The notes below the pieces were generated by a model that saw only the letters and a list, made by a program, of their open reading frames with translations, was not told where the DNA came from and did no database searches. Of a DNA stretch of 64,000 bases, positions 1 through 64,000 are shown in pieces. This stretch comes from Cystobasidium ongulense (lineage: Eukaryota > Basidiomycota > Cystobasidiomycetes > Cystobasidiales > Cystobasidiaceae): NCBI GenBank assembly GCA_022835595.1, contig BQUP01000002.1, forward strand, positions 62,001-126,000. The letters are read 5' to 3'. The translations under genes and the position numbers were made by a program. Within the stretch, counting starts at the first letter, position 1. Every line of letters starts with the position of its first letter.

Positions 1-664
<664 letters not shown>

Positions 665-1289
665 CTCGTAGATTCTAGCTGCGGCGAGTGATAAATAAAA
701 GTCAACACAGCTCTCGGAGGTCAAAAGCTACAGCGCGTGATCGGCTTGCTGTTGCCTTCCTACCACCCGCGAACCAACCTCTGTTCAGCTGAAGCCCTCA
801 AGCCATGTAGCATACTACTAAGAAATGACACTCCATCAAGTGCTGTGTGTAGCGACCTACGTTCGCTCCCACAAACGTCAAGGCCCGCCAGTCTCTGCGA
901 AATTTGCACCAGAATCGACTTTTCCCGCATCCCGCAAAACATCAAGATGCCAACCTTGCTCCCAAAGCGTTCATTGCATAAAGAGCCAGACAAACTCCAT
1001 CCACCGACAAGCTCTCATAGGCCGAATTGAGCTGCCTCGAGCAGACCCGTTGCTTTCGAGCGACACCACCCTCATTTTCAGCCACTAGCTTCAGTCGAAG
1101 AACAAGCTTTATAGCGGGTATGCTATTTGGTTCTGTATCCTGCTCTCCGTAGCAAATTTTAGGTGGATACACGAATCACTCTAACATGCCTATATTGTAC
1201 ATTATGACTACATTCTTGCGAACGTATTTATGCAATGCACTTGAATTATCGTACTTTATGAGAATGGCTACAAGCTCCCCCAATCACGA
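665..1289. other. Intergenic: MSM1 promoter and DNA ligase 3' flank
   Basis: About 625 bases between two minus-strand genes. The short ORFs here have no recognisable motif. I see no RNA gene or repeat. Confidence 0.5.
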
Positions 1290-4200
1290 CTAGAATCCCG
1301 AGAAATCTTGTTCCGTCTCCGTTGCTGCTGTCGGTGCTGCTGGTCCAGCTTTGGGCTGCTGATGACCCTCGCTCTGCCGCTGGTATGCATCTGCCAGATC
1401 TTGAGGCGTAGCTACGGATATGCAAGCTTACTACTCGTGGAACTCGCAAAGTCAAAGGTATGTATTGACTCACTAGCTTGCTCAATCGACTTGTCCTCTC
1501 TGACTTTGATGAAACGAGGAAATCGCAAACTCAGACCCCGTTCAGCCGATACTAGACCAGCCGCTGCCGTGTAGACTGGCGAAAGGGTGAGATCCGCCCC
1601 GCGAATTTCCCAGACCTATGAACATCGCGCTTAGTGTGCGTTCTACCATTTGCTGATGGTTATGACAATTACTTCACTAGGCTCCCACCAGACTTCGGGT
1701 CGAAGACCTGATTCTGCAGGTATTTTCAGGGACCGTGAGCAGGTATCACTACCCTCTGGGTATTTCTCATTGAGTTGCCTACGACGCGAGAGGAAGGTCA
1801 GTACCAACATGGGGGTCAAGCCCGTACCAAGTCCTCACTTGTAGAACGCATCTGTAAATCCCGATATACACTGTCGAAAAGGTCAGCTCCTTTCTCTCGT
1901 TGAACTCATTATGGCAAACCCACTTTGCATAAAGCTTGAAAAGTTTCGGTATCAGGATCATACACTGCCAAAAGGATAGGGCTCCACCACCCAGCTTTGC
2001 GACCTTGTCCATGCCAAGCCCCTGAGAGAAGGTATTGGTCAGAATTGAGCCCATTTGCAACACAAGAACGAAGTTTTGGCTCACCTATGGGAACCACGTC
2101 AAGACTGTCTCCAAGATCACCATAGTCTCTCTTGACCTTAAGCTAGACGAGGAGATGACAAATAAGTACGCGCTAAAGGGTTTGCCCGCATGCGCGTAGG
2201 AAACCCTTACCCAACTTTCCACTCTCTTATCTATGATTGAATTAGGTTAGTGATTGCCCTTGCGTCGAAACAAATCGTTGCCGATACATACCTGGCTCAT
2301 AAGTCGCAAGCAAAGCTTTTCGACGTCCTTTTTTCGCGACCGGTTCTGCCTCTCCTTTCGGATCATCCGCGCCGTGAGCATCGAGCTGATCTTCTTCAGA
2401 TTCATCTGCTTCCTCCGCTGTAAGCTCTTCATCCAAGTCTTCGTCTTTGACTGTCTCCGCCGAAATTTCAGCCGAATCGAGAAGCTTGAGCATGAGACCT
2501 TCACATTTCTGTGATATCGCCTCCAACATGAACTGCCGGACTGGTTCGAGATTGCTGGGAAATCCTTCCATGCATTTAACATGGTCAAAGCGTGCTATTG
2601 TTGGCTCACTTGGCTCCCTTGGCGGGAAGTGTGATTTAAGTAAATGCCTTCGTTCACGGAAAGGTTTGTTGATGAGCGTCTGTGTAACAATTTGTCAGTC
2701 CAAAGTATGGGTAATCCTTGTATCTGACCAAGTACTTACCTGGCCGTTTAGGTACATGAGGTCAAATGCAAATATACCAACTTTGACCTTAACTTCATGT
2801 ATATTAACATCCTTCCTGGCTCGATTCGCGAGTGTTTGGAAGGTGAGGAGTGCTTTCGTAATGGAGTCGATAGCTACAATCTCAGCATCCATAATGAAAG
2901 ACTGTACCCCAGTCTCGTTTCCCTCCTCGTCCACCTCTATAGAAGACAGCAGTTCCGGCATCAGTTGCAGTATATCTGGATATTTGGCGGTCATATCTTC
3001 AAGATGTCGACTAAAAAGCCGAACATAGACGTCTACATTCACCCATTGGCCCCCTCCTTTCTTTGTACTTAGCTTGCTCTCCCCGGCGGGTACTTCGCCC
3101 TTCTTTCTTCTTTCACAGTGTATCTGCACTCTTTGTCCATCATATTTCCACTCAGCAGCAAATTCTCGCGTAGGTTCCAGCCGACCAGCGACATCTCCCA
3201 AATCTCGAGTAATCTGCCCTAACATAGGCGACAGTGGTGTGCCAACCTGGAGCGGGATGGCATCTGAAAGGCCTGATAAGCCGACTGATAGCAATGCAGG
3301 AACAATGTTGTCATAATTTGGGTGTCGGACGTATACCTCTCTGACAAGACTTTCCGCCATTGCCAATCGTTTCATCAAATCTAGTCGTTTCGGCTCGTCT
3401 TTTCCCTCTTTGACAGTCTTGGCTACGGCTTTCACACCTATCCTCTCGTCTGCAGTAATATAAAATTGGTCGACGTGTGCGTTGCCTTCTTCTAACTTGC
3501 GAGGTTGTATCAAACAGAAAGCGCGAGCCAGACTTGCAGTGACTGTTAATCGGACCGCTCCTATACGAAGATGTGCAACAAGCGTGCGGACGAGGAAACG
3601 GACCTCTTCGCCTTTTGCTGCGACTAGCATTCTTTGCACTATATCCGCCTTCTTGTTGACTGTCCCAGTGCCTTTCAGGCCAGTCAACGTGACAAGGTTG
3701 TTGTACAGCGAGGCAATTGTTAATGGCTGAGAAGCGAATAGCGTCCGAACTCTGCATAGAACCACATTTAGCGCTATGAACAAGGTGAAAACAGATTTCC
3801 CTTACTTCGCCTTTGCATGGAATGCTACATCACCCGCATCTCCGTACTGATGCCACAAGCTACGCAGTACGCCTGGGCCCGCACCACTGACAGATTTGAG
3901 CGCTTTGCCTAAGACTTGACTGCCTATGCCAAGTTCAACCCCTTCGTAAGCTGGCGCGACGTGGTTCGTTATCTATTAGAAAGTTTGTATTCAGTCTTCC
4001 GGACTCATCCAACACTGCTTAATGACTCCTTACTAGGTAAACAGCATCCGTGAGAGCCCCGGGGTCAAACTCGACGATCGTGCGTAATGTGTTCGTCAAA
4101 ACAGTCACTATGATAAGCCTAGATCTGGTGGCGGATATAAGGACGAATGCGGCCACAAGGAAAGAATACGGAGTGTGCAGTTTCCCAGCTTGTGTACGTG

Positions 4201-4861
4201 GCCATGTTTCCGTTGAGATGTCGATTTTCGGATCGAACTCGAAGATGTCCTTCTCGAGCGGATAGGTTGGTTCATCCGTTTCGACTTTGGGAAAAATGAG
4301 CTTTTTGGGCGAGTCTGACCCTGTTGTTTCAGCTTTCCCTTTTCCTTTTCTATCGATGGCAGGCTTTATGTCTTCTTGAAGTTTGTCTTCTTGACCTTCG
4401 GCTGCCACTGTACCTGCTTCATTGCTGCTGGATCCATTTTCAAGCTTGACTGCCGCCTTTCGAAAGAGTGGATGTACAGAGGCATTGCTTCCTTTGTTTG
4501 CGCCAGAAGGGCCAGCGATAGGCTTGATATCTTCGTCGTCGGAATCGCTTGACAGGATACCCTCCAGATCGATGACTTCACTGTCCACAGGAATAACACG
4601 TTGTTTGCTCGAGCTCGAAGGTCCAGCAACCGATATATGCTCTACATCAGCATCATCACCAGGCTCTGAATCCGACAATAAACTGATTATGCTGTTGTCT
4701 GGTTGTGCAAAGCTAGTTCCTTGGCCCTTCTTGTCCGGCGTCTTCAGGAAGCCCGCGAGCTTGCCTTGTCCATCGCCGTTGCCATTGCTGACCCTCGCCT
4801 TCTTGCGAGGTGAGGCCTTCGACGAATCGGGATCTCTTGGACCCTTGTGCTTTCCTGTCAT
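1290..4861 (-). CDS. CDC9: ATP-dependent DNA ligase I
   Basis: Seals nicks in Okazaki-fragment maturation and excision repair. I place 11 exons: 4861-4034, 3972-3806, 3751-2740, 2679-2292, 2230-2211, 2142-2085, 2021-1924, 1870-1839, 1778-1673, 1615-1474, 1411-1290. They give about 990 residues, long for the family because of a disordered N-terminus of about 270 residues. That N-terminus holds a PIP-box-like QGKLAGFL (PCNA binding) and acidic/Ser stretches. Then come the ligase DNA-binding domain ([11 protein letters not shown]), the adenylation motif EWKYDGQR with the catalytic Lys near residue 530, the KALLATYEP motif, LKVKRDY, and the OB-fold [13 protein letters not shown]. One exon is only 20 nt and encodes DKRVESW across its borders. 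The tail QDFSGF is short. The start at 4861 is uncertain; in-frame Mets at 5053 and 5119 would add a basic, hydrophobic leader. Confidence 0.93.
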
Positions 4862-5277
4862 GTCAGCATGCTGTTGCTTGTCGTCACAGTTCGACTGCTC
4901 CCAACAAGCAAGCAGTATTGGCTGCCGTTGCATCTGCAAGGCGATCGGCAATTGTCTGGCACGTGCACTAAAGGCAGGTGACAGTGCTGGACAGAGGGCA
5001 TCTAGCCGTACGCCTGAGATATAGACTGTCGAGGCCAGGTACGAAAATCTCATAGCAATGTCATCAAGAGCAAAAGAGCGGCGTTGCAAGACGTCAGCAC
5101 GCTGGAAGGTGGCCTTCAACTACTGTAGTCTTGCATTGCACAACTGGCTGACACGTAAAAGCGACTTGAGAAGCGAACGAGACAACGACTACAAGCAGAT
5201 CAAAGAGGATGTAGGATAGGAGGGAATGCGGCTGACCCGCTTTTGAAGGATAGTCGAGATGGAACGAAAGAAATCGT

Positions 5278-5903
5278 TTAATCGAATAAGCCGAATCCCA
5301 TGTCGTCGTCGGACTCTGTGTACAATTGAAGCAGGATATCACGTCAGTCGTCGGCCCGCAAGACCCGCGTAGAAGTCCAAGTGATGACTGACCCTCCTTC
5401 TCTTCTTCCTTCTTCTCTTCCTTCTTCTCCTCGGCAGGAGCGGCACCACCAGCGGCGGCGGCTGGGGCAGCACCAGCAGCTGGTGCACCACCACCTCCAA
5501 CGTTGGAGAGGAGGTCCTTGACGTCCTTGCCCTCGAGAGCCTATGAATCACGATAATACAAGGTGTGGGTAAGCTGAAGCTCTGCTGGCTTGCTAGTATG
5601 TCTTCCTGATGATGCTGACCTTGGCTAGGAGCGAGGCCCAGATGGGCTCGACATCGACCTTGGCGGCGGTGGTGATAGCCTGTGGAACAAAAAGGAATTA
5701 GGTGAGTTGCTGCTCTGTACATGTCTCTCTTGCTAGTTCCTAGTCGCGCACCTGGATCTTCTCGGCCTGCATAAAGGTGATCGCAATGTCAGTTTCGATA
5801 TCCTGATCCACAGACGAAAGCGGGCAGGACGCACGGTGATCTCTAGGCCGTCATCGGCTAGGATGAGTGCGGCGTATGTGGAGGCGAGCTCTGCGGATGC
5901 CAT
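5278..5903 (-). CDS. RPP1: 60S acidic ribosomal protein P1
   Basis: Component of the ribosomal stalk that recruits translation factors. Exons are 5903-5835, 5766-5752, 5679-5620, 5540-5393 and 5315-5278, giving 109 residues, the usual P1 length. The N-terminus [17 protein letters not shown] is P1 type rather than P2. A hinge rich in Ala and Gly ([18 protein letters not shown]) leads to the acidic tail, which ends in the diagnostic [11 protein letters not shown]. The second exon is a 15-nt microexon encoding AEKIQ. Introns are 68, 72, 79 and 77 nt. The gene lies upstream of, and in the same orientation as, the DNA ligase gene. Confidence 0.96.
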
Positions 5904-6465
5904 TTCGAATAGAATGGGTTGGGTGAGAGGTGGTAGGCGAGTCGTGGAATTGAGAAGCTCTGCAACGAATTCTAGAGGATTGGCAGAGGCAATCGAGAAC
6001 GGGCAGCGCGACGGGGCGGAAAAGAGAGCAGCGAGGCCAGATCAGCAGCTGCAGCCCAGTCCAGCAGCAACGAAAGCACCACTCACAAGCCTTAGGCTGT
6101 CGACAGGAGTCTACTCAATGAATTGGGTGAGGTGCCAATGTACGCCCACGGCCAGCCTTTGCGCGTCTCTCTGGCGCCAGTGAGCCTTCCTTTTCGCGGC
6201 GACGTGATCGAGGGAAGGAATGGGCTGCAAAATCCTGCTTGCAATCCATTCAGAAATACTTGTAAATTGTCTCTCAGTCGCATGCTCGGCGGATTAGATT
6301 GCTTGCACTGTAGCGAAATGGGTATACTGCATTCATGATCTAGAATAGGGTGACACCTTCTCATGCTCGGTTCGACAAATTACACTAACTGACTTCGCTA
6401 GTGGGCACAAGGACTGTCTACTCGAATTGAGCCTTCACCCAACGCGGACACGAGGCCAGACTCCT
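5904..6465. other. Intergenic: RPP1 promoter region
   Basis: About 560 bases upstream of RPP1 and downstream of the Cys-rich membrane protein gene. No coding motif, RNA gene or repeat was recognised. Confidence 0.5.
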
Positions 6466-8771
6466 TCACATAGCGAATCCCGGAGCCGAACTGAAGGCTG
6501 GCGAGGGTGGAGGTACCGATCTGCCTGATTTCGTGCTCAGTCTGGCAAACCAGCTTCTTTTGCGTGGACTGCCATATCTGTAGGAACTGATAGAATGAGT
6601 ATTCAAACGCAAGGAGCGCAAACAGCCAACTTACGTCGACATCATCTCGTCAAACTCAAGCTGGCCGATGACGCTATCGAGTCTTCTAAGATTCGAGCTT
6701 TCAGAGCTGACAGTCATGCCTGATGCTCTTGCGGGATCTTCAGATTTGTCAACATCAACACTCGTCCCGTCTAGGATCGTCTTGTTCGAATTGGAGAGAC
6801 CCGCCGTCGCTGTTTTGAAGAGCTCCTGGATTCTACCACTGGATTTATCCATCGCCGAGGACCGAGAAGACGATGCCTCAGAGAAGCGGACACTCGTTTC
6901 GCGCTGTTTGCCCTTTACCTCATCGGGGAATTGGATAGTCTCGCGCTGATCTGAATCTGAAATGCTTCCCTGATAGTCGCTATTCATGCCACTGTTCAGT
7001 CTGGCTTTCGATCTGTCGGACTTCGTACGTCGATTATCACGAGCAATGCTGCTGCCCCTTGCCGAAGTACTGTCGCGAGCATATCCGGTCTCGGCTTCGC
7101 TCATGCTGGCACTTCTACTCTTAGGCGCGGCTTCCTCAACACTCTTAACACTTTTTGTGCTTCTACTCATTCGGTTTTCTTGGCTGACAATGGAGGCTCT
7201 ATCACTCCATTCGCTTACTTTTACGGACTGGCTCCTCACACGACCTTCTGGCATGGATTGTGAGAGACCGCTGGGCAAATACTGACTTGTCGTTGAAGCC
7301 TGTGAGCCCCGCCTGACAAGCGCATCCTTTAAACTGGAGGTCATTGGCCTTATGCTATCTACTCGCTTAGCTTCCCGCAACTTCGGTTGCTCTACTTTCA
7401 CGGAGCCAGTAACAAGAGTCTCCCTGGAGACAGAAGAACTGGCCGACGCTGTGGATCCTGGCCTTGGAGTCGTATTTTGTGAAGTAGCCGATTTATAGCT
7501 ATCAAAATCGCTATAATTCGAAGCTACGCTTTCACGCCTACAAAATTGGTAGACTGTTAGTGAATTAGAACATGAAGGAAACCGGATCACACTCACTTGT
7601 GTGAAAGCGCCTTCTGTCGTCTAAGATCATCACCGGGCATTGTCTCAAACCTAACCGACTTTTCCGCCAGATATTCACTCTCGTCGTTCTCATTGGCTCT
7701 CGACAGCCGTCTAGAGTCTCGCCTGCCAAACTTCCAAAATCTAGCCGTGAGAGGAGTCGAGGGTAACTTTTCAGCCATTCCAGGAGTTCTTGGACTTTTC
7801 GGAAAGATAGGAGTTTTCGGCATAGGAATGGTTAAACTAGCTACCATCTTCCGTAAATGTAATCTCATAGGCGTACTACGACCATTTTCACTACTCTTTG
7901 AATCTGATTTCTTGGTGGGTACGACTTTATCGAAAGCGACATTTCCAAAGTCTCGCATTTTCCTTTCTTTGCGCTTTTTGTAGCATAAACGAAGAAGGTA
8001 CATACTGAAACATACCGCAATGATAGACGCTAGACAAATGCATACGATGACAGCAATTTTCATCTTCTCGTTCCCATTGCTGGACGTCGTGTTAGAACCT
8101 TTGTTTGAGCCAGAGGATTTGTTTTCAAAGTTAGCTGTAAGGTTTGGAGCTTGAATAGTCTGTTCGCCTCCTTGAGCAGCTATTTTACGAGCGCTCGAGG
8201 GGTTCCACTTTGATCCGCTGGTGTTCTCAACTGCCCAAAGTGGTACTCCAACACTTCCTTTCTCCGGATGTACTGAATTCGGGAAGCCAGCGTTGGGTTG
8301 TTGTCCACATGGTCCGGGTGAGATACCAGTTTCAGTAGAGCAGATCGAACAATTTTGGCCAAACTGAGACCAAGAAAGTATATCTGATGGAGATGCACCT
8401 TTCTGACACGCTTGACATGCCATGAGTAGGTTGTAGGTCACTATGTTGCAGGAGCAGGTATTCGGAGTGAGAGAGGCAGAGCCCCCAGACGGAATGTAGA
8501 CTTTGGCACTGCCTAGCTCATAGGAGGATGACTTTGTATCGCATAGCGCGAGAAGTTGAGCTGCGATTGTGCATGGTGATTCCTTCTGCTTGTTCTCTAG
8601 CCAGTCCCATGCGGACGTGCAGGTTGCAGAGCTTTTCTGGGCGACGGTGCTGTTGCTCAAAATACCAACTACAGCTAGTAGACTGCGCCAAGACAAGAGT
8701 GATCCTTGTTCAGCATATAATACGAGACGTTTTCGCCTTCCGGACATGCTAGCAGGAAGATAGCGATTCAT
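6466..8771 (-). CDS. Cys-rich single-pass membrane protein, function unknown
   Basis: I do not recognise a named family. Exons 8771-7597, 7537-6635 and 6577-6466 give about 729 residues. An N-terminal hydrophobic stretch (SLLAVVGIL, ending near STVAQ) looks like a signal peptide. The following ectodomain of about 150 residues has regularly spaced Cys (SPC, TCSC, ACQAC, CSIC) and N-x-S/T sites. One membrane segment lies near residues 238-262, followed by a basic stop-transfer KKRKERK. The remaining 460 residues are Ser/Arg-rich and probably disordered, facing the cytosol. This type I layout is common in basidiomycete orphan surface proteins. The start at 8771 was chosen as the first Met before the signal-like segment; 8747 is also possible. 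If the last intron is not removed, the ORF ends at 6631. Confidence 0.72.
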
Positions 8772-9889
8772 GCTCCGAAGGAGAGAGCGCAGATACTGAG
8801 CCGATACGCCAGACGAAAGTGCGTAAGAGGGATATCGTAGGGGAGAGGCTGTATGGCAGACTACCAGAGTTGCAGCCTTTTGTCCCTGATGATGGCAGAA
8901 GGAGGGTTCAAATAGAGTCGTAATTTGCAGAACCAGCCAAAGCAAGCAAGTCGAGGTTTAAGAGATTGAAGGACGTACAGAGCATCGCTACACAGAGAGA
9001 GAGATATTTGGGAGGAGGGGTACAGATGGACGAGGCTATGCTAGCATTCAGCTATCGAAGCGGTGAAAGGGGTGCTTAAGATTTGGAAGCACGCCGAGCG
9101 ATCTGACGATGACACCTGCCTGTAAAGGGCAATACTTGCAAAGGTTATCCATTCATGTCTGCAGATCATGTGCTGGCATCTGCTGCCTTACATAGACGCA
9201 GTGATCCCCTGAATCCTGGCCGGTGGCATAGACAGCCCCGTGGCGATCTCTGCAGCAGTTCATCCATGCAGCTCGTGCGTATAAGATATCGGGCAGTCGG
9301 TGTGTGATTGCTTGCAGAAGGTAGGATCGATTATCAGCAAGGATAGACTGAGTCAGCCATTTAGTCATTATCAGTCGTGCTGTACAGTATTGTTTGGCAG
9401 TACTCCCTGCGGCCTGTTTATGTGCGATATAGACTGCGGCGAGGGGATAGTGTATTGAAGGACAAGGCAATGAGTGCACGAGACATTGTCGAAGACAGCT
9501 TTCTCTGTGTCGTTGCATAATGGGTTATCTTCCAGAGTTGCCACCTAGTGTCAGTGTAGCATGTAGTTCAGCTTGCTGCTGGTCGGACGGGTTAGCTATG
9601 CCGGAAAGAATGACAAAATACCGTCTCACCAGACTCGTTGGCAAGCATTGCAGTGTCTGTCAGCTTATCGGGCATCTTCAGCGCGAGATGCAGGATTTTC
9701 CCGAGTGGCCGCCGAATATTCGCCACCACCGAATGCGCGAAAGGGAAAACCCAGCTGGGTCAAAATTTCAGACTCGAAAGACACCTTGCTCTTCACATCA
9801 TTCCAACCAACGATAACCCTAACACAAGTTCAAGAGTTGTACACTCAATTACCACTACACATTACATACACCAAACCACTCAGTCAGAC
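8772..9889. other. Divergent intergenic region, Cys-rich protein gene / DED1
   Basis: 1.1 kb between divergently transcribed genes; it must hold both promoters. ORFs in it are short and in no preferred frame. A pyrimidine-rich, CA-rich leader precedes the DED1 ATG. Nothing else was recognised. Confidence 0.5.
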
Positions 9890-12401
<2,512 letters not shown>

Positions 12402-12720
12402 TCCAATCATAAATCTCTCACCACACACGACTGCTATCCTGCTCTCACCTCTCGTCTAACCTCACGTTTTCGCTTCCGACTCGCAGCTTCAAAGCTTCCC
12501 TTTACCTCTTCAAGACCATCTATCTTCAGCAGGATTGACTGTAATCAATAAATATGTATCATCAATCTTCTCGAACGACCGAACCAGCGCTATGATCAGT
12601 CTAACTACCAATATGTAGATGCGACGCACCGCAATTTTCTTTGATCGAATTTCCGTTCCGTATATCAAGCATCAATAATACTTTAGACAACCGACGGCCT
12701 TGACAGCATCAGTATTAGTG

Positions 12721-12746
12721 AAGTCCCGCGTCTTTAGGCGGGGCTT
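12721..12746. repeat. Inverted repeat, 9-bp arms
   Basis: Arms AAGTCCCGC and GCGGGGCTT, separated by eight bases, pair fully if one G.U pair is allowed. It lies about 320 bases after the DED1 stop. Confidence 0.7.
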
Positions 12747-13244
12747 GTCACAAATTCCAGAATTGAGAGGCTTTTATATATCAGTTACAAGGGAAGAAAC
12801 AACATAGAAGAACAACATAGACTACTCTTCGTTTAGATTAGTTTTAACAGACAATACGCATCGACATTCGTTCTTCACAACAGCTTCTTCCTTTTTTACT
12901 GCCGCATGAGAGCCCTCTTACACATCATAGAGAGACATTATCAGTATCGCCAGCTATCAGTTTTCGGTACCGCAATATACCCAAGAAGAGTTTTCTCTTC
13001 AACTCTCTCTATCACAGTCAAATATCGTCGTCAGGTTTTCAAGGGCTTTTACTACTATTAAAATACGGGACATTTGGTGCATCATTCTAGACAATTTATA
13101 CAAACTTAGAGCTGGTAGACATTCCTCACCTTTTTTAGATGGGACGACGGACACTTTGATGGGTCCGCTTTCCATCTGGTTCCAAACATGTATTTTTAAG
13201 TCTGTTCACGTGCAATGCAAACGAAAGTCGGAAGCAAGTCAATC

Positions 13245-13265
13245 AACCCGCACACAATGCGGGTT
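13245..13265. repeat. Perfect inverted repeat, 8-bp arms, followed by T-run
   Basis: Arms AACCCGCA and TGCGGGTT with a five-base loop; two further T residues follow. The shape resembles an intrinsic terminator, although such terminators are not expected in a fungal nuclear genome. Confidence 0.7.
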
Positions 13266-13566
13266 TTGCATGGTCCATCTGTAGCCTTGCGGTCTAGTCC
13301 ACCGGCTTCCACGACTAACTACCTGGTAGCATACCGGCAAGTAGGCCGGCCGACCGCATGCAGTTCTGCCTACCAGCCTTGGCAATAATGTTTCTTCAAT
13401 TGCAATTCAAACTGTAGATTACATCTGACCGACGACTGCGTGTTCTGCGAATCTGTGGCTACTACTAATACAACAATAACGGGCTGAAGTGCACGCGAAT
13501 ATATGAAAGACAACGACGGTATATTATCTAAGCTTGTCGGGAATTACTCGGCACTCTGACGCCTTC

Positions 13567-16170
13567 CTATCGTTTGTACATACGAGGATCAACCTGATGG
13601 AAATCTTCAGGCCTGTCACGCTTGCCGCCTTTAAATTTTGGATTCGTCGGCACGCGCATATAGGGAGAGTCTGCCGAATCTTCCTCGAATTGCGAAGCAT
13701 GTCGACTATAGTTCATTTGACCTGTGCGCTGGAATCCACCGTTACCACCATTGCCGTTTTGATTTTGGAAATTCCCGAATTGGCCACCCATTCCTCCGTA
13801 CCCGCCTTGCATCATTGCGTATTGCTGCTGTTGCTGAAGCATGGCCAACTGTTGTGACTGCGCATACATAGCCATCTGCATTTGCATAGGATTGCCATAT
13901 CCACTATTCATTTGGTTCATCATCTGTCCAAAGGTGTACTGAATTTGCTGAAGCTGCATTGATAGTTGCATTCGCATCTGAGGAGGCAGGTTTGGATTTT
14001 GCAGCATTTGCATTGTTCCTTGCATTTGATTCTGTAACATTTGCATTTGAGGCGGCATGTTGTGACCGCCTCCCATACTATTGTTGAACTGGTCAAACAT
14101 ATTGTTCATCTGCCCCTGACTCATCATATTATTCGCCATGCCATGATTATTATTATTCATCATGTTCGTTCCAACTTGCTGCTTGTTGTTCGAGGTGTCA
14201 GCGGAGCCACTTGTCTTGTTTCTGGCACTTTCGCTTTGTGAGCCTGCATCGGAACGTCCGACTGAAGCTGCGCGGGCACCCACAGGCGATTGCGAGCGTG
14301 CCGTTGTGCTAACCTGCTGTCGCGCGGGCGATCGTGAGCAGGACCACCTTGGATACACACTAGCAGATTCAAAGCTTACCTCTTCATCAGCCGCTAGCTC
14401 GCCTTCCTCGGCAGGACCAAGATCCTCTTTCTTGATGACGGGAGGTTTCGGTTTGTCAGGACTACTTTGTTTTTCCTTATTATCGTCACTGGCAGTCGAA
14501 CTTTCTTTCCCATGTCCATTTCCAGTTTTACCTTGTGCTTGTTCTTTTTCAGCCTTTTCAGCCTCACCTGCAGCTTTACTAGCTTTCAAAGTATCTTCAA
14601 GATATTTCTTTGCTCTCTCACGTCTATCCTCATCTTTGACGAGGTTTTTCAATGATTTAATTTTACTCTCGCATTCAGGGCATACGAAATCATTCTCTGA
14701 CAAATAATTGTGTATACATTCCTCGCAATAGCTTGTTGAACAGCATGGCGTTTTGACTGCATCCCTAAGTAATCGATTACATAAAGGACATGTGAGATCT
14801 GGATCAGTTGGTGGTGCGTTCTGAATGTCATTCGATGTCAAATTCGCTGTGACTGCGCGGTGCTTCTCCCATGATGCACTGTTACGATCCATAAAGAGCA
14901 ATTAGTACATAGTGAAGACAATGATTACAAAGAGCCAGGGCAACTTACGCGTCCGGTCTTGCGATAACAAAGTTGCCTTCCGCAGTAACCATGAGACCTG
15001 CTTGATTCTCTCCATCTTGCGTGGGTGCCTCTACAGTCTGCAGGAAACTCTTCGGGATACCGGTTGTTCTCTTGATACGAGGTTTATTGCGATAATCAGG
15101 ATCACTGTTGGTTGGGCAGTCTTGTATCCAATGGCCTGTGTGCAGCAGTGTCAGCCGACATACAAGCGTTTCATGTTGTGCTATATCACAACACGACTCA
15201 CCAGATTGACCGCATCGATAACAGACATAGCCAGGAGGTACCGGCTTATCAGGAGCAGCATGCTGAGCGGGTCTCGCGCCGCCTGGTGCGCCACTTCCTC
15301 CAGGTTTGCGGAATCCATAGTATGTTGCTCTGCACGATAGCAAAAAAGAAAAGGAATACATATCATCAGAATCTAATGATTGACAAGTATGAATGCTGTA
15401 AGAGTATAGAACTAACGTTGACATCTTCTCTTGCGTTGTTTTCCATTGCTCATCAGTATTGGCAAACATGGCAGCAATCTTGGAAGCTTCATCAGCACCA
15501 GTCGAAGCTGTCGCCTCGATGACAGGCTGAGGCGCGGGCGTCTGTTTTGAATATATCATATGATCAGCAAACGCGATGGTGCTTGTGAATCGTCAAAAGA
15601 TTAAAGCACTCACAGGTGCTTTTGCAGGAGGCTCATTTCGGAAGTCGAATCGTTGAGACATATTCCCTTTGCGACCTGCATTCATGCCACTTCCAGGACC
15701 CATTGCAGAAGTTGCCGAAAACGTCGAGGCCATATAGTTCTGAGCGTTGCCTTTTCCAGGTCGACTAGGAGGTAAACGTCTAGCAATTACAGATGTTGAA
15801 CGTGGTACAATTGCTTTATCGTCGCTATACTCTGTACAAGTAGAAGCGAAGGGCGGATAAAGACACAGTTAGAAATCGTTCATCGAACACGGTATTACGA
15901 GCGAGGCTGAAACGCATTGATAGCTTGCACGTCGTTCCAAGCACCGCCAGGAATGATCAAGCATCAACAACCCTGGAAGGAAAAGAAAGACCCACCCTCG
16001 TTTGTATCGGCATTGTAGATTGCAAAATCAAAATCTGCACCTTTGCCGAGCTTGTTCTCTGACAGGATCTCCTTCTTGAGGTCCCATACTGATATCCCAG
16101 TACCTTCAAACTGGACAGTTGATGGCTCCTTTTGAGCTTTAAAGCGGTAGAATACTACTGATCCTGACAT
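13567..16170 (-). CDS. MPE1: Mpe1 / RBBP6-like pre-mRNA cleavage and polyadenylation factor subunit
   Basis: Subunit of the 3'-end processing complex, acting as a RING-type E3-like factor. Exons 16170-15996, 15831-15614, 15541-15417, 15329-15202, 15135-14949 and 14878-13567 give 714 residues. Domains in order are the N-terminal DWNN ubiquitin-like fold (VVFYRFKAQKEPSTVQFEG), a zinc knuckle CYRCGQSGHWIQDC assembled exactly across an intron, and a RING/U-box-like domain with paired Cys (CPLCNRLLRDAVKTPCC, CEEC, CPEC). A long Met/Gln/Asn-rich low-complexity tail of about 250 residues follows. The DWNN-knuckle-RING order is diagnostic. Introns are 66-164 nt; one donor is GTTAGT. Confidence 0.94.
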
Positions 16171-17017
16171 TTTCGTGATGTTTGGCTGATTGTGACTTGT
16201 TTGTATTGACAGAGTGGGTGTTCACCTGGCTGACTGCCGGATGACAACGAAGACAAGCGAGTGTGGGGGGTGACTTGCTTGTAGAGATACCTAGTAGCTA
16301 GATAGTAGCACCACTGCAGCTGCTCGAGGTGCGAAGCGTTATTGTGTCTCTTTAATGCCCAGGATACTCAGTCAATGGACTTCCGCTGCGTAAGCACAAA
16401 GTCTGCTGTTCGCTGGCTCTTGAGGACGAAGAGGCTGCGAGAGGAAGCCCGGGGGAAGAAGTGAGGGACACACACACACACAGCTGCTTGCCGACTACTC
16501 TACTCTACTACTATGCTCTGCTGACAGGGCAGTATGCGTATATTCCAGATCGCTCGCTCGCTCGCCTGTCTTTGTGCTTGCCTGCTGCTGAGGGTGGGAC
16601 ACGCAGTGGAACGACGCAGCAGCACGAAGCAGAGCGGATCAATGCAAGTTACACGTCGCTAGCTATAAAGTGCGTGGGCTTTCTCTCTCGTGAATGAAAA
16701 CGCGCGACCTGTCGAGTTCCGCGGTGATGGGTGTGGATGGAAGAGAGGCAACCTTCGCCCGGCATTTCGCAGGCGGGCCAATTGCGAGACATGCGAGGGT
16801 GGCGACAAGCTCAAAAAGTAAAGATGCAAAAGAACCAGCTCGCAGGCGTGTGTAAGAGATACTATCGCATGCACTTTGCACTGGATATATACTTGGGCAA
16901 TCCCATCTATTCGTTTTCTGAGCGCATCAGCATGAAGTCTCAAATCTGCTGGATAACAAAGCAAAATGATAACAGGCTATATCAATACCACCACTTCTTC
17001 TCCATGTCTGTGTACGC
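16171..17017. other. Intergenic: MPE1 promoter and LSC2 3' flank
   Basis: About 850 bases between two minus-strand genes. It contains a short (AC)n microsatellite at about 16468-16482. No coding motif or RNA gene was recognised. Confidence 0.5.
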
Positions 17018-19101
17018 TTATGCTTGAGCAGCTTCAACAGCCTTGGCAGCCGCCTAAATCGGAAATACAAGTCCCACTCGTCAGTATGGTAAGTGGCACA
17101 AGTCGGGCATGCGCAAGGAACTGACCTCATCTAGACCATCGAAGGGGAAGATGGCTAGACCACTATCCTTGATGAGTCTATACAGACACATGGAGGGATT
17201 ACTCAGCCTGCGTCAATCAGCTTACACATCGCGGAGGAAAGACCCACTTTTTAGCCTCGGCTTCTTTTGTCCCTTGTAGACGGACAATAAGAGGAATGTC
17301 GAGCTGCAGTTCTTTTGTAGCCTTGATGATTCCCTCAGCGATAACATCACATCGCATGCTGTAAGGGGATTGCTATATCAGCTTGGAGCGGCAGACGTGT
17401 GAATACAAGACCAGACCAACATTCCTCCGAAAATCTGCAGGTAAGAATGGTGCAAAAGGGTCAGCAGGTGTACTCGGTACAGCTTCACCCAATATAGAGC
17501 ACTCACGTTGACAAAGATAGATCTAACGCTCTTCTCGGTCAATAATAGCTCAAAGGCCTTCTTGACAGCATCCGCAGTGGCAGAACCACCGACATCCAGG
17601 AAATTTGCTGGGTTACCGCCGTTCAACTTCAAGACGTCCATTGTAGCCATAGCTAGACCTGCACCATTGACGAGGCATCCAATGTTTCCATCTAGCTTGA
17701 TGAAGTTGAGTCCGTATTCAGCAGCTTCGACCTGATGAATCAATGTCTCAGCCTTCAGTGTCTAGAAAGTATTATCATGAAACTACAACGTACCTCGGCA
17801 GCATCTTCTTGAGTGATATCCCTCAAAGCAAACACCTTCTCTTGTCTAAATTCAGCATTCTCATCGAATCCAAGCTTAGCATCCATGCACATAACTCCCT
17901 CTGCAGTTTCAGATAAAGGATTGATTTCGACCTGTGTTGCATCTGTATCTTTGAAGAGTTTGTATAACTTTTGCATGATATCACCAGCTTGTGCTTGCGC
18001 CGTTTCGTCTTTGAATCCAAGTTTGACAGCGATTTCCTTTGCTCTGTTTCAGAAAGAAGGTTACGGCAATTGATGAGTACGCACAAGCGTTGCGTTAGCA
18101 CCGTAAACAAGACTTGCTTGTGACAGGAATGGCAAGGGGAGCAGAATAAAGAGCCGAACTTACTCAGAATCGCTTAAGCCATTCTCGAAATCAATGGGAT
18201 GCGTAATGATGGCTTCTGGTTCATCTCTCGCTACATCTTCAATGTTCATACCACCTCTAGCGGAAGCGACGAGTGCAGGTCCGTTCAAGCTTCTGTCGTT
18301 CAAGATAGCGAGGTAGTATTCGTGTGTTGGCTGGATTCGTCGGGCGAGCATGACCTGGAAAGAAGTGTGTCCGGTTCTTGTCAGCATGGGGCAGGCAGAC
18401 GCAATGGATAAGGCGCTAGACTACTGACAGCATTGCATAAACGACCACCTGCGCCAGTCTGCTTTGTGATAAGTTTCGAGCCGATCATTTGCTTTGCGAG
18501 GTCTCTAGCTTCTTCAGGGCTGCGGGACGTGGTTGCCATGTCATTCAGTATCCCATCACTCTGCTTGTGTTAATAGTCGGTGCTGGATAAAATCACCTCT
18601 CAATCATCTTGACACCACCCTGTAGGCCGCTATCGAAATGACCCTTTCCACGACCACCTGCAAGAACTTGGGCTTTAATGACAAGTTCATTGGTGCCGAA
18701 TTGCTTTGCAGCATTGTATGCTTCTTCGGCCGTTTTAGCAGCTCTGAATTCGGGTGTCTTGACGCCGTACTATGTGAGAAGGGAGACTGCTCAGCCTTGG
18801 CTTTATGACAGTACCAGCAGTACTCGATTCGCCTGCCGCTCGCTGGACCCGCCCGCAATGCTTTGCAGGTCACACCGCGCACACCACGCACCTCGTTCAA
18901 GAGGCCAGCTGCGAGGTATTCGTGGATGGACAGCTTCCTCGTTTGTTGCTGTGCTGCGCCTTGCAGAGCCATCTGAGAAACGTGCAAGCCAAGTTAGCGG
19001 TTGGACCCGGACCTTTGCAAGCTGATAGAGCTGGCTGGCTTGTGGACAGGACATACGCGAGCAGCAGCTGGGCGCATGCGGAATGCGGTTCTGGACAGCA
19101 T
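17018..19101 (-). CDS. LSC2: Succinate-CoA ligase (ADP-forming) beta subunit, mitochondrial
   Basis: TCA-cycle enzyme making ATP from succinyl-CoA. Eleven exons: 19101-19057, 18972-18892, 18769-18597, 18519-18429, 18354-18164, 18043-17794, 17731-17507, 17434-17421, 17358-17248, 17177-17126, 17053-17018. They give 422 residues, the family length. The first exon ([15 protein letters not shown]) is a typical mitochondrial presequence. Conserved parts are the ATP-grasp [47 protein letters not shown] (in two overlapping pieces) and [16 protein letters not shown]. The last motif is assembled from a 14-nt exon (17421-17434) and its neighbour. The acceptor at 17732 was preferred over a nearer AG that would leave a 32-nt intron, because it restores the conserved spacing before GLNFIKLDG. 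The gene is divergent from the BMT6-like gene. Confidence 0.95.
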
Positions 19102-19276
19102 GTTGGAGAGTGTGCTGTGTCGGAAGAGATGGAGGAAGGGCGAGTGCGAGTGGATGCGAGAGGTGTTCAAGCTGGGAAGACGTCCGCTGGTCGTGAAAGC
19201 CGGCGAGCAATTGCAGTCAATCGGGGTTGCATCCCAACTGACAACAGCAGCAGCAGCATCACCATCAGGATTAGCA

Positions 19277-20361
19277 ATGGCATTGCCCAGACTCAAGCCG
19301 AATGCGGAACTACCTCCTCCGAAAAAGTCTGCCCGGATATCCTTCAAATCAAACTCACGCTCCACACCAGCAAAAAATCAAGAAACATCAGGCAAGATTG
19401 CCACTGCTTCGTCCCAAGATGACGAGAATCAGGATGCTCAGCAGCACCTGGCTAGAGAAGAGGAGATACTGTCTTTGTTGACTGCTCTCAACGCTCCGGT
19501 CATGAATGCGGAACTGCCAGCAACGCTGCAAGCCGTGAAAGCTCATTTGTATGCCAGGAACTATTCTGCTGCGTTTGGACAGCCTGTGAGTAGCCGACTC
19601 GCAGTATTGTGGTCTATTACACACCCTCACACTACACTACTTCAATACAGGACTACCTTCGGGCCTACACTGCGAGATGGGTCTCTGGCCGAGCACTGGC
19701 GTATAGAAGCCTCTTCCTAGGGATACACGAACTTGTCGAAGAGTCTCAGCGAAGAGGGAGATTAGGTCAGCCAACGAGAGCTTTATGCATTGGTGGAGGA
19801 GCAGGAAGCGAAATTCTAGCATTCGCGAGTCTGGCGAAAGAATTATCAGAGAGCAATACCGCCTTCCACCTCACAAGCATAGATTGTGCAGATTGGAGTA
19901 TGATACTCGATGAAATGGGAGAGCTCATCAAGACACGATGGCAGCTACCTATTGAGACATTTCAGAACACATTCAAACAGGAGGATATACTGGATACATA
20001 CGAAGACCTCCCCTTTTCAGAACAGCACATCATAACATGTCTTTTCACAACGAATGAACTCTTCGCTGCGTCACGTGTTAAAACAATGTCTTTACTATCA
20101 CACCTATCTCAAGTCTGTCAGAGCGGCACATTGCTCATTATAGCCGAATCGACGGGCTCATATTCAGAGATACAGATGGGTGCGAAAACTTATCCTCTGG
20201 ATCTAGTTTTGGACATGACACTGGCTGGAAAGAACAAGGCTTGGACGGTCGTTAAGAAAGATCAAAGTATTTGGTATAGAGTGCCAGAGGCAAGTAAGGA
20301 GAAGTACGGGGTCCAGATTGAGAACACGCATATGATGGTGAGAGTATACAGGAAAGTGTAG
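19277..20361 (+). CDS. BMT6: Bmt6-like 25S rRNA uridine-N3 methyltransferase (SAM-dependent)
   Basis: Probable nucleolar SAM-dependent methyltransferase of the Methyltransf_34 family, which includes yeast Bmt6. Exons 19277-19585 and 19651-20361 with a 65-nt intron give 339 residues. The family N-terminal block (LQAVKAHLYARNYSAAFG, then DYLRAYTARWVSGRALAY) is restored by splicing. The SAM-binding glycine motif is ALCIGGGAGSEILAF, followed by the acidic residue in SIDCADW. The C-terminus is NTHMMVRVYRKV. The start was set at the Met of MALPRLKPNAEL; upstream in-frame Mets reach back into the LSC2 leader and are less likely. Substrate is inferred from family membership only. Confidence 0.75.
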
Positions 20362-20706
20362 CATATCTAGGAAATTGTGTGTTCTCACACTGGTGGCTAC
20401 CATACAAAGTCACGTGTTTATACTTTACTCGTTGTATCGTCAGTCTAACCTTTCTCTTGTCATCCAATGCAGGAGTGTTAATGTATGGCTCGTAACAGGT
20501 CTGCTCAACCATTACGCCTCAACTGCCCTGGCTTATCTCGTTCGACGCGCTCCTGCTCCCCGTCGTGGCGCTGTAGCTTTGACTGCGTAGTGCGGTGCAT
20601 CTGTCGCGCTTTGCTCACTACAAATGCGCCAAGAGCAGCTGGACTGCTGACACTCAGCTCGTGGTCTTCACGATATATCGTAGCCCGGGGTGTATCGGAG
20701 ACGGCC

Positions 20707-23083
20707 ATGGCATACTCCCGCTCCAACGATGACAACGATGGATATGGCCGTGAAACGCGCGAGAGAGCAGACTCATTCAGCGGGAGGTTCAGCAATGCAA
20801 ACGTCAACGGTAACTCTGTAGCAGGCATGCCGATGACAAGCCACCCTGCTGCTCTGCAGACTGGAAGCGCAGTCTATCTGCCACCTTCGACACAGCTGCG
20901 TGAGGGCAATATCAACAAACTGCTTCAAGACAGCAATACTGGCGGCGGTGGCTACTACGGAGCAGCAGACGGCAATCCCTTCACAGACGAGACAGCGACA
21001 ATTACACCATTCGACTCTATCTCCAACATTGGTGACCGTGAGGACGACACACTGCCTCCTCCTGCTGTGTACAGAGGCCAAGATTACCTCGCTCGAGACC
21101 CATACGCGCGCAATCAACAAGGATCAGCGTACAATACACGGCCACGCTCAGGGTCGGCAGGAGAAGGATACGACCCTCGTGATTCGAACGGAAGCCTGCC
21201 TTTAATGCAGCACGCTGTCATGCCAGCAGCTGCTAGTGGCGGTAGAAGTGGTGGGCCATCTAGATCACGCACACCTAGCTACTATGCCGACTCCATCATC
21301 GATGGCGATACTGTTATCGACAATAAACAAGGGAGAAAATCAAACTTACAACACTCCTACTCGAACCGGCCACTCTCTCGAGATGAAATAGAACGAGGAC
21401 TTGGGTCCGAAACTTATCCACCGCCACCTAGGTACGACGGACCTGACGAAGAAGAGAAAGGTGATCTTGCAGACCTTTCAAACAGGAATAGCTCAAGGAG
21501 TAGAAGTAATGATAATGTCTTATCTACGTTGATCGGGAACGACAAGTCTGGAAAAAGACCGAATGTTTTCTTGAGACAGTTTAGAGATACTACTTCTTTA
21601 GATGAAAAGATTAGAAACCATAAAGCTGGTATTGGTATTCAACAGCGTCCTTGGGCTTGTTGGGTCATTGCCGTCGTGCTTGTGGTGGTATTTATCGTTG
21701 AATTAGCTAGGAGTGTGAGCCTCATTTGACACAAGTCCAGAATCCATAGCTCGTGGAGAAAACTTATAAATGCTGACTTCCGATGTGTTCATTGCGCACC
21801 ACAGGCACAAAAGACGGGAAAGGCAATCTCAACATCACCATTTAATTATATGATAGGGCCGTCATCCGAGATGCTCATCAATCTAGGAGCTCGTTTCACG
21901 GCCTGTATGCGCAGTATACCGGACATCACAAATACGCCCTTCAAATGTTTGAAAGACACTACATCAACATGCACACTGGAAGATATCTGTGGCTTTGGCG
22001 GTTTCGGTAATTCTGCTACTGCTACACCGAACCAGACTTATCGATTCTTTACCGCTCTTTGGTTACATGTTGGTGTTGTACATTTGCTGTTAAATGGTTT
22101 GGTGCTCCTTACCAGTTCAGCTTTGGTGGAGAAACAAATGGGTACTGTCAAGTAAGCCAAACCTTCCATCGCTGAGTGGTATACAATGGACTACTTGCTG
22201 AAACTTTTCCTGCAGGTTCTTGATAATTTATACAATATCTGGAGTTTTTGGCTTTATACTAGGCGGGAATTTCGCACTTACTAGATCGGCGTCGATGGGA
22301 GCGAGCGGCGCAATTTTCGGTACCCACGCCGCGGTACTAGTTGACCTTATCTGGCATTGGAGACTTTTCGATAGGCCAAAGCGAATGCTTTTCGCTTTGA
22401 TTTTCGAAATCATCGTTGGGTTCGGATTGGGTATGTTTTCTTACTTCTTCGGGCAATCTACAATTTTTAGATTAAGCTGATTGAAAAGCTTCAAAACTAG
22501 GCTATATCCCTGGTATCGACAATTTTTCTCATATTGGCGGGTTTGCTATGTATGCCAAGTTTCATACAATATCGTCTTACAAAATCTAGTTCATGCTGAA
22601 CCTTCAGTTTGCTGTCTTTCAGAGGTCTGCTCCTCTCCATCGTACTGGTGCCAGCCATCCACCAAAATTCAAAGCATAGAGTCGCAATATATATCGCAAG
22701 AGGGGTAGCCTTCGTAGGGGCTTGCGTCATGTTTGGTGTTCTATTGAACAATTTCTTCCAAAGTGATCCCAACAGTGCTTGCCAATGGTGCAGATACCTG
22801 TCTTGTTGGCCAACCACCGCGAACAATGTTAGTATACAACTTTCAATTTTTTTGGGCGGAAGCGAGTACGAAGGTGACTTTGATTGCTGATTGTTGACAT
22901 CTCACACAGCACTGTAAAGGAACAGGCTTGACAACAACCACAACTACGACGACCACGGAAACGAGCACTCCTACGTCTATTTTACCGGATGGCACAATTG
23001 GAGCGTCCACAAATTCGAACGTCGCATTTGCGATAGTCTCTCTCGTCTCAATTTTCATCACAAGATCGCATTACAGGAAGTAA
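20707..23083 (+). CDS. Rhomboid-family intramembrane serine protease
   Basis: Polytopic membrane protease. Exons 20707-21714, 21805-22151, 22216-22430, 22501-22549, 22623-22827 and 22910-23083 give 665 residues. The first 300 residues are Ser/Asn/Gly-rich, cytosolic and probably disordered. The membrane domain starts at about residue 320 (WACWVIAVVLVVVFIVELA). It contains the rhomboid signatures RFFTALWLHVGVVHLLLN, the active-site Ser in GASGAIFG and the catalytic His in SHIGGF; the last lies on a 49-nt exon. Additional segments follow, then a Cys-containing loop and a Thr-rich stretch before a short basic end. The layout matches the large fungal rhomboids of the plasma membrane or Golgi; substrate unknown. 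Confidence 0.9.
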
Positions 23084-23469
23084 AGTCACATTTCCGATAT
23101 TTACCTAGTGCTCTCAGACAGTATGATGGAATTTTCACCCAAAAACAGTCGGCCAAGGTTCGACACATGTAGCAAAGTATCTGTAATTTAAGTTGCTTAT
23201 CTTTCTCTTTCCTGACTCAAACGAATCAGACAGAGTTTCATGCTTCTCCCACTCACGAGGTTTTTGATGTTTATTCAACTAGCGTTGGCGCATCTCCTAA
23301 TCACTTCAATGAAATACCTACAGTCTACGGAGAGTCAATGCCCTTTCAATCAATCATCAAATTTTCGCATCCAGTCCGAGCCGCAACTCGCGTCAACCAA
23401 AGCTTCCAGTATGGTAATAAGCATTTTATTCAATCACGTGAGAGCGAATGTAACAACTCTTTTCTCGGC
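23084..23469. other. Intergenic before the split tRNA gene
   Basis: About 390 bases between the rhomboid stop and the tRNA gene. Only short ORFs are present, and nothing was recognised. Confidence 0.5.
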
Positions 23470-23476
23470 GGCCGCG

Positions 23477-23488
23477 TAGCTCAGTTGG
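23477..23488 (+). promoter_or_regulatory. Pol III A box of the tRNA-Ile gene
   Basis: TAGCTCAGTTGG in the D-arm position matches the tRNA A-box consensus. Confidence 0.85.
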
Positions 23489-23498
23489 TTAGAGCGAT

Positions 23499-23561
23499 GT
23501 AAGCACATTACCATTACGACTCGGTGTCGAATCAAATACTTACTCCCCGCTCCTCATCTAG
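23499..23561 (+). other. Intron 1 of tRNA-Ile (63 nt, GTAAGC...CTAG)
   Basis: It splits the 5' side of the anticodon stem. Donor GTAAGC, a CTTAC branch-like site about 20 nt before the end, a C/T-rich 3' part and acceptor CTAG all match the protein-gene introns around it. GTA occurs at both borders, so other junction positions up to 3 nt downstream give the same product; only this one has GT-AG ends. It has no T-run of four or more. Confidence 0.82.
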
Positions 23562-23579
23562 GTACTAATAATGCATAGG

Positions 23580-23644
23580 GTTAGTAAAGAATCCCTCCTC
23601 CAACAACGCAACCTGGTCTAATAATCTCCCTCCAATTCAATCAG
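23580..23644 (+). other. Intron 2 of tRNA-Ile (65 nt, GTTAGT...TCAG)
   Basis: It splits the variable loop. Donor GTTAGT is also used by MPE1 (15416), TAF6 (38852) and the rhomboid gene (22828). A CTAAT branch-like site lies about 23 nt before acceptor TCAG. The junction could shift by one base without changing the product. It has no T-run of four or more. Confidence 0.82.
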
Positions 23645-23649
23645 TCGGC

Positions 23650-23660
23650 AGTTCGAGCCT
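23650..23660 (+). promoter_or_regulatory. Pol III B box of the tRNA-Ile gene
   Basis: AGTTCGAGCCT in the T arm matches the B-box consensus except for its first base. The two introns push it about 160 bases from the A box. Confidence 0.8.
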
Positions 23661-23671
23661 GTCCGTGGTCA

Positions 23672-23678
23672 TTTTTTT
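23672..23678 (+). terminator. Pol III terminator (seven T)
   Basis: A run of seven T begins immediately after the discriminator base of the tRNA. Confidence 0.85.
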
Positions 23679-25609
23679 GGCCGTTTTCAATCCGGTGTTC
23701 GAAACTCTTTTGCAATGTCAAAAGAGGGTATATATGCGCCTACCTGTCAGCAAAGAAACTTATAGCCCTGGTTTCGCCTTGGGTTACTTTTGGTTCGTTT
23801 TGCATTCTCGAAAACATCAGAGGACTGACGTGGACACTGACTTTCACGAGTTCTTTCTCCACGGACGTCATTGTGGTACTATCCTTCAATTACCTAGACA
23901 CCTGTCATTTGCGAGACCTCCTTTTCATTAATTATCAGCATGTCCGCGCCTTTGCAAAGAAGTTCTGTCAGTGGACTACCTTCGCTAGGTCAGGCTTGAC
24001 TGATTCCAGTGAGCTGCTACCACGACTAGGACTAGAGCTATCTTCTAGCAAAACATTCCTCTTTCCACATTGGGCACTCTTCGCCCTGTATCGTACTAGT
24101 ACAGAGTGACTCGTAGAATGTGTTGCCCTTTCGACCAAAGATCTGTCCCGGGGTGACATGTCCGTCCGTCCATTACTTATGACTGCAGGTTGGAAAGTTC
24201 CAAAAACATATGAATCGAGGTGAAACATTGCGGTACTGCAGCGACTCATTATTAACGTTACAAGCGTGACTCTGCTTTTCTGTTGGAAAGTTGACGGGAG
24301 TGGCTGTAGGATTTTGGGTTGAAAAGGTGACTTAGTAGAAAGTTGGCCGTCTCTTGGTAGTGCAAGATCGGTGTCAGATTTCCGACGGAATGACTACAGA
24401 GTGGGTATGCAGATCCTTTCAGTCGGAGAACTGTATACGGTATGCACGCTGATGATAAGTGGTGCGTAGAAGGGATCCGGATCGTAGGATGTCAGAATCA
24501 TCAGGTGTATGATACGGGAAATGGTACAACTGAAGCTCAAGCATGCATGACAGATTACCGAGACTGGGCAGCTAGGCAAAAAGGCACGCATCAGTCGTAT
24601 GTAGCCGAGATACTTGCATGCCTCAAAGAGCACCGCCAGCAATGCGCCAGTAGCATACCAGCACGAGCCCGAACAATGCACGTCAAAAGGTAAACGTTCT
24701 AAACTTTGTCGTGAAAGAAAGCGGTGCAGCCAAGTGAAGATGGCCGAAGTAAAGGCTGATGCTTCGGGGAAGTGGAACCAAGAGAAACGGAAATGCAGGA
24801 TGGATTTGGATATGTGCACAATGCACGTCTCGGAAAGGCCAGAATTACTGACTGGGTAGAGAACAGTTGAAATGACCGGGGCATCGTGAATCTTGCACGG
24901 AAAGCTCGGAGGCAAAAAGTGGGGTCTCCAAGTATTTAGTCGATGTTTCAATGTGGGAAGAAACCAATGTCAGAAACAGAAGCCAGCAAGTTAACATTCG
25001 TTGAGGCCTTGATGCGTATGACGGTGGGTATGTACACGCCCCATTCTTGCCAGTAGTTCCAAGGCATTTTTGCGCGTAGCTCATTCCGTAGCAAATGTTA
25101 ACGGTTGCTAGAGTTTCTGGCAGAAATATTTGGACACCTACCAGAGCTTGTGAATATTCGAGGAAAGACAAACCCAGCTTTTCAGTAATAATAATAATAA
25201 TAAAAACTCAAGCCGTTGTTCTTGCCAGTTTTTCGCTTCACTTGCGTCTGTCTGGCCGGCCGAGCTCGAATTACTGCATCTTGACAAAGTCACGACTTGA
25301 CGTCGAAGAAGCTCTCTCCAGGTCAGCTCTGTGACGAATCCGACGAGGCAAGGCCGAATTAACAAGCAGACCAATACCGTACAGGACTTGCTAGAAGGCC
25401 AGACGAGCGTGCAGAGAGAAGGATAGCCCTGCCACAGTCGATATCGTTGCCGTATTGCTCTGGAGAGGAACAGGGCGAGCAACAGGCTGCTCGATGGAGG
25501 GATAGAGAGCAAGCATCAGCAACATCATCACTGCAACAATGCTGCCGTAGTACGGACACTCAGCACCCCACCACCACACAAAGCAGGTCCTAGCGCTCGA
25601 CAGCAATCG
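23679..25609. other. 1.9 kb gene-free region upstream of the kinase gene
   Basis: No frame here shows a recognisable domain. The longest ORF (185 codons, minus, 24394-24951) is Cys/Ser-rich without motifs and looks fortuitous. A perfect 10-bp palindrome GTACTAGTAC lies at 24093-24102, and a (TAA)n run at 25186-25203. A long 5' leader or regulatory region for the kinase gene is the simplest reading. Confidence 0.45.
25186..25203. repeat. (TAA)6 microsatellite
   Basis: Six TAA units upstream of the kinase gene. Confidence 0.8.
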
Positions 25610-28600
25610 ATGCTCCCAGGCTCAGTACCGTCAGGACAGCTAGCAGACATGGAGGGCTCGGACGCAATGGTAGGAGGGCGACCAGAGACAAGCAAGGGCT
25701 CAGAGTACGCAGACCAGCAAAGGCAAGAAGACCATTCAGGTCCTGGCGCTGCCTCCACTAGCGGGTCTGGCGCAAAGCTTCAGCCCCGTTCTGAGCTGTT
25801 TGAACATGGCGGATCTCCTCTATCATCAGCAGCGATGACAACAGAAACAGCAAGCGGCATCGACAGGTCAAGACCGTCTGCTGTTCAGCCATTCAGTTCG
25901 TCTGCACGACTAGACGGAAGAAGCTCCTCCTCGAATCCTTCAACGACTTCCAGCGCTTCGTCTTCCAACACAATCTCATTGCCCATGTCATCAAGTCACG
26001 CTCGCGACTCTAGCTCTGCATCCTCGACGACCGCATGGGATTCAAGCAAGGGAAACGACACTGCGCGAGCTTCGTCGTCTTCCAATGCGACCACAAGTCT
26101 GCTGCCATCGCCTCGCTCGCATTCCGAGACTAGACACTCGTCGAACCCCCCGCTGCAATCAGCTTCAAGCATTAGTGGGCCTGGGCACAGCAGCGGGCTA
26201 CTCCATCCACTGCGAGTATCGACGAGACCCAGCACCAAACGCGCGTCGTCGTTTACGCCGGGCCTCGTGGTCTCGCCTCAAGGTTACGGCGCTCATCACA
26301 CGATGCCCTCCTCGCCACTACATTCACCTCTCTACCCGCCAAGCGCTAGACCAGATCATCGAAGCGGAAGCATCGATCTTACTCCAGCTATAGCTCAAGC
26401 GTCTTCGATATCGCTGCCGATAGCAGGCGAGGAGGAACTTCAATATAAGCTAGAAGAGCTCGTTCGGAAGACATCGATCTCGAAACAAAAACAGCACCAA
26501 TGTCTTTCAGAGGTATCATCTACAAATTCAAGCTCAGCGAATGCTTCTACATCGCAGCTACAGCAACAAGTTGGCCAGATCTATACCTCTACACATCGCG
26601 ATGGGTACGAAGCCGAAAGAGAGCAAGATTCAGAAGTCACTACAGATCCATCACAGCCTTCGTCTTTGAGTTCTCAGCTTGCGTCTGATGTACCTACTCT
26701 TTCGTTACGACATCACCAGGCTCAGCAACAACATCAATACCAATATGCTTCAGCCGGGCCTTCGTCACGACAGCACTCTAAATCTACACAAGCATCTCTT
26801 TCGACCTCGCATCATGCAGTAGCGCAGCGGACATCATCGAGCAAAGGACGTAGCAGAGAAATGTCTGGATCGTCCAACGAGAATTCGCATGTCAGAGACT
26901 TTGCAACAGAGGACCAGACGACTACCGAGACCGACGCTGGGACAGATTTAGCTAGTGATGCTGGAAACACGACATGGGATGTGCGAGAGACAGACAAACT
27001 CAGATCAGCAAAAGATGCTTTTGGTCGTAGAATGATCAATCAGTATGCTCGAGTAGCTGAACTAGGCAAGGGAGTACACGGGAAGGTATGGCTGTGCGAG
27101 AATACAGAGACAGGAGAATTCTTCGCTATCAAATCAGTAAATCGGGAAGACCGTCGGAACAAGTCCTTGAAGCGCTCACAAGCAGAAGCACAAGCTAAAG
27201 CAAGAGCACAGGAATTAGAAGATGAAGCTGAATTAGAAGAACAACTTCGGCTGGAAAGAGAGAGAAATCCAAATGCATCTTTTGATGAAGAAATGCAATT
27301 GGATGATCCAATTGCTCAACCTACGGAAAAGGAATTAGCGCGAAAAAAGTCAGCAATCATCAGGAAAACTATGATGGATGAGAAAGTTAAACAGGAGATT
27401 GCGATTATGAAAAGAATTCATCATCCTAACGTCGTTCAATTGCGTGAAGTGATCGATGATATCAGAAGCAAGAAGATCTTCATGGGTGAGCTGTCCGCAT
27501 TAGCCACGCCAATGTACGATTCGTCACTGACCCTTGTTATCTATGCCATCAGTATTGGAGTATATGCCCGGCGGGCAAGTGGCTTGGACCCTGAACGATG
27601 AGCCTGTCATGACTGTCGACGAGACGCGGCGCGTCTTCCGAGACGTTGTGCTTGGATTGGAATACCGTACGTCCCGTCAAAATCACTTTGATGAGGTCTC
27701 GCCCAACTGACTTGCCATACCTATTGCGCCAGTGCATTTTAATGGCATCATCCACCGCGACATCAAGCCTGCCAATCTTTTATGGACGCAAGACAAGCGT
27801 ACAGCAAAAATATCCGACTTTGGAGTCTCGCACGTGTCAGAAGCTCTCGCTCGGTCGAGTGCTGCGAATCCCGCAGGAGGCCGTGTTGGCCTCACGGATG
27901 ACAGGGCTTTGCGAAAGACCGAAGGTTCGCCAGCTTTCTTTGCGCCTGAGCTATGTTCGGCTTTCGAGACCACACCTGTTGGGACGCCCATCAATGAACT
28001 TGGTCGAACTTCTAGCCGGCCCGATTACTTCCGCCGTTATTCTAACAGAGGTGGAGAACGTCCTGGCAGTAGCGGTAGTGGTGGACGTTTATCGCCCATA
28101 ACGAGAATGACGCCCGGAGTGAACGATCGACCTAGTTCAACGCAGCGTCACTCCACTGCTAGCATTATGACTATATCACAGCCCTTGACGGCGCAGCAAC
28201 AACAAACTCACAAAGTCAGACAGAATGACCGACCCATGGTTGGAAAAGGCATCGATGTTTGGGCTCTGGGAGTCACACTCTATTGCTTGCTATTTGGCTA
28301 TACTCCCTTCCATGAAGCAAGATCCGAATTTGAACTATATAACATGATACCAAAGAAAGAGATAGTCATCCCTCCTACTATGGGCCGTGATAGGTTGCCC
28401 ACAGGAAGTGGGGTTGAGCGAAATAGAATTGAACACGACCCGCAATATGCCGAAGGTCGAGAGGTTGTTGATCTACTTTCTCGCTTGCTCGAAAAGGATC
28501 CCACCAAGCGTATCGAGCTCTGGCAAGTCAAAGTGAGGCATTAACGTACTTCAAGGTACCTACATACCTTTTGGCTGATTGTTGCTCGTACTACAGCGTC

Positions 28601-30516
28601 ATCCATGGGTCCTCCGTAATCTGGAAAACTCGCAAGGCTGGTTGCATGAGCATGACCTGGCACGTCGGGGCCTCGTCGAGGTAACGCAAGAAGAGGTTCA
28701 GCAGGCAACAGCGGAAAGAACAAAACCTCAAGTACCACAGTCTGGCCTCAAAGCCGCTTGGAAACGATTCGGCGAGACTTTTGGCTTTGGAGGCCATGGC
28801 TTGAGACAGTCAACCGCTACAAGGAGAGATCGAAGCAAAAGTTTCAGTAGTACAAGCGCGAGCATGACTACTGCGTCTGGCTGGGATGGCCGTAGCGATG
28901 CGAGTCGCGCCGCTAGTCGGCAAGCCAGTATCATCAAAAGGAAACCTTCGACTAATTCCCACGCCACTGCCTCCGAAGAAGCGCCGGTAGCTCCAGAGGA
29001 CCAGGATTTGGACCGGAGTCTGCACAGCCACGCGGTCGCTCTCAAAAGAAAGCTGACCAATGCGAAAGCAGCTCTGGCTGCGCAAGACAGCCTATCTACA
29101 TCTCCGCCTGAAGATATGCCTACGAAGCCTTACGAACATTATCGCTCTACCTACGTCAATCAGCACCAGCACGCTCTGTCTCGCTCCTTGTCTGGCGAAT
29201 CTTCCGAGCCCGTCGATCAACATGCTAAAACGGAGTCGAAGCGTCGCCAAAGTCTAGGCCACCTTCTCCAACCGCCATCTGCTTTACAAAGGCGTGTGTC
29301 GAGTGGGGCATCGGATGCATCTGGTCCCTACAACGCATCATCCAATGCTAGTACACGCGCAAATATCAGTAGACCTTCACTGTCGTCCATGTCATCACGC
29401 CCTTCACAAGCAGAGGGCGATGGCGAGAATCAACGAGGCGGCGGCTTCCGCAACTTTCTGAACAAGTTACGTTCGGGCAGCCGTACACCTGCCGCGGTGC
29501 CTTCGCCAAACAAGGCAACTCCTACGCGACAACTGACTGGCAGTACTGTTCCGTCAAGCGATACCTCGTCCGAACCTGCAAATCCAAATGGCCGGAATAT
29601 CAAAAGTCCTGGCAGCACACGCCGTCCGAGTGCCGAATTCATTATTTTTTCTCCTACCACCTCAAATTCGAGACCTTCATCGCAAGACACAGACGCTGAT
29701 GCACGACCGCCATTCCAGATCCAGGCGACAAGCACTAAGGATACTGTCAGCACTGCCACTGTGGAAGGCGTGTCGCGTGGTCTCGTTGAAGAACCAGTCA
29801 GCGACTCGAGCGAGTCTCTGAGCGATTTTGACGACGATGAAGAAGAACTGCCTGAAGCTGGCTCTCCTGCCGAGTACCCGAACACAGGTGACTTGTCGCA
29901 AGGAGACATGTCGCAGCCAAGCAGCTACGGTCATTCCGGTGGACCAGTCATGTGGAGCAACGCTGCAGAGGGCTGGAAGTTCAATCCGGGAATGCCGGCA
30001 GACCCGCTAGGCCGATATTTAAGACAGCAGCAGCATCAGTCGCCCGAGGAGATGAACAGCCACTTGTCTCCTGTTGCAGATTTGAGTGCATCTCAAGTCA
30101 CCGAGCACACGCTACGACCGGAAGAAAGCGATGTACTAGCTGGCACTGAACGAAGCTTGTGCGGAGACCAGTCTGACCAAGACGATTCTCAATTCCGGAA
30201 ACCCCTCTTCAAGACAGATTACATGCCTCAGTCAACTCCAGTCGAACCCCGCAGAATGCCAAGTCTGTTCAGAGATGGTAGCTTTACACGTAACAACTCT
30301 ACAAAGTCGAGCTCACCTTCCCCGGCTCGTTTGACGAGGAGTAATATACCAGCATTAGACGATGACGACGAAGAAGGAGAAGAGGTAATGATCAAACTCA
30401 AGTCGCGTCTGCGTAGAGCAACCAACGCAAGCTCTTCAGCTTCTGGCTCGGCGAGGCCATCGATGCCAGCATCCCCCCGGCCCTCATATTATCAAGCTTC
30501 CGAACCCCCTTCTTGA
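25610..30516 (+). CDS. CaMKK/SAK1-type Ser/Thr protein kinase (AMPK-activating kinase family)
   Basis: Probable upstream kinase of the Snf1/AMPK pathway, like Sak1/Tos3/Elm1 or fission yeast Ssp1. Exons 25610-27485, 27553-27666, 27733-28532 and 28597-30516 give about 1569 residues. A disordered Ser-rich N-terminus of about 475 residues precedes the kinase domain (about 477-940). That domain has the glycine loop GKGVHGKVW, FAIKSVNRED, HRDIKPANLLW, DFGVS, GSPAFFAPELC and IDVWALGVTLYCLLFGYTPF. Two insertions split it: a charged segment after the ATP-binding Lys and about 110 residues after the APE motif. The long C-terminal tail is Ser/Pro-rich and acidic in places. The first Met was taken as start; 25649 is an alternative. 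The RxxT-GSPAFFAPEL loop favours CaMKK-like over other groups. Confidence 0.88.
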
Positions 30517-30915
30517 AAAGCTTGCTGCGTTTTAGGCCTGCTCATAATCTCGTTTTCCATGATCAGCATCTATAATTCTTCATTTCTTGAGATCAAACCA
30601 GAATCTTCAGACTATGAACCCTTTACGAGTATAAGTAAGGGCAATACCGTTTTCGCTTAGAAGTCTAGACTAGATATGGCGGATTGATTCCGCCGCCAGT
30701 AGTGCCTGTGTATCCGTACCGTCATGTCAGATGCAGCTCATTATCCTATCGCAATGAGCATATCACGTAGTAAACCTGAATTCTGCATCGAACCAATCTG
30801 CCTTGCTTTGCTTGCGCGTCCTCGTCGGTCCGTGATTGTGGCCACCCGATCGCCTTTTAGAGGCTGCATCTTGCCTTTGGAGCATTCGCGACGATAACAG
30901 TTGCTCATCGCCATC
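30517..30915. other. Intergenic: kinase 3' flank and ABC transporter promoter
   Basis: About 400 bases between two plus-strand genes. No motif was recognised. Confidence 0.5.
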
Positions 30916-33900
30916 ATGCGCCGTATGCTGAGTTCTGGTGCGTGGCTGGCAGGCTTGCTGCCTTTCAGTGCAAGCCTTGCGCTCGTGCTGGCAAGTCAGG
31001 CCACAGCAACCGAGTCCGCCGGGCAATCGCAATCGCTGCTGCTATCAAGTCGTTCAAAGCCATGGACATCAAGCCTAGAAGACCGACCTGATGAATGTCC
31101 TCCGTGCTTTGACTGCCACCTTCCTCGCTTCACCTGCCTCAACTCTGGTAAATGTAATGAATACGACGGGCAATGCATATGCGCACCTGGCTTTGGTGGA
31201 CTCGATTGCGGCTTGCCTCTGGGTAAGCCTCTACTACCACCTGATACGTCGATTACAGTAGCTGACGAAGGCCCTTCCAGATGGGTCTCTTCCTGATGGA
31301 AAGGAACGATATCCTAGAGAGGGCAATCACCCGACATGCAAGGACGGATGGACCGGACTCACATGCAATGGTAGGGGTGCAACGTGCCACTGAATCATAA
31401 AGAAAGTGCCAGCATGTTGAGCTCATGTTCTTGCGTTCAGTCTGTGAAACAAATAAAGCTTGCGACGCTATGGTTCCAGACGACGGCGATTCGACGATAC
31501 GACCCAGCTACATCGCTCTTCTAGCCGATAATGATAAGGACAAGGAGAAGGATACAGCCGTCTGCTATACCGGCGGCTTTGCGGTCAAGCAGGTTTATCA
31601 GATGTGTGATGTTACCAGTACGTCTGCATCAACCGGGTCAAGTTTCGTCGGCGCGTCTGATGTGGTTCTTTTGCAGACCGGAAGATCCTTGACATGCTGC
31701 CGGATCGGCCACCTCAAGTGACTTTCTCTTGCAATCGACAAGACTCTACATGTAGCTTCCAATTCTGGGTCGGGGGGATGTGAGTCACGCCTTAATTATG
31801 AGATAGATAATTCGTCGCTGATAAACTGCAAGCCAGTGAATCATTCTACTGCGGCCTAGACGAATGTTCGGTCAGTGGGGAAGCCACTCAGTCTGGAAAC
31901 GTGACCAACTACGCTTGTCAGAAGATCGCCTGTCAGTGTATACCAGAACGCATGTTATGTGGAGAAGCAGGATCAGTCAGTAAGTGGGCTGTTGAGCTTG
32001 GCTGGGCAGCTGAATGCCATATTGAGCCAGAATCCTTCAGACATCGACGACTTCTTGTCCGAAGAGATCAAAGGTCCCGGATCTTTCTCTTGCAAGACAG
32101 ATGGCTCCGGCTGTATCTTTACCGAACCAGCTATGAATCAACTCATCAACGATATCTTCGGAGACAGCTACATCACCTTGGACTGTCAGTCCGGGGAATG
32201 TTTGCATTATTCTATGGTACCTGGATTCGAAGCACCTGCGGCTCCGAACAACTCCAAGCTCGTTGCCGCCAGTATTGCAGTCACCGGGTTGTCAGTGCTG
32301 ATAGCATGCTTGGCTTTCTGGTATCTTGGTCGGGTACGCAAGCACGATTTTGGAAGCATTCGTCTACCCGGCGATGGCAATGGGAACGGTCACGATGCGG
32401 CGGAAGTGGATCGGCTAATGAGCAATCACCTCTCTGGAAGCTTGTCATTTGAGAACCTATCGTACATCACACCAAATGGCAAGCAAGTTCTGTCCGGCGT
32501 GTCTGGCAATGTTCAGTCAGGCCAGCTTATGGCGATCATGGGAGCAAGCGGAGCAGGCAAGTCGACTTTCCTCGATATTTTAGCACAGAAGACCAAGCGA
32601 GGTATTGTCTCTGGGGAAATACTCGTCAACGGCCGCAATATGTCAAGAGACAAGTACAAGCGCATCGTCGGCTTCGTTGATCAGGATGATACCCTCATGA
32701 GTACTTTGACTGTCTATGAAACGGTCTTATACTCGGCATTGTTGCGATTACCGCGTGACATGTCAATGGAGGCGAAGAAGATCAGAACGCTGGAGACTAT
32801 GCAGGAACTAGGTATCCTTGGAATCAAAGATTCGCGTATTGGCGAATCCGGCAAACGGTCCATTTCCGGCGGTGAGAAGCGACGTGTATCAATCGCTTGC
32901 GAGCTAGTCACGAGTCCATCCATCATATTCCTCGATGAACCAACTTCGGGCTTGGATGCTTTCAACGCTATCAATGTTGTCGAGTGTCTCGTCAACCTGG
33001 CCAAGGATTACAATCGGACAGTCATTTTTACAATTCATCAACCTCGAAGCAATATTGTCACACTCTTCGACAAACTTCTGCTGCTAGCAGGTGGTAAGGC
33101 AGTCTACTCTGGTGGTTATGAGAAATGTCAAGAATACTTTGAAAGCATTGGGCATCCTTGTCCTCCTGGGTTCAACATAGCAGATTTTCTCAGTACGTGT
33201 GGAAGGCCGCATAAAGTATGTCTCGTGGCGAGGCTAATTCTTTCGTTGTGTATGCAGTTGATCTTACCATGCAGGACGAGAGGTCCGTTACAGGTGACCT
33301 AAGCACGCCCGACCAGAATGATGACGAAGAGAGCGGGCCCAGAAGTGTGCGATCTCGAGCTTCCACGTTTGCAAGCGACACAGAGCTGCAGAGTCGAAAG
33401 TCTGGCCGAGCCTCAAGCTTGCGCCAAAAGCTCGGTTTCTCGTCACCGACCTCACCAGTCCTTTTGGCAACGCTTAGTCCCCACCTAACTCGCCTTGTTG
33501 GTGCCTATGAAGAAAGCGGAATCGCAACTGTTGTCAAAGACTTCCACGACGATGCAAAGAACAATCCCTCGGATGCTGGAACAGACCTTGACAAGATTGC
33601 AAGCTTCAAACAAGCGAGTTGGTGGACTCAGTTCCGCATTCTGAGTGGCCGAGCGTTCAAGAATCTATACCGCAATCCGATGCTTATGTTGGCACACTAC
33701 GTGGTGTCCATCGTAGTAGCCTGTAAGTGATCTGATTGCTGTTTCAGCGTTGTCGTTGCTAAACTGGCATGGTACACAGTACTCTGCAGCTTCCTCTTTG
33801 CAAACGTCACGTGAGTACTCTGCCTACAGAATAGCGGGCATATGAATCTTGCTGACTCGGCTTCTCACATAGCAACGACATTCCTGGCTTCCAAAACCGC

Positions 33901-34768
33901 ATGGGCTTATTCTTCTTCATCCTTGCGCTCTTCGGCTTTTCTTGCTTGACCTCCCTGGAGGTGTTCGCCAAGGAACGCATACTTTTCATGCGGGAACGCT
34001 CTAATGGCTACTACTCGCCATTTACCTACTTTACTGCCAAGGTGAGTTTTGGTTTTTAGGAGATTTCAAATACTAGTTACTGAATCTACACCTTTCGGGC
34101 TCATTCCCAGGTTCTGTTCGATGTTCTTCCCCTTCGAGTTATTCCGCCCTTCATCCTTGGATCCATCATTTATCATCCAGTTGGCCTAGTTCCATCTGTC
34201 GCACAATTCTGGAAGTTTATTCTCGTCCTCATCATGTTCAATATGTCAGCAAGCAGCATCGTGTTTTTCCTCAGCATCGTCATTAGTAACTCTGGAGTTG
34301 CGAACCTGGTCGGCAGTCTGGTCATGCTCTTCAAGTACGTGGCCTTCCTCTTGTCTAGCATTTTCCACGAGCTGGACTAACAGAAATACACTCCTTTCTA
34401 AAGTCTTCTATTTGCTGGCCTGCTCGTTAACCGCGACAAGGTTCCCTTGGGTGTCGGCTGGTTGCAAACCATTTCGTTCTTCCATGCCGCTTTCGAAGGG
34501 CTCTTAGTGAATGAAGTCAGGTATCTCCAGTTGAAGGATCACAAGGTGCGGCGGAAACAGACTCACAGACTCGAAAGCAAGCTGATTGTATTTCTGGCGG
34601 CAGTACGGAGTCGACATCGAAGTACCCGCTGCGACCATCCTGTCGATGTTCGGCTTCCGAGCACAAGCTTTTTGGTGGCCCGACTTTGCGGTGCTATGCA
34701 TATACTTTGCGGGCTTCATGCTTCTGTCGTTCATCGCTCTCGTTGTCCTCGTAAAGGAACGAAGATAG
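30916..34768 (+). CDS. ADP1: ADP1-type ABCG half-transporter with Cys-rich/EGF-like lumenal N-terminus
   Basis: Membrane ATPase of the ABCG family. Twelve exons: 30916-31222, 31281-31370, 31441-31617, 31677-31779, 31837-31979, 32041-33192, 33258-33722, 33780-33810, 33873-34041, 34111-34334, 34404-34545, 34604-34768. They give 1055 residues, close to yeast Adp1. A signal peptide is followed by an EGF-like, Cys-rich ectodomain ([19 protein letters not shown]) and a first membrane segment near residue 350. The nucleotide-binding domain has Walker A GASGAGKS, signature ISGGEKRR, Walker B IIFLDEP and the switch IHQPR. The six-helix domain lies at the C-terminus with the VNEVRY motif and ends in KERR. 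The 31-nt exon at 33780-33810 is supported by frame. Substrate is unknown for the family. Confidence 0.93.
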
Positions 34769-35341
34769 GGCAGTCTTGCAGATCGCGACTACTTCGGGTC
34801 GACGCATATGCGCGTAGACAGAGTGTACTCTAGTCTCCAGCGGCAGGGAAGCTGCTCAATGTATCATATCTGCAAGGTAGCGTATTTATTGCTTTCCTTC
34901 CTGCCAGGCCAGCTCACCCTGACAGTTTTCCTTACCCAATGCTCAAGCTAGTACTATGCAGCTTGCCCTGGCCAAGGGTAATTTTTGACTCTGACGCTGC
35001 CCTTGCGATCTTCCGATTCGAGCTCATTTGCGAAGATCGATCGCCGCCGCTCATAGCACGCGCATACTTTGCTAGCAATGCCGGGAACAGCAATTGGAGG
35101 GGAAAAGTTCAGTTCGAACAGTATATCGGAATCTTCTTTGCTTTTTGTTGATACTTCAAAATTCGGTTTGGCTGCATCAACAGCTCTTAGTGGCACGGAA
35201 CCAAGATCATCGGTGCTCGTCGCACTTCTTCACATACTTGACAGGTGAACCCGCAAGAAGGTCGCCCTGCACCCGAAAGACCTGCTCAAACCGCCGACAC
35301 AGAGCTTCATACCTTCTAGACGAACACGTACATACACGACA
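34769..35341. other. Intergenic: ABC transporter / MFS gene
   Basis: About 570 bases between plus-strand genes. No motif was recognised. Confidence 0.5.
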
Positions 35342-37778
35342 ATGTCAACCCAACCCGAGCCAATGGCTCAAGCAACTGCCACTGTCGAGCCCTCTGGCGA
35401 AGTCGACAAGAAGCTACAGGAGAAATCCTCTGCAAGAGTGCAGGATATCGAGGCAGACGAAGATATGCGAGGTTTAGATATAGTTGAACAAAAGATGATT
35501 CTCATAAACAGGGTAATCAACAGTCAGGGAATGGGACGGTACCAGGTATGTTATACCCAAGCTCTTACTTTCGCCACCAAAATGCCGATCTTCCCGTTTA
35601 TCTCCTTCAATATATACAGTGGTGCCTGTTTGCACTCTGCGGCTTTGGCTATCTCCTAGATTTGGCCTTTGCCCAACTATTCGGCTTGATCATCACACCA
35701 TTGCAAGCAGAACTTGGCGTACCTAACGGCAGTCTCGGTGAGCAAGCAGCTATCGCTTCATTGAGCTAGTAAATGTACAAATACTAATTTGTATACGTTG
35801 CGATGAACAGGAGATCTATCTTCCTCATTTAGCGCAGGTTTGTGTGCCGGTGCCTTCCTCTGGGGCATCCTCATAGATGTTATCGGCCGCAAGTGGGCAT
35901 TCAATATTTCACTGTTTGTGACAAGCTTCTTCGGATTACTTGTAAGTGTTCGTCAGTCGTCCAGGCACAATGCGTATAGTACTGAATACTTCCATTTTAC
36001 CCACAGCTCGGTTAGTGTAACGACTAGTCGAATCAGCATACCAGCCAGTGAATTAGGTCTTAACGTATCAATCGCAGGTGTACCCAGCAACTTCGGAGCT
36101 ATCTGCGCTTTGGCCGCGTTATGTGGACTTGGCCTAGGTGGAAATATCCCTATTGACGCGACGATTCTCTTGGAGTTCTTACCCGCCGTAAGTACAGATT
36201 CTACAGCTTCGCATTTGGTTGGCGTACTGACTACTCTCGACTGCAGAGGAACCGATGGCTTCTAGTCGTCCTGTCCGTCTTTCAGCCGCTGGGAGTTCTT
36301 CTTTGCTCCCTTATTGCCTGGGGTCTTATTGTGAGCAAACCTCAGTAATTAATTGCATGCGTACAACTGACTTCAAATATTCCACAGCCAAACAATGCTT
36401 GTGATTGGAACGCGTGCATAGCTGCAGACTTTCCGGAAGGATGCTGCCCTAAGTCCTCCAATATGGTATGCAGTTTGACTGTACGCCGCAGGGTTACACC
36501 GCTGAAAATGCTCACTGTCTTGTTAGGGATGGAGATACAGCTGCTATACTATTGGTGCTCTCACCCTCGGCCTCTTCTTTATTCGTTTCTTCGCCTTCAA
36601 TTTCCGCGAGTCGCCCAAGTTCTTACTGGTCAAAGGCAAGGACCAACAGGCGGTCGACGTTCTGAATCACATTGCTAGATTCAATAAGGTCGAGGGCAAA
36701 TGCTTGAGCATCACGGTCGAGGATCTCCAGCATATCGACAACGTTCACAGCCAAACTAGCTCCCTCCAGTCGGAAAAGCCTTTGATAGTCGCCCAGCCTA
36801 AGAAGTGGTACAACCTTTCTCACATGAAGCGATTGTTCTCGACAAAGAAGGCTATCTATCTCACCCTCCTTATTTGGGGTAAGTCATAAAAGCCGCCAGA
36901 AATTGGGTAGGAAGCATTACTGATTCTTTCCCCTGTACTTTCCGATTTTCCCTCGCCCGCCGCTCAATTTCCGACTTGCCTTTATAGTCATCTATATCTG
37001 TGATTACTGGAGTTTCTCGCTAGCCGGGTCATTCTTGCCGATTATCTTGCAAAGAAAAGGAGCGGCGAGAGACATCAGTACCAACGAAACCTACAGAAAC
37101 TATATTATCCAAGCTGTCTGCGGTGTGCCAGGTGTGGCGCTCGGAGCGGCACTTGTAGAAGTGAGATGGTTCGGTCAGAAATGGGCTTTAGCTATGTGAG
37201 TCTCGACAACTTCCGGCACGAACGGGGAAGAAGTGACTGAACTATCGCGTTTCAGCACTGGCGCTCTGCAAGGAGTCACTCTCTTCTTGTTCGCTGTTAT
37301 TGATTCTCAGGCCGGTAATGTTGCGTTCAACACCCTCGAATACTTCTTCCAGAGTGCCTTCAACGCTATCCTGTAGGGCCGCTCTACCTGACCTATGTTA
37401 CAATGTCGCTGACAGTGGTACCTCTCCAGTTATGGATCTGCACCCTTGTATTTTGCGGCAGCTGTGCGTGGAACCGGTGTCGGAACTGCGTCCACCTTGG
37501 GACGTCTTTTCTGTAAGTCGCGTGCATGCCTCCGAACTACTTGGCGAATGTCGTTGACTTCAATATTTTCAACTAGCCATCGTGTCACCACTTATCGGTG
37601 CGCACATTCTTGCCAACACGGGTTTGAACGACGTGCTTTATGTAGCAGGAGCGCCTATGGTACGCATTCCCCGTCATCTGCATGTGTTTGCCTTCTCAGC
37701 TCACCAGTCTTCTTTCAGTTCGGAGTGGCACTGCTCTGCTTGCTACTGCCTAACATTCGCAAGGGTCATGTCTTCTAA
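35342..37778 (+). CDS. SV2/sugar-porter-like major facilitator superfamily transporter
   Basis: Probable plasma-membrane proton symporter; substrate unknown. Thirteen exons: 35342-35545, 35620-35737, 35811-35941, 36007-36010, 36078-36187, 36247-36330, 36388-36465, 36527-36878, 36988-37195, 37256-37372, 37430-37512, 37577-37659, 37719-37778. They give 543 residues with about 12 membrane segments. Family marks are GFGYLLDLAFAQLFGLI in TM1, the loop 2-3 signature GILIDVIGRKW, GLGLGGNIPIDATILLEF in TM4, FRESPKFLL and the second-half RGTGVGTASTLGRL. Exon 4 is only four bases (CTCG). It is flanked by 65- and 67-nt GT-AG introns, and is needed both for frame and for the conserved length of the FGLLLGVPSNF stretch. 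Confidence 0.9.
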
Positions 37779-38170
37779 GAGGTCACTCACTGTTCCCAAC
37801 TCATACACGAAAGAGTCAGGACCAGCACATCTGATTTGATAGCGTCTGATAGCTCGGTGGGTAGCTTCGAGGCAGCCTTTCGGCATGAAGCATAGTCAGT
37901 GTTAGTCAAGTACCATTTTTACCTTATATACACCTATCAAAACGATATCTGCATTGCAAGCTTTAATAATTCGTCTCTGTTGGCTTCACCATTGATTCTG
38001 TTATGAGCCATTGAATGCTTGCGCGCAAAAATGAGTCGGGTGCACGTCCGCCTGGTTACCAGTTTCTGAGTTGAATAGAGATGTCGTGCAATTTGGCCTG
38101 AGTATAAGATGAATCCGGTGAAATGCTCACGGCTTGCTGTCTTCCCAATTCGATCACCCTCCAAACGACC
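37779..38170. other. Intergenic: MFS gene / TAF6
   Basis: About 390 bases between plus-strand genes. A tRNA A-box-like string near 37849 has no partner B box. Nothing else was seen. Confidence 0.5.
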
Positions 38171-40169
38171 ATGGCCACGACAGCGTGGTCCAAAGGCTCT
38201 GTGAAGGTATGCTGCATGCTAAGTCGACACCATTAGGCCGTGGATACATGCTGATGCTGACCTGGTGTCCTCTGCTGTCGTAGGATGTCGCCGAGTCGAT
38301 TGGCATTGCAGGCCTGTCCGATGAAGTGTCGAGCGCGCTGGCCGCAGATGTCGAATACAGGCTTCGAGAAGTCATAGAGGTGTGTTGAGTGGTATACAGC
38401 TCGTACCAATCTATTCACACGCATCTGTCTCCTAGGAATCCCTCAAATTCGCTCGACATGCAAAGCGCACGAGGCTGAAGGTCGAGGATATTGACTACGC
38501 TCTGAAAGCAAGAAATATAGAAGTCAGGCTGTCAGCTACTGCCATTTCCACTTGTGCTGATTCTTACCTTACAGCCACTATGGGGATTCGCATCCCCTCA
38601 TACGCCTATCAGCTACCGCAAAGTGCCACATTCATCAGGCAACCTCTATGTGCCAGAAGACGAAGAGATAGACCTTTCCAAACTCATACAGTCCGAGCTG
38701 CCTCCAATACCGCGTGAAGTAACGTATACAGGTCGGTCCAGCTCACTCAGTCTGTCCCATCGTCTAGCTGATATGTAATATTGTTTTGCAGCGCACTGGC
38801 TAGCCGTCGAAGGGGTACAGCCTGCTATACCACAAAATCCATCACCTGCCGGTTAGTAGCGAGTGCCCTTACTGCTGCAGCAGTTGACTGACTTGATTGC
38901 TATCTATAGATTTGAGGACAGCAGCCGCCAATGCCCGGTCGGCCGGTAGAACACTGGCGCTCGGTCCCGAAGGTACCGAAGTCAAGCCTCTTGTCGCACA
39001 TGCACTGTCTCGCGAGTTACAGCTATACTTCGATAGGCTGACATCGGCAGCGGTGGTACGGCTGTCTGTTCAAACTGTCGCTCTACAAATGGCTGAATCC
39101 GTCCATCCTACAGGACGCCGACGAAACGACGCGGACAGCGGCGCTGGAGAGTTTCAGAGGAGACACAGGTCTGCAAGGCCTGGTAGCATATCTTGTACAG
39201 TGGGTGGCCGAAAGGGTGGGTCATCATTTCAGAAGTATCTCAGCTCCGTGCTTTATGCTGAAGCGAAAGCCTTTTGCTCTAAGGTGGTCGGCTCGCTGGC
39301 TTCTTCCCTGGTAACACTCGACCAATGTCTGGATATTCTCGAAGCCATGCTACAGAATCCATCCCTCTTTTCCGAACCATACGTGAGTCCGTATGTACCC
39401 AAGAGGTTTTCTGAAGTGCTAAACGCACTGTAATCTCTTTTAGCTACATCAAATCCTTCCTTGCGTTCTATCAATTCTTCTCACCTCCTCACTTGGCCCG
39501 CCGACACCTCAACCCCAGTCTACAAGCGGTTCCCACGCAGCCACGCGGCAGCACGCAGCATCTTTCCTTTCCCTTATCTTAACAAGATATTCACACGCCT
39601 ACTCCGCGCTCAAACCCCGGGCCATGCAAACTATCCTACGAGGCCTGGTAAACGGCTGTCTTCCAGACGGAAAACATTCCGGGACTCTCCTCGGGTCATT
39701 GATGGGGATACGAGCGCTTGGCAATGATAGCGTAAGGCGGATCTTTGGAGCCCAAAACACGAATCTATCAAAAGTTGGCGAAGCTTTACAGAGGAGCGGG
39801 TTCCCAGAAGCGGATCGAGAAGCATGTACGAACACGGTTTTAGAAGCACTACAAGATGCATACCCGCCGTCCGGTCAGCATTCCATGTTCGACTACTCGG
39901 AATTAGAGCGTTTTGCGGGAAGCTATTTCGCAGGTTACATCAACTCGCAATGTTCTGCTTCTGTAGGAGCTGGAATCGTCACAGAGCCGACATCGGAAGA
40001 GCAAGGGCATATCGATGCGATGCCAATAATCAATGGCATGTCCAATGGTGTGCGAAGGCCTTCGGTGCTGCGTGCTCCGTCCAATAGCACCGATCATGAC
40101 CAGTCCCAAGATGCAGAAGCGAGTGGTGATAGTGATGACGATGCTAGCGAGGACGTTGAAATGGAATAG
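38171..40169 (+). CDS. TAF6: TFIID subunit TAF6
   Basis: Histone-fold subunit of TFIID (and of SAGA in yeast), pairing with TAF9. Nine exons: 38171-38206, 38284-38379, 38436-38522, 38575-38731, 38792-38851, 38910-39055, 39114-39215, 39284-39382, 39444-40169. They give 502 residues. The N-terminal histone fold contains DVAESIGIAGLSDEVS, ARHAKRTRLKVEDIDYALK and NIEPLWGF. The VPEDEEIDL linker follows, and then the C-terminal HEAT-repeat domain with LSRELQLYFDRLTSA, LDILEAMLQNPSLFSEPYLHQ (assembled over an intron) and LGSLMGIRALG. The C-terminal 50 residues are acidic and low complexity. Introns are 52-77 nt. It stops about 120 bases from the convergent FAN1 stop. Confidence 0.95.
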
Positions 40170-40290
40170 ATTGCTGTGCTATAATAATTGTCTACTATAC
40201 AGGTGTTGTTGCGGTCGTGAAGTGTGCGAAGCTTGTAATACGAAATACAACGACGATGACTGGGTAAGAAGATAATACAGTAAAGATGTC

Positions 40291-43200
40291 TCAGTCCGAC
40301 AAGATGATGGTACTTCCACTAGTTTTCGAAATCGGTACGGGCCGCTTGCCTCTCTTCGCTGTGTTCTCGCTGCTCGACTTCTTTCGTTTCGGTTGCGAGA
40401 TGCGGGGGCTAGCGCGAGCTTTCTTCTTTGACTCTGCCTCGGCCGCCGTGATGCGCGCACTATCCCCTCGTTTCTTTCGCTCGGTCGTGCCCGGCCTTCT
40501 TTCGACAGGCGGGGAAGATGTTGGAGTGGACGCTTTGCAACTTTTACGCCGTTTTTTGTCAGGAGTTGGTTCTGCGTCACTGTCATCAGACTCCTGTTTC
40601 TTGGGCAACGGTTTCGTCCGTTTTCTGGGTGGTGACACTTTTGACTTTCGGGGACTCCCTATATCGCTAAGGGAAAGGTAATCCTCCTCGAATATTTGTC
40701 GGACCGAGCAGCGTTCAACACTGACGCCCGCCGAAAGTAGCACATCGATCCAGATCTGAAGTGGATACGAACAGGAAGTTAATCATTTGGTGTCCGCTCT
40801 GCCGGAGACGACGCAAATTCGCTTGAAAACTTTACCCACCTTCTGCGTCTCGCTCAGAAAATCGCCCGGACCCTTGACTTCGACGAAGCGACAGCATTTT
40901 TTATCAAAATTCCATAGACTAATGAGTGAAGGTGATGTCGAGTTAGTCCGAAGTTGCACCGACCTCCTTTCGACGATTGGTCACCTACAAGAGATCAGGG
41001 ACTCCGCCGATACGGTGGCTCCATTCTTCTGCATAGACTCTACATACTGTCTTCAGAGCTTGAGGCGTGAAACACTGACGTCGTACTTGAAAATTAGATT
41101 GGCGGACTTTGTAACTAAGAATGAAAGCCCGCATACCTGAATGATTTCAAACAGATCCTCACGCTCGTATCCCCATTTCAAGCCCACACAGTACGTATTT
41201 TTCTCCCTTTCTCGTTCATCTGTAGTTTTAAGCAATTCCAAAGCTTCACCTTGCCCAATCTGCCGCAGGCGTTCTTGTACTAGCTCAGCCCTGACGATCG
41301 CAAATGCGTCTGTTGACAGATCCAATGGACCTGCTTGGTAGGCTGTTTCAAAGACTCCATCGATAGGAGCGAATATAACATCCCAAAACAGCAGTGCGAA
41401 CTGCGAAATCATTGACGGATGTCCGATCATCAGCTTCTAAACGGAAAGGAAGATCCAAGATGCTTCAATTCTGAGTGTAACCAACTTACAATAGTAGTCA
41501 AGATACCATTCTCCGAATGAAACCCTTTCCAGCCTTCACGTTTGTATTGTTCTAAACACAGCTCTTCCACCGAGACTTCACTTCCATCTTGAGCTCTCCA
41601 AACACTTTTCCTTCCAGTCTCACCTTCTGATAGTTTCTCTCCTTTCATCTCGCGCTGTGTGGCTGCACGTAAACTGGGCACAGGGGGATGCCTATCTTCT
41701 TTCGGCACATCCAGAGCGGTCTCCAATCGTACTATCCTTCGAGCGAGAGTGTTGTGGTATATCAAATGTGACCAAGGATGATTCAAGCCTTCGTAGCATA
41801 ACTTGAGCGCTTTCTCCTGATATGCTACTTTATCCATACCATCGGATTGATCAAGTTTAGAGTGATGGTGCATATAAAGTAAAGCTAGTCGGTCATACCA
41901 TTCACCTCGTTTACCTCTTCTAAAGCAACTCTGTTCCAACAAAGAAGCCATCACTTGAGCTTCTCTATTATATTCATGTAATTTAGCTAATATGGTAGCT
42001 CCTTTATAGACTACTCTAGTCAAAGGCCAACCAGCTAGGAAGCGTTTACGATAATACGTGAGTTTGTCATCTTCAATTCCTTTCAATTCACGTTCTACTT
42101 TATCGTTTTCATCCTTCATCTTAGCTATCTGTACCATCTCTTGCCATTTCGGATAAACCTGCTCAAATATACCAAGTGCTTCTCTCATATCCGCTTCTCT
42201 TTGCTCTTTACTGGCTTTTCTAAATTTTCCAGAATTATCAACTGCTTCACCGGTCAATTCTTCTATTCGTCGCTCCAATATCAAAGCATCTTCATAGTCT
42301 ACTAAGGCCTGTCGATCCTCAAAGATACCAAAAGATCTCTTGACTTCGTATGATGGGTAATTTCGAATCTTGAATCGAGCGAGAACGGCTTGGGTAAGTG
42401 TTTTTTCCGAGTATGATACAGAACGATAGTACAGCAGGTGGAGGCGAGCGAAAAGACGTATCGGCCCAGATTCGAGTCTGATGCATGGACCGAGGTAATG
42501 AAGGACTTGAAACATACCCAAGATAGGGTTAGTTGACTTACTATGCCCTGGCAAAGCAGTATTAAAGTATCGCTTACTCTTCTGGACAAGGACCTCGGTT
42601 TGCCGAATAGGCGCTTGAGTTAAGGGTTTCTCTCGCTCATTCCCTTTCCCCTTACTCGCCTTGTTCGATCCAGTAGCGAGACCGAACAGGCTTTCAGCTT
42701 TCGCCTTTGTTCTTGCTGTTACTGCAGCGAACATGCTCGTAAGCGTCGACTGGTTCGAGGATGTACGCTTGATTGCGTCAATTAGCGTTTGACGTGTTGT
42801 AATGTTTGAAGGTATACGTAGCTCTTTGCCGAGAGCCTGTGAACAGTTGTATTTTCATATCAGCGCAACGGAACAGATGAAGGTACGTGAGCAAGGGAAT
42901 CGTCTGCTCACTTTGAGCTCATCGACAGAGAGTAAGCGAAGCAGTTCATCTATATCGTTCCGTTCCGCCAGTATGCGTTCATTAATAGCAAATCTTGTCA
43001 AACCGAAATCTTGAATCTCCTTCCTAACTTCTTTGAATGATCTATTGGACAGCGGATCGATAAGGTTCCGTCTTTTATCATTCTTTGATGTTTTCTTCCC
43101 TTTCCTGTCGGTCGTTTCTTCTTCTTCCATGTCTGAAACTATCAATATTATGCCGGAATCTTCGACTTCTGGCGGACTACTGTTCGTTACAGCGAGGACG

Positions 43201-43840
43201 CCCGTCGTGTTCGAAGTATCAGCTTCTGGCGCATGATCTGCATGATATCGCTCTGGCTTGCACGATGAAGAGCTATATGGACCGTCCGATATCGTTTCGC
43301 AAATCTCGTCAACAGCTGCTTGCACATCTACCAGTTCATCGTGGTAGCCAATACGCGAGACACGGAACCAGCCATTCTTCCGAGAGAAGAGGCGTACGAA
43401 CAGGTATCTTGCAGGATCTGTACAATTTTCGTCACATATATATAGAAATCAACAATCAGTTCGTAGTGAGTCATTGCTGTAGAGTACCTACAGCTCATAG
43501 TCTTGAATCTAGCCAACATCTCAAGCTCTTCTGCATTGAACAGAACACTTTCATACTCTAATACAGTATTCAGCATCTCTTCAAAGACCTGTACGTAGAT
43601 CGAGACGCGCTCTGTCGGGGTAATCGTCTTGTTCAGCAGCTTTTCGTCGTCCGACGAGAGACTTGAGGATGTCGACGTTGCAGAAGAGCTTCTTGTCATT
43701 TGTATACTTGAATCACCGAACGAGACAGCCTTCTGCGGGTCCTGCTCATCTTGTGCACTATCCAGCGCCATGTTGCCATTTTCGCGCTCCGAGCTTCGCG
43801 TCGTGGCTTCTATCTGCCGATCCTCTTGCTCGTCGCTCAT
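40291..43840 (-). CDS. FAN1: FAN1-like structure-specific DNA nuclease (VRR-NUC)
   Basis: Nuclease for interstrand-crosslink repair. Seven exons: 43840-43492, 43417-42912, 42836-41490, 41436-41137, 41074-40989, 40918-40840, 40755-40291; 1043 residues. The N-terminal part has VQVFEEMLNTVLEYESVLF and RYLFVRLFSRKNGWFR, then a SAP-like LLSVDELK block. The TPR-like middle contains GPCIRL and RRGKRGEWYDRLALL. Near the C-terminus lie LFWDVIFAPIDGVF and the VRR-NUC catalytic core: GGVPDL, then VEVKGPGDFLSETQKIWID, rebuilt over three introns. A basic Ser/Lys tail of about 120 residues with NLS-like KKRRK follows and is probably disordered. The start at 43840 (MSDEQEDRQ) is preferred; in-frame Mets to 43969 exist. 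An in-frame 36-nt segment (42506-42541) has intron-like ends. Confidence 0.93.
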
Positions 43841-44383
43841 GGCCGCCGCAGGGCGGTAAGCTTGCTCTGGCAGCTTGAACGGCGATGCTCCATGAGTATA
43901 GCAGCCAATGACCCACACGAGCTTGCGATGCAGTGTGTTGTGCGGCAAGAGAAGAATACCAGCCGCCATTGTCAAGAAAAGGCGATCGGCAGCTACAGTA
44001 TTTGCAAGCAGCTAGCTAACAGCTCCTCAAGCTTTCACATTCGCCAACACTGTAGGAATCTGTGCAGAATGATTCGTTCAGTGCGAGTTGCGATACGCAA
44101 TGCCTGGATGCGAATTTCGATGCCATGCTTCACTGACACGCCAATGCTGAGATAGCCGTCGGACAATGGGGCGTGTCGCGCACCAAATCCATGGGAGAAT
44201 TGGTGACACTGCTAGAAAAGTTGTGCAAGCGATCCGGCACTCACAATGACAGCGGCATACGGTACTGGAAAGAGTGCTGCTCGGCCTGATGCGTTGCTGC
44301 TTTTCTCTCTCCCTAACGCAATCAGCTACTACACCACGCAGGACTACACACAACCTTACATCTACCAGTCTACATCGAACAAT
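43841..44383. other. Divergent promoter region, FAN1 / first DM9 gene
   Basis: About 540 bases between divergent genes. A segment near 44205-44240 resembles one near 47515-47550, upstream of the third DM9 gene, which suggests that promoter sequence was duplicated together with the genes. Confidence 0.5.
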
Positions 44384-45308
44384 ATGGGCGTCGAATGGGT
44401 CAGTCTCGTGAATGACACTCGCCGTATCTCGACAGATGATGGACACTGACGTGGCCTTGCATCTCCAACTAAATCGTATACAGAGAAGCAAGGAAAAGGG
44501 ACAGGAGGTCCCTTCCGATGCCATTCTAGGCGGCAAGGAACCAGCGGGTGAACCGCTCTACATTGCTCGAGCTTATTCCGAGCACCATGGTGAATCCGTA
44601 AGGACGACTGGCTGACTCTGCGCCTGAGCTTTCGTCCGCGTTTCTCGTCTGACCTGTCTTTCTGCCCCAGGCTGGTCTCCATCCCGGCAAGTTTGGTACG
44701 TTTGCTGTGTTGTCTCCATGCTTGCACATTGCTTGCGTGCCACTTAGCAGCACTGTCTCGTACCTGCAGGTCCTCTCACTGGCGAATGCGCTCTCTTCGG
44801 CTTCGAAGGCGAAGAATGGTACAACCCCAAGTGCGGTGAGCAGCGATTTGACGAGTAGCATACACCCTAGAGAGGATATGTCTTTAATTCTGCTACTCAG
44901 AGATCCTGTGCGGCGATCAAAACTCCATCAAATGGTTAGACATGGAAGGTTCCTTTCCCGAAGATTACGCGCATCTCAAGTTAGTAGAAGGAGGCAAGGA
45001 TGCAGAAGGCAACCCTCTGTTCTGCGCTCAAGTTGAGACGCAAGGCTCTGTTATACCCGGCAAGTGAGTCTGAGTCTTATCCATGGCGGCAAATCTTACT
45101 TTCACAAAGATTATGACGGCCTGCTCACCTGTACTGCGTACTCTTACAGAGCTGGTCCGAAATTGGACGGTGCCACAGCTTCTTTCGACGGAAAGGAATT
45201 CCCGTAAGTGCCATTTGGACCTTGTTCTCACTTTCTATGTTTCCATTATTGACAGTTTGTGGCATGAATAGTGGCAATCAGGTCTACAAGGTCTTGGCTT
45301 ACGCTTAG
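44384..45308 (+). CDS. DM9-repeat (DUF3421) protein, copy 1 of 4
   Basis: Small soluble protein of the DM9/DUF3421 family, a lectin-like fold known from animals and some fungi; function here unknown. Seven exons: 44384-44398, 44484-44597, 44671-44695, 44770-44835, 44901-45063, 45150-45203, 45272-45308; 157 residues. The first exon encodes only MGVEW. Two DM9 repeats are visible: the first with VPSDAILGGKEPAGEPLYIAR and HPGKFG, the second with LFCAQVE, IPGK and ASFDGKE. The bridging motif EILCGDQNSIKWLDM lies between them. There is no signal peptide or membrane segment. Intron positions are identical in all four copies. Confidence 0.88.
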
Positions 45309-45993
45309 AGAAAAATCCGAAAGCCCCCAACACATAGAGACAGGCTACGAACAGGTACTTTAGCTTGATTAAGTGTTATACAGTAGCAATTCAGCCACAA
45401 ATGTGTTGCATTGCTGAAAACGAAAGTTTTGCAGTCTGAAAGGTTGCTACACGCTTTTCAGTTCAATCGTCGAATGCACCACACATATGATAACAATGGT
45501 AATTGCGATGACTGCAAACACCCTAAGGTATGAGGTGATATCTGTGTGTTGAAACAGCAGCTCTTATGCGGGGCATTTCTATACGAGGCAATCGAGCATC
45601 TTCAAATGCAACAAGCTTAGGAAACTTCGAACATCATCTCATCTCAACCAATCTCAACCAACGTTACAGTACTGCGTATCGGGTTCGCGTCTCTCGAAGT
45701 GCAAGATATGATGCAATACAAAAAATATTGCCTTCATGCTTGTACTAGTGAAAGACACTGATCTGCAAAAATTGCGTAGCATTACTGAAGCTTTCGGACA
45801 ATCAGCGGAGACCGCCTACAAAAATTGGTATACATTGGCTAGAAAGCATGTGCATGGTCACCGAAGCATCCACAAGCAAGTCAGTGCTCTGTTGGAAGTC
45901 CTCGTATCTGCCTCTTCTCTTTCTTGCGTATCATCCAAAACCACAGCCAGCAACTACACCGAAGACAGCATCTACCAGTTTACAGCAATCAAC
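45309..45993. other. Spacer between DM9 copies 1 and 2
   Basis: About 685 bases. The last 35 bases, before the ATG of copy 2, match the leaders of the other copies (CTACCAGT, TACA, CAACATGGGCG). Nothing else was recognised. Confidence 0.5.
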
Positions 45994-46959
45994 ATGGGCG
46001 TTGAATGGGTGAGTCTTCGGCGTTCTCCAAGGGCTTCTCAATCTATTCGACACACGTCAACGCACTCTTTGATCCCTCCGGCAACTCGCGGGTATACAGA
46101 AAAGCTTCAATCCAAAGCACGACGAGCTCCCGAAAGACGCCATTTGGGGAGGCGTAGAGCCAAACGGCCAACCTCTGTACATCGCTCGAAGTTATTTTCA
46201 TCATGAAGGAAAGGCCGTGAGTCCGGTGCCTTACCTGCCGACTCCACAACCTTGATTCGACTATGTTTCTTTCCCCCCCCCCCCCCCCCCCCCCNNNNNN
46301 NNNNAGTACGGTACGTCAGCTATCTTTCAGATGCGATACATTTCCCCTCATGATAGGCCACTTCCCGATTACGTACTTCCCAGGACCGGATTCCACCGAC
46401 AAACGCGTTGTCATCGGCCTTGATGGAAAAGAGGTCGCTAGCGCGGATCATTGCGGTAAGCACTCCAAAAGGGGATATTGATTGTTTCGTAGGAATGTAG
46501 TCTCACTCTACGCCGGCTCCCAATCTTCAGAGATATTGTGCGGCGAGCCGAACCTCGTCAAATGGCTCGACATGGTGGGAAGTTTACCTGAAAACTATGT
46601 TCAGCACAACCTTGTAGAAGCAGGCAAAGATGTACATGGCAATCCGCTCTTCTGTGCTCAGATTGAACACAAGGGTTCTACCATACCGGGCAGGTGAGTC
46701 GTATACCTCTTTATCGTCTCTATACTATGTTTTCCAAAAGGTCAATGGTTCTGACAAACCCCCCACTGTGCGATACTCGTAGAATCGGCCCTCACATGAA
46801 AGCTGCAAGCGCCGCATTTGACGGACGAGAAGTTTCGTAAGTCACTTAATATATTCTATCAGGTTCGCGTTCCTGCGTTGACATTCGCATCCAATTTGGG
46901 ACGCTTTTCGGTTATATAACCCCAGTGAAAATGTTTACACTGTCTTGGCGCACAATTGA
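45994..46959 (+). CDS. DM9-repeat (DUF3421) protein, copy 2 of 4 (contains a sequencing gap)
   Basis: Same family and exon plan as its neighbours. Exons seen are 45994-46008, 46100-46216, the last six bases of exon 3 (to 46310), 46384-46455, 46531-46693, 46783-46836 and 46926-46959. A run of 22 C and ten N (46273-46304) hides most of exon 3, which in the other copies encodes a nine-residue HPGKYG-type segment. On both sides of the gap the frame fits the siblings: LPKDAIWGGVEPNGQPLYIAR before it, and EILCGEPNLVKWLDM after it. The C-terminus is YTVLAHN. The gene is probably intact in the organism; the gap is technical. Confidence 0.83.
46273..46304. other. Poly-C run and assembly gap inside DM9 copy 2
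   Basis: Twenty-two C followed by ten N. It marks an unresolved read end, and its true length is unknown. Confidence 0.95.
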
Positions 46960-47698
46960 ACATACGACTAAGGGGTCGATTGTTGGTGCTGCCAAGGTAC
47001 ACTAAGTATCTCGATTTACTTTGTGCTCCACTGTAACAATGTGAAGGGCTTTGTAGCAAAGGTGGTTTGCATTTTAGTAGTGCAAGTGATCGAGCGCATC
47101 TGGCCCGTATGATGATGACAACCCGGAGCAGCTTTAAGGCTTTGAGATCTGACAACATGTCTGCACCAAGTAAATCACACTCACAAGCGTGTGGTCTACA
47201 GTATGCGATTCGATGCAGTGTCAGCGCGCACTGATGACCATGCCTGAGCTTTGAGCTAGACCGTCGTCGCACTCGTTTTGACGAGGCATCGAGCAGCTTC
47301 ACGCGCAAGCTGGGTGCTTTTGAGACCCTCAACACAGTTCCATTCCAACCAGTGTCATATAGCATCACATGTTACGTTCTTTGGAGTGCAGGATGCGAGG
47401 ATATGCGAGTGACTACCTCGATGCTCGTACTCGTGACTGACATAGCTCTGGCCGAATCACTAACCCTGGTGTGACTGTCGGACAAGCAGCGGAGAACGCC
47501 CAACAAAGCCATGACTGGGCAATGCTAGAAAGCATACGCAAGCGATCCGACCTCCGCGAGAAACAATGAACGTGTTCTGTGGACATGCTCGTGTCTGCTG
47601 CATCTCCTTCTTTCGTCGCATCCACCCAACTCGTAGTCAATCAGGATCATACGCAGCAAGTTTATCTAAACAGTATCTACCATTCTACAACAGTCAAC
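46960..47698. other. Spacer between DM9 copies 2 and 3
   Basis: About 740 bases. Parts around 47150-47290 resemble 48950-49090 downstream of copy 3, showing that the duplicated unit includes flanking DNA. No gene was recognised. Confidence 0.5.
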
Positions 47699-48648
47699 AT
47701 GGGCGTCGAATGGGTTGGTCACCTGTCTTTCCTAGTTGCCTAATCAATCCAGTTGACACACATTGACGCGCTCTTGTTCCCTTACATTCACACGACCCTC
47801 GTCACACAGAAAGCCTTTTCCCCAAAAGAAGACGAGGTCCCTAAAGACGCCATTAGAGGCGGCGTAGAGCCAGATGGAGAACCTCTCTATGTCGCCCGGA
47901 GTCATCTTGAGATCGATGGAAAAGCTGTAAGCCTGAACCAGGTCTTACCAGCCGACCTTGTTTGCCTCTGACTCCCCTTATCGCAGGCTGGTGTCCACCC
48001 TGGCAAGTACGGTGTGTCATATATTCTAGTCGCACTAGCACCCTTGCTTGCTTGATGCTCAGCTTACTTGTCACGTAACTTACAGGTCCTGAAACCACTG
48101 GCAAATGCGTTCTATTCGGCTATGATGGAAAAGAGGCTTGGGCTGGCAAGTACGGTAAGCATCACAACGAAGACATGCTGTCGAAGATTACAATACGTTA
48201 ACTTCCTGCTCTCAGAAATTCTATGCGGTGATCAAAACCTCGTCAAATGGATCGAGGTGAAGGGATGTCTACCTAAAGAATATGTTCACCTCAACCTTGT
48301 AGAAGGAGGCCAGGATGCAGAAGGCACGCCCCTATTTTGTGCTCAGATTGAATTCAAGGGTTCCATCACACCTGGCAAGTGAGTCGCATAGTTCTTTTTA
48401 ACCTCTCCTATGCAAGTGGCACTTCTGTACCTTTCAGCGATTCTGACAACCTGCTTTTGTGGATCAATTACAGAGTTGGGCCTAACATGAATGGCGCAAT
48501 CGCTTCATTTGCTGGATTGGAATGGCCGTGAGTTGCTTATTATATCCTATCGCGCTTGCGCTCACCTTTGATGCTTTTCGTAAATAGTGATAATCAGGTC
48601 TACAACGTTCTAGCGCACGTCAAAGCGAAGGAAGCTTCAGATGTCTGA
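47699..48648 (+). CDS. DM9-repeat (DUF3421) protein, copy 3 of 4
   Basis: Seven exons: 47699-47713, 47810-47926, 47987-48011, 48086-48154, 48216-48378, 48474-48527, 48588-48648; 167 residues. It is ten residues longer than copies 1 and 4 at the C-terminus, ending KAKEASDV. DM9 marks are VPKDAIRGGVEPDGEPLYVAR, HPGKYG, EILCGDQNLVKWIEV, LNLVEGGQDAEG and LFCAQIE. The central motif has WIEV where the siblings have WLDM. Donors include GTTGGT and GTGTGT, weaker than usual. Cytosolic by absence of targeting signals. Confidence 0.88.
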
Positions 48649-49282
48649 AGATGCGAAGGTATATTTCACATTTTGTTATGATCTCCGCTACAGTACATCA
48701 CGTTGTAGGGCTGTAGCAAGTCCATTATGTTTGTCTCGAGAGTCCGAAGATTTGATCTGGAGTATAGCCGAAGGCACTTAGCTTTGACCTTAGTTGCAGA
48801 CAGCGCTGAGATGAGGAGTAGGTCGTACGCTACACGAGGCCTGGGATGGTATGCGAGATAGTACCGTATATGCCGTATATGGTATCAAGTGGTAGGTGAT
48901 CGATTGCATCTTGGGGCATCACGACTTCTGTGGGCTGCTCGAGCCTGAAGCTCTCCAACATGTCTACTCCGAATGCATATCCGACAGTCTGTACATTTGC
49001 AGCACAATTCTACAGCGATGATGGCACTATCTTGAGGCCATGGCTGAGCTTGAGCCTGGAACGACGTCGAACAACGACCGGACTTACGCCTGCTGAGCCT
49101 CTTTTGTGACGTTGGTGGAGGGCCTGTGTACGCAGCCCATCATGATGACAACGGACGTGTTTGATAGGAGTGCGGTGTCCTGTCTGCTCTCTCTTCTCTT
49201 CTCTCCTCTTCCGTTCTCATCCAGCCAGAACAGCACGCAATAACCACACTCAAACAGCATCTACCAGTCTACAACAATCAAC
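48649..49282. other. Spacer between DM9 copies 3 and 4
   Basis: About 630 bases, related in part to the previous spacer. It ends with the shared leader before the ATG of copy 4. Confidence 0.5.
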
Positions 49283-50214
49283 ATGGGCGTCGAATGGGTT
49301 AGCGACTTGCACGCCCTACATTTCTCCCTGCTGGCTACACACTGACGCGACTCCTCCTCCTCACACTTTCCAATCCCTGCAGAGAAGCTTTACTTCGGGC
49401 GCGGAACTACCTCAAGATGCCATTCGAGGCGGTCAAGAACCCGGCGGCGAACCACTTTACGTCGCTCGAGCACACGTTGAGGTCGATGGTCAGGCCGTAA
49501 GTCTGACGCGCGCTTGCCCTCTTCATCCGCCACGCTTTCTCACTTTTGCTACCACCTTAGGTTGGTGTCCATCCCGGCAAGTTTGGTAGGTCATTTCCCT
49601 CCGCTCTCCATCTGGGCTGTTGCCTGATACTAAGCTTGTCTCGACCTTTTCATTACAGGCTCTACCACCGGTCGAGGCGTTCTAGTCGGCTACGCCGGCA
49701 AAGAGAAGTACTTTGGCAAGTACGGTAAGAACAACGAACTCCAAGAGACGCCAATATACAGAACTCAAACTTAGTCTACGTCCACTTTTCTTCTCCCAGA
49801 CCTTCTCTGCGGTGATGTGAACTCCGTCAAATGGCTAGATATGTCAGGCCCACTTCCTGAAGACCATTCCTCTTTGAACCTCGTTGAAGGAGGTCAGGAT
49901 GGCGACGGCAAAACCCTCTATGTCGCTCAGGTTGAAATCAAAGGTGCCGTAGTACCTGGCAAGTGAGTCACATTCCGGCTTACCCCTTCTGCTTCCTTTT
50001 CTCTTAGTATCGGTCCCGAAGGACACTTTCACTCACCGTCCTATTGTATATACCTTAGAACTGGATCTCACATGAACGCCGCTACTGCTGCTTTTGAAGG
50101 AATCGAAATTAAGTGAGCTTATGTCGATGGACTTGGTCTTTCATGTTGAGGGGCTGACGATTCATTGCGGAACTAGTGACAATCAGACCTACAAGGTCTT
50201 GGCTCACGCTTAAA
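49283..50214 (+). CDS. DM9-repeat (DUF3421) protein, copy 4 of 4
   Basis: Seven exons: 49283-49297, 49383-49496, 49561-49585, 49660-49725, 49800-49962, 50059-50112, 50178-50214; 157 residues. It has both DM9 repeats (LPQDAIRGGQEPGGEPLYVAR with HPGKFG, then LYVAQVE with VPGK and AAFEGIE). The bridging motif begins DLLCGDVN instead of EILCGDQN. It ends NQTYKVLAHA. It is the last member of the array and converges on glutathione reductase, leaving 290 bases between the two stops. Confidence 0.88.
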
Positions 50215-50504
50215 GCCAAATGATGGCTTCAATAAGCGATTCTACGGCACACCTGGTGCAATAGTCACATGAACCAAGTTGTAGCCAGTCAGTCGAGAAT
50301 GCGCTGAACATCAAAACATGACTTTGAAATGCAATCAAGCTCCAGATCCCATGACTAGCTTTACAATGTGTGATAAGAGACATTGTTGAAGCATATAAAA
50401 CACTGCATTGCATCTAGTGGCAGTTGATGGCAGTTGCCGACAGTTCCTAAGAAAGTCTATAACATTGCGGATCGGCATTACTTTCAGAACGTTTCATGTT
50501 CTAT

Positions 50505-52670
<2,166 letters not shown>

Positions 52671-55211
52671 CTATTTTGGACTTTTAGGTCCTGGCCCAGT
52701 ATGCGGCTTGCCTGCCACATCGACAGTCGCTGGTTGGAGGGGCTGTCTCGTGTAGTAAGGGACCTTGCCCAGCTCGAACTCGGCGGCCATGATGGCAGAG
52801 AGTGGAGCATTGTAGTCTAGAGCGCACTGCACAAGAGAATCACGGTGAGAAGGAATTTTGCCTTGGGAGTGGAAATGCTACTCACTTCCGACTGCTTGTA
52901 ATTGGACCGTTTGTCTTGGAACGAATCGTCTTTCGCAGGTCCTCCCACCATTCCTCCATACAAGACATGAGCCATCTTTTCAGGAGAATGATCAATGTTG
53001 CCAATGTCGTTACCGCCAGATGCCATTGCTGACTGAAGCATACAGTGCATCAGCATCACATCGTCTCACCAATCTAATAAATAAAACGCACTTGTGGATT
53101 CTTGGGCGACTTCTCTGAGATTCCAACCACATAAGTCATTCCATGAGGGTTGCTGCCAAAGACATAGTCAATTTGCGAGTCGGCCAGTCGTCGAGCTTCC
53201 TTTGCCAGAGGTTCCGTAGGAAACAAACGAGCATATTCCGTCATAACGTATGTAACGCCCATCGCCGTCGGTAGCGAGTTTTCGTCCGAGGATCCAGGAT
53301 AGTAGAGCAGTCCGCCAGGTGTCTTGCCCGCTTTCAACGGTCCCTCTTTCAAGTATGTCTGCAAGGTGCCTTTCCAATCCACACTGCTAGCTACTTTGGC
53401 TTGTTCAACAAGCTGAGCACCGAGGAGGAAGCACAAACCATGCTTGGAATCCCAGTCGACTGGATCTCGAGACTCGTACACTTTGTACTTATTGAAGTAT
53501 AGTTCCGCTCGCTGCATAAAGTAAACATTGCTCGTAGCGCGATAGAGTAGCAGTCCAGCCAAGACCAGCTCGTCCTAATGAAGGAGTGATGTTAGCCTTT
53601 CATCGACCCTGTTGGCTTCAGAGATTGGAGCTTACTGAATAGTCCGAGCTGGCATACCAGTCACTCATAGCTGGCACACTTTTCTGATAGACCAGTCTAG
53701 GTGCTGATTCCGCAAAGTAATACAAACTGATAGCATGTTTTAGTAGTCGCCTGGCATACTCTTGATCTCCAATAACAGCAGAGTAAAAGATAGCTCCAGA
53801 AGCAAAAGCAGCAGCTGCGCCTGCTGCGGCATCTGTTCCAGGGCTGCCTCGGTCAATCGAATAAGAAGGTCGTGGCGTTGGTATAGTCTTGTCTCCTCCC
53901 TAATAATTGGGATGTCTCTCAGCATGTGTGCACAAGCATCGAAGTAGGAACGACATGGACTTACCCAGTAGTTGTTATCAACCTTGCCGTCACCAACACC
54001 TACGTACAGGACGTCCGCAGAGGGATGCGCTTTCATCATCCAGTCAAAGCCCCAGCGCAGTGTCTCGTCCCAGTACCCCATATTGTTGCTCTGGAATACC
54101 TCGAGTCAATTTCCTATGTCTGATTAATGAGGATTGGAGGTATCATACCTTCGTCACACCTTGATAATGATCTGTACCCGCCCACGCAAGTGTGGTCAAA
54201 GCAGCGCTGAGCGGGAAGGTGAATTTGAGATAGTCGGCAGCGTCATAGTATCCACCAGTCAGATCAATCTCATTATCGAATCCATCTTTGAGAGCTGAAT
54301 CATTACGCCATTTGATTTGACGGGGACCAGGTGCCAATAGACCGCTGCCTGTACAAGCCAAAGGGCGTAGAAATTAGTCAGCTGTAGGTTAAATAGGTCC
54401 AGTGCTGTTTCAGCCACCTACGTTGAACCTGGTAAAACCACATGCTCTTCGATATGATATCCGCATAGTCCTCCGACTTGGGATGTTTCGAAGGTTCGTA
54501 GGGTTTCTTTGGCCTGTAAGGCGATGGCTGTCCTTCCCACGTACTAGCAGCAACAAGCGGACCGTCGCGTCTAGTGAGCGGTGAAGCAGAATTTGCCGAA
54601 GGTTGTGGTGATGATATCGAAGGCGAGTCTTCTGATGTGCTACCTTCACCGGAAGAGCCGGGTTCGAGATCAATTTTTCCATCTGTAAAGGTGATCGCTC
54701 CATACTGAGGTGCTCCTGCCATCGGGATCACTTTCAACATGTCCTTCTCCATTTCAGAAATCATGAACTCTACTGCTCCATCGTCAACGTCGCCAGACTC
54801 CATATCCGCTTCGATCATCGCCTTTATATCCCGATTCATTCTACCCCGATGTCGAGGAGGCACTGTACCGTCTGAGTTCTCCATGCTTCCCATACCTCCA
54901 TCGTCCTTTCTTTCTACTGGTTTTGCAGTTTCAAGCTTGACCCTCGGACGTACAATTTGAGGCGGGTCAATTACCGTGACGTTGGTAGCATCCTTAGTAA
55001 CAGCAAGCCGAATCTGACCTTGCCGTTTGATTCGTCGATGATCACGAAGAGAAGGTCTGTCAAGAGCACGTTGTTGCTTGTGGTATGTCTTCGCTAGCGC
55101 TCTAGCCTTGAAGGTATCAACTAGACCGGGCGATAAGGGTCCCGCCACACAAAATTGCCCGCTAATGAGAAAGAGGAGTAGCAGACCTGCTGCTATCGAA
55201 GGTTGAGGCAT
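52671..55211 (-). CDS. Glycoside hydrolase family 9 endoglucanase, secreted
   Basis: Probable secreted cellulase-type enzyme acting on beta-1,4-glucan. Seven exons: 55211-54422, 54348-54149, 54090-53965, 53899-53636, 53574-53092, 53032-52886, 52826-52671; 721 residues. A signal peptide (MPQPSIAAGLLLLFLISG) leads to a polar, acidic region of about 230 residues. The catalytic domain follows. It starts with DYADIISKSMWFYQ and contains DLTGGYYDAADYLKF (catalytic Asp pair), GVGDGKVDNNYW, DAAAGAAAAFA, FGSNPHGMTYVVG and VLYGGMVGGPAKDD, and ends with the ALDYNAPLSAIMAAE box that carries the acid Glu. The long N-terminal extension is unusual for GH9. The start uses the ATG before the signal peptide. 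Confidence 0.9.
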
Positions 55212-55508
55212 GCTCTCCAAGTGACCTGCACAGATGAAATATTATGTGGTTGGTGTCCATCAGCTCGTTTCGGACCGATGACTCTATGGTTCCTGCCGGT
55301 ACTGTTCCTCAAAATCTGCGAACAAGCGTCGCGAGATTGCAATCTGGGCCGCCGCAAAAAATTACGACATCTTCGGGTTCTCTGGATGATAGCAGCAACG
55401 GATTCGAGAAATAAATATGCTACATAGACTCTTTGGGGTCTTTTCGTGCGAATAGTCCGTGTTCGTACAACAATTTGAGCGCTTGGTCGCAAATTTGCAA
55501 GGGTGAAG
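55212..55508. other. Intergenic: GH9 gene promoter and TAF7 3' flank
   Basis: About 300 bases between two minus-strand genes. No motif was recognised. Confidence 0.5.
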
Positions 55509-57616
55509 CTACTCGTCTGGATCATCACCAAAGAGATCGTCCATATCATTCGAAGGCGAATCTACTGAGATATCTTGCATTGATACTTGAATATCGTCGT
55601 CGTTGTGTACCGGTTCAGCCTGGTCTTGGAGGATGCTAACATCGATATCCGGCGCTGCAGATTGAGGACGCGGCGGAGGAGATGGCTGACGATCGACTTG
55701 CATGAGGTCTTCACTGTCTTCGCGAGAAGTTCGACTTGTGCTTGGATGTTCAATGGATACCTTCTTCTTCTCTCCAAAGACGATCGCTGGATCTGCTCTT
55801 GGGGCCGTACTACTGCTCGCCGAAACAGGCTCTTCTGCATCCGTGGCAGATGGAAGAGGAGCTTGAGCAGCCTCTTTTTCAGCTGCGTCTGCTTTCTTAA
55901 TCTCATTTTGGAAGTGCTGAAGCTTATTCTGAGCAGCTACATGTTGAGCTTTCTTCATATCCAATTCTTGTGTAAGCTTCTTCAGGGAATCTTCGAAGCG
56001 CCGCTTGATAATAGGATTTGGAGCGCGTGATACTTCTCCCCTCTTTCGATTGACTGCATTTTCTAGATCCTTCATCTCGTCTGCCATAAGTCTGATACGT
56101 CTCTTCGCCTCTAGAGTCTCGTCGTTATCTTGAACTGTAGCATCACCCAAAACGACATTGTCATCTTCGTCATCGCTGTGAGCTTTACCAAACAGATCGT
56201 CTTCGTCGGAATCCTCGCTACCTTCAGACTCGTCAGACTTGTCGGCATCTTTTGGCTTGCTGCCTGCTGCGGTGGAGGATGGTCCAGCCTGCGATGTAGA
56301 GGCCGCTGCACCAGGCTTGCGAGATGGGTCCCCAATTTCACCTTCAATCATAGCTGCTAGATCGGAGTCGTAACCTTCGGCATCGCTGTCCTCTTCCTCT
56401 TCTCCGTCTTCTCCCTCCTCGTCATCGTCGTCGTCATCATCATCTTCATCGTCCTCATCATCCTCACCCTCACCCGATTCGTTTTGCTCGACACGGAGAT
56501 CCGTAGGTACGGCTGATGGCGCACCTTCCGACGGTCCGGCCACAGGTGTCTCGCCTTCGGCATCTATTTCTGTAATCGATGCTGCAGGGATAGCTTGGTC
56601 ACTCTCCTGAGCTGGTGCATTGGCAGTTGATGTCGAGGCCATAAGAGCAGGATCCAGAGACATGTCAACTCCCGCGAATTCGGCCATGTATTCCGCTTGA
56701 GTTCGTAATTGCTCTCCTTCCTGGATCTCCGACTCATCTACCATCTCGTATTTCACCTCATCCGCATCCTCGTCTTGTTCGATGAGCCTTTCGACTTGTC
56801 TTTCGACAATCTCGATAGCTTGCTTGTTGATTCTGGGTTTGAAGCGTCGCCTTCTGACATTACGCAAGGGAGGTGACAGGCCGTGAGGGTAGATGTAGTC
56901 ATCGATATTGAAGGGTTTGTCGCTTGAAACTGCAGCTTGTTCGGATGCTATCGGGTATTCGACGAGAAGCATCTGTAAAGTCAACGGGCAGCGCGGATAT
57001 GTATCAGCGGCTGATGCTAGACGAATTGTCAGGTTTCACTTCACCGCCTCACCTGGGATATATCTGCAGTCTTGAATACATGTCTATTGTCGTGCGTCTT
57101 CTGGCTCTCTATCAGACATGGCAGATCTACCAGCTTCGCATTGTACATGGTCTGACCAAGATTGAAGACAGCACGCCGCGAGTCCATGAACTTGAACCAG
57201 ACATCCTTTTCATCCATTGGTTCGCGCTTCTTGACCATATCGGAGAACCTTTCTAGCTCCTTCACCTGATCATCGTTCGTCGGAATTGGCATTCGCAGGA
57301 TGAATGCCTCTTCAAAGACCAGCGGCTCTTCTGTATCGCTGTCCAGTTCTCTGTCTCCGAAGCCCTGCCACTGCGGAGGGATATTGGCATCCTTTCCCGA
57401 CACATTTGTGATTGTATAGCCGCCTTTAACGCCTCTCTTGCCTGTGATGTTTGCTCCGCCGGTCTTTACCTTGAGCTTGACCTTTGCTGGCCCAGCGCTG
57501 TGGGATCCACCATGCTCGTCGCGATATGCGCCTCTTCTGCCTTTGCGGCCGCGCTTAGCAGCCGTGCGCTTGGGACGCCTGCCACCGCCGTAGTCGCTGC
57601 TCTCGTCGCTGCTCAT
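55509..57616 (-). CDS. TAF7: TFIID subunit TAF7
   Basis: Subunit of TFIID that binds TAF1. Exons 57616-57053 and 56972-55509 with an 80-nt intron give 675 residues. The TAFII55 N-terminal domain is clear: EEAFILRMP, WFKFMDSRRAVFNLGQTMYNA, LVDLPCLIESQKTHD, KTADISQMLLVEY (joined by splicing) and YIYPHGLSPPLRNVRRRRF. The rest is long for TAF7, with an almost pure Asp/Glu stretch (near 56380-56470), an acidic Ser-rich region, a coiled-coil-like segment around MKDLENAVNRKRG, and an acidic C-terminus ending FGDDPDE. The N-terminus is basic (RRPKRTAAKRGRKGRRG), probably an NLS. Confidence 0.93.
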
Positions 57617-57758
57617 TGCTGCATGAAAGTCGGTTGTTGGCTGTGTCGGTGCAGTCTTGACAGCTTTCAGAGCGTGAAGTCGCGGTGAAGATGGTGGAGT
57701 GGCACTCTGTCTCTTGCCGACACGGTGCAGAAGAATATCTGCTGTCTAACAGGCGACA
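57617..57758. promoter_or_regulatory. Short bidirectional promoter, TAF7 / SCAMP
   Basis: Only 142 bases separate the two divergent start codons, so both promoters must share this interval. No TATA box is obvious. Confidence 0.5.
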
Positions 57759-59025
57759 ATGTCGAGTAAGCTGGCATGACCACACAATGCGTCTGTTCTG
57801 CTAACCCCGTCTATCTGCTCGCCAGACCCATTTGCCGACCAGGCGAGCCTCCACTCTGCCGAGGACAACCCGTTTGCAGACAATCACGACAAGGTGAGAA
57901 GCGCAGATGAGAGATAGAACAAGCATATAGTACTGATATGCTACTGCTATCCCTCTTCCGCACCACTCATCTTCATCCAACCCATCCTGCTGGCTCCCTC
58001 GTCATAACGGCTGTGCCTGTTGCACTCGACTGCTCGCATAAAACAGTATCTCGAGCCCGACTTTGACGCGACGCCAAATGCATCAACAGTCTCACTCCCT
58101 TATCATCAACAGAGCCAGGGTTTCAATGATGGCAGTTCGTCTGGCGGGAAACCTGGACGTAGCATGGCCGACGACACAGCTGCGCGAATGGCGGAAATCC
58201 AACGTCGAGAGCAAGAGCTAGCAGAGCGGGAACGTAATCTTGGACAGCGAGAAGACTTTGTACGTCGTCATGGGCGCAACAATTGGCCTCCGAAACCATA
58301 TTGGCCATTTGCGCCCTTGCTCTACCATGAGATAGACGAGGAGATACCTGCGCCCAGCCGTCAGATAGTCAACACCTTGTACCGACTCTGGCTCGTTCTA
58401 GTCCTCACCATAATCCTCAACTTGGTTGCATGCATCCTCCTTCTAGTCACTGGATCAAGCGATGGTGCCAAAGATCTAGGAGGCTCGATAGTCGACCTCT
58501 TCATTATCCCTTTGGCATTCTTGCTTTGGTACCGGTGAGTTGGCCCAGTAGCCAGTATACATTGCCAATCAAGCCACTAATTCGTTCGCTATTGTAGACC
58601 CGTGTACAATGCCTTCATGAAGGAGCAAGCGTTCTATTACTATCTCTACTTTGTCTTCAACGCCTTCCACATTGCTTTCTCTATATACAGCCTGATAGGC
58701 ATACCTAGCACCGGATCAGCGGGTATCATCAACACCATCGCGTCCTTTGCTCGAGGTAGCATAGTTTCAGGCGTGTTTTGCATACTGGCGACCATCGGTT
58801 GGGGCATTGAAAGTGTGAGTCGGTGCCAATTATGTTGACTCTTGGCGGGTCAGAAACCTGACTGCACATTTTCTTCAATAGGCTGGCTGTCTCTTCATGT
58901 TCCGCTTCGTCTGGAAACATCACAATGACAAGGGTCATACATTCGCCCAAGCCAAATCTGAAGTCTCGACATATGGTCTCAAGGCGTACTTCTCTAGAAG
59001 CAACCACGTGCCATCGAATACCTAA
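57759..59025 (+). CDS. Secretory carrier-associated membrane protein (SCAMP)
   Basis: Post-Golgi and endosomal trafficking protein. Exons 57759-57765, 57826-57893, 58047-58534, 58598-58814 and 58882-59025 give 307 residues. The first coding exon has just seven bases (Met, Ser and one base). Splicing creates the N-terminal NPF motif (MSNPFADQASL); a second NPF follows at DNPFADN. Then come a coiled coil (MAEIQRREQELAERERNLG), the SCAMP signature NNWPPKPYWPFAPLLYHEI and four membrane segments with FMKEQAFYYYLYFVF between them. NPF motifs bind EH-domain proteins. The start depends on a short exon, but the resulting NPF and frame strongly support it. Confidence 0.92.
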
Positions 59026-59270
59026 AGCAAGAGCCAAAGTCATAACGAATCAGATTGTGAGCCACTGTCGGAAAGTCAAGCAAAGACGAGAAGAGAGCAA
59101 GCAGTGCAGGTACATGTCTGCCAAATTTGAGAAAGATAGGTTTCGAAAATCTTTCAGGAAATGTAAATAAAGGACTGTTGTCGTTGCTTTGCAAAAGAAA
59201 ATTAACGACTATCTATTGAAAAATGCTATTTAGGCAGAGTTACTATATACTCGGTGGCGGTTTAACCATA

Positions 59271-60947
59271 TCAGCTGGCCTCCTCTTCAGCAAGCCCTAC
59301 GTTATTATACCTATGAACCCTCGAGCCGCGTCCTCTTATTCTTCTGAAACACCCTTCAGCGACTGTATCTATCCAGTCTCTCCCTTGTGTCTCTACAACT
59401 CTTCCATCAGTCTTCACCTTGTACGATTTTCCATCATCTCTCCACGATACCTTGTTTCCAAGCATGGCAAACAACCATATTGGTAATGCGGACATTTCCC
59501 TGACTAGCCATGCTAGGAGGAATTGTATCCGGAATCCTGACGATCCTGGTCCATCGTGATATGGATTGTGTAGCTGCTGAGCTGGTGAAGCGAGAGTTAT
59601 TGTGCGGTAGAAGGTAACATCCAGACTGTACCACGCTGCCATGTGTATCACGAGGAACAACCACATAGGCATCGAAAAGAAATGTTGGATAGCCAATCCG
59701 CCTATCAAGCCGGAAACTATGCTTTCCGTTAGCGGTTCGAGGAGAGTTGAGACGCTGGTGGGAAAATAGGCATGTTAGCGGCATATCAAGAAACTTCATG
59801 TACGTGCTTCTCTTACAAGACCATGTACTTCCTCACGCGTATCCAGCGAACTCTTCTCCAGAAATACTTTTCCAAACTCATGTTGCCGACGGCATTTGCA
59901 GCGACATCCGGCGCTATAGCGTGTCTCATTCCGATGTCATGCCATATGAACCTTCCAATCATGTTATCCTCTCCCAAATATTCACCAAATGCTGCGATTC
60001 CGTACTTGTCCTGCTCCCTCAGAGTATCCATTGCACCTTGAACTTCCGATTTTCCTTTCGCACGTTGACTGTGCGCTCGAGTCGCACGTTCGAGGTCCGT
60101 CTTTGTGAATAGACACGACTTGCCGCATACGCACGAGTCTATAGCAGGTTCGTTGATGGCTAGGTACATCTTGGCATGCGTTGTAGATAGGAAAGCTTGT
60201 TCAACACGACTACCCAGGTTGGTATCTGGCCATACTGGGAACGGAACATGGTGTACTAGACCTATCGGCTTGCTTGTTGGCGTAGCTGGCTTGAATGCTG
60301 CTATGGCACGTCGAAGTGCTTGTGGCGAGGATTGGACATTTGAGTCTGCTATCCAGAGCATATCGAATTGAGCAGCTCTGTAGGGCTTCACGAGATTGTT
60401 CACCTTGGGATTGACTCCGACTATCTCTTCGCCTGGAAGTATCGTCAGCTTGAATTTACTGTACTGTTTAGACCGGTAGTTCTGGCTTCCTGTAGCACCT
60501 ACCTATGATTATAGACGCATTCACTTGCGGAAATCGCTCCATAAGATCTTTCACGATAGGAATAGCTTGATCGTCCTCTTCGGCAACAGAGCAGATAATC
60601 TCGAGTTTGTGTTGGGGATACTGCTGTAGAAAGCTGGACTCGAGGTTTTCGTACAGATTGCAATCCAAACCCCGAAGAGGCCTGATGATTGTCACGCCTG
60701 GTAGAACCTCATCTGGTTGTTCATTCCCAAAGTCTTTATTGTGCGTTGTGGTTCTAGCATTGCTATAGTTGCGCTTGCTGTGTATACAAGCAATGGATGT
60801 TTGTAATCAGCATCGAGATCCATTCATTCATTCATTCAGCACCTGACAGCAGCCAGCTTACGCGACGTGAAGACCGAGGAAGCACAATCCCCATAGAACA
60901 GCCCACCACCCGAGCCCTAGGGCGGCCAGCCAGGTTGCCAACGCCAT
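59271..60947 (-). CDS. GCS1: Ceramide glucosyltransferase (glucosylceramide synthase, GT21)
   Basis: Transfers glucose from UDP-glucose to ceramide in the Golgi/ER membrane. Exons 60947-60862, 60777-60503, 60432-59817 and 59754-59271 give 486 residues. An N-terminal membrane anchor (WLAALGLGWWAVLWGLCFLG) precedes the GT domain with VTIIRPLRGLDCNLYENL, the D1 motif CSVAEEDD, D2 in MLWIADSNV, D3 in EYLGEDNMIG and the catalytic WRRVRW (the R/QxxRW motif). C-terminal membrane segments follow, including GGLAIQHFFSMPMWLFLV. This enzyme is present in most filamentous and basidiomycete fungi and absent from baker's yeast. It is divergent from GWT1. Confidence 0.94.
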
Positions 60948-61226
60948 CAGATGCCCGCCGAACACATTGAATGTGTGTGTTAAGAGGCAAGCAAAGCTGT
61001 TGTGCGGCTATGTGGATGGTCATCCTGCAATACAAAAGCCAATCGAGAAAGTCGGCAGCGTGTGGATGGTCGTCGGCTGGCTCTTCTTGAACCTGTGCAC
61101 CTCGAGCTCGAGAGATAGAGCGAACGACCTGCATTACCAGACGAGACTGGTCTGCCCTACGATGCCAGCGTCCTAGCTGTTACATCTGTACTCAACCGGT
61201 GATCGGCTGGTTTCGACCACGACAGC

Positions 61227-63131
61227 ATGGACTATGCACAAGACAGTACCGAGGACAGCTACAAGCTGCGCAAGGTCGCCTTCGTCTCTCACAATGATGG
61301 AGACACCGTCCTCGACATCAACAAGATCTGCTGGACGGCGGTGGTGAGGAACAGGATCACGCATGTGTCCCCCCACTACACATGGGCTAACCGACCGATT
61401 AATCTTTATGCAGACAACATACCAGCTATGGCAAGCGGTACAGTCGAATACTGCTTCAGGCAACCTGCGACGGTCTTCACGCAGCGCTATAATCGAATAT
61501 CTTATCCTGGTGTTGCCGCTCATATTGGTACTCACAGTCTTCGCCGATGCACCAGTCTATTTCAACTTATTTCTATACGCGATGGTCGCGCTCATGCGGC
61601 CTTATACGGGCACAAAGGTAGGCAGTGCAACTATTCACGTAGCAGAGTATATCTCCCACTAATAATAGAGGCGACTTCCAGGTCCTCCGAAACAAGCGGG
61701 AACGCGAAGAAAAGCAGCACGTGCAGCAATACAATCCCTTGCACAAAACCTTCGTGACGGTCTGGCGTGCACATATGATGTTAATGACAGTTATTTGCAT
61801 ACTGGCCGTTGACTTTCCCGCGTTTCCACGATCATTCGGAAAAACAGAATCTTGGGGTACAAGTTTGGTCAGTTCCTCTCATTTGTACCCCCAATTCGCT
61901 CTCTTGGAAAGGCGCTGAGACAACCGGCGTGCTAGATGGATCTAGGAGTCGGATCATTCGTTTTCTCTCTCGGCTTGACTTCAGCGCCATCTCTATTGAA
62001 GCGGATAGCGAAGATTGATACAAAGCCACCTTCGATATTATCTGCAGTCCGACGAACTTGGTTAATACTGGTGCTCGGACTCGTCCGATTAGCGATGGTC
62101 AAAGGCACAGAGTACCCAGTAAGTGTTTATATCGTCGCTTCTCGAAGCCGGTCACGGTCAGCTGAATCTTGGCTTTCCTACTGCAGGAGCATGTAACGGA
62201 ATATGGCGTCCACTGGAATTTCTTCTTCACCTTAGCACTTTTACCCATTTGCGGTGCTGTTGCAGAACGGTGTTCGAGCAAATTGAGTTACAAGTACATG
62301 GCGCTCATTGCGACAATTGGGCATCAGCTAGTGCTAGTAAGTACACCGCTACAAGACTATACTCTCAACGATAAGCGTCCGAATATACTCGCCCAAAATA
62401 AGGAAGGCCTGGTCAGCTTTACCGGTACGTCATAGCACGAGATACTCGAGTCTTCTGCAATTCTGAGACTTTGGTACTGCAGGCTATCTCGCTATATATC
62501 TCCTTGGATACGATACAGGCCTGTACGTCCTTCCCCCGGACCCGTACTTCCTTCGGCGGCGGGATAAACACAATATACACGAGAAGCCAAATCTGGGAAA
62601 ACTTATGAATGTGCTGTTCAGCTATGCTGTTCTATGGTGGGGGGCGTTTGGAGTATTCCATCTACTCATGCCGGATCAGTACTGTGTATCGCGCCGATTA
62701 GTGAGTCAAGCCGGACGAGGTTAATATTGCACCGTCAGCCGAGTATCTGAATTTACTACAGGCCAATACAGCATATGTGTTTTGGGTCACTGCATTCAAT
62801 GTATCTTTCCTGTGCCTCAACCTGGGTGTGGAGCTCTTTGGCAGCAAGGATGGTATCCCAGAAGCTGGACCAGCGATCTTCCAAGCTCTCAATCGGAACA
62901 GCTTGGCCGTCTTCCTGCTTGTATGTATATCGTACTTGTACGTACTATCCCGACGGAAAATGAACTCACATTCTACACTTTTGTCAGGCAAACCTTCTCA
63001 CTGGTATGATTAACGTATCGATGCAAACAATGTACGCGTCAAATACGACAGCGGTACTGGTGATATTGGTCTATACTAGCGTATTAGTAGCTTTCGCATG
63101 GAGATTCAGGAATGTCCGCCTAAAGATATAG
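61227..63131 (+). CDS. GWT1: GPI-inositol acyltransferase Gwt1 (PIG-W)
   Basis: Acylates the inositol of glucosaminyl-PI in GPI-anchor synthesis; ER membrane. Eight exons: 61227-61343, 61414-61617, 61682-61867, 61936-62118, 62187-62424, 62483-62700, 62762-62920, 62988-63131. They give 482 residues, the family length, with about 12 membrane segments. Marks are the N-terminal [58 protein letters not shown] ([14 protein letters not shown] is typical), the [16 protein letters not shown] loop, [18 protein letters not shown] and the C-terminal [16 protein letters not shown]. Each of these crosses or abuts a splice junction placed here. The gene is divergent from GCS1, with 279 bases between start codons. 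Confidence 0.95.
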
Positions 63132-63245
63132 ATTGTATAAGCGGAATAAGCCAGAAAGTATTGGACCAACGCTTCTAATGTACGCCCAAACAAACAACTA
63201 AGTCAACTGAGCTCTAATATCGTGCGCTACGTGTCGGCCCGGCTC

Positions 63246-64000
63246 TCAAACATTTCTAGCTGCTTTCATCCTTGCAAGTTTCTCTGCAGTCCTGCTTCCG
63301 TGTTCACTTGGTCTCATTCTGCTCGCGGTGGCAGGACTTGGACCAGGCGAAAGCGCAGCACGTGGTGACGGTACGGATGAGCGATACGCGCGTTCAGCAT
63401 ATCTGTCCTCGTGGGATTGGCGCTGCCCACGATACTCGCGTCTGGGGCTGTAGTCAACACTTCCGCTACTGGAGGAAGAACTAGGATGACGAGATCTACT
63501 ACTTGTTCTTGTATCGTAAGGTTGACGAACTGGTGCATCTTCCCAGGCTTTTGTTGGACTGTAGCCTCCTACTTCTGGGAAAAGCCACTTGGGAAGTTCT
63601 GATGTTGAGCGGGAGTTGTCGATGTAGTATCTTTAGGTCAAATTAGCCTCAAGCTACCCAGTGGTCCATATAAAGAGCAGACCTACTCCTTCATGACCCA
63701 GGTGAGATGAGTGTCACCCGGTCCCTCGAAGTCTTCCTCATCGGAGTCTAGGTAAGAGTTTAAGAGCTTAGACGTGCGCTTCCTTGCAGCTCGTCAGAAT
63801 ATCGTCTCTCACCACACAGGCTGTCATTCGTCCCGATCTTTTTCTTGACAGCCGCAGCCGCGTCTTTGACTTTGTCGCCGACTGTTTGCCATTTAACGCG
63901 ATCATAGGCGCCTTGCCATATCTTCCATCCTTCTCCACCTGTACTGCTAGCCCCTTCTGAACCAGCTGAGTCTTTTCTGTATGTCGTAGCTTTACCCCGT
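63246..64000 (-). CDS. Putative Mso1-like Sec1-binding protein (3' part; runs off the window)
   Basis: Tentative. Three exons are visible: 64000-63813 (5' end outside), 63747-63687 and 63630-63246, with 65- and 56-nt introns. The visible protein has an amphipathic basic stretch (WQTVGDKVKDAAAAVKKKIG), an acidic turn (DSDEEDFEGPGD), then THLTWVMKEYYIDNSR and ELPKWLFPE. A Ser/Arg/Pro-rich tail of about 110 residues follows, ending KLARMKAARNV. The pattern of a short amphipathic region, a histidine-x-x-x-hydrophobic-x-x-YY element and a P-x-W-L motif recalls the Mso1 Sec1-binding domain of exocytic SNARE regulators. This is by eye only; it may be an unrelated basidiomycete orphan. Confidence 0.5.

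Follow-up and report, generated by a model that had tools for sequence, protein, structure and literature searches.

A tRNA-Ile(AAT) gene of Cystobasidium ongulense divided by two inserts with GT-AG boundaries

In the stretch of DNA analyzed here, the window (64,000 nucleotides of Cystobasidium ongulense contig BQUP01000002.1, positions 62,001 to 126,000 of the forward strand), positions 23470-23671 of the + strand consist of three pieces of a tRNA split by one insert of 63 nt and another of 65 nt. We find strong support for a tRNA-Ile(AAT) gene that carries two inserts, neither of them at 37/38, with boundaries that fit GT-AG as the sole dinucleotide rule. Judged from the sequence, the locus is probably a nuclear tRNA-Ile(AAT) gene with two U2-type introns, from which the spliceosome would produce a working tRNA.

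Anatomy of the gene and its transcription signals

The features of the locus, numbered from the first letter of the window, are the following.

23470..23498, + strand: exon 1 of tRNA-Ile(AAT), 29 nt; 5' strand of the acceptor stem, D arm and A box, through tRNA position 28
23477-23488, + strand: A box TAGCTCAGTTGG, inside exon 1
23499..23561, + strand: putative intron 1 (63 nt), inserted between tRNA positions 28 and 29; donor GTAAGC, acceptor TAG (ends GTAAGC...CTAG)
23542, + strand: A of the branch-like CTTAC of intron 1, the 20th base from the intron end
23562..23579, + strand: exon 2, 18 nt, positions 29-46; remaining anticodon stem, loop CTAATAA (anticodon AAT) and start of the variable loop
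23580..23644, + strand: putative intron 2 (65 nt), inserted between tRNA positions 46 and 47; donor GTTAGT, acceptor CAG (ends GTTAGT...TCAG)
23621, + strand: second A of the branch-like CTAAT of intron 2, the 24th base from the intron end
23645..23671, + strand: exon 3, 27 nt, positions 47-73; T arm, B box, 3' strand of the acceptor stem and discriminator A73
23650-23660, + strand: B box AGTTCGAGCCT, inside exon 3
23672..23678, + strand: run of seven T residues (T7) directly 3' of base 73, a Pol III-type terminator

The joined exons, 74 nt in length, were called as tRNA-Ile(aat) by ARAGORN. All 21 of the 21 stem pairs form in the joined molecule, 17 of them Watson-Crick and 4 G-U, and the earlier note's description of a perfect 74-nt tRNA after excision of 23499-23561 and 23580-23644 therefore holds if perfect is taken to mean free of mismatches. 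Among the positions generally counted as conserved in tRNA, U8, A14, G15-C48, G18, G19, A21, G26 and U33 are present, as are A37, G53, T54-T55-C56, A58, C61 and A73. From the unspliced locus ARAGORN called no tRNA, whether it was given a 350-nt genomic stretch around the locus or the whole window. The coordinates of the inserts in the earlier note are exact. Searched against Rfam, the window gave nothing at the gathering threshold, and no tRNA hit with E values up to 5.

The A and B boxes both lie outside the introns and are unbroken, with starts at 23477 and 23650, 173 nt apart. No TTT occurs within the 202-nt precursor, and the first run of T residues is the T7 that follows base 73. Measured against the general consensus for boxes A and B and the usual layout of a Pol III gene, the two boxes and the predicted terminator are arranged as in a Pol III gene. 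The lack of TTT is mildly unusual, being shared by 2392 of 19668 random 202-nt pieces and by 17 of 60 comparable introns, and avoidance of T runs was accordingly rejected as proof of Pol III transcription and taken as suggestive at most.

A rhomboid-family gene lies upstream in the same orientation, and the spliceosome normally acts on Pol II transcripts. The presence of this coding region upstream would favor a reading in which the tRNA lies within a Pol II transcript, for example a rhomboid read-through, is spliced there and is then excised by RNase P and tRNase Z. We consider such a route highly improbable, as the intact A and B boxes, the T7 after base 73 and the absence of an internal TTT are what a Pol III gene needs.

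The main rival to a working, spliced gene is a dispensable or dead copy, that is, a tRNA-Ile pseudogene or non-essential copy with insertions that is spliced poorly or never, with intact tRNA-Ile(AAT) genes located elsewhere. The four G-U pairs could hint at decay and count in favor of this rival. In the available part of PMC4090602, short insertions in the D or T arm of eukaryotic tRNA genes are described as occurring mostly in one of many synonymous genes and as supposed pseudogenes, nucleomorphs and Cyanidioschyzon merolae being the exceptions to this rule; this also speaks for the rival. However, all 21 stem pairs, the checked conserved positions, boxes A and B and the T7 at base 73 have been kept in the present gene, and two unrelated inserts that fit only GT-AG are hard to explain by random insertion. 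We therefore regard a pseudogene or dispensable copy as unlikely.

Boundaries of the inserts and other intron types

The number of ways in which a tRNA can be recovered from this locus was determined with the tRNA fixed from its 5' end to G26 and over the T arm, while the 150-nt interior between these parts was cut in all ways. A cut was accepted if the anticodon stem had 5 bp, U33 was present, position 37 held a purine and the variable loop was 4-5 nt long. Under a GT..AG rule the interior has exactly one solution, which is the pair of introns first read from the sequence. When the same starting and ending dinucleotides were required of both introns, in all 256 combinations of 16 starts and 16 ends, only GT..AG yielded an anticodon arm; it was still the sole working rule with introns down to 10 nt or with 4/5 stem pairs. 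Admitting a single GT-AG intron, introns down to 10 nt or 4/5 stem pairs gave no further solution. When the boundaries were left free, so that each of two cuts removed 40 nt or more and 22 nt remained, there were 42 solutions, 40 of them with AAT and representing 10 distinct AAT products.

Dinucleotide shuffles of the interior were scored in a test that admitted one- or two-intron GT-AG solutions with introns of 40-130 nt. Any GT-AG arm was obtained in 1 of 5000 shuffles, and AAT in none. Similarly, 3 of 4908 random genomic pieces (5000 draws minus 92 that lay near the locus or contained N) had any solution, and 0 had one with AAT. The observation is real and far above chance.

Both junctions can be slid along the sequence without changing the joined tRNA. 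A GTA repeat allows the junction of intron 1 to move from 28/29 to 31/32, and that of intron 2 can move to 45/46; the ends are GT-AG only at 28/29 and at 46/47. The GTA stands at both ends of intron 1, and three bases prove nothing about its origin.

A canonical intron at 37/38 would call for an unbroken run from position 27 to 37, with U33 and a 5-bp stem to 39-43. It was tried and rejected for this locus, as position 33, read straight on, would be G and the anticodon stem would form 1/5 or 3/5 of its pairs when the variable loop is set to 4 or 5 nt. Most eukaryotic tRNA introns occupy the canonical position, and 132 of 143 tRNA genes of Cryptococcus neoformans contain an intron, according to the portion of PMC4090602 that is available. 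The accessible text of PMC8450103 gives one intron at most per eukaryotic tRNA gene. The present inserts resemble the canonical introns cut by Sen in that they lie in a eukaryotic nuclear tRNA gene and in that 63 and 65 nt fall within the 6-133 nt given for such introns in the same portion of PMC4090602. In contrast to canonical introns, they are located at 28/29 and 46/47, number two in one gene, have GT-AG ends and leave no usable 37/38 reading.

Several non-canonical introns in a single tRNA gene, as seen here, are described for C. merolae, nucleomorphs and Crenarchaeota in the available parts of PMC3978253, PMC4033280 and PMC4090602. The tRNA genes of C. merolae have up to three introns of 11-69 bp with bulge-helix-bulge junctions (PMC3978253, available part), and for the short introns of nucleomorphs the mode of cutting is given as unknown in what is available of PMC4090602. 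In C. ongulense, too, a tRNA splicing endonuclease of wider specificity, as in C. merolae, might remove both inserts, with the GT-AG ends being incidental; the presence of two introns outside 37/38 resembles the multiple introns of the C. merolae genes (same part of PMC3978253) and speaks for such an enzyme. The earlier note had counted clear bulge-helix-bulge structures with cleavage at positions other than GT-AG as evidence against its own reading, and the precursor was searched for two 3-nt bulges flanking a 4-bp helix, each placement being evaluated both with the other intron in place and with it removed. The central helix had at most 3 of 4 pairs in the 64 placements for intron 1 and the 32 for intron 2, in every slid register, and thus no such structure was found at either junction. 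Whereas bulge-helix-bulge junctions are described for archaea and C. merolae in the available parts of PMC3978253, PMC4033280 and PMC4090602, the present gene has none and its introns end in GT-AG. The wider endonuclease is also opposed by the result that GT..AG was the only working rule of 256, and by splice signals, from donor to branch-like site and acceptor, that do not stand out from those of local protein-gene introns. We consider it improbable.

Two further kinds of insert were rejected. Group I and group II self-splicing introns found no support, as no Rfam intron family matched in the window at the gathering threshold; 63 and 65 nt are too short for introns of either group. An introner-like origin was also discarded, since no match between the two introns exceeds 6 bases, the sole match to a gene intron covers 10, and elsewhere in the window the longest one covers 11. 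The lack of a shared match longer than 6 bases suggests that the two introns were gained separately. If so, the first intron was presumably already being spliced when the second arrived, as the gene would otherwise have been dead by then.

Other interrupted tRNA genes were sought in the window by a scan for a T arm, acceptor and A box on both strands, and none was found (reversed sequences 0/2). Exact-pattern scans for relatives gave 0 in viral contigs and prokaryote genomes, as expected from the contents of these collections, and these zeros say little.

Likeness to local introns and competing splice choices

The two tRNA introns were compared with 115 introns in 16 gene models of the window, obtained with our own ab initio exon-intron predictor trained on the window's long open frames; the predictor is crude, some of its introns are doubtful, and the model at 19154-23502 merges at least two genes. 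The donor, branch site, acceptor and length of both tRNA introns are inside the range of the 115 predicted introns, 67 of which are 55-75 nt long. By a score that takes no account of length, intron 1 reaches -3.18 and intron 2 reaches -2.17, and predicted gene introns score below them in 22/115 and 38/115 cases, respectively. Among 1841 GT-AG pairs of 55-79 nt sampled from both strands with real introns left in, 53 reach -3.21 and 31 reach -2.2, values close to the scores of intron 1 and intron 2.

The earlier note had described the inserts as exactly like the protein-gene introns next door. This is accurate for their lengths and splice signals, the donor GTAAGC of intron 1 being a good one, but does not extend to the branch-like CTTAC of intron 1, which is weak, or to base composition, in which both introns are poor in G. 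The G fraction is 0.14 in intron 1 and 0.11 in intron 2 compared to a median of 0.21, and among the 72 predicted introns that are 55-80 nt long, 2 have values of 0.143 or less. Fold stability per base was lower in intron 2 than in all 72 compared introns; for intron 1, 10 of the 72 were equally weak or weaker. Low structure together with the absence of TTT, the latter being a weak point, would suit introns that spare tRNA folding and Pol III transcription.

Several other pairs of splice sites at the locus score as well as or better than the two introns. The 146-nt pair 23499-23644, which skips exon 2, has a score of -1.36 without the length term, above both intron 1 and intron 2, and the 153-nt pair 23499-23651 ties with it; for intron 2, likewise, the acceptors at 23651 and 23644 have equal scores. 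Intron 1 is also outscored by the GT-AG pairs 23499-23584 (86 nt) and 23499-23578 (80 nt). Among the 51 GT-AG pairs in 23441-23700, ranked by the same score without length, intron 2 is tied for third place and intron 1 is seventh. Because the exon-skipping pair and other pairs outscore them, accurate removal of the two introns would depend on a bias toward short introns or on assistance from the folding of the tRNA. The part lost with the 146-nt intron is exon 2, which holds the anticodon, and its small size of 18 nt counts against a spliceosomal reading. That an exon-skipping intron outscores either short intron is also a point in favor of a pseudogene.

The anticodon region of exon 2 reads TACTAAT, which we take to resemble the yeast branch site, and exon 2 could on this account contain a decoy branch point. 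By eye, the 8-mer CTAATAAT occurs twice in the gene, in the anticodon loop of exon 2 (23565-23572) and at the branch-like site of intron 2 (23618-23625).

Proposed maturation and relation to known systems

The structure set out in the earlier note stands, and its interpretation is partly supported. Of the two readings it had offered, the spliceosome is favored over a broader tRNA endonuclease because bulge-helix-bulge structures are lacking and the splice signals lie inside the range seen in nearby protein genes. In the spliceosomal reading, which we continue to prefer, Pol III would transcribe a precursor of about 200 nt, the ends of which would be trimmed by RNase P and tRNase Z. The spliceosome would take out both introns as lariats, by intron definition, and the 74-nt product would presumably be modified, with A34 converted to inosine, and charged with isoleucine. 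An analogy for the splicing step is found in fission yeast, where an mRNA-type intron is removed from a U6 precursor transcribed by Pol III; introns occur in other fungal U6 genes too.

The U6 snRNA of fission yeast, as described in the available part of PMC10484740, carries an mRNA-type intron in an RNA made by Pol III, and resembles the present gene in that the host is a short, structured Pol III RNA. U6 differs in belonging to the spliceosome itself, and the proposed origin of its intron is reverse splicing near the catalytic bases (PMC10484740, same part). The tRNA, unlike U6, hosts two introns and has no link to the spliceosome that would explain their insertion.

A stronger claim would be that this lineage makes the essential tRNA-Ile(AAT), and perhaps other tRNAs, only by way of the spliceosome, so that isoleucine decoding depends on pre-mRNA splicing. 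We consider this possible but doubtful. If it is true, spliceosomal introns entered tRNA genes and became adapted to Pol III by a lack of T runs and by having little structure. A tRNA gene with two spliceosomal introns would show that an uncapped Pol III transcript from outside the splicing machinery can serve as a substrate of the spliceosome. The gene would offer a small test system for the gain of introns in structured RNA, and would add a new kind of exception to the tRNA introns of nucleomorphs and red algae, as those are described in the available parts of PMC4090602 and PMC3978253. Such genes would then be able to evade tRNA finders, as this one was missed by ARAGORN and by Rfam as run.

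No report of spliceosomal introns in tRNA genes was present among the open PMC matches listed, as judged from titles and the starts of abstracts; subscription papers are mostly outside this scope, and the absence is no proof. The locus is best read as an intron of a familiar type in a class of gene for which no report was found among the literature matches listed.

Several other features of the window were recorded. A glutathione reductase gene has 2hqm, which we take to be a yeast protein, as its best solved match. The predicted genes at 44246-45308 and 47585-50213 have domains that resemble each other; the first contains a segment that matches the DM9 repeat family (PF11901), and the second looks by eye like a tandem relative. 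A poly-C run at 46273-46294 is followed by 10 N (46295-46304), which mark a short assembly gap. A sub-threshold Rfam match to HIV-1_SL3 at 59501-59522 (22.3 bits versus a gathering threshold of 33, E 0.56) involves a model of 23 bases and was read as chance. Two TFIID subunit genes are located at 55509-57926 and 38171-40169, and are TAF7-like (TAFII55_N) and TAF6-like (TAF6_C), respectively.
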